This document shows, in pieces, positions 1-64,000 of a stretch of 64,000 nt of DNA. The translations under genes and the position numbers were made by a program. The stretch covers positions 510,437 to 574,436 of the forward strand of contig LLKB01000001.1 of NCBI GenBank assembly GCA_001414325.1. Direction: 5' to 3'. The DNA is from Butyribacter intestini (lineage in GTDB: Bacteria > Bacillota > Clostridia > Lachnospirales > Lachnospiraceae). The number at the start of each line of letters is the position of its first letter. Within the stretch, counting starts at the first letter, position 1. The notes beneath the pieces were generated by a model. The model did no database searches and was not told the DNA's origin. It saw only the letters and a list, made by a program, of their open reading frames with translations.

Positions 1-1
1 C

Positions 2-2656
2 CTTACGGATCAGTTAAATTCAGCATTGGCAGATTATGAAAAAGTATGGAATGATGCATACGACAGTATGACGAATGATGCGGAAAAATTTGCGGACAAA
101 CTTACAAAACTTTTTAAGAGTGCATGGACTTCCGGGGATGGTTCAGATATTGGTTCTGCTGTGGCTGGATGGCTGAATAAGGGCATTGACTGGGTGAATA
201 ATCATACAGATAAATGGTCTAAGGGACTTAAAAAGATTACAACCATAATGGGAACTTCTCTGAATGGTTTTGTTGAAAACTTTAAGTGGGCTGGGCTTGG
301 AAAGGCTGTTGGAAATTCCATTAAGGGGGTGCTTGAAGCTGAAACAAACTTTTTCAACGCTGTAAATTGGGTAAATCTTGGAAAAGGTCTGTCGAAAACG
401 CTTAATGCTGCTATTAAAACAGGAGTTTTACAGTCCTACTTTAAAGCGATGGCAAGTAAATTAAGAGCGGCTATCGAGATTGCATTTGGAGCAATTACAA
501 CATTTGATTTCAAAGGACTTGGAAATGCGTTAGGACAGGGAATAAACGATTTCTTTAAGACAATGAATAAGAAAAATAAACAGACCAGTCTTAATGGATG
601 GCAGAAACTTGGAAAAGGTTTGAGTGATGGAATAGGTGGTATTGCAGATACCATTACAACTGCACTTAAAAAAGTCAAATGGGTAAAAGTTGGGCAGGCT
701 ATTGGTGATTTTATAGCAGCTATTGATTTTGGAAAGGTTGCATGGAACTTCGCTAAGTTAGTATCAGCTTTAGTAGGAGCAATTGCAGGAGCACTCAAAG
801 GTTCATTCTCCAAAGCACCTATTGAAACAGCATTTTTGGTTATGTTTGCCGGACTTAAATATACAGGCATAGGCAAATTTATTGCAGGGGAGATTTCAAA
901 GAAAATGGCGGCATCATTAGCTGAAAAGATGGGATTTGAAATCTCAAAAGATGCGGGAATAAGTACAGCTATTAAAACAGCTCTCAAACAACTTATAACC
1001 AAAGCAGGTCTTACAAGCTTGACTGTTTCTGTGGGAGTCATTGGGATTGCAGCGGCAACAGTAGGTTTAGTTGCTTTTTACAACTATGTTGAGGAGAAAG
1101 CAAATGAAAAAATACAATTGGATATGTCTGAAGCAAATAAGGAATTAGGGGATTTAAATTCATCTGCTAAAAAGTGCAAAAAGTCTGTTGATGAAACAAA
1201 AGATGCATTAAAAAAGATAGAAAAAAGAGATAAAAATGCAGAGAAAAAGGGAGAAGAAATAGACAGTCTAGCAACTGCTTATTATAAATTGTCTAAAAAA
1301 GTAAATAAGACAAAGGCAGAAAAGGCAACTCTTAAAAAAATGTCAAAAGAACTTTCAAAGGAGATGCCAGGATTAAAAAAGAATATTAACAAAGAAACAG
1401 GAGCATACACGGGCAACTGGAAAGAACTTAAAAAACTTGTAAAGCAGACTAAAGAATACTACAAGGCAAAAGCGGCACAAAAAGACCTTGCTGATATAGG
1501 CAATAAACTTTATGAGAATGAGAAAAATATAGCTGAGGCAGAGAAGGATGCAAAAAAGGCATCTGCTAAATTAAAGAATGAGAGAATTGACCTGAAAAAC
1601 GAAACAAAGCGTTTGAATGAACTGGAAGCTAAAAATATTAAATATAAAAGTGGTTCAGCCAATATGACAAAGAAAGAGTATGAAGAGATGGAAAAGCTTC
1701 GTGGTACTTTGCCAATGCTGAAACAGAAATTAGAGGATCAGCAAATAATTTATGACAAACATAAGAAGAAACTTAGTGAATTAAAAGATGCTCACCAAGA
1801 ATTAAACGATAAGTACAATACGGCATCAGATTATGTTGATAAATATACTACTAAGATTAATAAAAACACAGAGAGTGTGGGAAAACAAAAAGATGCTATA
1901 AAAAGTGTGGGAGAAGAAACTGATAAATTGTCGGGAAAAAATGCGACAGTATCTATAAATTCTAAGGGAGTTGAAAAGACTAAAAAAGATATTGATGGCA
2001 TACAGACTAAAAAAGTTAAGGTTACTGCTAATGCTAAAAAAGGAAAGGATTTTGATAAAACTAAAAAGGATTATGATCATTTTAAAAGCAAAAATGCAGA
2101 TGTAAAACTAAAAATAAAGGGTGCGGACAAATTGAAGGAGGTTGCAAAAAATCCGTTACTAACTGATATAGGTAAGAAAAATACAATAAAAAGAAGTGTA
2201 GAGATTACTTTTAAAATGAAAAATGGTCTGTCTGATAGTGTTTCAAAGCTTTTAGGAGGTTTGGGAACAACTAAAAAGAAAGCACAGGGCGGTGTTTTCT
2301 CAGGCGGTTCATGGCATAACATAACTAAATATGCAAACGGTGGACTGCCAAATATGGGACAGATGTTTGTAGCAAGAGAAGCAGGACCTGAGCTTGTCGG
2401 CACAATCGGCGGTCATACAGCCGTTATGAATAATAATCAGATTGTAGCCTCGGTATCAGATGGTGTATTTAATGCACTTAATCCGGTGTTGACATATTTA
2501 TGCAATTCGATTAATGCTATGTCTGCTAAGATGGATAATATGGGTTCTGGTGGTGTAAGTGTAGAAAAATATACAGAGGGAGATTTGTTGAAAGTGGTAA
2601 GAAAGGAAGATAGCAATTATAGGAAGAGGACTGGGAAAAGTGCTTTTGCTCTATAG
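2..2656 (+). CDS. Phage tail tape measure protein, C-terminal part (5' end outside window)
   Basis: The tape measure protein sets tail length and lines the tail tube of a long-tailed phage. The reading frame is open from base 2, so the gene starts upstream of the window; the TTG at 26 is only the first possible start inside it. Visible are about 880 residues: repeated short amphipathic blocks with Gly-Lys and WxxxGKG-type motifs, hydrophobic Ala/Gly-rich segments near residues 240-290 and 330-360, a Lys/Glu-rich coiled coil at about 360-700, and a typical tape-measure ending with [20 protein letters not shown] and a [20 protein letters not shown] stretch. It ends in [17 protein letters not shown], a tail motif that reappears in the small gene at 3660. 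Identification rests on length, composition and this C-terminus. Confidence 0.9.
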
Positions 2657-2690
2657 TTAAAAATAACATTTTTCATTAAGAAAATTAAAC

Positions 2691-2719
2691 TTGAAAAAGA
2701 GTGAATAGTGTCATAAAAT
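2691..2719 (+). promoter_or_regulatory. Putative sigma-A promoter for the first accessory gene
   Basis: TTGAAA at 2691-2696 and TAAAAT at 2714-2719 are separated by 17 bp, just after the tape measure stop codon and 25 bp before the start of the next gene. A separate promoter inside a late tail operon is what is expected for a lysogenic-conversion (moron) gene expressed from the prophage. Confidence 0.55.
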
Positions 2720-2743
2720 CAGAAAAAAAAGGAGGACAATGAT

Positions 2744-3673
2744 ATGCGACTATATAATATATATTATTTATGTAAAAATTCTATTAAACCTATTGCAGAA
2801 TTAACAGGAAAACAAAATCATTCGAACACTGCGTACACATTAAATGGTTGGTGCGAGGCAAGAGATTGTCTTACGACAGTTAGCGGAATTAGCTTTTTAA
2901 CCGATTATGTTAATGAAATTTTTGAAATATTTCCCGCTTATCAATTTAAAAAGGAAGGACCAGAATTATCAAATTCTGATTATAGGTTGTTTATATCCAA
3001 AAAAGAATTACTTGTAGCTAGATTGGATGCAATAGTGAAATTATATCAATCAATGGATGCAGGAGAATCAAAAGAGGGGGTTGATATTAAAATCCCCGCT
3101 TGTGGGACTTTGGACGAGTACATAGGGTATATGAAAGATATAAATTTCATTTTAAATCAGTGTCCATTGATTTCAAATTGTGATGAACAGGTAGTATTTA
3201 ACACTGTCGATGTAGGTTCTATGTGGTTATCGTTATTGATAAAGGGAGCAGTCGGGACTCATGTAATTTTAAATACATTAGCTAAATTATCAGAGATAGC
3301 GATAAAGTTTTCATCAAATTATAAGGTTATGAAGATGCAGGATGAGTATCTGGCTTCAATGAAGCAAAAGAATGAGATAGGTCAAGATGTTATAGATACA
3401 TTTAATCAAATTAAAAATAAGATGTTAGATGATGATGTTTCGGAATTGGAAAAAGAGTGTGATGTTGCAATTACAAATCCTGAAGACCGTGATAAAACTG
3501 CAAGAACTATTGAAAAGTTATCAATGCTGATTGATAAGGGTGTGGAAATATATTCAGCAATAGAAACGCCAAATGAAATTAAGGTAATGTTTCCGTTTTC
3601 AGAAAATACGACGCTTTTACCAGATGGTTTGCAGAAGTTGATTGAAGAAAAGGCGAAAAATGACTCTGAATAA
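2744..3673 (+). CDS. Unknown 309-aa protein, probable moron gene
   Basis: No family is recognised. The gene starts at an ATG behind an AAAGGAGGACA ribosome site. The protein is mainly helical, with a Cys/Trp-rich N-terminal third, a hydrophobic patch around residues 155-190 (VDVGSMWLSLLIKG...) that could be one buried or membrane helix, and a charged C-terminal half rich in Asp/Glu/Lys. It has its own candidate promoter (2691-2719), is more AT-rich than the flanking tail genes, and sits between the tape measure and the next tail gene, where no structural gene of this type is expected. Accessory cargo is therefore more likely than a virion part. A role in lysogen fitness or superinfection exclusion is only a guess from position. 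Confidence 0.6.
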   Translation: MRLYNIYYLCKNSIKPIAELTGKQNHSNTAYTLNGWCEARDCLTTVSGISFLTDYVNEIFEIFPAYQFKKEGPELSNSDYRLFISKKELLVARLDAIVKLYQSMDAGESKEGVDIKIPACGTLDEYIGYMKDINFILNQCPLISNCDEQVVFNTVDVGSMWLSLLIKGAVGTHVILNTLAKLSEIAIKFSSNYKVMKMQDEYLASMKQKNEIGQDVIDTFNQIKNKMLDDDVSELEKECDVAITNPEDRDKTARTIEKLSMLIDKGVEIYSAIETPNEIKVMFPFSENTTLLPDGLQKLIEEKAKNDSE

Positions 3674-3827
3674 TGTGACTATTGGCAATGGCGATATTTA
3701 TGTGCAGATAGATTGGGACAACATAGCCAAAGCAGTAAGAAAACAGAATACGGATTACAAAAAAGAACGGGGAAATCTCTTTTTTCATAGAATATTGCTA
3801 TATTATGCCGATTATGGTATGATATAG
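3660..3827 (+). CDS. Small protein resembling the end of a tape measure protein (possible remnant)
   Basis: The 55-residue frame starting ATGACTCTG at 3660 overlaps the end of the preceding gene by 14 bp; a longer frame from 3642 is also open. Its core, IAKAVRKQNTDYKKERGNLF, matches the pattern of the tape measure C-terminus, [18 protein letters not shown] (aligned V-R-K-x-x-x-x-Y-x-K-x-x-G). It therefore looks like a displaced 3' end of an older tape measure gene left behind when the 2.7-3.7 kb cargo came in, rather than an independent gene. Its last codons overlap the promoter of the next gene. Translation is uncertain. Confidence 0.4.
   Translation: MTLNNVTIGNGDIYVQIDWDNIAKAVRKQNTDYKKERGNLFFHRILLYYADYGMI
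3795..3823 (+). promoter_or_regulatory. Putative sigma-A promoter for the secreted protein gene
   Basis: TTGCTA (3795-3800), a 17-bp spacer and TATGAT (3818-3823) lie about 33 bp upstream of the ATG at 3856. This is a second independent promoter in the accessory hot spot. Confidence 0.6.
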
Positions 3828-3855
3828 CAAAGATTTAAAAAAGGAGTGTTTAATC

Positions 3856-4275
3856 ATGAAGAAATTTGTATCGCTAATGTTAATTTTTGCTTTGTTGTTA
3901 TCAAAAGCACCTTGTGAAACTGCATCTGCAAAAACTAAACTTTTGTGCAAAGATAAAAGGATAGAAGTTTATTACAAGCAGACTAAAAAAGGAAAAATAT
4001 ATTTTACATACAAAAATAAATCGAAACTAGATATACGAGTAGATGTAAGATTTATTAAAATCAACGGAAAGTCATATTATAGTGATTATGAAGGGAAAGT
4101 CGTGGTTGCGAAAGAATCAAGAGTTGTTAAGTTGGAATTATATGATGAGGACGAAGAAGAAGTTAAATATAAATTCAAAAAAGGAAAATTGTCTGGACAG
4201 TTTGAGTATTTTTCAGAGGATGATGATATATCATATCACGCAAAGCTGAATTTTAAAAATAAGAATATTAAATAG
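3856..4275 (+). CDS. Secreted small protein of unknown function (139 aa)
   Basis: The protein begins with a clear Sec signal peptide: MKKF, a hydrophobic core of Leu/Ile/Phe at residues 5-15, then a likely type I cleavage after ASA near residue 25. No lipobox is seen. The mature part of about 114 residues is Lys/Asp/Glu-rich and predicted mostly beta (alternating Val/Ile/Tyr), ending in an acidic EYFSEDDD patch and a Lys/Asn-rich tail. It resembles small extracellular beta-sandwich proteins but no family can be named. With its own promoter and an AAAGGAG site, it is a plausible lysogenic-conversion product acting at or outside the cell surface, for example in surface masking. That function is inferred from location only. 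Confidence 0.65.
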   Translation: MKKFVSLMLIFALLLSKAPCETASAKTKLLCKDKRIEVYYKQTKKGKIYFTYKNKSKLDIRVDVRFIKINGKSYYSDYEGKVVVAKESRVVKLELYDEDEEEVKYKFKKGKLSGQFEYFSEDDDISYHAKLNFKNKNIK

Positions 4276-4351
4276 AGATAAGAATGTAAATATATAATAT
4301 TATTTTTTATAAAACAAGATAATATTTTTTTGAGAATACGGAGGAGAAAAA

Positions 4352-5197
4352 ATGGGTGGAAAAGTTATTTCTTTTATAAATATGAAGGGTGGTGTGGGAA
4401 AAACCACATTATGTATAGGTGTAGGAGAATATTTGGCTAATTATTGTGGTAAGAAGGTATTATTTATTGATTTGGATCCACAATTTAATACTACGCAAAG
4501 CTTAGTAAATGAGTTTGATCTTGAAGATGAATACTTAAATAGTTATTCAATTGGAAGTGAGGCAAAAACTGTGATGAGATTATTCGAAACACAAACTACT
4601 TTAGCACATAAAGTGGATTTGCCAAATCCAGAAAATATATTGATACATTTAAATGATAATATGGACTTGCTGCCAGGTACTATTGATTTGATTTTGGTGG
4701 AAAGTGACAAAGATGGGACGAAAGCAAAGAAAGTAAAAAAATTCATTGAAGAGAATAAATTAAGAGATGTGTATGATTATATTTTTATGGATTGCCCACC
4801 TACAATATCGGTATATACGGATGCTGCATTGATTGCGTCTGATTATTACTTGGTTCCAATACGAATTGATAGATATTCAATTTTAGGAATCAAATTATTA
4901 AAGCAGGTGATAGATAGACTAGATGATAATGAAAACATAGGAATAAAACCACTTGGAATTGTATATACAATGGTAGATAAGGAATCCCAGAAAATGATGA
5001 GATTAAAAGCAACATTTGAGCGTGATGCAATTGTAGAGAAAATTGGTTTGTTTGATACAATGACTCGTTATGTTAATGATTTGTTAGTAGGTCTTCAGGG
5101 AAATATATCATCTAAATATAAAAAGTCTAGAGAGGATATGGAGTTATTATGTACTGAATTTTTAGAAAGGATTGAGAAATATGAAAATGAACGATGA
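4352..5197 (+). CDS. ParA/MinD-family ATPase without a ParB partner
   Basis: A full-length 281-aa SIMIBI-class ATPase. The deviant Walker A motif MKGGVGKTT is near residues 11-19, the LFIDLDPQFNTTQ switch I/Walker A' block is near 38-50, and MDCPPT near 145 is Walker B. The family dimerises on ATP and moves or positions DNA or protein cargo. No ParB-like gene, centromere-like repeats or plasmid replication gene is seen nearby, and the gene sits between phage tail genes, so ordinary plasmid partition is unlikely. It overlaps the next gene by 17 bp and is followed after 1 bp by a third, forming a compact operon. The ribosome site is GGAGGAG. Role unknown: accessory or defence-type function is an inference. 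Confidence 0.85.
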   Translation: MGGKVISFINMKGGVGKTTLCIGVGEYLANYCGKKVLFIDLDPQFNTTQSLVNEFDLEDEYLNSYSIGSEAKTVMRLFETQTTLAHKVDLPNPENILIHLNDNMDLLPGTIDLILVESDKDGTKAKKVKKFIEENKLRDVYDYIFMDCPPTISVYTDAALIASDYYLVPIRIDRYSILGIKLLKQVIDRLDDNENIGIKPLGIVYTMVDKESQKMMRLKATFERDAIVEKIGLFDTMTRYVNDLLVGLQGNISSKYKKSREDMELLCTEFLERIEKYENER

Positions 5198-5564
5198 TGT
5201 AAAGTTAATACAATTATATAATAAGAAAAATAATTGTGATATTATAGAGATGATTGGCATGATTGTAATTCTCATAATTTCCAAAAATATATTTAAGAAA
5301 AATTCAGATGTTGCTGAATTTATTGAAACTGTGATTGGTATAAATTTCCCAGGCTATGTAATAAAATCCAGAACATTAATGGCAGCTAGGGCGAGTAAAA
5401 TTGTATTTGCACTGGATGATAATGAAATAAGACAGTTAAAAATTAAAATTAATGCATACTTATCAAAGTTAATTAATCAAAAAGATGATGAGAAAGTTGT
5501 TTTAAGTAAAAACAGAAAGAAAAATGAAAACGACAAATTAGAAAAATGGCTGAAGGGATTATAA
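5181..5564 (+). CDS. Unknown 127-aa protein, partner of the ParA-like ATPase
   Basis: The ATG at 5181 is chosen because AGAAAGG at 5164-5170 is correctly spaced for it; the upstream TTG at 5172 is too close to that site. The gene overlaps the ATPase gene by 17 bp, so translation is probably coupled. The sequence has an Ile/Met/Val-rich segment (MIGMIVILIISKNIF) near residues 25-40 that could be a short membrane helix or buried core, then a mixed helical domain and a very basic C-terminus (KNRKKNENDKLEKWLKG). No family is recognised. The gene is very AT-rich. It may be the cargo or adaptor of the ATPase; that is inferred only from coupling. Confidence 0.6.
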   Translation: MKMNDDVKLIQLYNKKNNCDIIEMIGMIVILIISKNIFKKNSDVAEFIETVIGINFPGYVIKSRTLMAARASKIVFALDDNEIRQLKIKINAYLSKLINQKDDEKVVLSKNRKKNENDKLEKWLKGL

Positions 5565-5565
5565 A

Positions 5566-6123
5566 ATGCTAAATAGATATAGGGAAGTTGATGCTTGCAA
5601 GAAAGATATTGAAGATTTTATATGTATGGTAAGTAGTGAAAATTTGTATATTGTAAAAGAAGATTTAACATCCATAGCGAAAGGTATTACTTTTATAAAA
5701 AAGGTATATGCGTATCAGAACGCAGAACATGAACATTATTATAACTGTTTAATAACTGATATGATTAGTCTAATTCATTCATTTAGTTTAAATTCGTTAA
5801 GAGTTTATTATATAACTTTGCGATCACTTATAGAGAACTTGCTACGCGTTATGCTGAAATACAATAATGTGAATGCTACTGGTGTACGCAAAATGTTTGA
5901 GGAATTTCACAGTAAATATAAAAATACAGATAATTTTATAGATTATGTTGAGGGGGAGTATGGTAAATGTTGTGAGGTTATACATAGTAATCACAACACT
6001 TCAATGCCAATGTATTTTTATTATCAAGATATTTTGAAAAACGATGAATTGGGTCAAGAAAAAGTTTCGCAATTATTGAAGCAATTAGTTACTTTTTTAA
6101 TAAATGTAAGAAATATATTGTAG
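5566..6123 (+). CDS. Helical unknown protein, third gene of the ParA operon, frame interrupted near its end
   Basis: Starts one base after the preceding stop, behind GAAGGGA. The 185-aa product is all-helical. The central TLRSLIENLLRVMLKY and later CCEVIHSNHN recall the Arg...Glu and Arg/His-containing helices of HEPN-like or DUF5677-like proteins, but no catalytic RxxxxH motif is confirmed. The frame ends at 6121-6123. The frame reached by adding one base in the T6 run at 6093-6098 is open to a stop at 6234-6236 and encodes a coding-like helical tail (FNKCKKYIVDENI... to FEKNIQES). The intact protein was therefore probably about 222 aa. The break may be a true mutation, slippage at the T-run or a sequencing error. 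Confidence 0.6.
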   Translation: MLNRYREVDACKKDIEDFICMVSSENLYIVKEDLTSIAKGITFIKKVYAYQNAEHEHYYNCLITDMISLIHSFSLNSLRVYYITLRSLIENLLRVMLKYNNVNATGVRKMFEEFHSKYKNTDNFIDYVEGEYGKCCEVIHSNHNTSMPMYFYYQDILKNDELGQEKVSQLLKQLVTFLINVRNIL

Positions 6124-6311
6124 ACGAAAATATAAATGATGTAGATAATGCATTTTATTCTCAGAAAGAAGTTTTATATTATCTTTTAGGTAAAAAGAAT
6201 TATGAATTATTTGAGAAGAATATTCAAGAAAGTTAATTATAGTATTTTGAAACATTATAATAATTCACACATTTCACATTTTAATCATGTTATATTGTTA
6301 TTAGAGAAATT

Positions 6312-6346
6312 AAGGCACTCGCCAAACGGTGAGTGTCTTTTTTGTG
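6312..6346 (+). terminator. Rho-independent terminator closing the accessory operon
   Basis: The hairpin CACTCGCC-AAAC-GGTGAGTG (one G-U pair) is followed by TCTTTTTTG. It lies about 75 bp after the end of the ParA operon and just before the next tail gene, insulating accessory transcription from the tail module, a usual feature of moron cassettes. Confidence 0.8.
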
Positions 6347-6372
6347 TACAAAAATAAGAAAGAGGTGATAGC

Positions 6373-6825
6373 GTGGGATATGAAAAGTCAAAAGGCTTAG
6401 TGGCTGTAGCAAGTGGTTATGACGGCAGCAGCTATTCTTATACCAGGCTGTCATACAAATATATTCAGCCGAATGGGGCATTGGCAATAACTCCGGATCA
6501 GATTCAGGATTTGGACTCTTATCGTAATGGCAATGGCATTTTGAAAAGACATGTGCTGCCGAACAAAGTTCCGTCAATAGAATGGAGTACGCCGTATCTG
6601 AGGTATGAAGACAAATGTAGGCTTATTGCATTGATAAATAAGGCTATGACATATGGAACAGGTGTGAAAAATCAAAGAAGACTTAGGGCGAGATACTATA
6701 ACGATTGGTCGGATGATTACGATACGCATGATTTTTATGTGCCAGATGTTCAATTTCAGTATGGTGGATTGTATCACGGAGCACCGATGTATCTTCCTAT
6801 CAAGATACAGATGATAGGTTATTAG
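6373..6825 (+). CDS. Phage tail protein following the tape measure (150 aa)
   Basis: The start is GTG at 6373, behind AAAGAGGTGAT. The protein has the profile of small tail proteins that sit between tape measure and tail-tip genes in clostridial siphophages: Trp/Tyr-rich, VPSIEWSTPYLRYEDK and RARYYNDWSDDY motifs, and a beta-rich end (FYVPDVQFQYGG). It was probably adjacent to the tape measure before the 3.7-kb accessory insertion. It stops 12 bp before the large tail-tip gene. The assignment is by position and general character; the exact family is not certain. Confidence 0.65.
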   Translation: MGYEKSKGLVAVASGYDGSSYSYTRLSYKYIQPNGALAITPDQIQDLDSYRNGNGILKRHVLPNKVPSIEWSTPYLRYEDKCRLIALINKAMTYGTGVKNQRRLRARYYNDWSDDYDTHDFYVPDVQFQYGGLYHGAPMYLPIKIQMIGY

Positions 6826-6837
6826 GGGGCGAAAGAA

Positions 6838-9642
6838 ATGCTTGAGCTTACAGACAAAGAAAAAAGCTGCTTTTACAAGAATGGAAGTTTCTTTAATGAC
6901 TATGAGTTTGATTTTAAGGAGTTAGGTTACACAATCACGAATGATACATTATATCAGGAAACCGTGACAATCAAGGAAAGTATCTGCGATAGTGATGATT
7001 TGGTGCTGGGAGGTTGTATAGCATCTTCCTGTGAGTTTGAGGTGGCAGAAGTTGCAGGCAGAGAGCTTGCAGGACTGGAATTTACGGCAAGGTTATTAGT
7101 AAACAGCGGCGAAGATGTAATTGTCCCTATTGGGAAGTATCGTGTGGACTCTGCAAAAAGAGTCGATGATAAAGACTACAGAAAAATTGTTGCCTATGAT
7201 GCTTTATATGATGCACAGATAGATGTTTCTGAGTGGTACAATAAAGTTTTCTATGTTGTGTCTCAATATGAAGAATTGATTACAGTCGGAGATATTGACG
7301 ATTTATGGGAACATGGAGACTATTATATTGATAATTCAGGAAGCAAACCACCTACATTCAAATATTTTTTGAACGGTGCAGTACCGGAAGAATTGCGGGA
7401 TACAACATATCTTGACACAGTAACAGGAAAATTGTATGAAGCACAAAATACAAGCGGAGATGAGGATAACAAAGTTTATCGTTGGATTGGGGTGTACCAA
7501 TGCAGAAGAAAGACACAAACAAAGTACATTTACGCAACAACAACACTTAAGAAACTGCGTGAAAGTTTGCTAAATTATTTGAATATTCCTTTTGTTGAAC
7601 AGGATATAATCAATGATGATATTACAATTTCAAGGACTATTGACACAAACGAAAACGGAGAACTGCTCGGAACGGATATGCTGAAATATATTTGTGAGGT
7701 TAATGCCGGTTTTGGCAAAATGAACAGAGAGGGAAAGTTTGAGGTCATTTCATTGCTAAGCCCGGGACTATACCCGGAAGAAACATTATACCCGTCAGAA
7801 GAATTATATCTGGAAGACCATTACGAGCCTATTGCGAGTGATGAAAATTCAGCAAGCTACATATCAACAAGCTACGAAGAATATGAGGTAGAGGGCATCA
7901 CGGGGGTTATCATTAAAGGTGATAGTGATAATGTCGGGGAGCTTGCAGGCACAAAAGATAATCCTTATGTAATCAGCGGAAATCCTCTTTTGTATGGCAG
8001 TACAGCCGAGAAACTAAAGGAAATAGGACAAAAAATTTATGAACAAATAAAAGGATATATATATCGTCCAAATACAACAACACTTGATGGACTTCCGTAC
8101 TTGGAAACAGGTGATTATTTTGTATTGATAAAAGAAAACAGTGACGACATAGGCTCATTCATTTTTTCTAGGACATTAAGTGGAGTACAAGCATTAAAAG
8201 ACACTTATGAGAGCAAAGGAAACAAATTAAGAGTAAATGAAGATACTCAAACATCAGAATTGATGTATTTGCAGTCAAGAACGGCTAAAATTCAAAAGAG
8301 TGTTGACGGCGTGTCGATTGAGTTGGCAAACTTAGACGAAAATACAAGCTCAAGATTTGAACAGACAGCAAGCAAAATTGAAGCCGAGGTAAAAAGAGCA
8401 AACAACGCTGAGGGAGAACTTTCGGGCAGGATAACCGTTACTGCTGGTGAAATAACACAGGAAGTGACAAGAGCAAAAGCTGAAGAAGCAACATTGAGTG
8501 GCAGAATAAATGTAACGGCGGAACAAATTACAGCCGAGGTAAAAAGAGCTGAGGACGAAGAAAATAGTATAAGAACAGCACTTACATTAAAGGCTGACAG
8601 TGCAGAACTGGGATATTATCAGACAAAAGCTGATATGACAAATTATGCTACTACTACTTGGGCTGAAAATAAAATAAGCAGCAAGGTGTCAGTCGGTGAT
8701 GTTTGTAGCGAGATAAATCAATCATCAGAGCAGATTACATTAAAAGGTAATAGACTTGTTGTAGATAGTACTAATTTTAAATTAGACGCAAATGGTAACG
8801 CAGATTACAGAGGAAACATATCCGCCAGTGATGCTAAATTTTATAACATAACAGGCTTTGGAGGAATGATAAGCATTGTTTCTGGAAGCAGTTTTTCAAC
8901 GGCAACAGGCGGCTACCAAAGAGATACTTATGGATATATCAAGGTACATAGTGATGATGGTACGGCAAACTGTTATGTTGAAAGTGATAAACTTATAGGA
9001 GACACAATAGAAACTGGAAGAATCAACAGTACAACCGGCTATTTAGAATTGCACGGTTACACAAAAGCAAAAATGTTTGTATTTAACGATGAAGCGTACG
9101 GAATTGTTCTCGATATGAATGATAATCGTGATTTGCATTTGAGACCAGCATCTAACGAAGATACAGATTGCGGTTCAGCATCTTATAAGTGGCGAAATTT
9201 GTATTGTAAAAATGGTACTATACAGACATCTGACAGAAACGAAAAAATGAACATATCGGATATGTCGGAACAATATGCAAATGCAATTATTGATGATGCT
9301 TTACCGAAAACATATATGATGCTTAATAACGAAAGTGGCAGAACTCATGCAGGAATGATTGCACAGGATTTGGAAGAACAGCTACTAAAAAATGGTATGA
9401 GTTCAAAAGATTTTGCAGGATTTATAAAGTATCAAAAAGAGGATGCCAACGGTGTTCCTATAAACGAGTATGGCTACGGAATACGATACGAGGAATACAT
9501 AGCACCTCTTATTAAATACGCACAGTGTTTAAAGCGAGATTTAAAGCAAGAAACAGAAAGAAACCAGCAGTTACAATTTCAACTTTTTGGTTTACAAGGT
9601 GAATTTATGATATTAAAACAACAGATTTTAGGAGGAAAATAA
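6838..9642 (+). CDS. Phage tail-tip/endosialidase-type protein with C-terminal S74 chaperone domain
   Basis: A 934-aa tail-tip structural protein. The N-terminal 350 residues look like the baseplate-hub type of minor structural protein. Residues about 490-600 carry near-repeats of ITVTAGEITQEVTRAKAEE type, typical of trimeric coiled-coil tail fibres. A beta-rich region follows. The last 130 residues form a peptidase S74 intramolecular chaperone: SDRNEKMNI near residue 798 supplies the conserved Ser and Lys of the self-cleaving dyad, then GMIAQDLEE and the YGIRYEEYIAPLIKYAQ block. S74 domains trimerise the fibre and cut themselves off. Two bases separate it from the next gene. Confidence 0.85.
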   Translation: MLELTDKEKSCFYKNGSFFNDYEFDFKELGYTITNDTLYQETVTIKESICDSDDLVLGGCIASSCEFEVAEVAGRELAGLEFTARLLVNSGEDVIVPIGKYRVDSAKRVDDKDYRKIVAYDALYDAQIDVSEWYNKVFYVVSQYEELITVGDIDDLWEHGDYYIDNSGSKPPTFKYFLNGAVPEELRDTTYLDTVTGKLYEAQNTSGDEDNKVYRWIGVYQCRRKTQTKYIYATTTLKKLRESLLNYLNIPFVEQDIINDDITISRTIDTNENGELLGTDMLKYICEVNAGFGKMNREGKFEVISLLSPGLYPEETLYPSEELYLEDHYEPIASDENSASYISTSYEEYEVEGITGVIIKGDSDNVGELAGTKDNPYVISGNPLLYGSTAEKLKEIGQKIYEQIKGYIYRPNTTTLDGLPYLETGDYFVLIKENSDDIGSFIFSRTLSGVQALKDTYESKGNKLRVNEDTQTSELMYLQSRTAKIQKSVDGVSIELANLDENTSSRFEQTASKIEAEVKRANNAEGELSGRITVTAGEITQEVTRAKAEEATLSGRINVTAEQITAEVKRAEDEENSIRTALTLKADSAELGYYQTKADMTNYATTTWAENKISSKVSVGDVCSEINQSSEQITLKGNRLVVDSTNFKLDANGNADYRGNISASDAKFYNITGFGGMISIVSGSSFSTATGGYQRDTYGYIKVHSDDGTANCYVESDKLIGDTIETGRINSTTGYLELHGYTKAKMFVFNDEAYGIVLDMNDNRDLHLRPASNEDTDCGSASYKWRNLYCKNGTIQTSDRNEKMNISDMSEQYANAIIDDALPKTYMMLNNESGRTHAGMIAQDLEEQLLKNGMSSKDFAGFIKYQKEDANGVPINEYGYGIRYEEYIAPLIKYAQCLKRDLKQETERNQQLQFQLFGLQGEFMILKQQILGGK

Positions 9643-9643
9643 A

Positions 9644-9889
9644 ATGGTAAAATTAAACAAACAAACTACAGTAACAGGGGTATGTGCATTAACAGTTGAC
9701 GGTAAGGAAAAACAAGTAGCATACATGAATGCAACAATTCCAGTTGGGGGTACACCTAATATTGGTCGTTCTATTCAGGATGTAGAATTATTCAATACAA
9801 ACAAAGAGGAAGTATTGAAAGACTTTGCGGCATTTGATGAATATATATATAGTCTGATGGAAACAGAGGAAACAAAAACAGCAGAATAA
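9644..9889 (+). CDS. Small conserved-looking phage tail-region protein (81 aa)
   Basis: ATG behind AGGAGGAAAAT, one base after the stop of the tail-tip gene. It is a compact beta/alpha protein with a VTGVCALTVDGKEKQVAYMNATIP N-terminal half (split here by normal residues) and an acidic C-terminal helix. Genes of this size between tail-tip and fibre genes are common in siphophages of gut clostridia, but the function is not known to me. A virion or assembly role is inferred from its place. Confidence 0.6.
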   Translation: MVKLNKQTTVTGVCALTVDGKEKQVAYMNATIPVGGTPNIGRSIQDVELFNTNKEEVLKDFAAFDEYIYSLMETEETKTAE

Positions 9890-9902
9890 GAGGTGACGCA
9901 CA

Positions 9903-12203
9903 ATGGCAGTAATAAAAGTTTACAACCGCATAAACTGGCTTAATAAGTCGGAAAGCTTGACAACACCGCTTGGCAAAACAAACTTAAATAAGATGGATAA
10001 AGCAATAGACACTATCGACAACGAAGTAGTGTCTATTTCAGCGACTGCGGAAAGTCTTGATACAACAAAAGCCGATAGAGACCAGCTTAACAATATGATA
10101 ACTGATATAGCTATCAATGACAAAAACGGTGTTATCAGTATAACAAAATATAACGGTACAGTTTTGAATATTGATACCGCAATGGAAAAGATAGCCGTAA
10201 ACTTTGAATATAACGCACAGACACAACAGCTTATACTTACACTTGAAAACGGTGAAAAGCAATACATTGATATGTCGGCTTTGATTACTCAGTATGAGTT
10301 TAAAGGCACTGATACGATAGCTTTTAGCATTGATAGTGATGGAAAAGTGAATGCGTCTATTAAAAGCGGCAGTATAACAAAAGCTATGCTGTCAAGTGAA
10401 GTTATGTCAGCTATAACATTATCAGAAAGCAATGCGGTTGCATCGGCACAGGCGGCGGCTCAATCGGCTACAAATGCTGATATGGACGCTAAGTTATCTC
10501 AGTCGTACAGCGTTGGTAAGAGTGGTATTCGTGACGGCGAAGATACCGACAATGCAAAATATTATTCAGAGCAGGCAAAAAATTATGCAGACAAAGCACA
10601 ACAGGCAACAAAACAGATAGAAATTGACAGCGAATTGTCAGAAACAAGCGAAAATGTTCCACAAACAAAAATAGTAACAAAAGAAATAAATAACATAAAG
10701 AAGAATATTACTGTTAATTTATTAAAATCTACATGCAACATCTCATCAATGTATGGTATTACCTGTACAAATAATGGCGATGGTACTTATACGGTAAAAG
10801 GTACAGCCACAAGTGATGTTATGATAGAACTTGGTGCTATTAAGAGGATAAACAAACAATTAAAAATTTGTGGTAGTCCTAGTGGAGCAGGTTTGAATAC
10901 TTATGGCTTATACTTTGGAGATATTATCATGGATAGCACTGCTGATGTAGGTAATGGAGTTATGTATTACAGTACCGATGGAGCTGGTGACTTCCTTTTC
11001 GTGTTTGTTAAGAATGGTCAAACAGTAAATAGTGCTGTGTTCAAACCTATGGTTACAACAAATGTTGATGCTACATATGATGATTTCGTTCCTTATACTG
11101 GTGATACTGGTAGCGTAAGTGGAGATGTGGCTGATATTAAAACTAAAATAGATGGCATTGAACCAGGAGCGGAAGTTAATCAAAATGCCTATGGTGAAAT
11201 AAGAGTTGTAGATCGTGTAGATGGTACAGCGGACTTTATTAAAGCAACTGATAAATCAAGTTCTTTTACTATTATGTGCGGCAATGGCATACGGTTGGCT
11301 GCAAACAATTCAGGCACAGGTGTGCTCATTAGTGCAAGACTTAGTAACAATCTTGTGACAACAGGTAGTGGAACTGCCCTTGACGCAAAACAAGGGAAGA
11401 TTTTAAATGATAAAATAGAAGACTTAAAAAAAACTGTCAGTGATGGAAAAAGTGCTATTGCGTCTGCCATCACTGACGCAGGAGTTAGCACAGCATCAGA
11501 CGCCTCCTTTGCAACCATGAGTAGCAATATAGCGACAGTTCGTACAGATACTACTTATACAGATAAATCGCACATTATCTATGGAGAAACCGCATATGTT
11601 CAGGGTAAAAAGGTTACAGGAACAATGCCAAGTTACAGAGGAAATATATGGTATTTTGGTGGCTTTGCGAATTTCATAGGTAATGAAAATTATTCGATGT
11701 GGACTGGTGGTCGATGTAGCTTATATTTAGCTGCAATAAGACATATAAAAATGACATTTAGTCTTACGGGAAGTAGTGGAAATAATAATACACCTACTAC
11801 TAGCACAGAACAGGACGGATATGGAGTTGTTCGTTTTGGTAGTCGCGGTAACGATGGATATATTCAATGCTTTGCAAGTAATGAGCAAACTATAGACCTC
11901 GAAGGATATGATAAGATATTAGTTAGAGTAGCAGTAAATAGTGATGTATATGCTGGCTCATATTTTCTAAGAGGTTGGATAGGATTAACTGACTCAAGAA
12001 GTGGTGACACAAGCAGTGAAGGTCAAAGCGAGATGATTGCCGCAGCAATGTATAATTCGACTTCAAAAGATAAATGGGAGTATTTTGAATATGTACTTGA
12101 TGTAGCAAATTTAACAGGGAAAAAATATATGAAAGTATCTATGACACATAGTGGAGTCATTAATATTGATTCGTGCACATTTCTTCCAAAGAGAGAATAT
12201 TAA
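9903..12203 (+). CDS. Phage tail fibre / receptor-binding protein
   Basis: A 766-aa fibre protein. The N-terminal 130 residues (INWLNKSESLTTPLGKTNLN, with KMDKAI next) form the typical attachment end of Firmicutes fibre proteins, followed by heptad-like segments and an Ala-rich stretch (SNAVASAQAAAQSATNAD). Residues about 410-500 contain IDGIEPGAEVNQNAYGE and LDAKQGKILNDKI, motifs shared by many tail fibres, then AYVQGKKVTGTMP near 560 before a beta-rich head of about 190 residues that presumably binds the host receptor. The head has no C-type-lectin signature. The ribosome site is AAGAGGTGA. Confidence 0.8.
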   Translation: MAVIKVYNRINWLNKSESLTTPLGKTNLNKMDKAIDTIDNEVVSISATAESLDTTKADRDQLNNMITDIAINDKNGVISITKYNGTVLNIDTAMEKIAVNFEYNAQTQQLILTLENGEKQYIDMSALITQYEFKGTDTIAFSIDSDGKVNASIKSGSITKAMLSSEVMSAITLSESNAVASAQAAAQSATNADMDAKLSQSYSVGKSGIRDGEDTDNAKYYSEQAKNYADKAQQATKQIEIDSELSETSENVPQTKIVTKEINNIKKNITVNLLKSTCNISSMYGITCTNNGDGTYTVKGTATSDVMIELGAIKRINKQLKICGSPSGAGLNTYGLYFGDIIMDSTADVGNGVMYYSTDGAGDFLFVFVKNGQTVNSAVFKPMVTTNVDATYDDFVPYTGDTGSVSGDVADIKTKIDGIEPGAEVNQNAYGEIRVVDRVDGTADFIKATDKSSSFTIMCGNGIRLAANNSGTGVLISARLSNNLVTTGSGTALDAKQGKILNDKIEDLKKTVSDGKSAIASAITDAGVSTASDASFATMSSNIATVRTDTTYTDKSHIIYGETAYVQGKKVTGTMPSYRGNIWYFGGFANFIGNENYSMWTGGRCSLYLAAIRHIKMTFSLTGSSGNNNTPTTSTEQDGYGVVRFGSRGNDGYIQCFASNEQTIDLEGYDKILVRVAVNSDVYAGSYFLRGWIGLTDSRSGDTSSEGQSEMIAAAMYNSTSKDKWEYFEYVLDVANLTGKKYMKVSMTHSGVINIDSCTFLPKREY

Positions 12204-12321
12204 AGATCTTTGTCAAGAAATTTCCGAAGCTTTAGCTTCGTGTGCGGTTCACATGATGATCATTGTGTTTCATGATATTAGTTCACTGATAACAAATTAA
12301 ATAATATAGGAGGAGTAAATT
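12204..12321 (+). other. Structured gap after the tail fibre gene
   Basis: This 118-bp stretch has no gene. It contains a perfect hairpin CGAAGC-TTTA-GCTTCG at 12225-12240, then overlapping weaker inverted repeats around CACATGATGATCATTGTG (about 12250-12268). There is no T-run after the first hairpin, so it is not a standard terminator. It could be an mRNA-stability structure or a scar of fibre-gene exchange. Confidence 0.45.
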
Positions 12322-12675
12322 ATGGTTTTGACATTGAAAGATAAAACAACAATAGACGTATTAGATACCTCTATTGCAACTTATTTAGCTCTTACTGTTG
12401 CTGATGAAGCAGCGTTGGGTAAAGTTCGTATGGCTCTGACCAATGCGAACTTGTCTAGCTTCACTTTTGGAGATGGAGAAAGAGTATATGGAGATTATGC
12501 AAACTTTGCACTGGTGTCTATCAGCTATACAGTTAAAGAAGACGGTAAGTTAGCTGTAAAGATTACATTGAGACAGAAAAGTGATATAGAGATTAGGTTG
12601 GAAGCAATTGAGGCTGAGCAGGCTACACAGAATGATGCAATAGCAGATATGTCAGAGGTTATTTATAGTGAATAG
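12322..12675 (+). CDS. Phage tail-region protein of unknown function (117 aa)
   Basis: ATG behind ATAGGAGGAG. An N-terminal beta-rich domain (LTLKDKTTIDVLDTS...) is followed by a C-terminal coiled coil (IEIRLEAIEAEQATQNDAIADM) that resembles the tail of many small baseplate or fibre-assembly proteins. It sits directly before an XkdX-like gene, a common order in clostridial siphophages. No specific function can be given. Confidence 0.6.
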   Translation: MVLTLKDKTTIDVLDTSIATYLALTVADEAALGKVRMALTNANLSSFTFGDGERVYGDYANFALVSISYTVKEDGKLAVKITLRQKSDIEIRLEAIEAEQATQNDAIADMSEVIYSE

Positions 12676-12692
12676 AAAAGGGGGTGGACGAG

Positions 12693-12806
12693 ATGGCGAA
12701 ATTTTGGTCTGAGAGAATTTCATACGATTTAAATCGTATTGATGAAGTTCCGGCGAAATTAAGAGTAAAAGTAAAAAAATATATCGAACAGCATAGTGAA
12801 GCGTAA
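12693..12806 (+). CDS. XkdX-like small phage protein (37 aa)
   Basis: A 37-residue gene, MAKFWSERISYDLNRIDEVP onward, ending KYIEQHSEA. The order Trp, then NRIDEVPAKLR, then KKYI is that of the XkdX family of short peptides found at the end of tail modules in PBSX-like and other Firmicutes phages. The ribosome site is GGGGGTGG. Its stop codon lies inside the terminator hairpin that follows. The role of XkdX is unknown. Confidence 0.7.
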   Translation: MAKFWSERISYDLNRIDEVPAKLRVKVKKYIEQHSEA

Positions 12807-12820
12807 AGGCTTCTTTTTTT
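12798..12820 (+). terminator. Rho-independent terminator after the tail module
   Basis: The stem GAAGC/GCTTC with loop GTAAAG is followed by seven T residues. It overlaps the stop codon of the XkdX-like gene. The short 5-bp stem suggests partial termination, leaving read-through into the lysis genes. Confidence 0.65.
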
Positions 12821-12849
12821 AATGCCTAAAGGCAGGAAAGGAGACACAA

Positions 12850-13095
12850 ATGGCAGCATACGCAATAGAAATAATAATAGCAGTTATTTCAATGCTCGGC
12901 ACAGCGAGTGGAGCATATTTTGCAAATAAAAAATCAACGGTTCTTGTAGCATATCGCTTGGAGCAGTTGGAGAAAAAGCAGGATGTACATAATCAGGTAA
13001 TCGACCGGGTTTATGAGCTTGAAAAATCAGTAGCTTTAAATTCGGAAGATATAAAAGTAGCAAATCACAGAATAGAAGATTTAGAAAAGAAATAA
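12850..13095 (+). CDS. XhlA-like membrane protein of the lysis module
   Basis: An 81-aa protein with one N-terminal membrane helix (AIEIIIAVISMLGTASGAYF), a short basic stretch, then a coiled coil (YRLEQLEKKQDVHNQVIDRV and onward) to a Lys-rich end. This layout matches haemolysin XhlA-type proteins encoded next to holins in Firmicutes prophages, where they assist lysis at the membrane. The start is ATG behind AAAGGAGACAC. Confidence 0.6.
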   Translation: MAAYAIEIIIAVISMLGTASGAYFANKKSTVLVAYRLEQLEKKQDVHNQVIDRVYELEKSVALNSEDIKVANHRIEDLEKK

Positions 13096-13109
13096 GGAGG
13101 TTTTTATTT

Positions 13110-13340
13110 ATGTTTAAAAATTGTGTGTTGAAAGTAAGTGTTGATACTCAGAAATGGGTGAAATCTGCTGCGGTCAGAGCTGTCAAAACAATGGCTCAGA
13201 CTGCAGTTTCTGTAATCGCAGTTGGAAGCACGGTGGCAAATGTTGATTGGAAACTGGCAGCATCTTCCGCAGTAGTAGCCGGAGTTGTAAGTATTCTGAC
13301 ATCAGTTGCAGGACTTCCGGAAGTAAAGTGTGAGGAATAG
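13110..13340 (+). CDS. Phage holin, r1t-like family
   Basis: A 76-aa membrane protein. The N-terminal WVKSAAVRAVKTMAQTA block, a first hydrophobic helix (AVSVIAVGSTVANV), DWKLAASSAVVAGVVSILTS as second helix, and the ending AGLPEV are hallmarks of the r1t-type holin family. Holins open the membrane at the end of the lytic cycle so the endolysin reaches the wall. It lies between the XhlA-like gene and the amidase, behind AAGGAGG. Confidence 0.85.
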   Translation: MFKNCVLKVSVDTQKWVKSAAVRAVKTMAQTAVSVIAVGSTVANVDWKLAASSAVVAGVVSILTSVAGLPEVKCEE

Positions 13341-13384
13341 AATAAATAAGAATGTAAAGTACACGGAAAGCGAGGATAAAGACT

Positions 13385-13954
13385 ATGAATAAGATAAAAG
13401 CAGTAACAGTACACGGAGGTCATAATCCACAGGGTAAAATAGCTTGTGGGGCATCTGACTATATTGACGAGAGCAGAGAGGACAGAATTATTACCAAAAA
13501 GGTAATAAGACTTTTGAAAAAGAATCGTATCAAGGCATATAATTGTACCGTGAATAACGGAACAAGCCAGACGGATGTACTCAGAAAGATTTGTGACAAG
13601 TGCAATTCAAAGACGAGAGATATTGATATCTCAATTCATTTCAACTCAGCAGCTCATCAGAAAGTACAGGATGGAAAAACGACGGGGACTGAGGTGTGGG
13701 TAAGAGATACATCTGGTATCAAAGGAGATTTGGGAAAGCGAATATGCAATCAGCTTTCTAAGATTGGTTTTAGAAACAGAGGTGTGAAAACAACATCGGG
13801 ATTATGGGTTTTAAATAAGACATCAAAGCCGGCATTGCTGATTGAAGTATGTTTTGTATCTGACCCTGACGATGCAAAACTCTACAAAGCTAACAGGGAC
13901 AAAGTTGCAAAAGCTATCGTACAGGCAATTCTCAATTATAATAAAGTCCACTAA
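13385..13954 (+). CDS. Endolysin: N-acetylmuramoyl-L-alanine amidase (Amidase_3)
   Basis: A 189-aa zinc amidase that cuts the bond between muramic acid and the peptide stem for host lysis. Visible zinc ligands are His13 (HGGHNP), Glu29 (DESRED) and His85 (SIHFNS), with the catalytic Glu in LLIEVCFVSD near residue 155. It consists only of the catalytic domain; no cell-wall-binding repeats or signal peptide are present, so export depends on the holin. It is the last gene of the lytic module; a terminator-like hairpin follows. Confidence 0.9.
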   Translation: MNKIKAVTVHGGHNPQGKIACGASDYIDESREDRIITKKVIRLLKKNRIKAYNCTVNNGTSQTDVLRKICDKCNSKTRDIDISIHFNSAAHQKVQDGKTTGTEVWVRDTSGIKGDLGKRICNQLSKIGFRNRGVKTTSGLWVLNKTSKPALLIEVCFVSDPDDAKLYKANRDKVAKAIVQAILNYNKVH

Positions 13955-13976
13955 AAGACAGTTCTTTAATAAAAAC

Positions 13977-14088
13977 AGAGTAGAGTGTACTTTTCCAGTA
14001 TGCCCTACTCTATTCTATACTATTCTTTTCTAATCTTATCTTAATCTATACTATACTAATTAATCTATACTACTTATGCGACCAAAAA
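13977..14088 (+). terminator. Terminator-like hairpin followed by a pyrimidine-rich low-complexity tract
   Basis: AGAGTAG (13977-13983) pairs with CTACTCT (14005-14011) after the endolysin gene. It is followed by a tract in which CTATACTA-like units recur to about 14074. This is consistent with the end of late transcription; the T-run is poor, so termination is uncertain. Confidence 0.45.
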
Positions 14089-14119
14089 GTAACCAAGTGA
14101 CAACCAGTTTGTAACCAAG
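14089..14119 (+). promoter_or_regulatory. Three phased AACCA repeats before the antitoxin RNA promoter
   Basis: AACCA occurs at 14091, 14102 and 14113, exactly 11 bp apart, with the flanking copies extended to GTAACCAAG. The last repeat ends 4 bp before the -35 box at 14124. One-turn spacing next to a -35 box suggests a protein binding on one DNA face, as activator or repressor. The binding protein is unknown. Confidence 0.5.
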
Positions 14120-14123
14120 ACTA

Positions 14124-14152
14124 TTGACAGATTATCGGAAACGGATTATTAT
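14124..14152 (+). promoter_or_regulatory. Strong sigma-A promoter for a small antisense RNA
   Basis: TTGACA (14124-14129), a 17-bp spacer and TATTAT (14147-14152) are near consensus. No gene on this strand follows; transcription from about 14159 would run into the bidirectional terminator at 14217-14268 and overlap the 3' end of the convergent toxin mRNA. Confidence 0.75.
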
Positions 14153-14158
14153 ATACAT

Positions 14159-14268
14159 AAAGAAAGAGCGACTGCCCACAAGGTGTGGTTTAGCTCTCCC
14201 TAGATAATTGTTGATGAATCAACCTATCCGAGACCGGCTAAAGTACAAGGATAGGTTGATTTTTATTT
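14159..14268 (+). ncRNA. Putative type I antitoxin RNA
   Basis: A predicted RNA of about 110 nt between the strong promoter at 14124-14152 and the terminator at 14217-14268. It folds into a first hairpin (AGAGC...GCTCT enclosing CCCACAAGGTGTGG) and the terminator stem. Its 3' part is complementary to the 3' untranslated end and last codons of the minus-strand Hol_Tox-like gene, the usual convergent layout of Firmicutes type I toxin-antitoxin modules. The RNA is inferred; no expression data are available. Confidence 0.6.
14217..14268. terminator. Bidirectional terminator shared by toxin mRNA and antitoxin RNA
   Basis: AATCAACCTATCC (14217-14229) pairs perfectly over 13 bp with GGATAGGTTGATT (14249-14261), followed on the plus strand by TTTATTTAT. 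On the minus strand the hairpin follows the toxin stop codon. Confidence 0.8.
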
Positions 14269-14358
14269 ATGCTTTTTGTCCCTGTCTATATAGGACAGCA
14301 ATGCAATTAAAAATGTACCACCAAGAAACAATAATGTTAAAACTTCGTATGTACTCAT
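14263..14358 (-). CDS. Hol_Tox-like type I toxin peptide (31 aa)
   Basis: A 31-residue peptide starting MSTYEVLTLLFLGG and ending SYIDRDKKHK: a short N-terminus with the MSxYE motif, one membrane helix, then charged residues. This is the pattern of the putative holin-like toxin (Hol_Tox) peptides of Firmicutes, whose overproduction damages the membrane. GGAGGTG lies 5 bp before the ATG, and an extended -10 promoter lies at 14420-14448. The gene stands alone on the minus strand between endolysin and immunity genes and faces an antisense RNA. It is too short for standard gene finders. Confidence comes from the motif plus the paired regulatory parts. Confidence 0.75.
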   Translation of the reverse strand: MSTYEVLTLLFLGGTFLIALLSYIDRDKKHK

Positions 14359-14419
14359 TGCATCACCTCCCTTCGGAAAGGGAGACTAACCGCACCCTGA
14401 ACACAATCGCTCATAAAGT

Positions 14420-14448
14420 ATAGTATCATATACAGATTATAATTTCAA
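14420..14448 (-). promoter_or_regulatory. Promoter of the Hol_Tox-like gene
   Basis: Read on the minus strand: TTGAAA (14448-14443), 17-bp spacer ending in TGA, then TACTAT (14425-14420); the TGN gives an extended -10. Transcription would leave a leader of about 55 nt with a GGGAGGTGATG ribosome site, preceded by a hairpin around TCTCCCTTTCCGAAGGGAG that can mask it. Confidence 0.6.
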
Positions 14449-14493
14449 TATTCGACATTTTTTCAAATAAAAAATAGAGGGGATGTTCGCCCT

Positions 14494-14967
14494 CTATCTT
14501 TGTGTTTCTTCTTTGGACTTTTTGTGTATAAGCAAAGTTGGTTCAAAGTAAATTTCATAACAATCATAAGATACGGATATACCATATTTCTGCCGGTAAC
14601 ATTCAAGGGCATCATGGAAAAATTCTTCTGTCACTCCGAGACATTCTGCCATTTCATACTCATTTCTGCATCGTTCCTCAAAACATTTCACCAATCCTGA
14701 AAGCCCAATTTGTTTATCGTATGCCCAAAGCCTTGCGGTTCGCTCTTGTTTTCTGTTGGAAATATCTGTTTGGTCAAGAATATCTCCGACAGTGGTATGG
14801 TAATGTCCAAGTTCTTCAGCAAGGACACAGGCTTTTTGAGTTTGGTTCATATTTGTGTTTATAAGTACAAAATTTCCGATGATTCTGCCGTCATAACATT
14901 CCATCGGCATTTCTGCTACTAATATGTTCTCTTTTTCACATTCTAATGTTAATTCGTCGTAGTTCAA
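14494..14967 (-). CDS. ImmA/IrrE-family metallopeptidase
   Basis: A 157-aa protein of the ImmA/IrrE family, which cleaves phage or element repressors to trigger induction, as ImmA does to ImmR in ICEBs1. The metal site is the family variant AEELGHYHTTVGD near residues 49-61, with ERTARLWAYD following near 75. The gene is immediately downstream of, and cotranscribed with, the repressor gene (20-bp gap), as is usual. The repressor here has no self-cleaving S24 domain, which fits induction by this protease. Proteolytic activity is inferred from the family. Confidence 0.85.
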   Translation of the reverse strand: MNYDELTLECEKENILVAEMPMECYDGRIIGNFVLINTNMNQTQKACVLAEELGHYHTTVGDILDQTDISNRKQERTARLWAYDKQIGLSGLVKCFEERCRNEYEMAECLGVTEEFFHDALECYRQKYGISVSYDCYEIYFEPTLLIHKKSKEETQR

Positions 14968-14987
14968 TCAATCACTCCTATTGCAAA

Positions 14988-15704
14988 CTAAGATTCTGTA
15001 TCAGATATCATAGCATTGCGTTTCGCAATTTCTTTTTGCATTTGTTCTTGTATTTGCTGTTCTTCAGTTTGCTTTGCCTCATCGGAAATATTTTTCTTTT
15101 CGTGGGCAGCATTTGTTAGCATGTAATCGGTAAGTATTCCTTGTTCGTCGAATTCATTTTCTTTCAAAATGTCCAATGTGGATATTTTCTCTTGAATGAT
15201 AAATTTTATATAGCTTGTTATTTTGTCATATAATTCAAATATGTCGTTTTCTTCTAATTTGTAGGTTTCGTTAGAAGAATTTGTTATTAAAAAATATGAT
15301 TTTTGATAGTTACAGTTTTCACAAGCTGTAAAAAATTTAGCGTTTACCCATTTATCTATCATATCATCTTCTGATAATGGGCAATTTATATTTTCTTCGC
15401 AATGACAATATTCATTGCATTCCCAATGGTTTTCTGTTAGTAAATCATAAATATAGTCTATTTTTTCATTGTTTTGAGACTTGTCATCTACAAGGTCTGT
15501 AAGTTTACAGTTAAAATATATGCATAGTTTGTTTAATTTTGTAGGATTGGGAATCACTTTTCCCATACACCATGTGTTAAATGTTGTTGGACTCATTCCC
15601 AAATCTTTCGCAACTTCTTTTTGCTGTTTGCCAGTGAGATATATGAGATTGTTTAGGTTTTTGGCAAATATGTTTTTCTGTTCCTCAGGCGTATAGTTCT
15701 TCAT
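14988..15704 (-). CDS. Prophage CI-like repressor with Xre HTH and a Cys-rich middle
   Basis: A 238-aa protein; ATG at 15704 is chosen because AAGGAGG is 7-8 bp upstream, although a GTG at 15713 is also possible. Residues about 15-70 form an Xre-type helix-turn-helix (KQQKEVAKDLGMSPTTFNTW). The middle has an unusual cluster of cysteines and histidine (HWECNEYCHCEENINC, later ACENC) that could bind a metal, and the C-terminal part is Gln/Glu-rich coiled coil. There is no S24 peptidase domain. Its promoter is at 15729-15759, divergent from the early promoter; with the ImmA-like protease downstream it is the likely master lysogeny repressor. Confidence 0.75.
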   Translation of the reverse strand: MKNYTPEEQKNIFAKNLNNLIYLTGKQQKEVAKDLGMSPTTFNTWCMGKVIPNPTKLNKLCIYFNCKLTDLVDDKSQNNEKIDYIYDLLTENHWECNEYCHCEENINCPLSEDDMIDKWVNAKFFTACENCNYQKSYFLITNSSNETYKLEENDIFELYDKITSYIKFIIQEKISTLDILKENEFDEQGILTDYMLTNAAHEKKNISDEAKQTEEQQIQEQMQKEIAKRNAMISDTES

Positions 15705-15728
15705 ATGATGCACCTCCTTTTTGTATTC

Positions 15729-15759
15729 AAATTATACGATATAATTTCAAAAAGTTCAA
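15729..15759 (-). promoter_or_regulatory. Repressor promoter with palindrome over the -10 box
   Basis: On the minus strand TTGAAC (15759-15754), 17-bp spacer, TATAAT (15736-15731). The -10 box is half of a perfect palindrome AAATTATA-CGA-TATAATTT (15729-15747), a possible binding site for autoregulation or for the Cro-like protein. Confidence 0.7.
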
Positions 15760-15788
15760 TAAAAATCCGAAAAAAATGAATTTGGGTG

Positions 15789-15817
15789 TTGACAATCCTA
15801 AAAAATAGGATTATTAT
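15789..15817 (+). promoter_or_regulatory. Early lytic promoter with operator 1 filling its spacer
   Basis: TTGACA (15789-15794) and TATTAT (15812-15817) are separated by exactly the 17-bp inverted repeat ATCCTAAAAAATAGGAT (15795-15811). A repressor bound here would directly block RNA polymerase. The same 17 bp recur at 16075-16091. Confidence 0.85.
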
Positions 15818-15868
15818 AATTTCAGGCTTAGCAAATAAGTACTTTGAAAAGAAAGGGGATAAAGAAAT

Positions 15869-16081
15869 ATGGGATATGGAGATGTTGGAATATCCTTAGA
15901 AGCGTGTAGAGTGAATGCTCATATGAAACAGAAAGAATGGGCAGAAAAACTTGGAGTTGCACCATCCACAATATCTAATTGGGAAAATGGAACAAGCGAA
16001 CCAAACTTATCTACATTAAGAAAAATAAGTGAATTATCTGGAATACCTATGGATTTTATTTTTATGCAAATTAAATCCTAA
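15869..16081 (+). CDS. Cro-like Xre-family regulator
   Basis: A 70-aa protein made almost entirely of an Xre helix-turn-helix: KQKEWAEKLGVAPSTISNWE is the recognition region. It is the first gene of the early operon, transcribed divergently from the repressor, which is the position of Cro. The family binds operators as dimers. Its stop codon lies inside operator 2. ATG behind AAAGGGGAT. Confidence 0.8.
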   Translation: MGYGDVGISLEACRVNAHMKQKEWAEKLGVAPSTISNWENGTSEPNLSTLRKISELSGIPMDFIFMQIKS

Positions 16082-16091
16082 AAAATAGGAT
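16075..16091 (+). promoter_or_regulatory. Operator 2, exact copy of operator 1
   Basis: ATCCTAAAAAATAGGAT again, 280 bp downstream of the first copy, overlapping the stop codon of the Cro-like gene and ending just before the AAGGAAGG site of the Rha gene. No -10/-35 pair frames it, so it may act as an auxiliary site for looping or as a roadblock. Confidence 0.75.
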
Positions 16092-16109
16092 TAAGGAAGG
16101 AGCGTAATA

Positions 16110-16691
16110 ATGCACGATTTAAGAAGCACAACTATAACGACATTGGAAGTTGCTGAAATGATGGAAGTTGAACACTGGGAAATATTAAGAAAACTGGATG
16201 GGAGAATTAAGAAAGATGGCAGTCATGCTAAAGGATATATTGAGGTTCTTAACGACAACCATTTGGTTGCGGCTGATTATTTTATAAAATCAAGCTACAC
16301 TGATGCAAAGGGAGAAAAGCGTCCTTGTTACAAAATTACCAAGCTTGGTTGTGATTTTCTTGCGAATAAGTTCAATGGTGAAAAAGGTGTTTTGTTTACT
16401 GCAAAGTATGTAAAAAGATTTTATGAGCTGGAACATATGACAGAAGCTATTGAAAAGAATTATGACACAAAATCTACATCACTTGGTGAGGTTGCATCTT
16501 ATACAAAGGAAATGGACAAGAGAATGGATAAGCAGGGTTCAGAGCCATATAAAGTTTGCGAAGCATTTAAAATGGTGTCAGAACAGTTTGGTATCAGACT
16601 TCCAGATGATTTTGTGAAAGTGCCAGAGTATAAGCAGACAAGTTTGTTTGATGGAATAAGCCAGAGAAATGGAGGATGTAATGAGATATGA
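16110..16691 (+). CDS. Rha-family phage regulatory protein
   Basis: A 193-aa Rha-type protein. The N-terminal domain has the family pattern: TTLEVAEMMEVEHWEILRKL, a YFIKSSYTDAKGEKRPCYK beta strand region and KITKLGCDFLANKFNGEKGV. The C-terminal 80 residues are a helical extension. Rha proteins are common early phage regulators; in lambdoid phage phi80 Rha interferes with growth in integration-host-factor-minus hosts. DNA binding is likely. It lies directly after operator 2 and overlaps the next regulator by 11 bp. Confidence 0.85.
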   Translation: MHDLRSTTITTLEVAEMMEVEHWEILRKLDGRIKKDGSHAKGYIEVLNDNHLVAADYFIKSSYTDAKGEKRPCYKITKLGCDFLANKFNGEKGVLFTAKYVKRFYELEHMTEAIEKNYDTKSTSLGEVASYTKEMDKRMDKQGSEPYKVCEAFKMVSEQFGIRLPDDFVKVPEYKQTSLFDGISQRNGGCNEI

Positions 16692-16902
16692 AGATGTGGT
16701 ATCTGCTGTTAGGCAAGTAATCCATGACAAAGGTATGAAGCAGTGTGTTGTTGCTGAAAGAGCTGGATTTAGTGAAGCAGAGTTTAGCAATATGCTGAAT
16801 GGAAGAAAGCTGCTTCGTATAGAGCATATTCCGAGGATTGCTAATGCACTTGGAATTGAGCCTAACGATTTGTTTGAAAAAGCAGAAAACCCCACCAAAT
16901 AG
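16681..16902 (+). CDS. Small Xre-type HTH regulator
   Basis: A 73-aa helix-turn-helix protein; ATG at 16681 is chosen because GGAGG at 16671-16675 is 5 bp upstream; a longer start at 16669 is possible. KQCVVAERAGFSEAEFSNML is the HTH core, and IPRIANALGIEPNDLF the following helices. The gene overlaps the Rha gene end by 11 bp, so translation is probably coupled. Its target is unknown; several such small regulators occur in this early region. Confidence 0.75.
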   Translation: MRYEDVVSAVRQVIHDKGMKQCVVAERAGFSEAEFSNMLNGRKLLRIEHIPRIANALGIEPNDLFEKAENPTK

Positions 16903-16948
16903 GCAGGGTATTCAGCTTTTGTAACTTGTTGCTATCGTTAGTGGAAAA

Positions 16949-17119
16949 TTATGGTTTTATCCATTTTGTATGACCACATATAGGGCAAGCTGGTAACTTG
17001 CTAGTGCAGTCATATGTGACAAAACCGGGGTTGGTATTTTGAGTTTGTGAGCATTGTATGCATATGTATATTCCAGCAGGGACAGTGTCACCTTGTTTGT
17101 AGACTAACTTATCAGCCAT
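16949..17119 (-). CDS. Small zinc-ribbon protein on the opposite strand (56 aa)
   Basis: A 56-aa gene not previously obvious because of its size and strand. It starts MADKLVYKQG behind GGAGGTATAAC. Two metal-binding knuckles are visible, ICIQC near residues 19-23 and ACPICGH near 44-50, spaced as in a zinc ribbon, and the protein begins with a GDTVPAGIYIC strand. Similar short zinc-ribbon proteins occur in many genomes without a clear role. It is transcribed against the early operon, so it may be expressed in the lysogen. Confidence 0.65.
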   Translation of the reverse strand: MADKLVYKQGDTVPAGIYICIQCSQTQNTNPGFVTYDCTSKLPACPICGHTKWIKP

Positions 17120-17260
17120 GTTATACCTCCAATCTATGAGAAAACAAAAAGTTACACTTTAATAGTAAGGACATAAGTATTAAAAAGTCAATAGTTTTAT
17201 TTGGAAATGAAGAAAGATTAAGAAATCAGAAAAACTGATTTAGAAAGGAGGAAAACAGAA

Positions 17261-17458
17261 ATGAAAGGTAGCGACATTAAAAGATATTTAGAAGCAAATG
17301 GAATAAAACAGACATTTGTTGCTAAGAGAACGGGAATATCAGAACCAACATTAAGTATGATGCTTAATGATAATAGGAAAATCGAAGCAAATGAGTATAT
17401 GAAAATTTGCGATGCAATTGGTGTTCCGTTAGAACAGTTTAGACCTCATTCTGTATAA
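17261..17458 (+). CDS. Small Xre-type HTH protein
   Basis: A 65-aa helix-turn-helix protein: KQTFVAKRTGISEPTLSMML is the HTH core and ANEYMKICDAIGVPLEQF the dimer-side helices. It starts at ATG behind AAAGGAGGAAAA. It is the third small Xre protein in 1.6 kb. A hairpin lies directly after it. Target sites are not identified. Confidence 0.75.
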   Translation: MKGSDIKRYLEANGIKQTFVAKRTGISEPTLSMMLNDNRKIEANEYMKICDAIGVPLEQFRPHSV

Positions 17459-17467
17459 GAAACAAAA

Positions 17468-17498
17468 AAACTGCTAGGAGTGCTATTCCTAACAGTTT
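17468..17498 (+). terminator. Hairpin after the HTH gene, possible terminator
   Basis: AAACTG-C-TAGGA pairs with TCCTA-A-CAGTTT (one mismatch) and is followed, after a short gap, by ATTTTTT. It may be a weak terminator or attenuator in the early operon. Confidence 0.5.
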
Positions 17499-17734
17499 AA
17501 TGCTAAATTTTTTAACCCTATGTACTTTGCAGACTTTCGTCACACTTAATAGCACTAAATGTTTCTATTAAGTACTCCGCTACTTATGCAGTTTTAGTTC
17601 AGCATGATTTTATTAGAGAACAGGGCAAGGAAGTTTTATATTCAGGTTAATTCTCCTTTCCTGCCCATTGGGGTATTAAAATATGAACATTTTATCAATA
17701 AAAATTCAGGTAATAAAAAGAAAGGAGAGCAACA
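17499..17734 (+). promoter_or_regulatory. Non-coding stretch with inverted repeat before the antirepressor gene
   Basis: No gene seen. ACTTAATAG (17544-17552) and CTATTAAGT (17565-17573) form a perfect 9-bp inverted repeat with a 12-bp loop. Further on, GGGCAAGGAAG and CTTTCCTGCCC make an imperfect long-range pairing (about 17623-17670). A regulatory leader for the antirepressor is plausible. Confidence 0.45.
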
Positions 17735-18451
17735 GTGAATGAAATTTTAAAGGTGAACAATGATACACAGACAGTATCAGCAAGAGAGTTACACGAAAGA
17801 TTAAAAATCAATACAAGGTTTAATGATTGGTTTCCAAGAATGGTTGAATACGGATTTTCAGATGGTTTGGACTTTTACTCAAAAATGAGTAAAACCGAAA
17901 ATGGTGGTAGACCGTCAAAAGATTATGACATTTCAATAGATATGGCAAAACAGATATGTATGATTCAGCGCACACCAGAGGGGAAAGCTGTGCGGCAATA
18001 TTTGATTGATCTTGAAAAGGCATGGAATACACCAGAACAAGTAATGGCTAGAGCGTTGAAATTTGCAGACAAGGAAATTGAGAAATTGAAGAAGTCAAAT
18101 GCTGGACTGCTTGAAGATAACAAACGCATGAAGCCAAAAGAAATATTTGCCGATGCGGTATCGGTAAGTCATACATCAATTCTTGTCGGAGATATGGCAA
18201 AGCTGTTGAAACAGAATGGTGTTGATATTGGACAGAAGAGATTGTTTGAGTGGCTTCGTGAGAAAGGTTATTTGATTAAGCGAAAAGGCTCAGATTGGAA
18301 TATGCCTACACAGAAATCAATGGATATGGGATTATTTGATATTAAGGAAAGTACAATAAATAATCCGGATGGTTCTGTCCGTATCAATCGGACTACAAAA
18401 GTGACTGGTAAGGGGCAGCAGTATTTTATCAACAAGTTTTTGACCGCATAA
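17735..18451 (+). CDS. Phage antirepressor (AntA N-terminus, KilA-C/ANT C-terminus)
   Basis: A 238-aa antirepressor; starts at GTG 17735 behind AAAGGAGAG. The N-terminal domain carries the AntA/AntB pattern: VSARELHERLKINTRFNDWF and IDMAKQICMIQRTPEGKAVR. The C-terminal ~110 residues are the phage antirepressor ANT (KilA-C) domain with LFEWLREKGYLIKRKG and a final VTGKGQQYFINKFL. Such proteins bind and inactivate phage repressors or act on host targets during induction. A coiled-coil linker lies between the domains. Confidence 0.9.
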   Translation: MNEILKVNNDTQTVSARELHERLKINTRFNDWFPRMVEYGFSDGLDFYSKMSKTENGGRPSKDYDISIDMAKQICMIQRTPEGKAVRQYLIDLEKAWNTPEQVMARALKFADKEIEKLKKSNAGLLEDNKRMKPKEIFADAVSVSHTSILVGDMAKLLKQNGVDIGQKRLFEWLREKGYLIKRKGSDWNMPTQKSMDMGLFDIKESTINNPDGSVRINRTTKVTGKGQQYFINKFLTA

Positions 18452-18483
18452 CAGAGTGTTTTTATGGAAAGGAGATTTATACA

Positions 18484-18594
18484 ATGACAAACACAAATAT
18501 GACAATAGCAAAGGCTTTGGAGTTAGCAAAGCAGGGCTATGAAATCACATTAAGAGCAGGAAAAGTAGAAGAAGTAAAGAAAAGAGAGGAGTAA
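18484..18594 (+). CDS. Very small early phage protein (36 aa)
   Basis: A 36-residue gene, MTNTNMTIAKALELAKQGYE onward, ending in the charged KVEEVKKREE. It starts at ATG behind GAAAGGAGATT and stops 3 bp before the next start. It is one amphipathic helical unit with no recognisable family. The good ribosome site and tight spacing support that it is real. Confidence 0.55.
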   Translation: MTNTNMTIAKALELAKQGYEITLRAGKVEEVKKREE

Positions 18595-18597
18595 ACC

Positions 18598-18813
18598 ATG
18601 ATAGAGGCAAGAAATGTATCAAGTAACAAAGGACCATTTGACATTACAAGAAAGGAAATCACTATTCCTTTACCAGATTATACAGATTTAATTGCAAAGG
18701 AGGCAATGCTTGACCAGATAAGATATGCGGCGTCGAAAGATACCAGCGATTATGGAACAATCGGTATTATCAAGGCAATCTTACAGATTGATACTCAGGA
18801 GGATAAAAAATAG
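18598..18813 (+). CDS. Early phage protein of unknown function (71 aa)
   Basis: ATG behind AGAGAGGAG that overlaps the end of the preceding small gene. The product has a polar N-terminus, an ITIPLPDYTDLIAKEAMLDQ segment and a C-terminal helix. No family is recognised. It lies in the early operon between the antirepressor and the recombination genes. Confidence 0.5.
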   Translation: MIEARNVSSNKGPFDITRKEITIPLPDYTDLIAKEAMLDQIRYAASKDTSDYGTIGIIKAILQIDTQEDKK

Positions 18814-18911
18814 GCTCATAGATATTCGCAGTATCTACAAGCCAAAAACATAGGACAATAAAAGTCCATCACATACAAGTGCATTGTAGCACGGAAAGAG
18901 AGAGAAAGCAA

Positions 18912-19538
18912 ATGGATTTGAAAAATAATAATGTGACGATAGCAGGTAAGATTGTGGCAGGTTTTACATTTGAAAATGAAGTATGTGGAGAGAAATTTTA
19001 CATGACAGATGTTCTTGTGTATCGAAACAGTGGGACATATAATCTGATTCCGTTTATGGTATCGGAAAGGTTTATAGATGTAGGGAAAGATTATAGAGAT
19101 TGTTATATTCTCGCTAACGGTCAGTTTCGTTCGTATAACAGGCATGATGGAGATAAAAGCAAATTGGTTTTGTATGTGTTTGCAAGAGATGTCAGTATAT
19201 CAGAGGATGATTGTGAAGAATATGAGCTGAACACTGTTTCTTTAAAGGGATACATATGTAAAGAGCCCAAATACAGGAAAACACCGTTAGGGAGAGAAAT
19301 TACAGATCTACTTTTGGCAGTAAACAGACCATATGGTAAATCAGATTATATTCCATGTATCTGCTGGGGAAGAAATGCAAGATATGTGAGTAATTTAGAA
19401 ACTGGAACTTGTTTGAAAGTGTCCGGAAGAATACAGAGCAGAGAATATGAAAAGAAACTTGCTGACGGAACAAAAGATGTAAGAACAACATATGAAGTAT
19501 CAGTATCAAAAATTGAAGTAGTGGAGGGCGAAGAATGA
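18912..19538 (+). CDS. OB-fold single-stranded DNA-binding-like protein, tandem
   Basis: A 208-aa protein; ATG at 18912 is chosen because GGAAAGAGAGAG precedes it. The C-terminal half is an SSB-type OB fold: VSLKGYICKEPKYRKTPLG, ITDLLLAVNRP, DYIPCICWGRNARYV and LKVSGRIQSREYEKK. The N-terminal half (NNVTIAGKIVAGFTFENEVC and onward) looks like a second, diverged OB fold. It lacks the acidic DDxxF tip of normal SSB; a standard SSB is encoded at 23945. It overlaps the start of the ATPase gene by 4 bp. Role in phage recombination or replication is inferred. Confidence 0.7.
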   Translation: MDLKNNNVTIAGKIVAGFTFENEVCGEKFYMTDVLVYRNSGTYNLIPFMVSERFIDVGKDYRDCYILANGQFRSYNRHDGDKSKLVLYVFARDVSISEDDCEEYELNTVSLKGYICKEPKYRKTPLGREITDLLLAVNRPYGKSDYIPCICWGRNARYVSNLETGTCLKVSGRIQSREYEKKLADGTKDVRTTYEVSVSKIEVVEGEE

Positions 19539-21517
19539 TTATTAAGATTAAGAAGATGCATATTGAAAATTTTAAGAAATTTAATGTAGCTGACATTGAG
19601 TTTGGCAATGTCACAAAGGTTTTAGGTCAGAATGCAATTGGAAAGACAAGTATTGTAGATGCCTTTATGTGGTGCCTGTTTGATAAGAATAGTCATGGTG
19701 ATACAAAGTTTCAAATAAGACCATTAGATTTTAATGGCAAGCAGATTGACCATGTTGAAATCAAGGTTATTGTGACTTTGGAAGTGGATGGACGAGTTAT
19801 TACTTTACAGAAGCTTCAGAAACAGAACTGGGTGAAAAAGAGAGGGACTCTGACAGAAACTTTACAGGGAAATGTTAATTTTTTTGAGGTGGATGGTATT
19901 CCGAAGAAAGAAAAGGATTATAAAGAGTTTATTTCAGGTATTGTAGGTGAAGAACTATTTAAGCTGATTACAAATCCAATGGAATTTGTTAATAGGAAGT
20001 GGCAGGAACAGCGAAAAGAGCTTATGAAACTTGCTCCTGGCATTGGAAATGAAGATATAATCGCAACTAATCCAAATGTATTACAGGAACTTGCCCTTGC
20101 ATTATCGTTACATAGTCCTGAAGATTTGCAGACCAAGGCTAAAAAGGCTTTGTCGGAATATAAGAAGCAGCAGACAGAAATACCGGCACGAATTGACGAA
20201 GTTAGAAAGTCAATGACGGATATTGATGTGGCAGAACTTGAATTGCAGCGTAATGTTCTGAAAGAGCAGATAGCAGAGGTTGAAAAGTCGGAAGAAGACA
20301 TGACCGTACAGTATGAGAAATACCAGAAAGAGACAGATGACCTTATGGATATGAAATTCAAGTTGTCAGACATGGAACGCAAGGCAAATGAAGAAAATAA
20401 TGCTGCCAAACGAAAATATGAGGAGCAGATAGCTGATTTTGATGCAGATATATCATCTTTTAAAAGAAAGATTGAGATATATCAACAGAATATTATTGAT
20501 GCAAAGGGAACTATTTCAGCATATGAAAAGAAACGCGGTGCGCTTCTCAATGATTGGCAGGAAGAAAACGCAAAGACATATGTTGATACTTTGCAATTTG
20601 ACGAAAGTAGTCTTACTTGCCCTATGTGTGGACAGTCTTACCCAAATGACAAAATTGAGCAGATTAAGGCTGATTTTGAAGAAAAGAAGATTGATATTAA
20701 GGCAAAGTGGGAGAAAGACCATAATGATACTTTAGAGCGAATAGTTGCAGATGGAAATCGTTATAAAACACTTATTGAACAGATGCAGGGCAGGTTAAAG
20801 GATGCAAAAGCAAAGTTAGCAACGGAGCAGGATAATTTGCAGAGTGTAGAGGTTGAGAAAAAGAAGATTGAGGATGTATTAGCATCACTTCCGGATAAAA
20901 TTGATATTTCAGATGCAGAGGAATATAAGAAAATTGCCTCACAGATTGAGGAAAAAGAAAAAGTTCTTAAAACGGCAAACAGCGGTGCTGAGATGCGTCA
21001 GCAGTTGCGTGTTAAAAAGAATGGTCTTAAAGAAGAATTGCTTATTGTGGAAAAACAGATTGCATCAGCAGACAATTCCGCAAAAGAAGAGCGTATCGAA
21101 GAACTGCAGCAGGAAATGAGAAATATTGCTGACAAGGTAAGCGAACAGGAAAAAATGCTTTATCTCTTGGAAGAGTTCACAAAAGCAAAAATGACTGTGG
21201 TTTCAAAGATAGTCAATGAGAAGTTCGGCATTGTAAATTGGAAGTTGTTTGACAAACAGGTTAATGGAGCAATCGTAGAGTGTTGTGAGTGTACTATTGA
21301 TGGTATAGGGATAAACAAAGATTTGAATAATGGTCACAGGATTGTTGCCGGTCTGGATATTATCAATACATTATCAAAGTTATATGATGTGACAGCTCCG
21401 ATTTTCATTGATAACGCAGAAGCGGTGAATGACTTTAATATTCCAAAGATGGATGCACAGATGATTTTATTATCGGTATCAGATGACAAAGAATTGAAAG
21501 TAGAAAGTGAGGATTAA
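19535..21517 (+). CDS. SMC/Rad50-like AAA ATPase of the phage recombination module
   Basis: A 660-aa protein built like SbcC/Rad50. An N-terminal ATPase half has Walker A GQNAIGKTS near residues 31-39. A long coiled coil runs from about 210 to 560 with a zinc-hook CPMCGQ near residue 362. The C-terminal ATPase half has LNNGHRIVAGLDI and IFIDNAEAV as Walker B-like motif. Rad50-type proteins bridge DNA ends and control a nuclease partner. No SbcD-like nuclease is adjacent; the next genes are an unknown and a RecT-like annealing protein. It is shorter than chromosomal SbcC (about 1000 aa), as usual in phages. Confidence 0.85.
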   Translation: MIIKIKKMHIENFKKFNVADIEFGNVTKVLGQNAIGKTSIVDAFMWCLFDKNSHGDTKFQIRPLDFNGKQIDHVEIKVIVTLEVDGRVITLQKLQKQNWVKKRGTLTETLQGNVNFFEVDGIPKKEKDYKEFISGIVGEELFKLITNPMEFVNRKWQEQRKELMKLAPGIGNEDIIATNPNVLQELALALSLHSPEDLQTKAKKALSEYKKQQTEIPARIDEVRKSMTDIDVAELELQRNVLKEQIAEVEKSEEDMTVQYEKYQKETDDLMDMKFKLSDMERKANEENNAAKRKYEEQIADFDADISSFKRKIEIYQQNIIDAKGTISAYEKKRGALLNDWQEENAKTYVDTLQFDESSLTCPMCGQSYPNDKIEQIKADFEEKKIDIKAKWEKDHNDTLERIVADGNRYKTLIEQMQGRLKDAKAKLATEQDNLQSVEVEKKKIEDVLASLPDKIDISDAEEYKKIASQIEEKEKVLKTANSGAEMRQQLRVKKNGLKEELLIVEKQIASADNSAKEERIEELQQEMRNIADKVSEQEKMLYLLEEFTKAKMTVVSKIVNEKFGIVNWKLFDKQVNGAIVECCECTIDGIGINKDLNNGHRIVAGLDIINTLSKLYDVTAPIFIDNAEAVNDFNIPKMDAQMILLSVSDDKELKVESED

Positions 21518-21522
21518 AAAGT

Positions 21523-21894
21523 ATGGTAAAGGTAACTATTGAGGCAACAGGACATGAAACGCAGGTATTAACAGGAGAAATAGTTAATACGGTTATCACT
21601 ACAGAAGATGGATGCAAGGTGGCGTGTATTGCTAATTCAAAGAATGAAGTAGGGGCTAAGGTATTTATTAAATCGTTGGTTACATTAGTAAATACAGCAA
21701 TTAAGGCATATTCCTTTGATGATATTTCGTGTAAATTGTTGCATGAATTATTTGTTCTTGAAAAGAGTAACAGTACCAAAAGAGAAAATTCAGATATTAA
21801 GGCTTCAAACAAACAGAAAGAACAGACGGAGAAAAGTGTAGAAGATGCGTTTAAGGAGTTTATAGAGATTTTCGGAAAGGTGGTTGGAGAATAA
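21523..21894 (+). CDS. Unknown protein between the ATPase and RecT-like genes
   Basis: A 123-aa protein with a beta-rich first half (VKVTIEATGHETQVLTGEIV) and helical second half with a Lys/Glu-rich linker (SNSTKRENSDIKASNKQKEQ). It ends overlapping the next start by one base (TAATG). No family is recognised. Coupling suggests a function with its recombination neighbours. Confidence 0.55.
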   Translation: MVKVTIEATGHETQVLTGEIVNTVITTEDGCKVACIANSKNEVGAKVFIKSLVTLVNTAIKAYSFDDISCKLLHELFVLEKSNSTKRENSDIKASNKQKEQTEKSVEDAFKEFIEIFGKVVGE

Positions 21895-22634
21895 TGGCAG
21901 CGGAAGTTATGGAAAACAAAGAAACAAAGGTTGCTGTAAAGCATGATACAGATTTTAGCAAGGGGATTTTTGGAAGCTCTGATAACTGGCTTATGGCTGG
22001 GCAGATGGCACAGGCTTTATCGCAGAGTACAATAGTTCCAAAAGATTATCAGGGAAATCAGGCAAATGCAATGGTAGCGATTGAAATTGCCAACAGATTG
22101 CAGACAAGCCCATTGATGGTTATGCAGAACTTATATGTTATTCAGGGCAGACCAAGTTGGTCGGCACAGTTCCTTATTGCATCTGTGAATGGAAGCGGTA
22201 AGTACGACATGGAATTACAGTATGATGAAAAGAATGATAAAGCCGGAAAGCCATATTCTTGTCAGTGCTGGACTATGAAAGCTGGAAGAAAGGTAACTGG
22301 TCCCGTAATTGATATGGAGATGGCGAAAGCAGAGGGGTGGACTACAAAAAGCATGAGCAAATGGAAAACAATGCCACAGATTATGCTTAGATATAGAGCA
22401 GCTTCATTCTTTGCCCGTATGAATTGTCCTGAAATGACACTTGGTTTTTATACTAAAGAAGAGGTTGTTGACGGAGATTTCAAGGAATATCCGCTTGAAG
22501 AAATGCAACAGAGTGTTGAGGAAGAAATCAAGGCAAATGCCAATACAGAGGATTTCGTGGAAGATGTTTCGGCAGAAAGTGATGTGGAAAAGACAGAAGA
22601 TGCGGAGGGAGATATGCCTGATTTTATGCAATAA
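21894..22634 (+). CDS. RecT-like single-strand annealing protein
   Basis: A 246-aa protein. The central region, residues about 55-185, has the conserved pattern of phage RecT-type annealing proteins of Firmicutes: AMVAIEIANRLQTSPLMVMQ, then NLYVIQGRPSWSAQFLI, the WTTKSMSKWKTMPQIMLRYR block and AASFFARMNCPE. Such proteins bind single-stranded DNA and promote annealing in phage recombination. The C-terminal 50 residues are acidic and probably unstructured. It follows the SMC-like ATPase and lies upstream of SSB and a nuclease, forming a complete recombination module. Confidence 0.75.
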   Translation: MAAEVMENKETKVAVKHDTDFSKGIFGSSDNWLMAGQMAQALSQSTIVPKDYQGNQANAMVAIEIANRLQTSPLMVMQNLYVIQGRPSWSAQFLIASVNGSGKYDMELQYDEKNDKAGKPYSCQCWTMKAGRKVTGPVIDMEMAKAEGWTTKSMSKWKTMPQIMLRYRAASFFARMNCPEMTLGFYTKEEVVDGDFKEYPLEEMQQSVEEEIKANANTEDFVEDVSAESDVEKTEDAEGDMPDFMQ

Positions 22635-22658
22635 AAAATTGGCACAATATTGTGCCAA
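22633..22658 (-). terminator. Terminator for a minus-strand transcript
   Basis: The perfect 20-bp palindrome TTGGCACAATATTGTGCCAA (22639-22658) is followed on the minus strand by six T residues (22638-22633). On the plus strand it is followed only by AAA, so it serves the minus-strand small gene that ends at 22697. Confidence 0.75.
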
Positions 22659-22696
22659 AATGCGTTTCCATCATTCGCCAGAATTTCACTGGCTCG

Positions 22697-22804
22697 TCAG
22701 TAGGTTATCCTATTGATGGAAGCAGCGGTGCCTATTCCAATATAAGTAAAAAGATTACATATAAATGCTGAAAAAATTGAAGAAGTAGTAATCAGTTTAT
22801 CCAT
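22697..22804 (-). CDS. Small hydrophobic peptide gene on the opposite strand (35 aa)
   Basis: A 35-aa peptide, MDKLITTSSIFSAFICNLFT onward, one membrane helix with a short polar end (INRITY). It starts at ATG behind AAAGGAGTGATT and is followed by its own terminator at 22633-22658. The frame is open further upstream (to 22885), allowing a 62-aa two-helix version, but the ribosome site favours the short form. It resembles type I toxin peptides or small membrane regulators; no partner RNA could be proven. It sits alone, against the direction of all early genes. Confidence 0.55.
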   Translation of the reverse strand: MDKLITTSSIFSAFICNLFTYIGIGTAASINRITY

Positions 22805-22975
22805 AAGAATCACTCCTTTTTTTATAATAACAAATAAAAAGGTTGCACCACTTAGTATTGCATTTAATACTAGGCATAAACTCATCAGAACAAGAGCGCC
22901 GCTTCCTGTTAATACATAAATTATGTATTTCGTTGTTGATAGGATAACATATAACGAAGAAAAAGGAAAGAATAA
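22805..22975. promoter_or_regulatory. Regulatory gap with two perfect inverted repeats
   Basis: No plus-strand gene. TAGTATT (22853-22859)/AATACTA (22866-22872) and AATACATAA-A-TTATGTATT (22911-22929) are perfect inverted repeats between the minus-strand small gene and the plus-strand hydrolase gene. They look like operators for divergent control. No clear -35/-10 pair was found. Confidence 0.45.
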
Positions 22976-23698
22976 ATGAAATTGATTTGTTTAGGCAGTT
23001 CGTCAGCAGGCAACTGTTATCTCCTAGAGAATGAAACAGAATGTCTGATGATTGAATGTGGGATACCGATTAAAGAGGTTAAAAAGGTAATGAATTTCAA
23101 CATACGGAAGATTGTGGGGTGCGTTGCAACGCACCGTCACAATGACCATATAGGGCATTTAGAAGATGTTCTGAAATGCGGTATTCCAATATACACAAAT
23201 GATGAAACAGTAGAAGCGGTAGAGGTTATATATGGAGAGTTGTTACATGGTGTTCCGGAGAAAAGACCTTTTACGCTTGGAAACTTTAAAATCACTCCGT
23301 TTTATGTACCGCACGATGATACACCATGTTATGCATATCAAATATGTCATGAGGAAATAGGAAAACTCCTATTCCTCACAGATTTGGAGTATTGCAAATA
23401 CAGATTTAAAGATGTCAATCAGATAATGATTGAAGCAAATTATTCAAAAGATATTATAAATCAAGATAATCCAAATTTTGACCATGTATGCAGAGGTCAT
23501 ATGGAATTAGGAACAACACTTGATTTTCTGAACACAAATGATAATCCATCGTTGATGAATGTGGTGCTTTTGCACCTTAGCGATTCTAACTCCAATTCGG
23601 AGTATTTTTCACAAAAGACAAAAGAACTCATTCCGAGGGCAAATGTTTATGTTGCTGACAAGGGAATGGAAATTGAACTGAATAAGGAGCCGTTTTAG
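22976..23698 (+). CDS. Metallo-beta-lactamase-fold hydrolase, YycJ/WalJ-like, phage-encoded
   Basis: A 240-aa MBL-fold protein. The N-terminal LGSSSAGNCYLLE motif and the metal site THRHNDHIGH near residues 52-61 (His-x-His-x-Asp-His type) identify the family; later ligands are VPHDDT near 111, FLTDLEY near 133 and LLHLSDSNS near 199. The similar N-terminal signature LCICSSSxGNC-type is shared with WalJ, which is also encoded at 52690 in this window. Known family members act as nucleases or phosphodiesterases; phage copies sit in replication modules. Substrate unknown. Confidence 0.85.
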   Translation: MKLICLGSSSAGNCYLLENETECLMIECGIPIKEVKKVMNFNIRKIVGCVATHRHNDHIGHLEDVLKCGIPIYTNDETVEAVEVIYGELLHGVPEKRPFTLGNFKITPFYVPHDDTPCYAYQICHEEIGKLLFLTDLEYCKYRFKDVNQIMIEANYSKDIINQDNPNFDHVCRGHMELGTTLDFLNTNDNPSLMNVVLLHLSDSNSNSEYFSQKTKELIPRANVYVADKGMEIELNKEPF

Positions 23699-23720
23699 AA
23701 AAGGAAAGGATGTGTGCATT

Positions 23721-23942
23721 ATGGCAAAATTTAAGGTAAGACAGGACGCTGATTATTTAATGGGGCATTTAAGATATGGTCACAGAGAGGGCGTTATTGA
23801 AGCAAATTCAGTAGAAGATGCTTTGAATAAATTACAAAATGAGGGATATACAGATTATCTTGATTTGGTAGTAGATGATTATGAGGTAGAGGATGTAAAT
23901 TATGGTTCTAATCCATTTAAGATTGACCCAGTGGAGGAGTAG
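23721..23942 (+). CDS. Small acidic phage protein (73 aa)
   Basis: ATG at 23721 is chosen because AAGGAAAGGA lies 10 bp upstream; the GTG at 23712 is too close. The protein has KFKVRQDADYLMGHLRYGHR, then a VIEANSVEDALNKLQNEGYT unit and an acidic beta end. This recalls small DpnD/PcfM-like or antirestriction-associated folds, but no family can be fixed. It lies 2 bp before ssb. Confidence 0.5.
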   Translation: MAKFKVRQDADYLMGHLRYGHREGVIEANSVEDALNKLQNEGYTDYLDLVVDDYEVEDVNYGSNPFKIDPVEE

Positions 23943-23944
23943 CT

Positions 23945-24394
23945 ATGAATAAAGTAATTTTAATGGGCAGGCTGACAAGAGACCCTGAAATCAGATATGC
24001 CAACAATGAGAATAACACTTGCATTGCTAACTATACATTAGCAGTTGACCGCAGATTTAAGCGTCAGGGTGATGAGCAGACCGCAGATTTTATTCGTTGT
24101 GTTGCAATGGGTAAAAATGGAGAGTTTGCTGAAAAGTATCTGCATCAGGGAATAAAAATTGTAGTGGAAGGTCGTATTCAGACCGGAAGCTATACCAACA
24201 AGGATGGGAATAAAGTTTATACAACAGATGTGGTTGTTGAGTCTCATGAGTTTGCAGAGAGCAAGGCAGCAAGTGGACAGAATGGAAATCAGAGTTCATC
24301 TGCACCAACAAGACCAGAACCTGCTTCAGCAGACAGTAATGGGTTTATGAATATTCCAGATAGTATTGATGAAGAATTACCATTTAAGGCATGA
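23945..24394 (+). CDS. ssb: Single-stranded DNA-binding protein
   Basis: A 149-aa SSB with all family landmarks: MNKVILMGRLTRDPEIRY, NYTLAVDRRFKRQ, DFIRCVAMGKNGEFAEKYL, IKIVVEGRIQTGSYTNKDG and TTDVVVESHEF in residues 1-105. A Gln/Ser/Pro-rich linker and the acidic tip DEELPFKA follow. The tip recruits replication and repair proteins. It coats single-stranded DNA during phage replication and recombination. The host gene is expected elsewhere in the chromosome. Confidence 0.95.
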   Translation: MNKVILMGRLTRDPEIRYANNENNTCIANYTLAVDRRFKRQGDEQTADFIRCVAMGKNGEFAEKYLHQGIKIVVEGRIQTGSYTNKDGNKVYTTDVVVESHEFAESKAASGQNGNQSSSAPTRPEPASADSNGFMNIPDSIDEELPFKA

Positions 24395-24475
24395 CCGTAA
24401 AGTCACAAAACTATTAAATTATATCAAAGTGCTTTGAAATAGTAACTATAAATAAAGCAACAGAAAGGATTACAT

Positions 24476-24904
24476 ATGGAAATAAGTTTACATGATGTAG
24501 CGGGCGGAGCATTGCAGGAAAAAGTCAATCAGGCTTTTGAGCAGGTCATGAAGAATATGCAGGATCCAAATACTCCGTGGAAGAATAAAAGAAAGATAAA
24601 TCTTACGCTTACATTTATACAGAATGAAGATAGGACAGATTGTACCTGTGATATTTCGGTAGACACAAAGTTGGCAGCAGTTAAGCCGGTCAGTACAAAG
24701 TTTTGTACGGAGAAAGATGTATCTACTGGTGAGATTTTTGCACAGGAATATGGTCCGGGCATTAGGGGGCAGATGTCATTTAAAGATGTAGAGCAGAACA
24801 CAGAAGATAAGACGGTTGAGGTAGATGGAAATATTGTTGATACAGAAACCGGAGAAGTTGTGAAAGATAGTGTGATAGATTTAAGAGCCGCAAAACAGGC
24901 GTAA
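24476..24904 (+). CDS. Phage protein of the replication region, replication-terminator-protein-like annotation class
   Basis: A 142-aa protein beginning MEISLHDVAGGALQEKVNQA, with DPNTPWKNKRKINLTLTF as second landmark and an acidic C-terminus. Proteins with this N-terminal pattern are common in Firmicutes phages and are often labelled replication terminator protein, but I know of no experiment supporting that. It precedes a DUF2303-like gene and the nuclease in a stable gene order. ATG behind GAAAGGATTACAT. Confidence 0.55.
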   Translation: MEISLHDVAGGALQEKVNQAFEQVMKNMQDPNTPWKNKRKINLTLTFIQNEDRTDCTCDISVDTKLAAVKPVSTKFCTEKDVSTGEIFAQEYGPGIRGQMSFKDVEQNTEDKTVEVDGNIVDTETGEVVKDSVIDLRAAKQA

Positions 24905-24920
24905 AGAAAGGTAGGTAAAT

Positions 24921-25637
24921 ATGATTAAAGAAGCATTACAGTATATCGTTGGGTTAAGTGAGCCAAAAATAAAGGAGGTAGATGGGGAAAAATATTCGGA
25001 CAAGCCATTACATCGTATCTGTCATAATCCAAAGGCAACAGTAATTGAACTGACAACTCTTTGTAGTTTGGTTGATTACATCAAATCAAAGTCTGATACT
25101 ATGGAAGAAAAAATGATTGTCCATGTAGTAAGTCCTACCAAGGTAAAACTTTATTCTAATTTGGATTTGGACAGGGTTCGCGAATATATGGTAGAGGTTA
25201 ATGCGGAGCTTCCACAGTTTCCGTTCAACAGATTTGTTGACCATGAAAACTTTATCGTTGGTGTGCAGTCAAAGTTTATTCCAAATAATGACTCAGAGCT
25301 GCTTTTGAAGTTTGCAGGAACAGTAGAGGGTGGAACGATTGCTGACTACGGAGATGATGGAGTATCGCAGAAAGCTACAGTTAAGACAGGACTTGCATCT
25401 AAGAGTGATGCAATAATTCCAAGTCCGGTTACTTTAAAGCCATATCGAACCTTTACAGAGGTGGAGCAGCCTGAAAGTCAGTTTGTTTTCCGTATGAAAG
25501 AGTATAAAAATGAGGGCGTACAGTGTGCTTTATTTGAAGCTGATGGAGGTGCATGGAGACTTAATGCGATGGCAAATATCAAAGAGTATTTGGAGCATGA
25601 GCTGAGTGACTTAGAGCAGTTTACTGTGATTGCATAA
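24921..25637 (+). CDS. DUF2303-like phage protein
   Basis: A 238-aa protein. The C-terminal half has LKPYRTFTEVEQPESQFVFR, then CALFEADGGAWRLNAMANIK, resembling the conserved end of DUF2303 proteins of phage replication regions. The N-terminal half contains HNPKATVIELTTLCSLVDYI. No enzymatic motif is visible. The function of the family is unknown to me. It lies between SSB-associated genes and the nuclease. ATG behind GAAAGGTAGG. Confidence 0.6.
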   Translation: MIKEALQYIVGLSEPKIKEVDGEKYSDKPLHRICHNPKATVIELTTLCSLVDYIKSKSDTMEEKMIVHVVSPTKVKLYSNLDLDRVREYMVEVNAELPQFPFNRFVDHENFIVGVQSKFIPNNDSELLLKFAGTVEGGTIADYGDDGVSQKATVKTGLASKSDAIIPSPVTLKPYRTFTEVEQPESQFVFRMKEYKNEGVQCALFEADGGAWRLNAMANIKEYLEHELSDLEQFTVIA

Positions 25638-25697
25638 GATTTGCATTATTTTATAAAAGGGGCAGTCCGATGGCTGCCCTGTGATAAGGAGTATTTG

Positions 25698-26300
25698 ATG
25701 ATTATCTTGGAGGATATGGGACAGAAAGAGGAAAAACACACGGCTAAAAATCAATGGTTTTATGAAAATGGTATTGATGTTATGCGTGTACCGCTTCCTG
25801 TCGGAGATTATATCATTGCAAATGATAAAGCTATGAATGTGTTGGAACGCAAGGAAAAACGAAATGTTAGACCAAAGAAGATGGATTTTCTTGGTACATA
25901 CTCTGTAGCAGTAGACACAAAAGAGAATATAGGTGAGATAGTCAATAATATTTGTGGTAAATCACATGACAGATTTCGTGACGAATGTGTATTAGCACAG
26001 AACAACGGAGTGCAGTTATATATTCTTGTGGAGAATGAAGATGGAGTAACCTGCATTGATGATTTATCAAAATGGGAAAATCCTAGATTATATCGTTACA
26101 ATAAGATTAAATTTATGCACAATCTTGGAAAATGGCAGCATATAGCATTGCCAAAAAGACCACCAACAAAAGGTGAAACACTCGCGAAAGCAATGGTTAC
26201 TATGGAAAAGGAATATGGAGTACGCTTTATGTTCTGCCATCCTGATGAAGCAGGGGCTACAGTTGTTGAATTATTGGAAGGAATCAAAGATGACGGATGA
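25698..26300 (+). CDS. ERCC4-type nuclease
   Basis: A 200-aa protein; ATG at 25698 fits the ATAAGGAG site at 25683-25690, while a TTG at 25641 would add 19 residues without a ribosome site. The ERCC4 nuclease pattern is visible: an acidic residue in LEDMGQKEEKH, VPLPVGDYIIAN near residue 40, and VLERKEKRN as the ERKxxxD-like site (Asp replaced by a later KKMDF). AVDTKENIGEIVNNICGKSH, then FRDECVLAQNNGVQLYILVE, match phage members. It probably cuts branched or nicked DNA in phage recombination. It overlaps the sigma-like gene by 11 bp. Confidence 0.75.
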   Translation: MIILEDMGQKEEKHTAKNQWFYENGIDVMRVPLPVGDYIIANDKAMNVLERKEKRNVRPKKMDFLGTYSVAVDTKENIGEIVNNICGKSHDRFRDECVLAQNNGVQLYILVENEDGVTCIDDLSKWENPRLYRYNKIKFMHNLGKWQHIALPKRPPTKGETLAKAMVTMEKEYGVRFMFCHPDEAGATVVELLEGIKDDG

Positions 26301-26811
26301 ACAAAGAAAGCTAGTAGAAGATAATCACTCGCTTATATATCTTGTTATTAACAACATGGGGTTATCTGTAGAAGATAATTATGATATAGCAGCTATTGGC
26401 TTGTGTAATGCTGCTATAGGATATGATTCAAGGAAATATACATTTTCCACATTTGCTTACAAGTGCATAAAGAATGAGATAATGAAAGATTTTGCAGCGA
26501 AGAAAAGGCAGAAACGAATATTAGATAGTAATCTTATAAGTTATGATGCACCATTACGATTAAAGCACGATGATGGAGAGGAAATTACTCTTTTGGAACA
26601 GATAAAGTCAGCAGAATCTGTTGAGAGTGAAGCTATAAGCAGGATAATGTATGCAGAAGTTGTACAGGAATTAGGAAAAACAGATGGAAAAGTGTTGAAA
26701 TTCTTTGAAATTGGTCTTAAGCAACGGGAAATCGCTGAAATAATGGGTGTGACCCAGGCGAATGTTTCCAGAGTAAAAAGGCGGGTAGAAAAGATGTTAT
26801 GTTGTGATTGA
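26290..26811 (+). CDS. Sigma-70-family-like phage regulator
   Basis: A 173-aa protein; start ATGACGGATGAA at 26290, overlapping the nuclease gene, with GGAAGGAATC upstream. Region 2 is seen as IYLVINNMGLSVEDNYDIAA, GLCNAAIGYD and KYTFSTFAYKCIKNEIMKDF; region 4 as VLKFFEIGLKQREIAEIMGV, TQANVSRVKRRVEKML. Region 3 is absent, as in short phage sigma-like factors. It may switch on late genes after early expression. Promoters recognised by it are not identified. Confidence 0.85.
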   Translation: MTDEQRKLVEDNHSLIYLVINNMGLSVEDNYDIAAIGLCNAAIGYDSRKYTFSTFAYKCIKNEIMKDFAAKKRQKRILDSNLISYDAPLRLKHDDGEEITLLEQIKSAESVESEAISRIMYAEVVQELGKTDGKVLKFFEIGLKQREIAEIMGVTQANVSRVKRRVEKMLCCD

Positions 26812-26824
26812 TTGGAGGGACATT

Positions 26825-27088
26825 ATGGCAAAACAGCAGTTAATCAATAGGACAAAATATAAGGATATTAAACGATATGATCATAATCAGATGGAACAGT
26901 TTGCACGCTCATTGTATGAAAGCGGACTTAAGGACGGGGCGGCACAGGCGATAGCAAAGACAGAATCCAGTAAAAAGCAGATGGATTTTGATTTGCTCAC
27001 AGAAAAGTTACTTTCAATTAAAGGTATTGGAGCTGTTAAGGCAGAGCAGATTGTAAGTGTTGTGAAAGAAGTCATGGAAAATGAGTAA
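26825..27088 (+). CDS. Small phage protein with helix-hairpin-helix-like end (87 aa)
   Basis: ATG at 26825 behind GGAGGGACATT. A basic N-terminal half (NRTKYKDIKRYDHNQMEQFA) is followed by a helical region and a C-terminal LLSIKGIGAVKAEQIVSVVK stretch that fits a helix-hairpin-helix DNA-binding motif (GIGxxKAxxI). The partner or DNA target is unknown. Confidence 0.55.
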   Translation: MAKQQLINRTKYKDIKRYDHNQMEQFARSLYESGLKDGAAQAIAKTESSKKQMDFDLLTEKLLSIKGIGAVKAEQIVSVVKEVMENE

Positions 27089-27102
27089 CAGGCGAGGCCA
27101 AT

Positions 27103-27266
27103 ATGATAGATGAAAAGAAAATGATTAAAAAGTTAAAAAAAATCGGATTGATATTTTTGTAAAAGAGCATCCTGATAAACAGGATGGTTTGGGCGTACAG
27201 ATTATCAAAGAATTTATACATATGTTGCAGCTTGAAGCTAAAGAACAGGCAAAAAGAAAGGAATAA
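27103..27266 (+). pseudogene. Small phage gene with a frameshift in an A8 run
   Basis: ATG at 27103 opens a frame that stops at a TAA after 19 codons. The frame obtained by adding one base in the A8 run (27135-27142) continues to a TAA at 27264-27266 and gives a coherent 54-aa product ending IIKEFIHMLQLEAKEQAKRK. The two halves clearly belong together. It is either a real inactivating slip, slippage-controlled expression, or a base-calling error in a homopolymer. Confidence 0.5.
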
Positions 27267-27355
27267 CGAGTACCCGGTAAACCGGGTTGAATGTGTAGGT
27301 GAGTAAGCACTGGCAAAAAAGGATTTGAGTAGTTGTAGTTAAGGGTTGTAAAGCA

Positions 27356-27383
27356 TATAAAAAGCACCTAATTTGTTAGGTGC
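27356..27383 (-). terminator. Terminator of the minus-strand tRNA-like gene
   Basis: GCACCTAA/TTAGGTGC stem (27383-27376 and 27371-27364) with a 4-base loop, followed on the minus strand by TTTTTATAT. It begins five bases after the 3' end of the tRNA-like sequence. Confidence 0.8.
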
Positions 27384-27387
27384 AGTA

Positions 27388-27470
27388 CATTCGTAGCGGG
27401 ACTCGAACCCGCACATCATTAAGATAATAGTTTGGCAAACTATCGCGTCTACCAATTCCGCCATACGCTC
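27388..27470 (-). tRNA. Chimeric class II tRNA: leucine-type body, anticodon GCC (Gly), imperfect acceptor stem
   Basis: An 83-nt tRNA fold. Positions 8-26 read TGGCGGAATTGGTAGACGCG, the signature D-arm of bacterial tRNA-Leu. The anticodon stem ATAGT/ACTAT holds loop TTGCCAA with anticodon GCC, which reads glycine GGC. A 14-nt class II variable arm follows, then a canonical T-arm GCGGG-TTCGAGT-CCCGC. The acceptor pairs at 4-7 but has G-U at 1-72 and mismatches A-A and G-A at 2-71 and 3-70; the discriminator is G and no CCA is encoded. It has its own promoter and terminator, so it is transcribed. It may be a decaying tRNA, or an unusual RNA that could place leucine or serine at Gly codons or have a regulatory role. 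Confidence 0.75.
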
Positions 27471-27498
27471 ATATGAGATGTACATAAAGTACTATTAT

Positions 27499-27527
27499 TT
27501 TATACCATAAAAATAAAAAAATGTAAA
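27499..27527 (-). promoter_or_regulatory. Strong promoter of the tRNA-like gene
   Basis: On the minus strand TTTACA (27527-27522), 17-bp spacer ending TGG, then TATAAA (27504-27499); the TGN makes an extended -10. The expected start is about 20 nt upstream of the tRNA 5' end. Confidence 0.75.
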
Positions 27528-27541
27528 GATATTATAAATAG

Positions 27542-27594
27542 AAAGGAGTCGGAACTCTGGCCAGAGTGAAGATGCATCGGTTCCTTTAAAAGAC
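27542..27594 (+). promoter_or_regulatory. Structured leader of the adenine methylase gene
   Basis: AAAGGA (27542-27547) can pair with TCCTTT (27582-27587), and GGAAC (27551-27555) with GTTCC (27580-27584), around a 12-bp palindrome CTCTGGCCAGAG (27555-27566). No ribosome site lies close to the ATG at 27595; the only AAAGGAG is 48 bp upstream and inside this structure. Translation may be controlled by folding. Confidence 0.4.
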
Positions 27595-28428
27595 ATGAGA
27601 GCAGTATTAAAATATCCAGGAAGTAAATGGAATATAGCGTCACAGTTGGTGGAAATGATACCGGAACATCACAGCTATGTAGAACCGTTTTTCGGAAGTG
27701 GAGCAGTTTTATTCAATAAGCCAGTATCTGATATTGAGACAATCAATGATTTAGCACATGATGTTGTGAATCTTTTTAGGTGTATACAAGAGGATGCAGC
27801 TCGATTAGCTACAATGGTAATTACTACACCTTTTAGCCGTGAAAAATATGAAGATACATATAAGTTAGATATATGGGAAGTAATGATGCCCGATGAACCA
27901 TATCATAAGGCATTGAGATTTCTAATTCAGTGTTGGCAGGGACACGGATTTCGCACCAATGACAGTAAGGTTGGCTGGAAAAATGATGTGCAGGGCAGGG
28001 AAAGAGCCTATGCGTTATGGAATTGGTATCGATTACCAGAGTGGATTATTGACATAGCGGAGAGACTTCGTAGGGTACAGATTGAAAATCGTCCAGCATT
28101 GGAAGTTATTAAGAGATTTGATTATGAAAATGTATTTATGTACTTAGACCCGCCATATTTATTGAATACTAGGGCAGGGAAGCAATATAAGCATGAAATG
28201 TCAGATACAGAACATGAGGAATTGTTAAAAGCAATAGTAAACAGTAAAGCAAAAATTATGATTTCAGGATATGAATCAGACTTATATAACGAATATCTTA
28301 AGAAATGGCATAAAGCAACATTTAATAGCTGTGCAGAACATGGCAAAAAAAGAATTGAAGTCGTGTGGATGAATTATCAAAAGGGACAGATGACTTTAAA
28401 GGATTATGTTACAAGGGGGCAATTATGA
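27595..28428 (+). CDS. D12-class DNA adenine-N6 methyltransferase (Dam-like)
   Basis: A 277-aa adenine methylase. Motif X/I region KYPGSKWNIA and VEPFFGSGAVLF (AdoMet binding) are at residues 5-42, and the catalytic DPPY is in MYLDPPYLLN near residue 184. The length is normal for phage Dam enzymes. The recognition sequence cannot be read from the protein; GATC is common in the class. No restriction enzyme is nearby, so it probably protects phage DNA or times replication. It overlaps the cytosine methylase gene by 4 bp (ATGA). Its start has no close ribosome site. Confidence 0.9.
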   Translation: MRAVLKYPGSKWNIASQLVEMIPEHHSYVEPFFGSGAVLFNKPVSDIETINDLAHDVVNLFRCIQEDAARLATMVITTPFSREKYEDTYKLDIWEVMMPDEPYHKALRFLIQCWQGHGFRTNDSKVGWKNDVQGRERAYALWNWYRLPEWIIDIAERLRRVQIENRPALEVIKRFDYENVFMYLDPPYLLNTRAGKQYKHEMSDTEHEELLKAIVNSKAKIMISGYESDLYNEYLKKWHKATFNSCAEHGKKRIEVVWMNYQKGQMTLKDYVTRGQL

Positions 28429-29204
28429 TTAACGGAGAATTGATAGTTGACAATTTCGCTGGCGGTGGTGGTGCCAGTACCGGTATTGAAATTGCCACGG
28501 GAAAAAGTGTTGACATTGCAATCAATCATGACATAGAAGCAATTCGGATGCATAAAGCAAATCATCCGCATACAAAACATTATTGTGAAAATGTATGGGA
28601 AGTTGACCCTGTCAAAGCTTGCGAAGGACATCCTGTCGGACTTGCATGGTTTTCGCCTGACTGTAAACATTTTTCAAAAGCAAAAGGTGGTAAACCTGTA
28701 GAAAAGAATATCCGTGGTCTTGCATGGGTGGTCTTGAAATGGGCGGCTCTTGTAAGACCTAGAGTTATTATGCTAGAGAATGTAGAAGAATTTCAGACAT
28801 GGGGGCCATGTGTTCCTATTCGTGATAAAAAGACTGGGCGTGTGATTGTAAATACAACAGAAAAATATGAAAAAAACAGGATTGCTGAGCCGGGAGAAGT
28901 TGTACCGGTCAATATGCAGATATTTCAGCCTGACCCTAAAAGAAAGGGTCAGACATACAGAAGATGGAGAAAGCAACTTGAAGCACTCGGATATGAAATT
29001 GATACAAGAGAACTTGTTGCGGCAGATTATGGAGCGCCGACTATGAGAAAACGCTTTTTTATGATTGCAAGATGTGACGGGAAACCTATTACATGGCCGG
29101 AGCCAACACATGCTCAGAGGAATAGTGAAAAAGTAAAAGCTGGATTGTTAAAACCATATGTAGGTGCATATACACAGCTTGAGTTGCTAGAAAGCGAGGG
29201 ATGA
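28425..29204 (+). CDS. C5-cytosine DNA methyltransferase, apparently C-terminally shortened
   Basis: A 259-aa protein; ATG at 28425 overlaps the upstream stop (ATGA) and follows AAGGGGG. Motif I is VDNFAGGGGASTG, motif IV SPDCKHFSKAKGG with the catalytic Cys, motif VI IMLENVEEF, and motif VIII TMRKRFFMIA. The protein ends soon after motif VIII (WPEPTH...). The target-recognition domain and motifs IX and X, usually another 80-150 residues, are missing; the next gene starts 2 bp later in another family. It is either inactive, needs a partner, or has lost its end by recombination. Confidence 0.85.
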   Translation: MINGELIVDNFAGGGGASTGIEIATGKSVDIAINHDIEAIRMHKANHPHTKHYCENVWEVDPVKACEGHPVGLAWFSPDCKHFSKAKGGKPVEKNIRGLAWVVLKWAALVRPRVIMLENVEEFQTWGPCVPIRDKKTGRVIVNTTEKYEKNRIAEPGEVVPVNMQIFQPDPKRKGQTYRRWRKQLEALGYEIDTRELVAADYGAPTMRKRFFMIARCDGKPITWPEPTHAQRNSEKVKAGLLKPYVGAYTQLELLESEG

Positions 29205-29205
29205 C

Positions 29206-29904
29206 ATGGCAGAAAAAAGAATGTTTTCCAGAGAAGTAGTGGAAAGTGATGATTTTTTAGAACTTCCATTGTCAGCACAGGGATTTTATTTGCACATTTG
29301 CATGGAAGCGGATGATGATGGGTTTGTGAATAATGCAAATCGAATACGCAAGGTAGTTGAAGCGTCACAGGAAGATTACCAAATATTGTTTGACAAAGGC
29401 TATCTGTTAAAAATGTCGAATGGCTTGGTAGTGGTGGCACATTGGCGGATATGCAATACCATACGAAAAGACAGGTATAAGCCTACTGTGCATCAGAGTG
29501 AATACAAGAAATTAAAGGTTTGCGACAATGTATATACTCTTGTCTGCAAAGAGGGAAAAACGGCAGAACCAGTTGTTGATATTCCACAGGTTAAGGTTGT
29601 AGAGAAGTTTGAGGAATTTTGGAAAGCATATCCGAGAAAAGAGCACAAGGCAATGGCAGAGCAAGAGTATGCAATGTTGATTATGCAGGGTATTTCCGAA
29701 GATATGTTGATTGCTTCAGCAAAAGCGTATGCAAAGGATAAAGCTGGTGAAAATCAAAAGTATTTGAATTGTCCGGACACATGGCTGCGTAAAAATATTT
29801 TTACGGATTATGAGGTTAAGGAAAAAGAAGCTGATACAGGACCAGAGCAGAGAGGGCATGGAGATGATGAACCGGCAATGAATTACTGGGATGCAAAGGA
29901 GTAG
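29206..29904 (+). CDS. Phage replication protein, DnaD-like organiser type
   Basis: A 232-aa protein. The N-terminal 110 residues look like a winged-helix replisome organiser: MFSREVVESDDFLELPLSAQ, ICMEADDDGFVNN and HWRICNTIRKDRYKPT. The C-terminal part has VVEKFEEFWKAYPRKEHKAM and the following helices, the DnaT/DnaD-like unit common in phage replication proteins that load helicase. A disordered acidic tail follows. The primase-helicase gene starts right after, consistent with a replication initiation pair. The product probably binds the phage origin. Confidence 0.7.
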   Translation: MAEKRMFSREVVESDDFLELPLSAQGFYLHICMEADDDGFVNNANRIRKVVEASQEDYQILFDKGYLLKMSNGLVVVAHWRICNTIRKDRYKPTVHQSEYKKLKVCDNVYTLVCKEGKTAEPVVDIPQVKVVEKFEEFWKAYPRKEHKAMAEQEYAMLIMQGISEDMLIASAKAYAKDKAGENQKYLNCPDTWLRKNIFTDYEVKEKEADTGPEQRGHGDDEPAMNYWDAKE

Positions 29905-29908
29905 CCGC

Positions 29909-31786
29909 ATGGGAAAGTTATATGAGTTTACAGAAGAGGACGCTTACAGTTTTGCAAGGCATGTGCATATTCAGGTGAAACAAAGAGGCGAAGAATTACA
30001 GTTTATAACTTGTCCGTATTGTCATGGCGGTAGGAGCGGAAAAGATAAAGGAACATTTTCTATCAACCTTAAAAGCGGTCAGTTTAAATGTTTAAGATCA
30101 AGCTGTGCGATAAGCGGGAATATGATTACTCTTGCAAGAGATTTTGATTTTCATTTGTCAAGAGATGTGGATGAATATTATATGCATAAAACACAGTATC
30201 GCAGATTGCGGACTCCGAAAGAACCTTTAGTTCCAAAAGAGCCATCAATCAAATTTTTGCAGGGCAGAGGAATATCGGAAGAAACTGCGAGAAAGTATGA
30301 ACTTACCACACATAGCAGGCAAGAGAATGTACTTGTATTTCCGTTTTTTGATGAAAATGGCAAGTTGCAATATGTTAAATATCGTGATTGTGAGTATTTC
30401 AAAGGAAAGACACACATTGATAAATGTGGCAAAGAGCAGCCATCACCTAAAGAATGGTCGGAATCGAACTGCAAGCCTATTCTTTTTGGAATGAAACAAT
30501 GCAACATGGAAAATAAACGCATTGTGATGTGTGAGGGACAGATGGATTCATTATCTGTTGCGGAAGCAGGTATCGAAAATGCGGTCAGCGTTCCAAATGG
30601 AGCATTGGGTTTTACTTGGGTTCCTTATGTATGGAATTGGTGGTGTCAGTTTGAAGAATTGGTCGTATTCGGTGATTATGAGCATGGTTATATAACATTG
30701 CTGGACGAACTTGTAAAACGATTTCCGGGCAAAGTAAAGCATGTGAGATATGAGGATTATCAGGAATGTAAAGATGCCAATGAGATACTTATTAAGCATG
30801 GCAGAGATGCGGTTCGCAATGCTGTCGAAAATGCCATTGAATTGCCGGTAAAGCAGGTAAAAGAGCTTGCAGATGTAAAACGCAGAGATTTGAAAGAAAT
30901 TCCAAAATTCAGAACAGGTTTTCGTCAGTTAGATGCCTTTTTAGGTGGATATTTGTATGGCGGTCAGCTTGTAATTCTTACTGGTAAAAGAGGACAGGGA
31001 AAGTCTACTGTAGCAAATGAGATATGTGTTGCAGCACTTCAACAGGGTAAGAAGATATTTGCATATTCAGGAGAACTCCCTGACTGGCAGTTTAAGTCAT
31101 GGATTGATTTTCAGATTGCCGGTCCGAACTATATCGTCGAGCAGCCGAACAGGGATGGTGAGATAAGACGATTTATTACAAATAGTAATCAAGACCTTAT
31201 AGACGATTGGTATCGTGGAAAGTTTTATATCTATGACAATAATGTAGTTGACGATGATGAATTGACAGACCTTATTACCACCATAGAAAACTCTATTATG
31301 CAATATGGCATTGATTTAGTTATAGTAGATAATCTTATGACTGCTTTGGATGTTGATATGGATAAGGATGAATACAGATGTCAAAGTAAGTTTGTAAAGA
31401 AACTCAGCAGGCTTGCAAAAAGGCTTGATGTGGTAGTTATCTTGGTTGCACATCCAAGAAAAAACAGTATGACAAAAGATGAAAATGATGCAGTTAGCGG
31501 TTCCGGAGATATAACAAATGCTGCAGATGTTGTTATGACATTTAAGCGTGATGAAGATGTAGAAAATCACAATTTTCTTTCAATAAGCAAAAATAGATGG
31601 TTCGGAAATCTGACTAAGAAAGATGGCATTGAGTTGTGGTATAGTCAAAAGTCACGAAGATTGAGGGACAGGAGTAAGCCTGATTTTGAATATGAAGTAG
31701 GATGGGAACCCAAAGAACCACAGCAACAAAGTTTTGAGGGATTTATAAATGTAACTGATGATATGGAAAATCCGTTTCAGATGTAA
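29909..31786 (+). CDS. Primase-helicase (CHC2 zinc finger, TOPRIM, DnaB-type helicase)
   Basis: A 625-aa T7 gp4/Twinkle-like protein; ATG at 29909 fits AAGGAG at 29895-29900. The zinc finger CPYCHGG near residue 36 pairs with CLRSSC near 61-66. A TOPRIM motif MCEGQMDSLSVAEAG lies near 205-220. The RecA/DnaB-type helicase begins near 340 with Walker A LTGKRGQGKST near 357 and Walker B LVIVDNLMT near 475; VILVAHPRKN is a further helicase motif. It unwinds the fork and primes lagging strands. Catalytic completeness of the primase part was not checked residue by residue. Confidence 0.9.
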   Translation: MGKLYEFTEEDAYSFARHVHIQVKQRGEELQFITCPYCHGGRSGKDKGTFSINLKSGQFKCLRSSCAISGNMITLARDFDFHLSRDVDEYYMHKTQYRRLRTPKEPLVPKEPSIKFLQGRGISEETARKYELTTHSRQENVLVFPFFDENGKLQYVKYRDCEYFKGKTHIDKCGKEQPSPKEWSESNCKPILFGMKQCNMENKRIVMCEGQMDSLSVAEAGIENAVSVPNGALGFTWVPYVWNWWCQFEELVVFGDYEHGYITLLDELVKRFPGKVKHVRYEDYQECKDANEILIKHGRDAVRNAVENAIELPVKQVKELADVKRRDLKEIPKFRTGFRQLDAFLGGYLYGGQLVILTGKRGQGKSTVANEICVAALQQGKKIFAYSGELPDWQFKSWIDFQIAGPNYIVEQPNRDGEIRRFITNSNQDLIDDWYRGKFYIYDNNVVDDDELTDLITTIENSIMQYGIDLVIVDNLMTALDVDMDKDEYRCQSKFVKKLSRLAKRLDVVVILVAHPRKNSMTKDENDAVSGSGDITNAADVVMTFKRDEDVENHNFLSISKNRWFGNLTKKDGIELWYSQKSRRLRDRSKPDFEYEVGWEPKEPQQQSFEGFINVTDDMENPFQM

Positions 31787-31811
31787 AATTGAAAGAATTG
31801 AGGTAGAGAAA

Positions 31812-32147
31812 ATGATAAAAGTTAATGATTTAATAAAAATTCTTGATACAAAAGAAAATAGATATGGAGCTACAGGAAAACCAAGGATGATGAATTTATC
31901 TTTAAATGGCATTTTTGCTGGAAGTATTGAATCTGTAAAGCTAGATGGTTATGGAGATGGACTTATTACGGATGTGACGATGGAGATTACTTCATCTAAA
32001 TTCACAACAACCAATGCCGACAGAATAAGGCATTTGTCGGATGAAGAGTTGGCAGAGTTTTTTGCTGTTCACGATTTAGCACTAAACGGCAACGATTTAC
32101 CAATGCTTACCGATTGGTTTGAATGGCTTCAATCAGAAGCAGAATAG
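31812..32147 (+). CDS. Unknown phage protein (111 aa)
   Basis: ATG at 31812 behind TGAGGTAGAG. The protein has an N-terminal MIKVNDLIKILDTKENRYGA segment, a beta-rich middle and a C-terminal helix ending DLPMLTDWFEWLQSEAE. No family is recognised. It follows the primase-helicase in the early operon and stops 9 bp before the next start. Confidence 0.5.
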   Translation: MIKVNDLIKILDTKENRYGATGKPRMMNLSLNGIFAGSIESVKLDGYGDGLITDVTMEITSSKFTTTNADRIRHLSDEELAEFFAVHDLALNGNDLPMLTDWFEWLQSEAE

Positions 32148-32155
32148 GAGAGAAT

Positions 32156-32347
32156 ATGAAGTATATAAGCAATGCAAAATATAGAGAGCCGGTTGGAACA
32201 GGAACTATCTACAGAGGTGACAACAAAAGATTGGATATATGTGTTCACACACTACGCGGTTGCGGAGAAACACTATACATGAATTGCCATGCATTTGATA
32301 GTCCTGAGTTGTGCTGGGAAAGGAATAACAATGGGAAAAACGATTGA
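32156..32347 (+). CDS. Small phage protein with repeated Cys (63 aa)
   Basis: ATG at 32156 behind AATAGGAGAG. Short beta-type protein, MKYISNAKYREPVGTGTIYR, then VHTLRGCGETLYMNCHAF and ELCWERNNNGKND. Three cysteines and a His could bind metal. No family is recognised. It overlaps the next gene by 17 bp. Confidence 0.5.
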   Translation: MKYISNAKYREPVGTGTIYRGDNKRLDICVHTLRGCGETLYMNCHAFDSPELCWERNNNGKND

Positions 32348-32693
32348 TGAGGTAATAAAGGAATATAAGAGAGTTGCTAATACCAAAAGAGAAATATATA
32401 ACAATTCATCGCTAAAAGAAAAGAATAAACATCTTTTGAGAATTGCAGGAGAGCAGGAACAGCTTGCTGAGTGGTTGGAAGAACTAAAACAGTTACGAAT
32501 TGAAAAGGAAAAGAAATGTGAAGAGTGTACTTATTATATAACCGTACAAGAAGCGTTTGTCAGAGGATATAAAGATTCTATTGATGATTTTGTTAATGCT
32601 TGCGAACAAGATATAATGTGCCAGCGATTTGGAATGCGAATACTAGATATTAAAAGGGTTGCAGAGCGGTTAAAGGAGCAGTTAGGTAAGTAA
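32331..32693 (+). CDS. Helical phage protein (120 aa)
   Basis: ATG at 32331 behind GAAAGGAATAAC, overlapping the end of the preceding gene. The protein is a coiled coil with EQEQLAEWLEELKQLRIEKE, a CEECT motif near residue 63, and a C-terminal helix. It may be a small scaffold or antirestriction-type factor; no family is recognised. Confidence 0.5.
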   Translation: MGKTIDEVIKEYKRVANTKREIYNNSSLKEKNKHLLRIAGEQEQLAEWLEELKQLRIEKEKKCEECTYYITVQEAFVRGYKDSIDDFVNACEQDIMCQRFGMRILDIKRVAERLKEQLGK

Positions 32694-32707
32694 GGAGGGC
32701 AAGCTAT

Positions 32708-32947
32708 ATGGATGATGAATTAAAATTCTTTCAGGAATGGTGGAAGATACTACGAAAGTATTGGAACCCACCAGAAAAGAAAAATGAAAGCAAGCAGGCT
32801 ATTGAATTTTGGCATGGTTTAAGTAAAGAATGTATGGCTTTACATAAAAAATATGAGAGCAATCAGCTATTCGAGCCTTTTGCATTGAGGATGGTAGTAG
32901 AGTTAATTGCAGAGATAGAACGCAGATCAGTAGAATTGTATAAGTAA
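32708..32947 (+). CDS. Small phage protein (79 aa)
   Basis: ATG behind AAGGAGGGC. Trp-rich helical protein with EWWKILRKYWNPPEKK and LRMVVELIAEIERR. No family is recognised. It is the last gene before the excisionase-like gene. Confidence 0.5.
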   Translation: MDDELKFFQEWWKILRKYWNPPEKKNESKQAIEFWHGLSKECMALHKKYESNQLFEPFALRMVVELIAEIERRSVELYK

Positions 32948-32962
32948 AGGGGAGATTAAAAT

Positions 32963-33154
32963 ATGGAAGAAATGGAATCATATTTAACACCAAAAGACAT
33001 AATGGAACATTTACAATTAGGAAAAGATAAGGTATATTTATTGTGTGCTTTAAAAGGTTTTCCTGCAATAAAATTTGGTAGTACATACAGGATTGATAAA
33101 AGTAAGTATAGGAAATGGTTGGAGGAACACGAAGGAATGAAAGTATCCTTATAG
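32963..33154 (+). CDS. Excisionase-like MerR/HTH_17 protein
   Basis: A 63-aa helix-turn-helix protein of the excisionase type: YLTPKDIMEHLQLGKDKVYL, then GFPAIKFGSTYRIDKSKYRK and WLEEHEG. The family (HTH_17, Xis-like) bends DNA at the attachment site and directs excision. It lies 80 bp from the attR half-tRNA, as expected for Xis; the integrase is not in the window and would sit at the left end of the prophage. Confidence 0.75.
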   Translation: MEEMESYLTPKDIMEHLQLGKDKVYLLCALKGFPAIKFGSTYRIDKSKYRKWLEEHEGMKVSL

Positions 33155-33235
33155 TTATGGTAATTATTATGGTAACTTGAAAGTAACAACATAGAAAAGA
33201 CTTGAAAAATAGGGCTGAATGGAAAAGTTACATTA

Positions 33236-33280
33236 TCACTCGTAATGAAGGGGTCGTGGGTTCGAGTCCCATTTTCAGCT
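33236..33280 (+). other. attR: 3' half of a tRNA gene, probably tRNA-Thr(CGU)
   Basis: TCACTCGTAATGAAGG, then GGTC, the T-arm GTGGG-TTCGAGT-CCCAT and TTTCAGCT read as the 3' half of a tRNA. The anticodon loop CTCGTAA gives CGU (Thr), and the 3' anticodon stem TGAAG requires CTTCA, which is absent on the left. The left flank is phage DNA. So this is the right attachment site, and the complete tRNA should be at the other prophage end. The phage side happens to carry GCTGAA, able to pair with TTTCAGC. Confidence 0.8.
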
Positions 33281-33384
33281 TAAATGGAAAGTCTTGAAAA
33301 TATTGATATTATCAGGGCTTTTTTTGTTATAAAAAAAACTATCAATAATATGCTTATGCTGGAGATGGAGAACAAATATAAAAA

Positions 33385-33969
33385 ATGGATTTAGATGATA
33401 AAACACATATAGAAGTAATAAGAAGTAAAAGAAAAACGCTTGCAATAGAAATAAGACCGGATATGAGAGTTGTTGTGAGAGCCCCTGAGAAAATACCTCA
33501 AAATGAAATCATGAAATTTGTTGAGGAGAAACAGAATTGGATAAAGAAGCACCTTGTACAGATGTATTTTAAGGCAGAAGAAATTAAAAAGCAGAAAAAA
33601 GAACCGGCACTTACAAATGCAGATATAGAGAAATTATGTCAAAAAGCATTGTCGGTAATTCCTGACAAAGTAAAATATTATGCAGAGATAATGGGAGTAA
33701 CTTATGGAAGGATTACGATAAGAAACCAAAAAACAAGATGGGGAAGCTGCAGCAGTAAAGGAAATTTGAATTTTAATTGTCTATTAATGCTCATGCCTGA
33801 CAAGGTGCTGGATTATGTAGTCGTGCATGAGCTTTGTCATTTAAAGCAGATGAACCATTCCAAAAAGTTTTGGAAGGAAGTTGAAAGGTATATGCCTGAT
33901 TACAAAAATTATAAAAAGTGGCTTAATGAGAATGGAGGAGCATTGATAGAGCGTATGTTGAGAAGATAA
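33385..33969 (+). CDS. YgjP-like (M48-type) metallopeptidase
   Basis: A 194-aa protein of the YgjP/SprT-related DUF45 family. The zinc motif HELCH is in VVVHELCHLKQMNHSKKFW near residue 148, and TRWGSCSSKGNLNFN near 115 is the other family signature. It starts in IEVIRSKRKTLAIEIRPD. It is the first gene of the chromosome to the right of attR. Members are predicted proteases; a specific substrate is not established here. The start ATG at 33385 has only a weak ribosome site. Confidence 0.85.
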   Translation: MDLDDKTHIEVIRSKRKTLAIEIRPDMRVVVRAPEKIPQNEIMKFVEEKQNWIKKHLVQMYFKAEEIKKQKKEPALTNADIEKLCQKALSVIPDKVKYYAEIMGVTYGRITIRNQKTRWGSCSSKGNLNFNCLLMLMPDKVLDYVVVHELCHLKQMNHSKKFWKEVERYMPDYKNYKKWLNENGGALIERMLRR

Positions 33970-34128
33970 AACATTGACACGGTGTTTAGTAGGATAGATA
34001 ATAACATAAGTGATGCTAAGTAAATAACCAAATAGTGTTATGAGCAAGTAGAATAGTGGAGTGCGAATGTCCATATGACTATGTGTTAATAAATGGAAAT
34101 CAATAGCATTAATAAGAAGGAAGGATGA

Positions 34129-34860
34129 ATGACAATGGCAGGAACGATGATTCATCTTGTTATCGCAGTCAGGATTGCTGAAAATATCAAAAAAAATGGT
34201 TATAAGATAAGATTGGCAGACGGCAGCAATATTCATTTTGATAAAAATATGTTTATTGCGGGTAACATATGTCCTGATGGGATAATGGAAAGAAAAAATT
34301 ATGAGAGGAACATGAAGCTTCATACACATTTTAGGGATGGAATACCCGATGGTGATTTTGGAAAAAACGGAACAATAAAGTTGTTTGAAAAAAGAATGGC
34401 TGACTTTTGGAGAGAGCATTGCGAGGATGAAAGAGTGGCATCAGGACTCTATCTTGGTTATATAACTCACATGATGACAGACAAAAGGTTTATTTTATAC
34501 GAAAGACCAAAATATTTTCAAAATATAAGTAAAATAGGTCTGACAGAGCGTGATAGAGAAACTTTTGTGTATTTTAACAAGGATACGGATCTTGTTGATT
34601 TTAAGCTTGTTAAAGAGATGCCGGAGCTTTCAGAGGCAGAAAAGATATTGAGAGAAACTAGAGATTATTATATAAAAAATATGATAACAAAAGAGGAGCT
34701 TGACAAGAGCCGCAGATGGATAATAAAGTATTTTTTTGAAGAAAAACATATTGAAGAAAATAGTAAATTTCTTGATTATAACAGCATACTTAAATTCTGC
34801 GGGGATACGGTCAATTATATACTAGATAGGCTTAAAAATGAGAGCTATTTAGATGCGTAA
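34129..34860 (+). CDS. Predicted zinc-dependent phospholipase C-like protein
   Basis: A 243-aa protein. FIAGNICPDGIM near residue 44, KLHTHFRDGIPDGDFGKNG near 65-80 and GYITHMMTDKRF near 110 place His and Asp residues as in the zinc-dependent phospholipase C/D-like family of Firmicutes hypothetical proteins (AGxxxPD, HTH, HxxxD). No signal peptide is seen, so it is cytosolic. Function in the cell is unknown. ATG at 34129 behind AAGAAGGAAGG. Confidence 0.6.
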   Translation: MTMAGTMIHLVIAVRIAENIKKNGYKIRLADGSNIHFDKNMFIAGNICPDGIMERKNYERNMKLHTHFRDGIPDGDFGKNGTIKLFEKRMADFWREHCEDERVASGLYLGYITHMMTDKRFILYERPKYFQNISKIGLTERDRETFVYFNKDTDLVDFKLVKEMPELSEAEKILRETRDYYIKNMITKEELDKSRRWIIKYFFEEKHIEENSKFLDYNSILKFCGDTVNYILDRLKNESYLDA

Positions 34861-34906
34861 GCGTACGATAAGTTTGACGATTAAAGTTTACAAGGGAGCG
34901 TAAAAA

Positions 34907-35407
34907 ATGGGATACGACAGAGACGATATATTGGAACAAATAGAAAAGAATATTCCGACAAAATGTGAAAGATGTGGAGCAAGATTGTATTTTAAAGGAA
35001 GTGGAAGATATGTATGTCAAAGATGTCACATAGATTATTATGATGATTTTGGATTGATAAAAAAATATATTGATGAAAATGGATCGGCACCAGCAGTTGA
35101 GATTTCGGTGGAGACGGGAGTAAAACTTGAAGTAATAGATATGCTTCTTGAGAAAGGCAGACTTGAAATGCCTGGGGAATTAAAAGAGGCGGAAAGATGC
35201 GAGAGGTGCGGTGCACTTTTTCCGATAGGGAGATATTGCAAAGAATGTATCGAAGATACCAGTAAAGGGATTATGAATATTTTTAAAAATGAAGAAGCAC
35301 AGCGGAGAAAATTTGCCATATCAAAGCAGGCAAGAGATAAGGAAACAAAAGATAAGTATGAAAAAGACAGGATGCACTATCTTAATCACATCAAAGATCA
35401 GTGGTAA
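34907..35407 (+). CDS. YvyF-like zinc-ribbon protein (flagellar-operon type)
   Basis: A 166-aa protein with two zinc ribbons: CERCGARLYF/CQRCH near residues 20-46 and CERCGALFPIGRYCKEC near 98-114, joined by a helix-turn-helix-like PAVEISVETGVKLEVIDMLL. This layout matches YvyF/TIGR03826 proteins encoded near flagellar genes in Firmicutes. No flagellar genes are adjacent here, although a cheV gene is 7 kb away. It may regulate flagellar gene expression; this is inferred from the family. Confidence 0.6.
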   Translation: MGYDRDDILEQIEKNIPTKCERCGARLYFKGSGRYVCQRCHIDYYDDFGLIKKYIDENGSAPAVEISVETGVKLEVIDMLLEKGRLEMPGELKEAERCERCGALFPIGRYCKECIEDTSKGIMNIFKNEEAQRRKFAISKQARDKETKDKYEKDRMHYLNHIKDQW

Positions 35408-35547
35408 GTTAAAAAATAAAATGACAAGTAAAAATAAAAATAGAACAAAATGTAAGTAAAAAATAAATAGAGAAAAGAGTATAGAATGAAATGTAAAGAG
35501 AAGAAAAAATAAATATAAATAGGCAAATTACTCATGTAATACAAAAA

Positions 35548-35580
35548 CAAGCCCCTCAATATATATAATGAGGGGCTTGT
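35548..35580. terminator. Bidirectional terminator between YvyF-like gene and gdhA
   Basis: ACAAGCCCCTCA pairs perfectly with TGAGGGGCTTGT; T-rich sequence follows on both strands. It serves the convergent genes on both sides. The ~140 bases before it (35408-35547) are AT-rich and hold no visible gene. Confidence 0.85.
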
Positions 35581-35612
35581 TTATTTATATTAATATGAGA
35601 AAAGCTAAATGA

Positions 35613-37236
<1,624 letters not shown>

Positions 37237-37370
37237 ATTTAGACATAATTTAGACATATTTAATGATTATAATTTTGTTTCAGAAAGTGAAAACTTTCTA
37301 CTCCCACCCTATTATACGCTGGATAACACGAGTTATCCGATAAAAAGAGCCTTCCCGGGCTCTTTTTATT
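37237..37370 (+). ncRNA. Possible small RNA or leader with three hairpins and a terminator
   Basis: A perfect tandem repeat AATTTAGACAT (37237-37258) precedes a TATAAT at 37268-37273 without a clear -35. The following 90 bases fold as AGAAAGT-GAAA-ACTTTCT, GGATAAC-ACGA-GTTATCC and AAAAAGAGCC-TTCC-CGGGCTCTTTTT (37342-37369), the last being a perfect terminator. No gene lies upstream on this strand, so a short structured RNA of about 90 nt is likely. No known family was recognised. Confidence 0.45.
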
Positions 37371-37410
37371 TTATATGAAGTATTGAAAAAACAAAATGAG
37401 GTATAAATTT

Positions 37411-38064
37411 ATGTATAAATATATTTTATTCGACCTTGACGGTACAATTACTGATTCAAGTAAGGGAATAACAAATTGTGTTAAATATGCATTAGAAGCA
37501 GCCAGATGGGAAATTCCTGAAACTGACAGACTGCTTGAATTTATAGGTCCGCCGCTTACGGAAGGATTTATGACAATAAGCAAAATGTCAGAAAAAGAAG
37601 CAGAAGCGGCAACGACAAAGTTCAGGGAGAGATATAATGTTACCGGACTTTTTGAAAATGAGCCGTATGATGGAATTGAAAAAATGTTAAAGACATTAAA
37701 AGAAAACGGGTATATACTGGCAGTAGCAACATCTAAGCCAGAGGAGACAGCAAAAAGGATTATTGAACATTTCGGGCTGAAGAAATATTTTAAAGAAATA
37801 ACAGGAAGCACATTTGATGCGGTCAGAAATACAAAACAGAGTGTTATAGAGGAAACTTTAAAAAGACTTGGGATAACGGATGCTGAAAAGGAATCAGTGC
37901 TTATGGTAGGTGACCGAAAACATGATGTAGTAGGAGCACATAATTGTGGAATAGATGTTCTTGGTGTTTATTATGGCTTTGCAAAATCAGGTGAGTTAGA
38001 AGATGCGGGTGCCGATTATATTGTTTCAAAAGTTGAGGAAATTGTCAAAATAATCACCGGATAA
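37411..38064 (+). CDS. HAD-family phosphatase (phosphoglycolate phosphatase-like)
   Basis: A 217-aa HAD hydrolase; ATG at 37411 is chosen because TGAGGT lies 8 bp upstream. Motif I FDLDGTITDS near residue 8, motif II ATSKP near 108, Lys in motif III near 143, and motif IV VGDRKHDV near 164. The helical cap places it in subfamily IA with Gph/PpaX-like enzymes. Substrate cannot be deduced: phosphoglycolate, pyrophosphate or a nucleotide are possible. Confidence 0.85.
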   Translation: MYKYILFDLDGTITDSSKGITNCVKYALEAARWEIPETDRLLEFIGPPLTEGFMTISKMSEKEAEAATTKFRERYNVTGLFENEPYDGIEKMLKTLKENGYILAVATSKPEETAKRIIEHFGLKKYFKEITGSTFDAVRNTKQSVIEETLKRLGITDAEKESVLMVGDRKHDVVGAHNCGIDVLGVYYGFAKSGELEDAGADYIVSKVEEIVKIITG

Positions 38065-38164
38065 ACACAAATTTATGATATAATTATATGGAAAAAATTA
38101 AAACTGTTTACAATGATAAGTTTGATAGTTTAAAAGCATAGTGTGCAGACATGGGGGATAAAGT

Positions 38165-38782
38165 ATGAGAGATGATAAAAGATTTATACTTGACGGATTT
38201 GTGTTTTCAACAAGAAAAGACTATGAAAGAGCATGCAAGGAAAAAGAAACTATAGAATATCTTGTCGCAAATTCAAATATGTCTGATATGAAAGCAGTCT
38301 TAAAAATATATAATAAAGCTGTGGAAAAAAAGTCGTTTCAGACGGTTATTGGACTTGAATTTATAGAAAATATGCGAAAAAGACTTCTTTCTTCAGGAAT
38401 AGTTAAAGAAAACCAACTGGCATATGTACCGGTTGTGCCGAGAGTTAAAGAAAAAATGTCAGGGAAAAGTATTACGGACAAAGATGTGCTGGAAAAAAAT
38501 GTGGAGAAATATAAAAATGCTTATGAAGCGGAAAAAGCAGGAAAAAAAATAAAAAATATGGCTATTGTTTTTTTATGCATATTGCTTATAGCAGTCATAT
38601 TCATAACAGTGAAGTCAAAGTATTCTGTATTTACATATTTCACTGATTATAAATCAAATATGGAAAATGAATTAATCGACAAGTATGAAAAATGGGAGCA
38701 GGATTTAAGTGATAAAGAAAAAGCACTAGATAAGAGAGAAAAAGAGATACAGGAAAAAGAAGAAAGATTGAAAAATAAGTAA
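38165..38782 (+). CDS. Single-pass membrane protein with coiled coil, unknown
   Basis: A 205-aa protein. A cytoplasmic helical N-terminus of about 130 residues (RKDYERACKEKETIEYLVAN) is followed by one membrane helix MAIVFLCILLIAVIFITVK near 138-156 and a C-terminal coiled coil full of Lys/Glu (KEKALDKREKEIQEKEERLK). It lies just upstream of a two-component pair and could be cotranscribed (50-bp gap). No family is recognised. Confidence 0.6.
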   Translation: MRDDKRFILDGFVFSTRKDYERACKEKETIEYLVANSNMSDMKAVLKIYNKAVEKKSFQTVIGLEFIENMRKRLLSSGIVKENQLAYVPVVPRVKEKMSGKSITDKDVLEKNVEKYKNAYEAEKAGKKIKNMAIVFLCILLIAVIFITVKSKYSVFTYFTDYKSNMENELIDKYEKWEQDLSDKEKALDKREKEIQEKEERLKNK

Positions 38783-38831
38783 GGGTAAAATTTTACCGGT
38801 ATCAAAAACATATGCAGAAAAGAGGGTTATT

Positions 38832-39506
38832 ATGGAAAAATTGAAAATTATGGTTGTTGATGATGAAGCGAGAATGAGAAAGCTTGTCAAGGACTTCTTA
38901 GTTAAAAGTAATTTCGATGTTTTAGAAGCAGGTGACGGAGAAGAGGCTGTAGATAAGTTTTATGAAAATAAAGATATAGCACTTATACTGCTCGATGTTA
39001 TGATGCCTAAAATGGATGGCTGGGAAGTTGTAAGAGAAATAAGGAAATATTCTCAGGTACCTATAATAATGCTTACGGCAAAAAGTGACGAAAAAGATGA
39101 ACTTCTTGGATTTGAACTTGGCGTAGACGAATATATTTCAAAACCATTTAGTCCTAAGATTCTTGTTGCAAGGGTTGAGGCAATACTAAGAAGAACAAAT
39201 GCTCTCGATGATGGAGATATAGAGGTAGGTGGTATTTGTATAAATCAGTCTGCACATGAGGTTAAGATTGATGGAAAGCAAATTGAATTAAGCTTTAAAG
39301 AGTTTGAACTGCTTACATATTTTGTGACAAACCAAGGCGTTGCACTGTCAAGAGAACGCATTTTAAATAATGTCTGGAATTATGATTATTTCGGAGATGC
39401 AAGGACAATAGATACCCATGTAAAAAAATTGCGTAGTAAGCTTGGCGAAAAAGGGGAATACATAAAGACAATCTGGGGAATGGGATACAAATTTGAAGTG
39501 TCTTAG
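38832..39506 (+). CDS. OmpR-family response regulator
   Basis: A 224-aa transcription factor. The receiver has acidic residues at VVDDE, phospho-acceptor Asp55 in LLDVMMPKMDG and a switch Thr/Lys in MLTAKSDEKDE and YISKPF. The C-terminal winged helix has LSFKEFELLTYFVTNQG, ARTIDTHVKKLRSKLG and ending IWGMGYKFE. It is phosphorylated by the histidine kinase encoded 37 bp downstream. Regulon unknown. ATG behind AGAGGGTTATT. Confidence 0.9.
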   Translation: MEKLKIMVVDDEARMRKLVKDFLVKSNFDVLEAGDGEEAVDKFYENKDIALILLDVMMPKMDGWEVVREIRKYSQVPIIMLTAKSDEKDELLGFELGVDEYISKPFSPKILVARVEAILRRTNALDDGDIEVGGICINQSAHEVKIDGKQIELSFKEFELLTYFVTNQGVALSRERILNNVWNYDYFGDARTIDTHVKKLRSKLGEKGEYIKTIWGMGYKFEVS

Positions 39507-39543
39507 GGAATTTGCAATATAGCTTTTAATGGAGGTGTCATGT

Positions 39544-41127
39544 ATGGAGCTGAAAAGACAAAAAAGATTTTATGGGATTAAATCCATACGTACTAAGCTT
39601 ATATTGATAATGATAGGAATGTTGGGATTTACATTGGCGGCAATATGGTTTATGAACAGGGTTTTTCTGCCCTCTTATTATCAGCACAGCAAAGTATCAA
39701 TGCTTGAAGAATGCTATGAGGAAGCAAATTCAATAGTAAATAAAGATAAGGATTACAGTAGTGGAGAGTCGACAGGATTATCGGACGATTCGACGCTTAA
39801 TCTTGAAATAATGTCTGCGAATAACACATCAAGTGTGTATATATTCAGACTGAACAATTTTTTTGGAAAAGTATATTATCAATATGATTATCCAAGTGAA
39901 AAAGTTATTACTGAATTTCAAAGGCAGAACATTATAGACAAAACTAAAGATTATGTTGTTGGTATTGAGGATTCACAAAGTTATTATGTCAGGGATAAAA
40001 AGCGTAATCTTATTGACATAAAAAATGAGTATTGTGTATATAAGGTACTTGATGAGAGGATAGGTTCATATTATATTGAACTTTTTGGCAAGCTTGATTC
40101 GGGAGCCTTTGTATATGTAAGTACGAACTATCAGAGCATGGCAGAAAATATAGGTATATTTAATTCATTTCTTCTTTATGTCGGTGTTGGTGTTATAATA
40201 TCCGGTGTGATTCTGATGGTATTTATAGGAAATAATTTTACGAAGCCAATCAGAAAACTGACAGAGATAGCACGGAAGATGGCAGATTTTAATTTTGAAG
40301 TAAGATATCCGGTTAAAGAACATGATGAGATAGGTGTACTGGGCAGCAGCATAAATACATTGTCGGAAAATCTAGAAGAAAAGATTTCAGAATTAAAGAC
40401 AGCAAACAATGAATTGCAAAAGGATATTGAAAAGAAGATACAGATAGACGAAATGCGTAAAGAGTTCCTATCAAATGTATCACATGAACTTAAAACACCT
40501 ATTGCACTTATACAGGGATATGCGGAAGGTCTTTATGATAATATAAATGATGACAGTGAGAGCAGGGAATTTTATTGCGAAGTTATAATGGACGAGGCTG
40601 ATAAAATGAATAAGATGGTAAAGAAGCTTCTCACATTAAATCAGATAGAGTTTGGAAATAACCAGGTGAATTTTGAACATTTTGATATTGTTCAGGTTGT
40701 AAGGACGGTAATAAATTCAGCAACTCTTCTTGCAAAACAAAAAGAGGCACAGATAGAGATAGATGATTATCCGCAGATTTATGTTTGGGCTGATGAATAT
40801 ATGATAGAAGAAGTAGTTACGAATTATGTCAGCAATGCGATAAATCATGTTGATGGCGAGAAAAAAATAAAAGTAAGCCTGAAAAAAACGGATAAAGTTG
40901 TTAGAGTCAGCGTCTTTAACACCGGAAAATGTATTCCGGAGGAGGAACTCGACAAAATATGGATAAAGTTTTATAAAGTAGATAAAGCGAGAACAAGAGA
41001 GTACGGTGGAAGCGGCATAGGTTTGTCAATCGTAAAGGCAATAATGGAATCAATGAATCAAAAGTGCGGTGTACTCAATCATGAGGATGGAGTAGAGTTC
41101 TGGTTTGAGCTTGATATAGAAAATTAA
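39544..41127 (+). CDS. Sensor histidine kinase, HAMP-HisKA-HATPase
   Basis: A 527-aa kinase; ATG at 39544 follows GGAGG at 39531-39535. An N-terminal membrane helix (residues ~15-35), an extracytoplasmic sensor of ~150 residues, a second helix near 215-235 (LLYVGVGVIISGVILMVFIG) and a HAMP linker follow. The phospho-accepting His is in SNVSHELKTPIALIQG near 320, N-box VTNYVSNAINH near 425, and G-boxes REYGGSGIGLSIVKA near 490. It phosphorylates the adjacent regulator. The signal is unknown. Confidence 0.9.
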   Translation: MELKRQKRFYGIKSIRTKLILIMIGMLGFTLAAIWFMNRVFLPSYYQHSKVSMLEECYEEANSIVNKDKDYSSGESTGLSDDSTLNLEIMSANNTSSVYIFRLNNFFGKVYYQYDYPSEKVITEFQRQNIIDKTKDYVVGIEDSQSYYVRDKKRNLIDIKNEYCVYKVLDERIGSYYIELFGKLDSGAFVYVSTNYQSMAENIGIFNSFLLYVGVGVIISGVILMVFIGNNFTKPIRKLTEIARKMADFNFEVRYPVKEHDEIGVLGSSINTLSENLEEKISELKTANNELQKDIEKKIQIDEMRKEFLSNVSHELKTPIALIQGYAEGLYDNINDDSESREFYCEVIMDEADKMNKMVKKLLTLNQIEFGNNQVNFEHFDIVQVVRTVINSATLLAKQKEAQIEIDDYPQIYVWADEYMIEEVVTNYVSNAINHVDGEKKIKVSLKKTDKVVRVSVFNTGKCIPEEELDKIWIKFYKVDKARTREYGGSGIGLSIVKAIMESMNQKCGVLNHEDGVEFWFELDIEN

Positions 41128-41289
41128 TAATGGAGCACATATTCGTTGACGATAATGTCACAAATGTGGTATTATATAAAAAGATGAAAAATGGGTGGTA
41201 ATGACGGAAAATCATTACAGTTCACAGCAAAATGTGGACAGTAAGTAAGAATACTCATTTGCAATGTGTATAAAGCACGGAGGGACAAT

Positions 41290-42015
41290 ATGAGAAAAGG
41301 GATGTTCATTGTGGCAGCAGCCACGGCAGTTTGTCTGACAGGATGTGCGAGTGTTCAGACATTGACAGAAGATCAGAATAATGCGATAGCAGAGTATATG
41401 GCAGATAGTCTGTTAAAGAGTGATAAAAATTATACATATAATATGAAGTTAGACAATGATAATTATCAGGAAGAACCGACGGCAACTCCTCAGATACAGC
41501 CGACAGCAGTTCCGAAACCGACAGCTTCGCCGGAGATAGGTAGTACCATGCAGCCGGTCACACCTTTAAATTCAGATAATCCAACGGAGTCATCAGAGCC
41601 GCAGCAAAAGTCGGTATCACTTAGTGATGCCATGAATTTATCCGGATTTAAAGCAAAAGTAACCGGTTATAAGTATGACAGTGCTATCAGCACGGGGGTA
41701 TCAGATATATCAGCACACAAGGGTAAAAAGCTGTTTGTTGTTAATATAAAATTTAAAAATACTTCCGGACAAAACAAAAAGATTGATATGACAAAAAATA
41801 AGAGTTCATATGTTTTGAATGTTGATGGTAAGGATATGGACACTCCGCTTTTAACTATTGCAAACGAGGACATTCATTTTATAAAGAAAACTGTAGCTGG
41901 AGGAAAAAGTGTAAATTCGATACTTGTATTTGAAATTCCTTCGGGTACAAAGTTGAAAAATGTTCTTTTGGAAGTAACCAACAAAGATATGATGGCACAG
42001 GTAAATATTAAATAA
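41290..42015 (+). CDS. Lipoprotein with Pro/Thr-rich linker and beta domain
   Basis: A 241-aa lipoprotein; ATG at 41290 follows CACGGAGGG. The signal peptide MRKGMFIVAAATAVCLTGC has a clear lipobox LTGC with Cys at residue 19. A Pro/Thr/Glu-rich linker (ATPQIQPTAVPKPTASP) is followed by a C-terminal beta-sandwich of about 110 residues (AKVTGYKYDSAISTGVSD and onward), resembling DUF4352-like domains. It is membrane-anchored on the outer face. It follows the two-component genes; functional link is speculative. Confidence 0.75.
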   Translation: MRKGMFIVAAATAVCLTGCASVQTLTEDQNNAIAEYMADSLLKSDKNYTYNMKLDNDNYQEEPTATPQIQPTAVPKPTASPEIGSTMQPVTPLNSDNPTESSEPQQKSVSLSDAMNLSGFKAKVTGYKYDSAISTGVSDISAHKGKKLFVVNIKFKNTSGQNKKIDMTKNKSSYVLNVDGKDMDTPLLTIANEDIHFIKKTVAGGKSVNSILVFEIPSGTKLKNVLLEVTNKDMMAQVNIK

Positions 42016-42054
42016 ATAAACTTACAAATGTGAAAAGATATTGGAGGTAAGGAT

Positions 42055-42960
42055 ATGGAAACAGGAATCTTATTAGAGAGTGGAACAAATGAACTGGAAA
42101 TATTAGAGTTTCGTGTTGCAAACAATTACTATGGAATAAATGTCGCAAAAATAAGGGAGATTATTTCTTTTCAGACACCTACGCCTGTACCGAATGCTGA
42201 TCCACGCATAGAAGGTATATTTATGCCGAGAGATGAGATTATCTCAATTATAGATCTTGCAGAGTGTCTTCATCTGCCAAAGCCTGAAACACCGACAGGA
42301 GATATGTATATAGTTACAAATTTCAATAAATTAAATACGGCATTTCATGTAAATGGTGTTTTGGGAATACACAGAGTGTCATGGTCAGATATAGTTAAGC
42401 CGGATTCAACAGTAAATACAGGTGGAGAGGGCATGGCAACAGGAATTGTCAGAATAGATGGAAAACTTATAATCATTCTTGATTTTGAAAAAATCGTAGC
42501 AGATATAAATCCTGAGACGGGACTTAGAATGTCAGATGTTGAGAGAATGCCACATAGAACAAGGAATGAAACACCTATACTTATAGCAGAGGATTCACAA
42601 TTACTTAGCAAGATGATAGTAAACTGTCTTGAACAGGCAGGATATACAAATCTGACAACAACAGCAAATGGTAAGGAGTGCTGGGATAAACTTCAGGAAT
42701 ATAATGCAAGTGGTGAGCTTGATTCAAAAGTAGCATGTATTATAACAGATATTGAGATGCCTCAGATGGATGGTCATCGTCTTACCAAGCTGGTTAAAGA
42801 AAATGGTGATATGAATCATATACCTGTAGTTATATTCTCATCACTTGTAAATCAGGAAATGAAGATAAAAGGTGAACAGCTCGGTGCGGATGCACAGCTT
42901 TCCAAACCGGAAATCGGCCAGCTTGTTGCTGCTATTGACAAATTGGTTGGAAATGAATAG
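42055..42960 (+). CDS. cheV: CheV chemotaxis coupling protein
   Basis: A 301-aa CheW-receiver fusion. The N-terminal CheW domain (residues 1-150) shows EFRVANNYYGINVAKIREII, PRDEIISIIDLAECL and IIILDFEKIV. The receiver domain (~175-300) has PILIAEDSQLL, phospho-acceptor Asp near residue 232 in IITDIEMPQMDGHR, and VIFSSLV. CheV couples chemoreceptors to CheA and adapts to signals, so the host is motile. ATG behind TTGGAGGTAAGG. No other chemotaxis gene is adjacent. Confidence 0.95.
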   Translation: METGILLESGTNELEILEFRVANNYYGINVAKIREIISFQTPTPVPNADPRIEGIFMPRDEIISIIDLAECLHLPKPETPTGDMYIVTNFNKLNTAFHVNGVLGIHRVSWSDIVKPDSTVNTGGEGMATGIVRIDGKLIIILDFEKIVADINPETGLRMSDVERMPHRTRNETPILIAEDSQLLSKMIVNCLEQAGYTNLTTTANGKECWDKLQEYNASGELDSKVACIITDIEMPQMDGHRLTKLVKENGDMNHIPVVIFSSLVNQEMKIKGEQLGADAQLSKPEIGQLVAAIDKLVGNE

Positions 42961-42995
42961 ACCAAATAGGTAAATCAAGCAAGGAGATAATTGGA

Positions 42996-44855
42996 TTGAG
43001 AGAAGAAGATAATATTGAAAAGGAAGGTTTACAGGAAGATAATCTGGATATTGGCGACAATTCAGGAGATGAAGATTTTGCAGAATATGATGATCTTTCA
43101 GCACTTGAGGGATTACCACAGATAGATGAGTTGGATAATATGGACGATCTGTCAGGAGTTTCGGATGTAGCTTCAACTATTGATTTTGATGAGTCCGGAC
43201 ATCAGGATGAGTCAGAAGACGATATTGATATACCACTTCCTGACATAGATTTTTCAGAAGACGATGGAATAGCATCGGAATTATCTGACGGGTCAGATAT
43301 AAAAACTACATATCCGGAGATAAAAGATGACGATAATAATGCGGCGGATGATAGTACTGTCGAAGAGCCGCAGGTATCAGAAGATATTGCAACAGAAAAA
43401 GATGCTGAGATAGAAACTCAATCAGATGCAGAAGCTGAACAGTCGGGTGCAGATATAATGTCACTCTCAGAGGACGGAGCAGATGAAGAACAGTCAGACG
43501 CAGATATAATGTCGCTCTCAGAAGATGGGGCAGATGAAGAACAGTCAGACGCAGATATAATGTCACTCTCAGAGGACGGAGCAGACGAAGAACAGCCTGA
43601 TAATGATATAATGTCACTTACAGAGGACGGAGCAGACGAGGAACAGTCAGATGCAGATATAATGTCGCTCTCAGAGGACGGAGCAGACGAGGAACAGCCT
43701 GATAATGACATAATGTCACTTACAGAAGATGGAACAGCTGATGACGAATCAGGTTCTATAGATGATATGCTCGGAGGTCTTTTGGACGATTTTGATAAAA
43801 ACGGTTCTATAGGTGATGAGTCGGAAGAACAGTCGAAGGAGAATAGTGGGTCAGATGCAGGTGATGGACAGAAAGCGGATGATCTGTCTGATTTGTTGGG
43901 GATGCTTAGTGATGACTCAACATCTGATGACGTTATAAGCCTTGACAGCGTTTCAAATGAAGAAATTCCTGATATATCAGAGATTCCTGATATACCTATG
44001 CAAGAAGAGGAGGACATATCCAATATACTCCCTCAGAATGAAGAAAAGGAAGATGATGGTGAAAAGCAGAGCATTTTCAAAAAAGTTTTTGGAAATGTAG
44101 TCACGGATGAGATAGCAGAAGCAGAGAAAAAACAGGAAGAAGAAGAGGCTGTAAAAAAAGAAGAAGCCGAAAAAGTAAAAGAAGAAAAGGCTGCTGAGAA
44201 AGCAAAGCAAAAGGAAGAAAAAGAAAAGCTGAAGGCTGAAAAGGCAGAGGCGAAAGCTGCAGCAAAAGCGAAAAAAGCGGAGGAAAAAGCAGCAAAGAAA
44301 GCGGAAAAACAGGCACAGAAAGAAGCCGAAAGAGAAGCTGCTGCAAATGAAGTAGTAGGAAAACTTAACAAGGTTGGAGTTTCAATAGTAGCGGTATTTG
44401 GAGTTATAATACTCGCCGGAATAATTATCGGTACAAACAGTTTTGGAAGCGGTTTGGATAAGAAGAAAGCTACAAATTACTTTGAAATGCACAGATATTC
44501 GCAGGCATATGAATCTGCTGTAGGGACAAACATGAAGGAAAAAAATCCTGAGCAGTATAAAAAGATTGTGACTGTTATGAAAGTTCAACATGCTCTTGAT
44601 TCCTATCAGAACTATGAAAATGTCAAAAAATATCCTGAAGCATTGGACGCTCTTCTTATGGGACTTAAGAAATATGATGCAAATAAAAAGACTGCATATG
44701 ACCTTGAGATAGAAAACGACCTTGCGAGTGTTTATGATAAGATACTTGATATTTTGTCAGATGAATTTGGCCTGTCAAAGTCACAGGCATATGATATTCT
44801 TAGCTTAGGCAGCAGTGAATATACAAGCAAAGTTAATGCTATTGCAGCTAAGTAA
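42996..44855 (+). CDS. Acidic repeat protein with Ala/Lys coiled coil and one membrane helix
   Basis: A 619-aa protein starting at TTG 42996 behind CAAGGAGAT. The first ~370 residues are very acidic and include six near-identical 17-residue repeats (residues 152-253, ADIMSLSEDGADEEQSD). Next is a Lys/Glu/Ala coiled coil (KAEKAEAKAAAKAKKAEEKA) near 390-445, a membrane helix VGVSIVAVFGVIILAGIIIG near 460-480, and a ~130-residue extracytoplasmic TPR-like domain. No family is recognised. Large acidic cytoplasmic tails next to one membrane helix suggest a scaffold or regulator of envelope or chemotaxis components; this is speculative. It follows cheV by 35 bp. Confidence 0.7.
   Translation: MREEDNIEKEGLQEDNLDIGDNSGDEDFAEYDDLSALEGLPQIDELDNMDDLSGVSDVASTIDFDESGHQDESEDDIDIPLPDIDFSEDDGIASELSDGSDIKTTYPEIKDDDNNAADDSTVEEPQVSEDIATEKDAEIETQSDAEAEQSGADIMSLSEDGADEEQSDADIMSLSEDGADEEQSDADIMSLSEDGADEEQPDNDIMSLTEDGADEEQSDADIMSLSEDGADEEQPDNDIMSLTEDGTADDESGSIDDMLGGLLDDFDKNGSIGDESEEQSKENSGSDAGDGQKADDLSDLLGMLSDDSTSDDVISLDSVSNEEIPDISEIPDIPMQEEEDISNILPQNEEKEDDGEKQSIFKKVFGNVVTDEIAEAEKKQEEEEAVKKEEAEKVKEEKAAEKAKQKEEKEKLKAEKAEAKAAAKAKKAEEKAAKKAEKQAQKEAEREAAANEVVGKLNKVGVSIVAVFGVIILAGIIIGTNSFGSGLDKKKATNYFEMHRYSQAYESAVGTNMKEKNPEQYKKIVTVMKVQHALDSYQNYENVKKYPEALDALLMGLKKYDANKKTAYDLEIENDLASVYDKILDILSDEFGLSKSQAYDILSLGSSEYTSKVNAIAAK
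43449..43754 (+). repeat. Six 51-bp tandem repeats inside the acidic protein gene
   Basis: Five good copies and one degenerate copy of a 51-bp unit encode 17-residue repeats. Two alternating variants occur: ADIMSLSEDGADEEQ and NDIMSLTEDGADEEQ, followed by SD or PD. The near-identity of the DNA suggests recent expansion and likely copy-number variation between strains. Confidence 0.85.
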
Positions 44856-44863
44856 ATAAATAA

Positions 44864-44899
44864 AAACTCACCGGTATAAAAAAGTCGGTGAGTTTTTTT
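44864..44899 (+). terminator. Rho-independent terminator after the acidic repeat protein
   Basis: AAACTCACCG/CGGTGAGTTT stem with a 9-base loop, followed by TTTTTT. It separates the cheV region from the histidine genes. Confidence 0.9.
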
Positions 44900-45028
44900 G
44901 TTTGAAAAAGCAGAAAACATAGTCAAAAGTATTTCTTTATCGTACAGAAATTATCATATCGACAACACCACCCGTATGTGGTACACTTTTAACATACAAA
45001 ATAATGACAGCAGAGGTGATATACAGAA

Positions 45029-45634
45029 ATGATAGCAATTATTGATTATGATGCAGGAAATCTTAAGAGTGTTGAGAAAGCTTTGTTATATCTCGGTGAG
45101 GAGTGTGTAGTCACAAGAGACAGAAATGAACTTCTTAAAGCGGATAAAGTTATTTTGCCGGGAGTGGGTGCTTTCGGTGATGCGATGGAGAAACTTAATA
45201 AATTTGGTCTTGTTGAGGTAATACATGAGATAGTTAAAGAAAATAAACCGTTTTTAGGAATATGTCTCGGACTTCAGCTTATGTTTGAGAGCAGTGAGGA
45301 GGGACCGGGCGTAAAAGGTCTTGGACTTCTTCCGGGAAAGATAGTCAAATTTCCAGAAAAAGATGGGTACAAAATTCCTCACATGGGATGGAATTCAATT
45401 AAGATAAAAGATGGGAGCAGACTTTTCAAAGGTGTTTCTGACAATTCATATGTTTACTTTGTTCATTCATATTATCTTCAGGCAGAAAATGAAAACGATG
45501 TAGCAGCAACTACCGATTACATAACACACATTCATGCATCTGTTGAGCATGGCAATATATTTGCCTGCCAGTTTCATCCGGAAAAAAGCGGTGATGTCGG
45601 ATTGCAGATATTAAAGAATTTTTGTGAATTATAA
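45029..45634 (+). CDS. hisH: Imidazole glycerol phosphate synthase subunit HisH (glutaminase)
   Basis: A 201-aa class I glutamine amidotransferase. The nucleophile Cys79 is in LGICLGLQLMF, and the catalytic His/Glu is in FACQFHPEKSG near residue 185. It makes ammonia from glutamine and channels it to HisF, which builds imidazole glycerol phosphate in histidine biosynthesis. hisF follows after 185 bp, so the pair is intact; other his genes are not present. ATG behind AGAGGTGATAT. Confidence 0.95.
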   Translation: MIAIIDYDAGNLKSVEKALLYLGEECVVTRDRNELLKADKVILPGVGAFGDAMEKLNKFGLVEVIHEIVKENKPFLGICLGLQLMFESSEEGPGVKGLGLLPGKIVKFPEKDGYKIPHMGWNSIKIKDGSRLFKGVSDNSYVYFVHSYYLQAENENDVAATTDYITHIHASVEHGNIFACQFHPEKSGDVGLQILKNFCEL

Positions 45635-45819
45635 AATGTGATGCGATAGTTAAAACAGACGGTAATGTAAATGCAAAAATTCAAGGCAGCATTATATACT
45701 TAGTTGTGTAAAAATAGTTGTTTAAAAAATTAAATCGTGCAGAAATTGGAAACAGAAAAGAAAGTGGTCTGTTGCACTACAGGTGTGATTAGGCAGCAAA
45801 GGAAAGGCTTGGTAGATAT

Positions 45820-46581
45820 ATGTTTACAAAGAGAATAATTCCATGTTTGGATGTAAATAACGGCAGAGTTGTTAAAGGTGTAAATTTTGTTGATCTTAAA
45901 GATGCGGGTGACCCGGTTACTGTTGGTGCTGCTTATGGGAAAGCGGGTGCAGACGAACTTGTATTTCTTGATATAACGGCATCTTCTGATGCGAGAGCGA
46001 CTAAGATAGATATGGTAAGGAGAGTAGCGGAAACGGTGTTTATTCCATTTACAGTCGGTGGTGGTATAAGGACAGTTGATGATTTTAAGGCTGTTTTAAG
46101 AGAGGGAGCTGACAAGGTTGCCGTAAATTCTGCTGCAATATTAAATCCTGAACTTATATCTGAAGCGGCTATGAAATTTGGAAGCCAGTGTGTTGTCGTT
46201 GCCATTGATGCGAAAAGGAGAGAGGATGGCAAAGGCTGGAACATCTTTAAGAACGGTGGTCGTGTTGATATGGGGATAGATGCTATTGAGTGGGCGATGA
46301 AAGCGTATGAACTTGGTGCCGGTGAGATATTGCTCACAAGTATGGATTGTGATGGAACAAAAGACGGATATGATATTGAACTTACAAGAACTGTTTCTGA
46401 CAATGTAAATATACCTGTAATCGCATCAGGCGGAGCAGGAAAGCTTGAACATTTTAAAGAAGCGTTTACAGAGGGAAATGCAGATGCAGTGCTTGCAGCA
46501 TCACTTTTCCACTACAAAGAACTTGAGATAAATGAGGTGAAAAAGTATCTTAGAGAAGAGGGTATAAGTGTAAGACTCTAA
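45820..46581 (+). CDS. hisF: Imidazole glycerol phosphate synthase subunit HisF (cyclase)
   Basis: A 253-aa (beta/alpha)8 barrel. [19 protein letters not shown] at the N-terminus has the catalytic Asp11; [10 protein letters not shown] near 80, [14 protein letters not shown] near 170 with the second catalytic Asp, and [12 protein letters not shown] near 205 are the phosphate-binding motifs. It forms the HisFH complex. The 185 bp between hisH and hisF hold no gene; the spacing is large for partners. ATG behind AAAGGCTTGG, a weak site. Confidence 0.95.
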
Positions 46582-46610
46582 ACATATTTACAGAAAAGAG
46601 GAAGAAAGTT

Positions 46611-47288
46611 ATGGGAATGATTGATAATGACTGGCTTCTGGCTTTAAAGCCGGAGTTTGCGAAAACATATTATAAAGATTTGTTCGAGTTTGTTAAGAAT
46701 GAGTATAGCAGAGTTGTTGTATATCCACCGGCAGATGATATATTCAATGCGTTTCATTTTACCCCATTGTCAAAAGTGAAAGTAGTGATTTTGGGACAGG
46801 ACCCGTATCACAATGTAAATCAGGCACACGGACTTAGCTTTTCAGTGCCGCCGAGTCAGAAGGAGATACCGCCGTCGCTTCAAAATATATACAAGGAATT
46901 GCATGACGATCTCGGCTGTTATATACCAAACAACGGTTACCTCAAAAAATGGGCGGATCAGGGGGTGCTTATGTTAAACACGGTGCTTACGGTAAGGGCT
47001 CACCAGGCAAATTCACACCAGAATAAAGGATGGGAACATTTTACCGATGCTGTCATAAATGCGGTAAATGAGCAGGACAGACCTATAGTATATCTTTTGT
47101 GGGGCAGACCTGCACAGAGTAAGATTCCTATGCTTACAAATCCGAAACATCTAATATTAAAAGCACCGCATCCAAGTCCGCTTTCAGCTTACAGAGGATT
47201 TTACGGATGCAGGCATTTCAGTCAGACAAATGAATTTCTTAAAGAAAACGGAGTAGAGCCAATCGACTGGCAGATAGAAAATATATAA
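46611..47288 (+). CDS. ung: Uracil-DNA glycosylase, family 1
   Basis: A 225-aa DNA repair enzyme that removes uracil from DNA. The catalytic Asp64 is in LGQDPYHNVNQAHGLSF, the uracil-stacking and Asn motif in LMLNTVLTVRAHQANSH near 125-140, and the DNA-intercalating loop HPSPLSAYRG near 190. Length is standard. It follows hisF by 29 bp, perhaps in one transcript. ATG behind AGAGGAAGAAAG. Confidence 0.95.
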   Translation: MGMIDNDWLLALKPEFAKTYYKDLFEFVKNEYSRVVVYPPADDIFNAFHFTPLSKVKVVILGQDPYHNVNQAHGLSFSVPPSQKEIPPSLQNIYKELHDDLGCYIPNNGYLKKWADQGVLMLNTVLTVRAHQANSHQNKGWEHFTDAVINAVNEQDRPIVYLLWGRPAQSKIPMLTNPKHLILKAPHPSPLSAYRGFYGCRHFSQTNEFLKENGVEPIDWQIENI

Positions 47289-47441
47289 CGCTATTATGGA
47301 AGTTAATACTTAAGAATTAATTACATTTCTTTCAGATATATTGTGTCAAAAATGTGTCTATGCTAACATATCCTTAACGAGGGGCTGTTTATGTTTCATA
47401 GCCGCCTAATCAGCATCTGTATCTGAAAGGAGTGTTTTTTT

Positions 47442-50072
47442 ATGAAAAAAAGAAAAATTTTAACAAGAGGGATTGCGACGGCGTTAGTAGTTGTAAGTGT
47501 ATTTTTCGTATCACATTATTCAAAGGCTGGGGAAAATTATATTAAAACCGGAGAAAAAGTTGATTTTACGGAGCTTTATGACTCAAAAGAGTTTAGTACA
47601 GACAATTCTAAAGTGACTTTGTCGAAAGATAACAAGACAGACGGCTTGTTTGTTGATGGAAAAACCGAAGAAATTGAAAATGCCAGATTTATGCTTTCAA
47701 AAGAGATAGATTTTTCTGATAAAAGCGGATATCTTGTTTTTTCAGGTACGTCTGAGAGAAAAAGAGATGTGACGCTTTCTTTATATTTAGATGATTCGAC
47801 AAAGAGTTTTGCAAAAGTTAAGCTGACAAGACAAAACAGAAAAAATGCGTGGAGTACAGATGACAATAGATGTATAAAAATATCCGATGAGATAAAGGGA
47901 AAACATAAAATATATTTTAAATTTACGGATAATAATGGAAATGAATATAAAGGCAAGAGTCTGAAAATATTATTAAAATATACATTTGTATTGGATGAAG
48001 ATATTCCGATGATCGATCTTGATATTGATGAGTCAAAGACACCGATAGCTGCAATGAACGGTGATCCAAATCACCAAACAGAGTGTTATGGAAATATGAC
48101 TGTTGATATTCCTAAAGGGTATAAATCAGAATATACCGATAAGAAACTTTCTACAAAGACTTATGAGCTTGATTATATAAGGGGCAGAGGTAATTCAACC
48201 TGGGGACCTGACAAAAAACCATACAAATTAAAACTTGACAAAAAGGCTGATTTGTTAGGAATGGGTTCTGACAAACACTGGATACTTCTCGCAAATTATT
48301 ATGACATATCAATGCTCAGAAACAAATTTACATATTGGCTTGGGAATGTGCTCGGACTTGAATATACTCCGAAATGTGAGTTTGTAAATGTCGTTATGAA
48401 CGGAAAATATCTTGGTAGTTATTATCTGTCTGAGCAGGTACGCGTCGGAAAAAACAGGGTAAATATTGATGATTTGTCTGCTGATGATGAATCAAAGGCT
48501 GTAACAAGCGGCTCTGCGATAACAGGCGGTTATCTTCTCTCATGTGAAAAGGCAGATGATAGGATGAATATAACAACGGATAAAGGAATGGCATTTGCAA
48601 TAGAAAGTCCTGATTTTGAAGATTATACAAATATTGAACAGTATAACTATATATCAGATTATCTTAAACAGACGGAGGCGGCCATATATGGAAAGGGATT
48701 TAAAGACAGTAAGGGAGTTTCTTATGAAGATTACATGGATGTTGATTCAGCGATAGACTATTACTGGGTACAGGAATTTTCGTTAAATGGTGATGCGTTT
48801 ATATCAGGAAGTACATACCTATATAAAAAAAGAGATGGAAAACTATACTGGGGACCATTATGGGATTTTGATTATGTTGCATGGGGAGCAACAGAATATA
48901 CATCTAACAGCGTTGAAGGTTTAAATCTTGATAGAAATGCATGGTTTAAAAAGTTGTTTGCTAATGAAAAATTTAGAAAAAAATTTGTGGCAAGATGGCC
49001 TTATATAAAAGAAAAACTGTTGGAGGGAATAAAGGACGGAGGAATCATAGATACATATTCGCAAAAACAATATGCTTCACAAAAAGCGAATTATTATGTC
49101 AACAAAATGTATTCACAGGATGATATACTGGAAAATAACGATGTGTTGAAAGATATTGTGAACGACATGAAGATTGATGAGAATATTGGAAAAACGACAG
49201 AAAATATGGCAAAGATAACATATGATTCTGAGGAACAGAGATTAAAACAGTGGATTCGTGAGAGAATAGACTGGATAGACAAAAATATTTCTTCAATAAA
49301 TGATTATTGTGCAAGCAGACAGTTTGTATTTATGGTGAATGGAAAAACATATGCAACAGTAGATTATATATTTGACACTGGAGTTGAACTGCCTAAAGAA
49401 CCGACTAAGAAGGGATATAGTTTTTGTGGATGGTACTATAAACAAAAAGCGGGCAAAAAAACATATGAGATTAAGTTTGATAAGAATGATTTAACAACAT
49501 TGACAGATAAGAAAGTGACATTATATGCAAAGTGGAAAAAGAAAACTAAGGCAAATACTGTCAAAAAGTTTATATTCCAATATAATGATATATATCTTTC
49601 ACCATATGATGATTATAGTATGAAATATGGAATTCAGCCATTTGGAGCTGCCATATCGGGCATCAAATGGAAATCGTCAGATAAGAAAATTGTTACGGTA
49701 GATGAAAGTGGTACGATTCATGTTGTCACAGAAAAACCGGGAGTCTGCACGGTGACAGCCAAGGTAAAAGGTTTAAAAGCAGTGCGTTGTAAGATTCATA
49801 TCGTATTATGGGATAAAATTACAGGACTTAACGATTTTAATGTGGCTAAAAATAAAATTACATTGAAAAAAGGAAAATATGCAAGAATAAAAGTATCATT
49901 ATTACCTAAGAATGCCTATAATCCTAATATAACTTATGTATCTTCAAATAAGAAAGTTGTGCAGGTTGACGAAACAGGTATGATACACGCTAAAAAGAAA
50001 GGAAAAGTTACGATAGTCGTATATTGTGCATCACTTGAAAAAGCAGAATTAGTTACGGTAAAGGTTAAATAA
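47442..50072 (+). CDS. CotH-family surface protein with InlB and Ig-like repeats
   Basis: An 876-aa exported protein; signal peptide MKKRKILTRG plus hydrophobic core to about residue 25. The CotH kinase-like domain spans about 195-600: YIRGRGNSTWGPDKKPYK, HWILLANYYDISMLRNKF, LGSYYLSEQVRVGKNRVNID and WGPLWDFDYVAWG. After it come an InlB-type B-repeat (YIFDTGVELPKEPTKKGYSF, FCGWYY) near 640-700 and two Ig-like Big2-type units (KWKSSDKKIVTVDESGTIHV near 745; VSSNKKVVQVDETGMIHAKK near 835). CotH in Bacillus phosphorylates spore-coat proteins; here the wall-type repeats suggest a surface role. Ribosome site GAAAGGAG. Confidence 0.85.
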   Translation: MKKRKILTRGIATALVVVSVFFVSHYSKAGENYIKTGEKVDFTELYDSKEFSTDNSKVTLSKDNKTDGLFVDGKTEEIENARFMLSKEIDFSDKSGYLVFSGTSERKRDVTLSLYLDDSTKSFAKVKLTRQNRKNAWSTDDNRCIKISDEIKGKHKIYFKFTDNNGNEYKGKSLKILLKYTFVLDEDIPMIDLDIDESKTPIAAMNGDPNHQTECYGNMTVDIPKGYKSEYTDKKLSTKTYELDYIRGRGNSTWGPDKKPYKLKLDKKADLLGMGSDKHWILLANYYDISMLRNKFTYWLGNVLGLEYTPKCEFVNVVMNGKYLGSYYLSEQVRVGKNRVNIDDLSADDESKAVTSGSAITGGYLLSCEKADDRMNITTDKGMAFAIESPDFEDYTNIEQYNYISDYLKQTEAAIYGKGFKDSKGVSYEDYMDVDSAIDYYWVQEFSLNGDAFISGSTYLYKKRDGKLYWGPLWDFDYVAWGATEYTSNSVEGLNLDRNAWFKKLFANEKFRKKFVARWPYIKEKLLEGIKDGGIIDTYSQKQYASQKANYYVNKMYSQDDILENNDVLKDIVNDMKIDENIGKTTENMAKITYDSEEQRLKQWIRERIDWIDKNISSINDYCASRQFVFMVNGKTYATVDYIFDTGVELPKEPTKKGYSFCGWYYKQKAGKKTYEIKFDKNDLTTLTDKKVTLYAKWKKKTKANTVKKFIFQYNDIYLSPYDDYSMKYGIQPFGAAISGIKWKSSDKKIVTVDESGTIHVVTEKPGVCTVTAKVKGLKAVRCKIHIVLWDKITGLNDFNVAKNKITLKKGKYARIKVSLLPKNAYNPNITYVSSNKKVVQVDETGMIHAKKKGKVTIVVYCASLEKAELVTVKVK

Positions 50073-50217
50073 AAAGGTAATCATACACATTTATAGTGTG
50101 GATAATAAAAGGATGAACTGTTACTTTTTGTGTGGCAAAGGGATGAGTTTAAGACTTGTATTATGTCTGTTTATTTGGTAAAATATTGATAATTGTGATA
50201 ATTAAGGGGGTTCCATA

Positions 50218-52590
50218 GTGATAGATGAGACAGGAAATGTCGAGGTAAAAAAGGTAAATATGGAAGGTGTCCCGGAGCAGCTCGTTTTTGGTCTTGATAT
50301 AGGAACGAGAAGTATTGTTGGAACGATAGGTTACAGAGATACAAAGGGATTTACCGTAGTTGCACAGACATCAAAAGAACATGAAACAAGAGCCATGATG
50401 GATGGACAGATACATGATATAAACATGGTTGCATCTACTATCAGTGAAATCCGTGACAGACTTGAGTATATGACCGGGCGTACATACAAAGATGTGTGTA
50501 TAGCAGCCGCCGGTCGAGTGCTCAAGACTGTTGAGGCAGAGGCAGAGATAGATTTTAATTCAGAAACGGTTGTTACGACTGAGAAAATATATACACTTGA
50601 TATGCTCGGTGTAGAAAATGCTTATGAAAAGCTTAGAGAAGAACAAAATAGTGATGATATAAAATTTTATTGTGTTGGTTACTCAGTAAAACATTATTAT
50701 CAGAACGGATATGCGATAACAAATCTTGAGGGACATAAATGTAATAAGATTTCTTGTGAGATTATTGCAACATTCCTTCCTGATGAAGTAGTTGACGGAC
50801 TTTATACTGCTGTTGAGAGAGCCGGATTATATGTTGCAAATCTTACATTGGAGCCAATAGCAGCTATAAATGTTGCAATACCTGAGAGGTTTCGATTATT
50901 AAATATCGCACTTGTCGATGTAGGAGCAGGAACATCCGATATTTCCATTACAAAGGATGGAAGCATTATTGCATATGGCATGATTCCAAGTGCCGGCGAT
51001 GAGATAACGGAGTGCCTTGCAAAACATTATCTGACGGATTTTAATGAGGCAGATGCCCTTAAATGCAAGAGTACCGAGCAGGAAGAAGTTGAATTTAACG
51101 ATATAATGGGACTGCCATATAAGATTTCATCTGATGAGATAGCGGATGTGGTGAAAGATGCTGTGCAGTCAATTACAAAGAGCATTGCTGGTAAGATTAT
51201 AGAACTTAACGGTGGAAAGTCAGTCAGTGCGGTCTTTGTAGTAGGTGGCGGTGGAAAAATCAGAGGCTTTGTGGAAAGTCTTGCTGAGTTTCTTGAACTT
51301 CCGAAAGAAAGAGTTGCACTCAGGGGTTCAGAAGTTATGGGAAATATTAAATTCATGCAGGACGATATAAAGGTTGATTCACTTCTTGTGACTCCGGTCG
51401 GAATCTGTCTTAATTATTATGAACAGCGAAATAACTTTATATTTGTGAATATAAATGATGAGAGAGTCAAGTTGTATGATAATGGTAAGCTGGCAATTAT
51501 AGATGCTGCTATGAGCATCGGATTTCCAAACGAGGATCTTTTCCCTAAACGGGGAAAAAGCATTATTTACAATGTGAACGGTGAGAAGCGTATGGCTCGT
51601 GGAAAGCATGGAGAAGCCTGCGTGATAAAGATGAATGGTGCCGAAGCAGGGATAAATACACCGGTTATTCAAAATGCAAAAATCGATATAAAGCCGTCAA
51701 CGGTTGGAGAAGATGCTGTTTTGGAGATAGAGGATATTCCAGAGTATAAATCGACTATTAAATTTACATTCAATAATAAGGAAGTTGTCTGCCCAAGATA
51801 TGTTGCGGTAAATGGTGAACTTGTTTCAGGATTTTATGATATAAAAGATGGTGATGACATATGGTTCCTTGATTATTATACATTGAAACAGGTATTTGAA
51901 TTTATGGACATTATCTATAGCGGAAAGGTGTATGTAAACAATGTTCCTGCTGATATGAACACAAAGGTTTATGACAATTTTTCTATTCTCTGCGAGATAA
52001 AAAAAGAAGAACCTAATTATAATGAATTATATGCAAAATACGGTGAACCTGAGTTCCCGACAGATGTTGTGTATTCAATAAATGAAATAGCATCAGATAA
52101 TAATACTGTTAATGATAAGTATGATAGCACATTGAAAGAAAACATACATAAGACAGATGAAACAGGCAGAGTGGATGCTAATGAAATCGAGACTCACAGT
52201 ACCGGAGGGGAGACAGCCGGGGAACAGAAAAACTTCATGGAAAATATTAAAAAAGAAATAGCTGATGAGAAAGTGACAGTACAGCCTGAGGAAGAAACAG
52301 CTTCCGTATCGGTTTTAGAAAACGGACAGCCGGCAGAAAAAGAAAATGCTGCATCGACTGCCAGGAACGGACGGGCAGGGGTAGATGATATTACGATTAC
52401 CGTAAATGGTGACACTGTTATCATGAAGGGAAAAGAAAGATATATTCTTGTAGATGTACTCGATTTTTATCCTGTAGATACCTCAGTAGCTCATGGCGAC
52501 CACCTTGAAACAATGGTAAATGGTGTTCATGGAGATTTTATGACACCGGTAAATGATGGTGATGCTGTTGTAATTCAGTGGGTAGTATGA
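50218..52590 (+). CDS. FtsA-superfamily actin-like protein with extended C-terminus
   Basis: A 790-aa protein starting at GTG 50218 behind AAGGGGG. The N-terminal ~390 residues are FtsA-like: FGLDIGTRSIVGTIGY (phosphate 1), VDVGAGTSDISITKDGSI (phosphate 2) near 240, and VFVVGGGGKIRGFVESLAEF (adenosine site) near 342. The C-terminal half is not found in FtsA: two beta-grasp-like units and a disordered acidic linker before a final ITITVNGDTVIMKGKERYIL domain. Such long FtsA-like proteins are known in gut clostridia without a clear function; a cytoskeletal or envelope role is inferred. Confidence 0.75.
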   Translation: MIDETGNVEVKKVNMEGVPEQLVFGLDIGTRSIVGTIGYRDTKGFTVVAQTSKEHETRAMMDGQIHDINMVASTISEIRDRLEYMTGRTYKDVCIAAAGRVLKTVEAEAEIDFNSETVVTTEKIYTLDMLGVENAYEKLREEQNSDDIKFYCVGYSVKHYYQNGYAITNLEGHKCNKISCEIIATFLPDEVVDGLYTAVERAGLYVANLTLEPIAAINVAIPERFRLLNIALVDVGAGTSDISITKDGSIIAYGMIPSAGDEITECLAKHYLTDFNEADALKCKSTEQEEVEFNDIMGLPYKISSDEIADVVKDAVQSITKSIAGKIIELNGGKSVSAVFVVGGGGKIRGFVESLAEFLELPKERVALRGSEVMGNIKFMQDDIKVDSLLVTPVGICLNYYEQRNNFIFVNINDERVKLYDNGKLAIIDAAMSIGFPNEDLFPKRGKSIIYNVNGEKRMARGKHGEACVIKMNGAEAGINTPVIQNAKIDIKPSTVGEDAVLEIEDIPEYKSTIKFTFNNKEVVCPRYVAVNGELVSGFYDIKDGDDIWFLDYYTLKQVFEFMDIIYSGKVYVNNVPADMNTKVYDNFSILCEIKKEEPNYNELYAKYGEPEFPTDVVYSINEIASDNNTVNDKYDSTLKENIHKTDETGRVDANEIETHSTGGETAGEQKNFMENIKKEIADEKVTVQPEEETASVSVLENGQPAEKENAASTARNGRAGVDDITITVNGDTVIMKGKERYILVDVLDFYPVDTSVAHGDHLETMVNGVHGDFMTPVNDGDAVVIQWVV

Positions 52591-52601
52591 AATTAAAATT
52601 T

Positions 52602-52655
52602 TCACACTCAAGATTTGTGCTTTGCACAGACTTGCTATGCGTGAGAACGAAGAAT
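52602..52655. repeat. Dispersed palindromic element, copy 1
   Basis: TTTTCACACTC and a GTGAGAA half enclose a shorter inverted repeat TTGTGC-TTT-GCACA. A similar unit occurs at 53509-53572: TTTTCACA, then GATTTGTG, then GCACA. Both are in the flanks of the WalJ gene. It may act as an mRNA stabiliser or be a small mobile repeat. Confidence 0.5.
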
Positions 52656-52689
52656 AAAAGATGGGATATAGCATAGAAATGAGGTAGAA

Positions 52690-53484
52690 ATGAGAGTATG
52701 CAGTATTGCCAGCGGCAGCAGTGGAAACTGTACATATGTTGGCAGTGGTGACACAAATATTCTGATAGATGCGGGAGTGAGCCGTAAAAGGATAGTCGAA
52801 GGTCTTAAAAAGATTAGTGTTGCTCCTGAACAGCTAGACGGAATATTTGTAACACATGAACATAGTGATCATATTCAGGGTATAAATATGATGGTCAAGA
52901 TGTTTGATACACCTGTCTATGCAACAGGTGGAACGCTCGATGCAATAAGGCTTAAGGATAAAAAAGGCATTATTTCAATGAATCATCTTTTTGAGGTACA
53001 CGCTGATGAGCCGGTATCTATGGGAGCGATAACAGTAATGCCATTTTCAACATCGCATGATGCCGCAGACCCGGTAGGATATACGCTTACGGCGGAGGGA
53101 CATAAGACGAGCATAGCTACTGATCTGGGAAAGTATGATGATTATACGATAGACCATTTAAAAGATACAGATGTTTTGTTTATTGAGGCAAACCATGATA
53201 TAAGTATGCTTGAAGCCGGAAAATATCCGTATAAGCTTAAGCGTAGGATATTGAGTGAATACGGTCATTTATCAAATGAAGATTCAGGAAGTTTGCTGTG
53301 CAAGGTGATAAATAAAAATTTAAAATATGCATTTCTTGCACATCTGTCAAAAGAAAACAACTATCCGCAGCTTGCATTTGAAGCAGTAAAATGTCAGTTG
53401 TGGGAGGAGATGGGATTAAAAGACCTTGATTTTGACCTGTCGGTAGCAAAGAGAGACGAGCCGTCCAAGATGGTTGTGCTTTAA
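52690..53484 (+). CDS. MBL-fold hydrolase WalJ/YycJ
   Basis: A 264-aa metallo-beta-lactamase-fold protein. CSIASGSSGNCTYVG and VTHEHSDHIQGINMMVKMF near 55-65 (HxHxDH) are the family signatures; further ligands are TSHDAADP near 115, ATDLGKYD near 137 and AHLSKENN near 218. WalJ in Firmicutes is linked to cell-wall control and DNA fidelity and in some species is encoded with walKR, which is not the case here. A phage homologue is at 22976. ATG behind TGAGGTAGAA. Confidence 0.85.
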   Translation: MRVCSIASGSSGNCTYVGSGDTNILIDAGVSRKRIVEGLKKISVAPEQLDGIFVTHEHSDHIQGINMMVKMFDTPVYATGGTLDAIRLKDKKGIISMNHLFEVHADEPVSMGAITVMPFSTSHDAADPVGYTLTAEGHKTSIATDLGKYDDYTIDHLKDTDVLFIEANHDISMLEAGKYPYKLKRRILSEYGHLSNEDSGSLLCKVINKNLKYAFLAHLSKENNYPQLAFEAVKCQLWEEMGLKDLDFDLSVAKRDEPSKMVVL

Positions 53485-53508
53485 GATAATTTAAGATAAG
53501 AAAAAAGT

Positions 53509-53572
53509 GTGAAAAATTTTCACATACGGGATTTGTGTCTGTGCACACTGGACACAGATTTTATATGTGAAA
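53509..53572. repeat. Dispersed palindromic element, copy 2
   Basis: TGTGAAAA-A-TTTTCACA (53509-53525) is a perfect palindrome. A larger one pairs TTTCACATA (53518-53526) with TATGTGAAA (53564-53572), enclosing TCTGTG/CACAGA. Two alternative folds are possible. The element resembles copy 1 at 52602-52655. Confidence 0.55.
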
Positions 53573-53625
53573 TATTATATTACACACTATGCAAAAAATG
53601 TGTGCAGAAACGAGGGATAGATAAA

Positions 53626-53898
53626 ATGAAAAAAACAGTTATAACAGTAGTAGGCAAGGATAGTGTTGGTATTATCGCAAAGGTATGCACATATCTTGCA
53701 GAAAACAATGTAAATATTCTTGATATTTCACAGACTATCGTAGGTGGATTTTTTAACATGATGATGATTGTTGATGTGGCAGAATGTAAAACAGACTTTG
53801 CAGGATTTAACAATGCCCTTGAAAAGATAGGTGAGGATATGGGCTGTACTATAAAGGCTCAGCGTGAGGATATTTTTGATAAGATGCACAGAATTTAA
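53626..53898 (+). CDS. ACT-domain protein (UPF0237)
   Basis: A 90-aa protein that is one ACT domain: TVITVVGKDSVGIIAKVCTY, NILDISQTIVGGFFNMMMIV and the C-terminal helix-strand. ACT domains bind amino acids or related ligands. It belongs to UPF0237, encoded almost always next to UPF0210, as here (21 bp gap). ATG at 53626 behind CGAGGGAT; upstream frame has no support. The physiological function is not established. Confidence 0.9.
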   Translation: MKKTVITVVGKDSVGIIAKVCTYLAENNVNILDISQTIVGGFFNMMMIVDVAECKTDFAGFNNALEKIGEDMGCTIKAQREDIFDKMHRI

Positions 53899-53919
53899 TA
53901 ATTTGGAGGGGCAGCCAGT

Positions 53920-55284
53920 ATGATAAATATAGCAGAAGTTAAAGAAACCAATGATATGATCGAGAAGGAAAACCTTGATGTAAGAACGATTACGCTTGGT
54001 ATAAGCCTTTTAAATTGTATAGATGATGATCTTGACAGATTAAATGAAAAAATATATAACCGTATAACAACTGTTGCAAAAGATCTTGTTCCTACAGGAA
54101 AAGCTATTGAACTTGAATATGGTATTCCTATCGTAAACAAGAGAATATCAGTTACACCTATAGCTCTTATCGGAGGCTCTGCCTGTAAGAAGCCTGAGGA
54201 TTATGTAACGATAGCAAAGACGCTTGATAAAGCTGCAAAGGAAGTTGGAGTAAACTTTATCGGTGGATATTCTGCACTTGTCTCAAAGGGGATGACAAAG
54301 AGTGACGAGCTTCTTATCCGCTCAATACCCGAGGCACTTAAGGCTACGGATTTCGTGTGCAGTTCAGTAAATGTCGGTTCGACAAAGACAGGATTAAACA
54401 TGGATGCGGTAAGACTTATGGGTGATATTGTCCGTGAGACTGCTGATATAACAGTTGACTGTGAATGTAACGGCTGTGCAAAACTTGTTGTATTCTGTAA
54501 TGCACCTGATGACAATCCGTTTATGGCAGGAGCATTCCATGGTGTTACCGAAGCAGACGAGATAATAAATGTCGGAGTAAGTGGACCGGGTGTTATGAGA
54601 AAAGCACTTGAGTCGGCACATGGGCTTGACTTTGGTGCACTCTGTGAAAAGATTAAAAAGACGGCATTCAAGATTACGAGAGTAGGTCAGCTTGTTGCAC
54701 TTGAGGCATCAAAAAGACTTAATATACCGTTTGGAATAATAGACCTCTCACTTGCACCTACACCGGCAATCGGTGACAGTATAGCAGATATTTTCGAGGA
54801 GATGGGACTTGAGAGAGCAGGAGCACCGGGAACAACGGCGGCACTTGCAATGCTTAATGACCAGGTTAAAAAAGGCGGTGTAATGGCATCTTCGTATGTA
54901 GGTGGTCTTAGCGGTGCATTTATTCCGGTAAGTGAGGATCAGGGAATGATAAATGCAGTTCAGGATGGAGCACTCACTCTTGAAAAGCTTGAAGCCATGA
55001 CCTGTGTATGTTCGGTAGGACTTGATATGGTAGCAATACCGGGAGATACAAAGCCTGAGACGATTGCGGGGATAATCGCAGATGAGATGGCTATCGGAAT
55101 GATAAATCAGAAAACGACAGCGGCAAGACTTATACCTGTTCCGGGAAAGAAAGTCGGAGAGATGGTAGAGTTTGGAGGATTGTTAGGATATGCACCTGTA
55201 ATGCCTGTAAATCAGTTTGACTGCAGCGAGTTTGTAAACAGGGGCGGAAGAATACCGGCACCTATCCACAGCTTTAAGAATTAA
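53920..55284 (+). CDS. UPF0210/PFL-family protein (DUF711)
   Basis: A 454-aa protein of the PFL-like UPF0210 family. Conserved regions include [20 protein letters not shown] at the N-terminus (starting at residue ~21), [20 protein letters not shown] near 110, [20 protein letters not shown] near 190, and [16 protein letters not shown]-like sequence ([16 protein letters not shown]) near 288. Length is normal. The fold resembles glycyl-radical enzymes but no radical motif is assigned. Pairs with the ACT gene just upstream. Confidence 0.9.
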
Positions 55285-55304
55285 GAAAATTAAGAAAAAA
55301 TAGT

Positions 55305-55457
55305 CAAGCAGATATTCGCAATCCGCTTTGCTGCTTGCTCATAACACTATTAGCTGTTATCACAGCATATCAGAATGGGACATTCTGATACAAGCAAGTC
55401 CCGGATTCCGCTTATTGCTCTACGCAATAGAAGTGAGGGACTTACTTGATAGTGTTA
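55305..55457. repeat. Nested inverted repeats between UPF0210 and aminotransferase genes
   Basis: A first hairpin CAAGCAG/CTGCTTG (55305-55337) is followed by an outer pair TAACACTAT (55342-55350)/ATAGTGTTA (55449-55457) that encloses two inner hairpins: ATCAGAATG-GGA-CATTCTGAT (55369-55389) and AAGTCCC/GGGACTT (55396-55443). All arms are perfect. This is too ordered for chance; it looks like a miniature transposable element or a structured RNA. No T-run follows. Confidence 0.6.
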
Positions 55458-55543
55458 CATTATTATACCTTGAAATTGTTGAGTTTTTGGTAATTTTTAC
55501 AATTTTAAGGTATATTTTTTTGATATAATCGTAAACATATATA

Positions 55544-55573
55544 TTGACGCAGGTATATGTAATGTGAGATAAT
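55544..55573 (+). promoter_or_regulatory. Putative promoter for the aminotransferase gene
   Basis: TTGACG (55544-55549), an 18-bp spacer and GATAAT (55568-55573), about 145 bp before the ATG at 55718. The rest of the 55458-55717 gap holds no gene. Confidence 0.5.
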
Positions 55574-55717
55574 TAAAACCGTATCATGAATAAGATTCAT
55601 TAAGAGATATATTCTTATTGTCAGTCATATGTGGTATGAACGGCAGTCTGGTTCTGATACAGGCGTAAAAATATTAAATTACTTATGCGATAAAGTCGCA
55701 GGAATGAGGTTAGAAAT

Positions 55718-56917
55718 ATGTCATTAGAATTATCAAAGAAAGCAGCAGCAGTTAAACCTTCGTCAACTCTTGCAATCACGGCAAAGGCAAAAGAACTTAA
55801 GGCACAGGGAAAAGATGTAGTTGGATTTGGAGCTGGCGAACCTGATTTCAACACACCTGAAAATATCTGTGAGGCAGCTATCAAAGCGATTAAAGATGGA
55901 TTTACAAAGTACACACCTGCTTCAGGAACAAATGAATTAAAAGCAGCTATATCTAAAAAGTTCAAAGAATTTAACGGACTTGATTATGATACGGACCAGA
56001 TAGTTATAAGCAATGGTGGAAAACATTCACTTACAAATATATTTACAGCACTCATAAATCCAGGCGATGAGGTTATCATCCCTGCACCATTCTGGCTCAG
56101 CTATCCTGAGATAGTAAAACTTGCGGGTGGAGTTCCGGTTATCGTTACGACAACAAAAGAGCAGAACTTCAAGCTTACGGCAGAGGCTCTTGCGGCAGCA
56201 GTAACAGACAAGACAAAAGCACTTGTATTAAACACACCAAATAACCCTACAGGAATGCTTTACACGGAAGAAGAACTTCGTGCAATAGCAAAAGTTGCGG
56301 TAGAAAAAGATTTCTATGTGGTAGCAGACGAAATGTATGAAATGCTTGTTTACGGAGAACAGAAGCATATAAGCATTGCATCACTTGGAAAAGATATATA
56401 TGACAGGACTATAACTTGCAGCGGGCTTGCAAAGAGCTATGCGATGACAGGCTGGAGAATAGGCTATACAGGTTCATCAAAAGAGATTGCAAAGATGATG
56501 GGAAGCGTGCAGAGCCACCAGACATCAAATCCAAACTCTATTGCACAGAAAGCGGCAGTAGAGGCTCTTACTGGACCACAGGATTCAGTAAAGAAAATGC
56601 ATGCTGAATTTGATAAACGCCGTAAATATATGTATAAGAGAATCTGCGATATGGATTTACTCGATGCACTTGAGCCAATGGGAGCATTTTATGTGTTTGT
56701 AGACGGCAGTGCAGTACTCGGAAAATCATATAAGGGAACAAAGATAGAAAGCGTTCCACAGATGGCAGACATACTTATCAATGAGTACAATACGGCAATC
56801 GTGCCATGTGCAGACTTCGGATTCCCAGACTGTTTCCGTCTTTCTTATGCTATATCTATTGAGCAGATTGAGAAAGGACTCGACAGGATTGAAAGTTTTA
56901 TAAAGGAATTGGCATAG
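55718..56917 (+). CDS. Class I aspartate/aromatic aminotransferase
   Basis: A 399-aa PLP enzyme of subgroup Igamma. N-terminal LELSKKAAAVKPSSTLAITA, substrate-binding GAGEPDFNTP near 38, NTPNNPTGMLY near 172 and the PLP lysine Lys239 in SGLAKSYAMTGWRIGYTG. Length and motifs fit AspC/AspB-type aspartate aminotransferase, transferring the amino group between aspartate and 2-oxoglutarate. A broader substrate range cannot be excluded. ATG behind TGAGGTTAGAA. A terminator follows. Confidence 0.9.
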   Translation: MSLELSKKAAAVKPSSTLAITAKAKELKAQGKDVVGFGAGEPDFNTPENICEAAIKAIKDGFTKYTPASGTNELKAAISKKFKEFNGLDYDTDQIVISNGGKHSLTNIFTALINPGDEVIIPAPFWLSYPEIVKLAGGVPVIVTTTKEQNFKLTAEALAAAVTDKTKALVLNTPNNPTGMLYTEEELRAIAKVAVEKDFYVVADEMYEMLVYGEQKHISIASLGKDIYDRTITCSGLAKSYAMTGWRIGYTGSSKEIAKMMGSVQSHQTSNPNSIAQKAAVEALTGPQDSVKKMHAEFDKRRKYMYKRICDMDLLDALEPMGAFYVFVDGSAVLGKSYKGTKIESVPQMADILINEYNTAIVPCADFGFPDCFRLSYAISIEQIEKGLDRIESFIKELA

Positions 56918-56959
56918 GAAAAAGAAATAGTTTTATTTTATAAATAAGAGTAGAAAAAG

Positions 56960-57000
56960 CCATAAGAAAAGTTTGATAAGCTTTTCTTGTGGTTTTTTTG
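56960..57000 (+). terminator. Rho-independent terminator after the aminotransferase
   Basis: CCATAAGAAAAG/CTTTTCTTGTGG (one G-U pair) with a 9-base loop, then TTTTTTTG. It marks the end of the core chromosomal block before the island. Confidence 0.9.
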
Positions 57001-57298
57001 TAAAATGCTCAAAATATTATTGGAAAAGTGAAATTTATTATGATGTAGAAAATGACAATATAAATTTGATATAATATGTGGTGGTAGACTTATAAGTTGT
57101 ATAAGAAAAAATTGTAGTTATTTAATAATAGTATTAGTATTAAAGCTGGATAGTTATGTTATTAAGTTGGTATTTTTTATAATTCAAATAGTTATAAAAA
57201 GAGAAGTAGTCATGATATATATTTTTATTAATAATGGTTATGATGCTCTTTAATTGAATATTACAGTTTGTTTTTTGAAAATTTGGAGTATTGTTTTT
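57001..57298. other. AT-rich gap at the left edge of the island
   Basis: About 300 bases without a supported gene. AT content rises clearly compared with the aminotransferase gene. No direct repeat or tRNA fragment typical of an integration site was seen. An open minus-strand frame here is AT-rich and lacks a ribosome site. Confidence 0.5.
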
Positions 57299-58225
57299 AT
57301 GGAAAAGAGATATGTGATTTATAAAGTGACAAATAGTATTAATGGTAAAGTATATGTTGGAAAGACATACAATTTTGAAAAAAGAAAGAGAGAGCACATT
57401 TATGATATTGAGGATAATCTTCCGTTTCATAGAGCATTAAAAAAATATGGAATAGATAATTTTGTGTGGGAAATAATTGATACGGCAGAATCTGACGAAG
57501 AAATAATTGAAAAAGAAATATATTGGATTAAACAGCTTAATACTTGCATTTATGAAAAAGATTCATGGGGATATAATGTAACTTTAGGTGGAGAGGGAGG
57601 CGTATCATGGAATTCTCGACCAGTCATTCAATTTTCTAAAAATGGGTATAAGATTAATGAATTTCATAGTTGTGCACATGCTTGTGTTGAAACAGGAATT
57701 CACAGAAGAGGAATAGAGGACTGTGCGAGAGGAATTTATAAGACATCTGGTGGTTTTTTGTGGAGATTTAAAGATGAGTGGGATGGGAAACCAATAGAAC
57801 AATATAAAAAACAGCCATCTCATAGATGCGTTGAAGTTGTGCAAATTGATTTAGGTGGTAAATATTTAAATAAATTTTCATCAGTTACAGAGGCTGCTAA
57901 AAAGACTGGAATTGGGAGAACTTTGATATCAAGTTGTTTAAATGGAAAAAACTTTAGAGCTGGTGGATATATTTGGGTGTATTTGGATGATTACAATCCA
58001 GAAAAGGATTATAAATATCAAGGTATTCGAATTGGAAAAGGAATATATCAATTGGATGATAGTATGAATATTATTAAACATTTTAATAATTGTGTTGAAG
58101 CCGCAGTAAGCTTGGGATTACCCAAAAAAGTAAATAAACAAATTCATAAAAGTTTGACAAAAAAACACAAGTGTCATGGATATTATTGGAGGAAAGCGGA
58201 GGAAATTGATTTTCAGAATGAATAG
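57299..58225 (+). CDS. GIY-YIG nuclease with NUMOD1-type DNA-binding repeats (homing-endonuclease-like)
   Basis: A 308-aa protein; ATG at 57299 behind TTTGGAG. The GIY-YIG domain spans about 1-95: RYVIYKVTNSINGKVYVGKT with the Tyr pair and a later Arg in KRKREHIYD, and a Glu in EKEIYWIKQLN. After it come three NUMOD1-like repeats, each with VIQFSKNGY, VVQIDLGGKY or GIYQLDDSM followed by helices (SVTEAAKKTGIGRTLISSCL). This is the architecture of free-standing homing endonucleases. No intron is visible around it, so it is a free-standing mobile gene. Confidence 0.85.
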   Translation: MEKRYVIYKVTNSINGKVYVGKTYNFEKRKREHIYDIEDNLPFHRALKKYGIDNFVWEIIDTAESDEEIIEKEIYWIKQLNTCIYEKDSWGYNVTLGGEGGVSWNSRPVIQFSKNGYKINEFHSCAHACVETGIHRRGIEDCARGIYKTSGGFLWRFKDEWDGKPIEQYKKQPSHRCVEVVQIDLGGKYLNKFSSVTEAAKKTGIGRTLISSCLNGKNFRAGGYIWVYLDDYNPEKDYKYQGIRIGKGIYQLDDSMNIIKHFNNCVEAAVSLGLPKKVNKQIHKSLTKKHKCHGYYWRKAEEIDFQNE

Positions 58226-58403
58226 TAGCCGAGCTTGAGAGTTTTATGCAAAATCATTAATTTTGTTAAAAAGACAAAGATAGCTTATAGTACTATAAAG
58301 TAGCATAATATATGTTGATATAGTCAGAAATAGTTAGGAAGGTATTGCGAATAGTAAATTAGGTATTGTAAAAATTGAAGATATTATACAAGGAGGAGTC
58401 GTT

Positions 58404-61172
58404 ATGGAAAATGTAGGATTAAAATGGTATAAATGTGATTTTCATTTACATACAATGAATAGTAGATGTTATAAGAATAAGGAGATTGATACAGTTAATG
58501 AGTGGATTGATGAGGTGAAAAATAAAGGATTAAAATGTATTGCAGTTACAGATCATAATGATTATAGAAAAATTGATGAAATTAAAAAGCTCGGAGAGGA
58601 AAATAACATAGTTGTATTTCCTGGTGTTGAGTTATCTTGTGATTCAAGCAAAATTCATGTTTTGGTATTATTTGATATAGACTGTGATGGCAATAATGTG
58701 CAAGAATTTCTTAATCAGTTAAAGATATTTAAAGATAATCTTGGTGATAGTGGACATACAGCAGATGGAGATATTTTTCATGCGTGTGAAACTGCTCAAT
58801 TGAAAGGAGCATTGGTTATTCCAGCACATATAGATGAATTTAGTGGTCTTTCAGATATGAGTTACGATAATATCTGTAAACTTTTAGATAGAAGATATAT
58901 TAATGCAGTTCAAGTTGTTAATGATGATATTTGGGAAAGTTATGCTAATGAAGGAATTACTATGATATCCCAAAAATTAACTGAAAAGTATGGGACACAA
59001 ATCTCAGAAGAACAAGCAAAGAAATGGTATAAAGTATATGAAATTGCCAAAAACAGAGATATTCCTATGTTAAGATTTTCAGATAATCCTTTTTCGGATA
59101 AATCATCAGAACATGGATTATGGGGAATAGGAAAATCATATACATGGTTAAAAATGTCTCAGACTCCTAAGCTAGAAAGTGTAAGACAAGCATTAATTTC
59201 ATATGATATGAGAGTTAAGAAAGATGTGGAGTGTTCTAATATACCAGATAATCAACCAGATATGATTATAAGAAAAATACAAATTTCTGATTGTATTTTG
59301 AATGAAAAAGAAGATATACAAATTTCCTTTAATCCACAAATGAATACAATTATTGGAGGTAGAGGAAGTGGAAAATCTTCAATAATTAGAACTATTGCTG
59401 GAGCGATGAATTCATTCTCTGGCGAAAATTTAAACATTATATCAGAAGAACAGAAAAATTTTTATAAAGAAAATGGTAAGTCAAAGAGTAGTGGAACAAG
59501 AAAGGGAATATTCAAAAGAACATCTCAAGTTTCAGTATTTATTGAACGCTTGAGTGATTTATATAAAATAGAAGTCACCAATATTAAGGGAATGGAGAAT
59601 CAAACCAGAAAATTATTTAAGTATATTGATGGAGATTGGAATGTTATAGAAGATGAGCATTTTCTGGATTTATTTAAAGCACAAATATTTACGCAAAAGC
59701 AGATTTATGAACTTGCAATGGATTCAAATTCTTTAATGGCAATTATTGATGCAGATATAAAAGAATTACCACAATGTTTATCTGAGAAGGATGCTGCATT
59801 AAATAATTTAGTATCAAAGGCATTGGAGATTAGCAATAGTAAACGAGTAATTCTTGATAAGCCAAGATTGGAAACAGAATTATTAGATATTGAGAGCCAA
59901 ATTTCTAAATATGAAAAAAGTGGTATTTCTGACACACTTAAGGAAAAACAACTATTTGATGATCAGGAAAAAGCTCTTTTATCTTATATTGACAGAAAAA
60001 AGAATAAAATAGATGAAATAAAGAAATATTTGGATGAAGTAGTTATAGAATATGATGATGTGACAGATCCTGAAATAAAGTCGCTATTGGAAGAAGATTT
60101 AAACGAGTTTAAGGTAGATATTAAGCGTTTGAGTCAATTTAGCAATGAAATGTTATTGAAAAATGACAAGTTATTTGAAAAAATTGATAATACTGAATGG
60201 AAAAAGAAAAGAATAGCAATTCAAAATAAGTATGTATCTGTTATGCAAAATTTACAAGATAATGGATTGGATACTGTTAAGCTTGATACTCTTATTGAGC
60301 AGAGAAATAATAAGAAAGAAGAAATTGATAAGATTCTAAACAAGGAAAAAGAATTATGTAAACTAGAAGCGGAATATGAATCATTAGAAAATGTGTATAG
60401 AAATAAAGTTGATATAATATATAAACTAAGAAATGATTTTATTCAAGAAGTTATTGGTAATGATAAGAATATTAAGTTCCAGTTAGTTAAGAATAGGAAT
60501 AGAAATTCATTTATTAACACTTTGAAAGCTATTATGCAAAAGGAAATCCCATCTGTAGATGATGATATTAATGAACTAGCGGATTTATATTTTAAAAAAG
60601 GAGATGGAATTGAAAAGTATAAAAAAATGCTCATATCTATTAGAAACAAAGAAGATCAGAAATCATTAAATAAAAAGACAAGAGATATTATAACAAGTAT
60701 AGCAGAAGACTCGTTTGCAAGAATGATTGCGTTTATACCAGATGATGATTTGAGTGTATCTTATAGACCAGAAAAGGCAAAAAAATTTATTCCTTTATCA
60801 AATGCATCAGCTGGACAAAAAACAACTACGATTTTGACATTTTTGCTTGCTTATGGAAATCAACCGTTATTGTTGGATCAGCCAGAGGATGATTTGGATA
60901 ATAGATTAGTATATGACTTAATAGTTGCTAGACTTAAGATTGCAAAATCGAAGAGACAAATTATTGTTGTTACACATAATGCTAATATACCAGTGAATGG
61001 AGATTCTGAATATATTATTTCGATGGACTCTGAAACAGATATTATTCAAGTTAATCAAACAGGAACAATGGATGATGAAAGTATAAGACAAGAAATTTGT
61101 GATGTTATGGAAGGTACAAAAGATGCATTTGAAATGAGAGCAAAAAAATATCATTTCCATATCAAGGAATAA
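58404..61172 (+). CDS. TrlF-type PHP-domain AAA/SMC-like ATPase
   Basis: A 922-aa protein. An N-terminal PHP phosphoesterase domain has metal ligands in CDFHLHT (His14, His16), AVTDHNDYRKIDE near 50 and VFPGVELSC near 75. The ATPase half begins near 310: Walker A IIGGRGSGKSSIIR, a coiled coil around 450-720, an ABC-like signature NASAGQKTTTIL near 797, and Walker B LLLDQPEDDLDNR near 822 with the switch VVTHNANIPV near 852. The combination matches TrlF-type ATPases, which are found in defence-type islands. A nuclease activated by the ATPase is the likely mode. ATG behind AAGGAGGAGTC. Confidence 0.85.
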   Translation: MENVGLKWYKCDFHLHTMNSRCYKNKEIDTVNEWIDEVKNKGLKCIAVTDHNDYRKIDEIKKLGEENNIVVFPGVELSCDSSKIHVLVLFDIDCDGNNVQEFLNQLKIFKDNLGDSGHTADGDIFHACETAQLKGALVIPAHIDEFSGLSDMSYDNICKLLDRRYINAVQVVNDDIWESYANEGITMISQKLTEKYGTQISEEQAKKWYKVYEIAKNRDIPMLRFSDNPFSDKSSEHGLWGIGKSYTWLKMSQTPKLESVRQALISYDMRVKKDVECSNIPDNQPDMIIRKIQISDCILNEKEDIQISFNPQMNTIIGGRGSGKSSIIRTIAGAMNSFSGENLNIISEEQKNFYKENGKSKSSGTRKGIFKRTSQVSVFIERLSDLYKIEVTNIKGMENQTRKLFKYIDGDWNVIEDEHFLDLFKAQIFTQKQIYELAMDSNSLMAIIDADIKELPQCLSEKDAALNNLVSKALEISNSKRVILDKPRLETELLDIESQISKYEKSGISDTLKEKQLFDDQEKALLSYIDRKKNKIDEIKKYLDEVVIEYDDVTDPEIKSLLEEDLNEFKVDIKRLSQFSNEMLLKNDKLFEKIDNTEWKKKRIAIQNKYVSVMQNLQDNGLDTVKLDTLIEQRNNKKEEIDKILNKEKELCKLEAEYESLENVYRNKVDIIYKLRNDFIQEVIGNDKNIKFQLVKNRNRNSFINTLKAIMQKEIPSVDDDINELADLYFKKGDGIEKYKKMLISIRNKEDQKSLNKKTRDIITSIAEDSFARMIAFIPDDDLSVSYRPEKAKKFIPLSNASAGQKTTTILTFLLAYGNQPLLLDQPEDDLDNRLVYDLIVARLKIAKSKRQIIVVTHNANIPVNGDSEYIISMDSETDIIQVNQTGTMDDESIRQEICDVMEGTKDAFEMRAKKYHFHIKE

Positions 61173-61200
61173 TATTATTATGATATCTTTGTGATAAGCG

Positions 61201-61548
61201 GTGATTTATAATTCAAATGTGGGAAAAACTATTGTTGAAAAAAACACCGATTCATTAAAAAAATTAGCTGTTGCAGCAAATAAGTTGTTGATTGATCGTC
61301 AAAAGTCGGCGATTGGATATGAAAAGTCGGCGATTGAGCAACAGAAATATAATGAACCCACAAAGGCAAATATTATTAAAGTATATAATGAAATAGAGAA
61401 AAAACAGATTTTTGGTACGAAGGAAATAGAAGTAATACTTGGTTGTTCGTCTTCAACAGCAAGAGCAGTGATGGCAAAACTTAGAGACATGAATGTTGTT
61501 ACAGTAGTAAAAGGCAAAGGAAAGGGAAAATATATATTTACAGAATAA
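61201..61548 (+). CDS. Winged-helix protein downstream of the TrlF-type gene (115 aa)
   Basis: Starts at GTG 61201 immediately after an in-frame stop; no good ribosome site is seen. The middle has a tandem KSAIGYEKSAI motif like the linker of AlbA_2-type (divergent AAA-4) DNA-binding ATPases of gut clostridia, and the C-terminal ~65 residues are a winged helix: GTKEIEVILGCSSSTARAVM, then KLRDMNVVTVVKGKGKG. It may be a small regulator of the island or the surviving C-terminal end of a larger AlbA_2 protein. It lies 28 bp after the ATPase gene. Confidence 0.6.
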   Translation: MIYNSNVGKTIVEKNTDSLKKLAVAANKLLIDRQKSAIGYEKSAIEQQKYNEPTKANIIKVYNEIEKKQIFGTKEIEVILGCSSSTARAVMAKLRDMNVVTVVKGKGKGKYIFTE

Positions 61549-61630
61549 ACATTGTACTATACTTATACTTCTGAAAATAAGAAAAAATTTGAAAGTGACA
61601 ACGGAAAAGTTGGTAAAATGATAGAGATAT

Positions 61631-61759
61631 ATGTCAAAATAAACACTATTTGATATATCAGACGACGCAAAAATCAGATTTAATGATTCTGATATTGTTA
61701 CAAGAAGGAGGCAGTATGAAAAGTATCGAGTCAGTAACCGCTTATTCATTGATGAATAA
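61631..61759 (+). pseudogene. Broken small gene overlapping the start of the HipA-like gene
   Basis: ATG TCA AAA is followed by a TAA at 61640-61642, but the same frame then continues 38 codons to the TAA at 61757-61759, with coding-like sequence TLFDISDDAKIRFNDSDIVT, RRRQYEKYRVSNRLFIDE. It overlaps the HipA-like gene start in another frame by 44 bp. A single change from a sense codon to TAA would explain it. It could be an inactivated small partner (antitoxin-like) of the kinase, or a leader with stop-codon readthrough. Confidence 0.4.
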
Positions 61760-62813
61760 AAACGAGGTTGTTGCAACATTTACTTTAGAAATAAGATCAG
61801 GTCTTGTAAGGATTACAAACATATGTACATTAAGAGTGCCTTTTTGGATAAAAGATGTAGGAGATTTTATTGCACACAGAGCTGCACCGAGAGGAAGGGA
61901 ACATATAAAAGAACTTTTTGTGAGGAGTGGATGCGATAATATAAAAGGTTTCTTAGATATGACACATGCTTTAGCACTTACAGACACATTTTGGGTAAAG
62001 CAGGCAGATAGTGATCTTGAGTGGGAAAAGGTTTCTTTGTTCTGCAATCCGTTTAATGAAGTTGTTGCACATACAGCATTTGATGGAGGAATGTATGGAG
62101 ATAATTTATCAACACCATCTCCTGAATATAGTACAGATGGAACTTTTGCAAAGTGCTGGATCAGAGAAGAAAATCAGATAAAACTGCTGAAAAGAGGGAG
62201 CTCAGGGGCGCGTAATACAGGTTTAGAGCCATATTCTGAATTTTATGCAAGTCAGGTGGCAGATGCTTTTTCAGCAGAACATGTAATATATGATATAAGA
62301 AATCACAATGATCGCTTATGCTCGGTATGTAATTGTTTTACAAATGAACAATATGGTTTTGTACCATTTAGCATGGTAAGTTCAAAATCTTTGCCTGCAG
62401 ATATAATTGATGAGTATTCTAAAAGAGTTGGCAGTAAACAATTGGCGGATATGTTTATTTTTGATGCGCTTATTTTAAATGAAGACAGGCATAAGGGAAA
62501 CTTTGGCTTTATATTTGATACGGAAACTTATGAGATAGTAAGTGCAGCACCTTTATTTGATCACAATGTATCTTTACTGTGTTATGCGGAAAAAGAGGAT
62601 TTCAATGAAAAATATATTAAAAGCAGAATGCCAAAACTGTATGATTCTTTTGTTGAGATTGCAAAGGCTGTATTATATCCTGATGCAAGACGAAGATTGA
62701 TAAATATGAAAAATTTTGAGTTTGAAAATAACAATAAGCTTGCATTGCCGGAGTGGAGAGTAGAGGCGTTTGAACATCTTATCAGGAATCAGATAAAATT
62801 GATCTTGGAATAA
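61716..62813 (+). CDS. HipA-like kinase-fold protein
   Basis: A 365-aa protein; ATG at 61716 behind AAGGAGG. The C-terminal part has the HipA-type catalytic block LILNEDRHKGNFGFI near residues 252-266 (Asn, Asp, Arg, His of the DRH loop) and SAAPLFDHNVSLLCYA near 277 (metal-binding Asp). An N-terminal ~130 residues are not like the classical HipA N-domain. HipA kinases phosphorylate GltX and cause dormancy and are normally paired with the HipB antitoxin; no HipB is adjacent. It may serve in a toxin-antitoxin or phage-defence role. Confidence is in the fold, not in the role. Confidence 0.8.
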   Translation: MKSIESVTAYSLMNKNEVVATFTLEIRSGLVRITNICTLRVPFWIKDVGDFIAHRAAPRGREHIKELFVRSGCDNIKGFLDMTHALALTDTFWVKQADSDLEWEKVSLFCNPFNEVVAHTAFDGGMYGDNLSTPSPEYSTDGTFAKCWIREENQIKLLKRGSSGARNTGLEPYSEFYASQVADAFSAEHVIYDIRNHNDRLCSVCNCFTNEQYGFVPFSMVSSKSLPADIIDEYSKRVGSKQLADMFIFDALILNEDRHKGNFGFIFDTETYEIVSAAPLFDHNVSLLCYAEKEDFNEKYIKSRMPKLYDSFVEIAKAVLYPDARRRLINMKNFEFENNNKLALPEWRVEAFEHLIRNQIKLILE

Positions 62814-63034
62814 AGACAAAGTCTACACAGTTCACAGCAAGCCGAATTTATGATATAATAACTCCAAAATCCAGATGCTTTGCATCTGTCGCATTTTGTA
62901 CTAAACGCATTATTAGGTATTTGCGAAACTATCAATAAACTACATTTTGTTTGTATATATTGCACAAAAAATCATAGAGTAAATTGAGTTTCGTGATTAC
63001 CTGTAAACACATTATATAATGGAGGAAACTATAG
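62814..63034. other. Gap before leuD
   Basis: About 220 bases with no gene. A perfect hairpin CAGATGC-TTT-GCATCTG is present around 62872-62888. No T-box signature (GGGTGGNACCGCG-like) and no clear branched-chain amino-acid leader were seen. The promoter for leuDC is not obvious. Confidence 0.45.
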
Positions 63035-63508
63035 ATGGGTAAGATTTTTAAATTCGATCAGGATGTTGATACTGACCAGATAATTGCTTCACAGTATCTT
63101 CTCTTTCCTACAATTGATGAGATGAAAACACATACATTTGAGTCACTTGACCCTGATTTTGCAGCAAATGTAAAGACGGGGGATTATGTTGTGGCTTCTG
63201 AAAATTTTGGCTGCGGTTCTTCAAGGGAACAGGCACCAAGCGTTTTGAAAGCACTCGGAGTCAAGGCAGTTATAGCAAAATCATTTGCTAGGATTTTTTA
63301 TAGAAATTCGATCAATATCGGACTCCCAGTTATTGTCTGTAAAGATTTACACGAAAATGTAAATGCAGGTGATGAGATGGAACTTGATCTTCAGGAGGGT
63401 ATCGTGCGTGTTGGTGATAAAGAATACCAGTGCACAAAACTTCCGGCATATATGCAAGGAATACTTGACCAGGGCGGTCTTATTGCATCATTAAATAAGG
63501 AGGATTAA
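63035..63508 (+). CDS. leuD: 3-isopropylmalate dehydratase small subunit
   Basis: A 157-aa small subunit of the isopropylmalate isomerase, of the short archaeal/HacB type. FDQDVDTDQIIASQYLLFP, ENFGCGSSREQAPSVLKALG and FYRNSINIGLPVIVC are the substrate-recognition motifs. With the large subunit it converts 2- to 3-isopropylmalate in leucine biosynthesis. Homoaconitase or dimethylmalate dehydratase small subunits have similar length, so the substrate is not proven. The small-subunit gene lies upstream of the large one here. Confidence 0.85.
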   Translation: MGKIFKFDQDVDTDQIIASQYLLFPTIDEMKTHTFESLDPDFAANVKTGDYVVASENFGCGSSREQAPSVLKALGVKAVIAKSFARIFYRNSINIGLPVIVCKDLHENVNAGDEMELDLQEGIVRVGDKEYQCTKLPAYMQGILDQGGLIASLNKED

Positions 63509-63512
63509 TTTC

Positions 63513-64000
63513 ATGGGAATGACGATTGCAGAAAAGATTATTGCGGCAGCCGCAGGTGTAAATGAGGTTAAGCCGGGAGATATACATACAGTAGAACTTG
63601 ACAGACTTATGAGTAATGATGGAACAACACATCTTACAATAGATATGTATAACAAACTTAAAAATCCGCATATTGCAGATGTAAACAAACTTGTCTGGAT
63701 AGTAGACCACAATGTTCCATGTGACAGTGTAAAGACAGCAGCTTCACACAAGAAGATGAGAGATTTTGCAAAGGAGCATGGCATTAAGTTTTATGAGGGT
63801 GCAGGGGTGTGTCATCAGGTTATGATGGAAAATCATGTTACATCAGGTGAACTTATTTTTGGTGCTGACAGTCATACCTGTGCTTATGGTGCTGTTGGTG
63901 CATTTGGTACCGGTGTTGGATGTACGGATTATCTCTATGCCATGGTTACAGGTAAGTCATGGCTTCTTGTTCCTGAAACACTTAGATTTAATCTTAAAGG
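63513..64000 (+). CDS. leuC: 3-isopropylmalate dehydratase large subunit, 5' part (runs off window)
   Basis: The gene starts at ATG 63513 behind AAGGAGG, 4 bp after leuD, and is open to the end of the window (162 codons). Visible are MTIAEKIIAAAAGVNEVKPG, VDHNVPCDSVKTAASHKK, and GADSHTCAYGAVGAFGTGVG, motifs of the aconitase-family large subunit; the iron-sulfur cysteine in SHTC is present. The C-terminal 260 residues and the other cysteine ligands lie beyond the window. The gene is translated in the same operon as leuD. Confidence 0.9.
   Translation, partial: MGMTIAEKIIAAAAGVNEVKPGDIHTVELDRLMSNDGTTHLTIDMYNKLKNPHIADVNKLVWIVDHNVPCDSVKTAASHKKMRDFAKEHGIKFYEGAGVCHQVMMENHVTSGELIFGADSHTCAYGAVGAFGTGVGCTDYLYAMVTGKSWLLVPETLRFNLK

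Follow-up and report, generated by a model that had tools for sequence, protein, structure and literature searches.

A leucine-type tRNA gene with a glycine anticodon and an open acceptor end in a Butyribacter intestini prophage: a possible tRNA mimic

The stretch of DNA analysed here (hereafter the window) comprises 64,000 nt of the Butyribacter intestini genome (C1:510437-574436) and covers the right-hand portion of a prophage about 59 kb in size (C1:484669-543718). At attL, an intact host tRNA-Thr(CGT) gene (C1:484669-484741) adjoins a tyrosine integrase gene. In the early gene region, a tRNA gene is located on the minus strand between plus-strand genes for a sigma-like factor, DNA methyltransferases, a DnaD-like loader and a primase/helicase (Table 1). 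A fragment left at the integration site was considered and rejected, because the tRNA is full-length and sits about 5.8 kb inside attR, with the att sites elsewhere. A second tRNA gene, Glu(TTC), occurs in the same prophage (L402 7386-7457; C1:491385-491456), and its loop, CTTTCTC, has T at position 37, which in tRNAs is normally a purine. The prophage also contains a strong FuFi-1 RNA (RF02986, 141.9 bits) at window positions 17465-17620, minus strand.

Table 1. Features of the window and related loci.
Feature	Location	Strand	Evidence or setting
Phage sigma-factor-like gene, neighbour of the tRNA	26287..26811	+	PHROG 351, E 2e-24
Intrinsic-terminator-like site just 3' of the tRNA, 8-bp stem, T tract	27359..27383	-	Terminator scan
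Leucine-core class II tRNA-like gene with GCC anticodon, G73 and an open acceptor top	27388..27470	-	ARAGORN, RF00005, pair table
Leader motif GTACATCTCA, present unchanged in L177 (Clostridia prophage relative)	27474..27483	-	Sequence
Extended -10 element TGGTATAAA, 17 nt from -35	27499..27507	-	By eye
-35 element TTTACA	27522..27527	-	By eye
Phage DNA methyltransferase gene, strand opposite to the tRNA	27595..28428	+	PHROG 56, E 1.5e-67
attR at the prophage right end, a 47-nt exact match to the 3' portion of host tRNA-Thr(CGT)	33236..33282	+	Sequence identity
Leucine-bodied tRNA, GCC (L177)	Clostridia MAG		Beside terminase genes
Leucine-bodied tRNA, GCC (L194)	Clostridia MAG		Phage-like by ORF content; Pfam named one of two tested proteins, a DNA methylase
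Leucine-bodied tRNA, GCC (L179)	Chitinophagaceae (Bacteroidota)		Beside integrase
Leucine-bodied tRNA, GCC (L237)	Acidobacteria		
Leucine-bodied tRNA, GCC (L253)	Gemmatimonadota		
Leucine-bodied tRNA, GCC (L255)	Sphingobacteriaceae (Bacteroidota)		About 2.3 kb from Piwi-domain gene
Leucine-bodied tRNAs, GCC (L084, L128)	Viral contigs		
Leucine-core RNAs without an ordinary anticodon arm	L268-L386, L404-L446, viral contigs		e.g. L270, L280, L309, L329, L336

ARAGORN called this gene tRNA-Gly(gcc) at 27387-27471 on the minus strand, and the Rfam model RF00005 matched 27467-27392, minus strand, with 43.5 bits (cut-off 29, E 6e-6); together with the pair table, these calls rule out a chance match to the tRNA model. 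The body is 83 nt long, with a 7/5 acceptor/T branch. In its D arm (GGCGGAATTGGTAGACGC), variable arm and position 48 it is leucine-like, with A15-U48, G18G19 and A20a, and 14 nt (U48 counted in) separate the anticodon and T stems. The D (3/3), anticodon (5/5) and T (5/5) stems are fully paired, and neither the anticodon arm, ATAGT-TTGCCAA-ACTAT, nor the T arm has any fault. In the acceptor, GAGCGTA/TACGAAT, four good pairs are followed by the mismatches G3.A70 and A2.A71 and the wobble G1.U72; N73 is G, and CCA is not encoded. The non-Watson-Crick pairs are thus exactly the top three of 20 stem pairs, a placement expected by chance once in 1140 cases, which is an after-the-fact figure. Structure prediction gives this tRNA a minimum-energy fold other than the cloverleaf, and the 85-nt body by itself shows no folding advantage over shuffled sequences (z -0.95), both of which count against a functional tRNA mimic; with leader and terminator included, the folding z is -2.87.

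The promoter, as read by eye, consists of TTTACA (27527-27522), a spacer of 17 nt and TG-G-TATAAA (27504-27499). It is missing from the output of the pattern promoter scan, in which the -10 element must end in T. The terminator, GCACCTAACAAATTAGGTGC-TTTTT with its stem at 27383-27364, is among three terminator-like sites found by the scan, against 0.4 in shuffles. The original prediction, a leucine-type body with a glycine GCC anticodon flanked by promoter and terminator in a phage setting, is borne out by these calls, by the flanks (promoter by eye, terminator by scan) and by the position inside the prophage. Two of its details did not hold. It listed the missing CCA beside the acceptor mismatches, but in the host genome CCA directly follows N73 in none of the 41 distinct ARAGORN calls (by eye, eight letter-hits fall within the acceptor), so this is no sign of decay. 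It also regarded the self-complementary anticodon arm, which could close the loop, as special; the host tRNA-Gly(GCC) copies, whose anticodon arm is GCCTTGCCAAGGC, have the same TTGCCAA loop.

The window tRNA was scored against the bacterial identity sets given in the available part of PMC9976931; such rules come mostly from model organisms. According to that text, the leucine set comprises A15-U48, G18G19, A20a and A73; the serine set, G73, C72, G2-C71, R4-Y69, C11-G24, G30-C40 and a long variable arm; and the glycine set, C35, C36, U73, G1-C72, C2-G71 and G3-C70. As listed there, neither the leucine nor the serine set contains an anticodon base, the long variable arm itself is not crucial for E. 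coli tRNA-Leu, and this tRNA stays active without its anticodon and variable arms (PMC9976931, same part). The window tRNA carries the whole leucine core, including a long variable arm, with G73 instead of the discriminator A73 and GCC instead of a leucine anticodon (A35). For serine, it has G73, the long variable arm, C11-G24 and G30-C40; C72, G2-C71 and R4-Y69 are replaced by U72, A2.A71 and C4-G69. For glycine, C35 and C36 are present, together with none of the acceptor features (G73, G1.U72, A2.A71 and G3.A70 stand in their places). Since the acceptor end fails the requirements of all three systems, efficient loading with Leu, Ser or Gly by the respective synthetases is not expected from these rules.

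The host possesses three ordinary tRNA-Gly(GCC) genes and also tRNA-Gly(TCC), and its leucine tRNAs have the anticodons AAG, CAA, CAG, TAA and TAG (ARAGORN). With three such genes in the host, no phage GCC tRNA is needed for decoding. GGC makes up 14.0% of Gly codons in the phage and 10.7% in neighbouring host DNA (ORFs of at least 100 aa). Among 22 motif glycines in phage genes, chosen by eye, four are encoded by GGC and ten by GGU. Reassignment of GGC to Leu was rejected, as GGC encodes motif glycines in the SSB, metallo-beta-lactamase-like and C5-methyltransferase genes.

Related genes were sought with a pattern joining the leucine D arm to TTGCCAA, which gave 97 stretches in a collection of one genome per species (84,980 species), while a slightly looser form gave 103 stretches in viral contigs. 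ARAGORN confirmed a class II GCC tRNA in nine of these 200 stretches. One, the viral L138, is 100% identical to the window over 13,393 nt and represents the same phage. There are eight independent leucine-bodied GCC tRNAs, some from viral contigs and some from the genomes of bacteria that belong to several phyla. Other glycine anticodons occur on leucine bodies in viral contigs, namely TCC in L382, L394 and L397 (= L399) and ACC in L360. Canonical tRNA-Gly is present in five of seven genomes checked, and none was found in those of L194 and L255. At L255, the open-acceptor tRNA (3489-3570) lies near a Piwi-domain (Argonaute-like) gene (5890-7785) and a large TrkA_N-domain protein, surroundings that are possibly a defence island.

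Within the window's own lineage, the gene is rare. A DNA search of 61 genomes matched 20, with a full-length match in the own genome only (partial matches being taken whatever their anticodon). Among phage records, 38 matched, none over 80% of the query, and the 20 listed are annotated as tRNA-Leu or carry no annotation there. The strict viral pattern gave no match; of the nine stretches found with a GAGC-start pattern, six are tRNA-Leu(TAA), one has TCC, one is L138 and one received no ARAGORN call. The neighbour-protein search returned the same phage and one 36% relative, and the leader pattern matched twice beyond the own genome among 391 genomes, with no tRNA after either match. The original prediction held that a lack of related sequences would indicate a decayed tRNA; the eight independent cases, one of which (L177) shares the leader, speak otherwise. 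Conserved copies in other prophages, for which it proposed a search, have so far gained no support: the sole other copy, L138, is the same phage and cannot serve to gauge conservation in this lineage. No leucine-bodied phage tRNA with a glycine anticodon, and no anticodon-less leucine RNA, was found reported in the part of the literature covered.

Further anticodons were surveyed in viral contigs. The strict D-arm pattern with C36 anticodons gave 13 stretches, of which eight, with at least four anticodon-stem pairs, are all Gly (seven distinct, one being the window's own phage); left out were an Ala row with three pairs and four rows with one or two. A scan for anticodons having neither A35 nor C36 gave 60 stretches with 31 passing rows, whose distinct tRNAs include six Asn, five Gln, four His and three Pro, several Gln and His members having short variable arms. 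Both scans demand A37A38 and so favour some loops. The idea that Gly is the sole foreign anticodon on leucine bodies was rejected by the Asn, Gln, His and Pro cases. Leucine-bodied phage tRNAs with good anticodon stems and foreign or stop anticodons include L404, L417 and L438 (Pro TGG), L405 (CTA), L413 (TTA), L415 (CCA) and L444 (GCG).

When 13 leucine-bodied tRNAs with Gly anticodons were compared, two groups emerged. Nine (L194, L237, L253, L084, L128, L394, L397, L382 and L360) have a near-intact acceptor and A73; L382 shows a single mismatch each in the acceptor and the anticodon stem, and L084 one T-stem mismatch in a manually set register. These nine should be leucine acceptors reading glycine codons, which is strange in itself. 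An open acceptor is therefore not general among the 13, which counts against a mimic. In the other four (the window tRNA, L177, L179 and L255), mismatches lie solely within acceptor positions 1-4; the remaining stems of L177, L179 and L255 have at most G.U wobbles, and N73 is G, T, A and T, respectively. The window tRNA, L177 and L179 all start with GAGC and have G3.A70, and the leader stands before ATGAGC in both the window and L177.

Flanking signals were found for several of these genes; those of L177, L179 and L255 favour a mimic, whereas the promoter scan results at L179 and L255 count against it. L177 is preceded at 30 nt by a promoter TTGACA-16-TATAAT (12/12, pattern scan) and followed at 4 nt by a 10-bp terminator, and L397 has a promoter (10/12, pattern scan) and a terminator. 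At L255, a terminator follows about 30 nt after the RNA, and the sole promoter-like site lies about 60 nt upstream. At L179, the RNA is followed at about 30 nt by a terminator-like stem; the promoter scan, built for sigma-70 and not covering Bacteroidota promoters, found none there, and by eye TATCTTTG, which we take to be a Bacteroidota-type promoter motif, lies 4 nt before the RNA. At L194, the single terminator-like site of the scan is the anticodon arm itself, and an A+T-rich hairpin downstream was seen by eye only.

Two explanations compete most closely for the window gene. The one we favour, tentatively and from sequence features, is that it encodes an expressed but poorly chargeable tRNA mimic acting as a decoy or regulator. 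A stand-alone phage gene would be transcribed from its own promoter, and the transcript would fold as a tRNA that tRNA-handling proteins may bind, yet that would not be efficiently aminoacylated, thereby displaying the GCC stem-loop on the core of a class II tRNA. As its target, a tRNA-acting host factor would be the likeliest candidate, e.g., an anticodon or variable-loop nuclease. The retained leucine core, combined with the absence of A73 and the failure of the Gly and Ser acceptor requirements, argues for such a mimic. A phage tRNA in decay, that is, an old leucine type with a changed anticodon, an eroding acceptor, leftover flanks and no function, is also possible, with somewhat lower probability. 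The acceptor mismatches and G73 fit it, as do the lowest score among the 51 above-cut-off tRNA matches of the host genome, the ordinary host tRNA-Gly(GCC) and the restriction of the gene to the host's own genome among 397 of the family; this rarity, like that of L177 (among 146 relatives, found in the L177 genome itself only), counts against a mimic, and the good flanks could also belong to a young decayed tRNA. What speaks against decay is the fully Watson-Crick pairing of the D, anticodon and T stems, with all three faults at the acceptor top, the acceptor-confined mismatches of L177, L179 and L255 and the leader common to L177. The four acceptor-only cases, few in number and tested after the data had been seen, argue against simple decay, since decay at random would not be expected to leave three arms intact and damage one end in all four.

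A role in translation is less likely than mimicry. The original prediction offered Leu or Ser insertion at GGC codons alongside a regulatory RNA or decoy, and the latter is the half that survives better. A mistranslating tRNA, charged with Leu or Ser despite its acceptor and active at GGC/GGU codons, would draw on the leucine core, the anticodon-free identity sets, the serine-compatible features (G73, C11-G24, G30-C40 and long variable arm) and the A73 relatives with near-intact acceptors; the lack of A73 for Leu and of C72, G2-C71 and R4-Y69 for Ser, and the normal GGC/GGU use in phage genes, motif glycines included, make it improbable. A genuine glycine tRNA of class II, loaded by GlyRS to supplement decoding in the lytic cycle, could claim C35, C36 and the loop of host tRNA-Gly, but U73, G1-C72, C2-G71 and G3-C70 are all absent and GGC is just slightly commoner in the phage, so it is very unlikely. 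Least probable is a decoy that mimics uncharged tRNA-Gly towards a host glycine T-box riboswitch. Eleven T-box matches with E of at most 0.001 do occur in the host, four over the family cut-off, but ten precede ORFs that resemble, by eye, pheS, leuA, ilvB, trpE, a transporter, thrS, aspS, metG, valS and ileS, the eleventh (L461) is not near any clear gene, and no glyQS was seen by eye among the ORFs that follow; moreover, G73 would be unfit for a T-box built for U73.

Among known systems, bacterial tRNA-Leu shares with the window tRNA its core, long variable arm and D arm, and differs in the anticodon, the discriminator A73 and the paired acceptor top. Phage tRNAs with altered anticodon loops are described, in the available parts of PMC10264068, PMC11555353 and PMC13096335, as evading tRNA nucleases. 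These are likewise phage-borne, with an unexpected anticodon loop and a possible tie to tRNA-cutting defences, but, as presented there, they escape or offset cutting, whereas the window tRNA looks unfit for charging. In allo-tRNAs and other natural non-canonical tRNAs, anticodon and body also disagree; the available part of PMC7609411 gives them an 8/4 or 9/3 acceptor branch, in contrast to 7/5 and a leucine core here. In tRNA-dependent lysogeny, too, a temperate phage carries a tRNA gene and is integrated at one belonging to the host; according to the available part of PMC10865867, the phage tRNA there replaces a disrupted host tRNA of the same isotype. Here, the host tRNA-Thr is intact at attL and the phage tRNA is not Thr.

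A wider lead comes from 163 viral-contig loci with the leucine D arm, for which all counts of RNAs are lower bounds. A full T stem together with six or seven acceptor pairs is seen in at least 76 distinct RNAs, and at least 50 of these, called armless below, lack an ordinary anticodon arm (at least four pairs, a 7-nt loop and T33). Among the matches listed, T48 occurs in 47 of 50 armless RNAs and A73 in 39, compared with 26 of 26 and 18 of 26 RNAs with an ordinary arm. When any arm was allowed (at least four pairs, 5-10-nt loop), 18 of the 50 listed still had none (A73 in 15, T48 in 17); the 32 that passed mean little, because random sequence is estimated to pass about seven times in ten. Some armless RNAs with inserts longer than 130 nt look like they carry introns, and some may be ordinary tRNAs whose arms are unusual. 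At nine of 17 D-arm sites of this kind, drawn from 12 loci, the general Rfam tRNA model reached its cut-off, several matches containing long insertions, and no other Rfam family was named at those sites. L362, L315, L345 and L376 have two or three armless RNAs each. A freshwater-1 RNA (RF02979, 72.1 bits, cut-off 72) lies at L376 1006-1067, near several leucine-core RNAs of one viral contig. A second RNA set starts with GTGGCGGAATAGGTAGACGC and has a T loop TGCAAAT (position 55 being G, not T) and a long middle (L299, L305, L306, L319, L327, L355, L366 and others); at five loci of this kind (L269, L271, L272, L276 and L281), Rfam named ordinary tRNAs elsewhere in the locus, or nothing.

Phages and mobile elements may have turned leucine-type tRNAs into non-decoding mimics repeatedly, either by a Gly anticodon with an open, unchargeable acceptor (window, L177, L179 and L255) or by replacement of the ordinary anticodon arm, the leucine core being kept (at least 50 distinct RNAs). 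We consider this doubtful, and slightly more so because some armless RNAs may be ordinary tRNAs. If true, such mimics would act on LeuRS, EF-Tu or tRNA-cutting defences rather than on codons.

The reason why phages carry tRNA genes is still debated. The combination of a leucine core, a glycine anticodon and an unfit acceptor is hard to account for by codon supply. The window tRNA offers a clean test of the decoy idea, and its relatives in several phyla make that test a general one.
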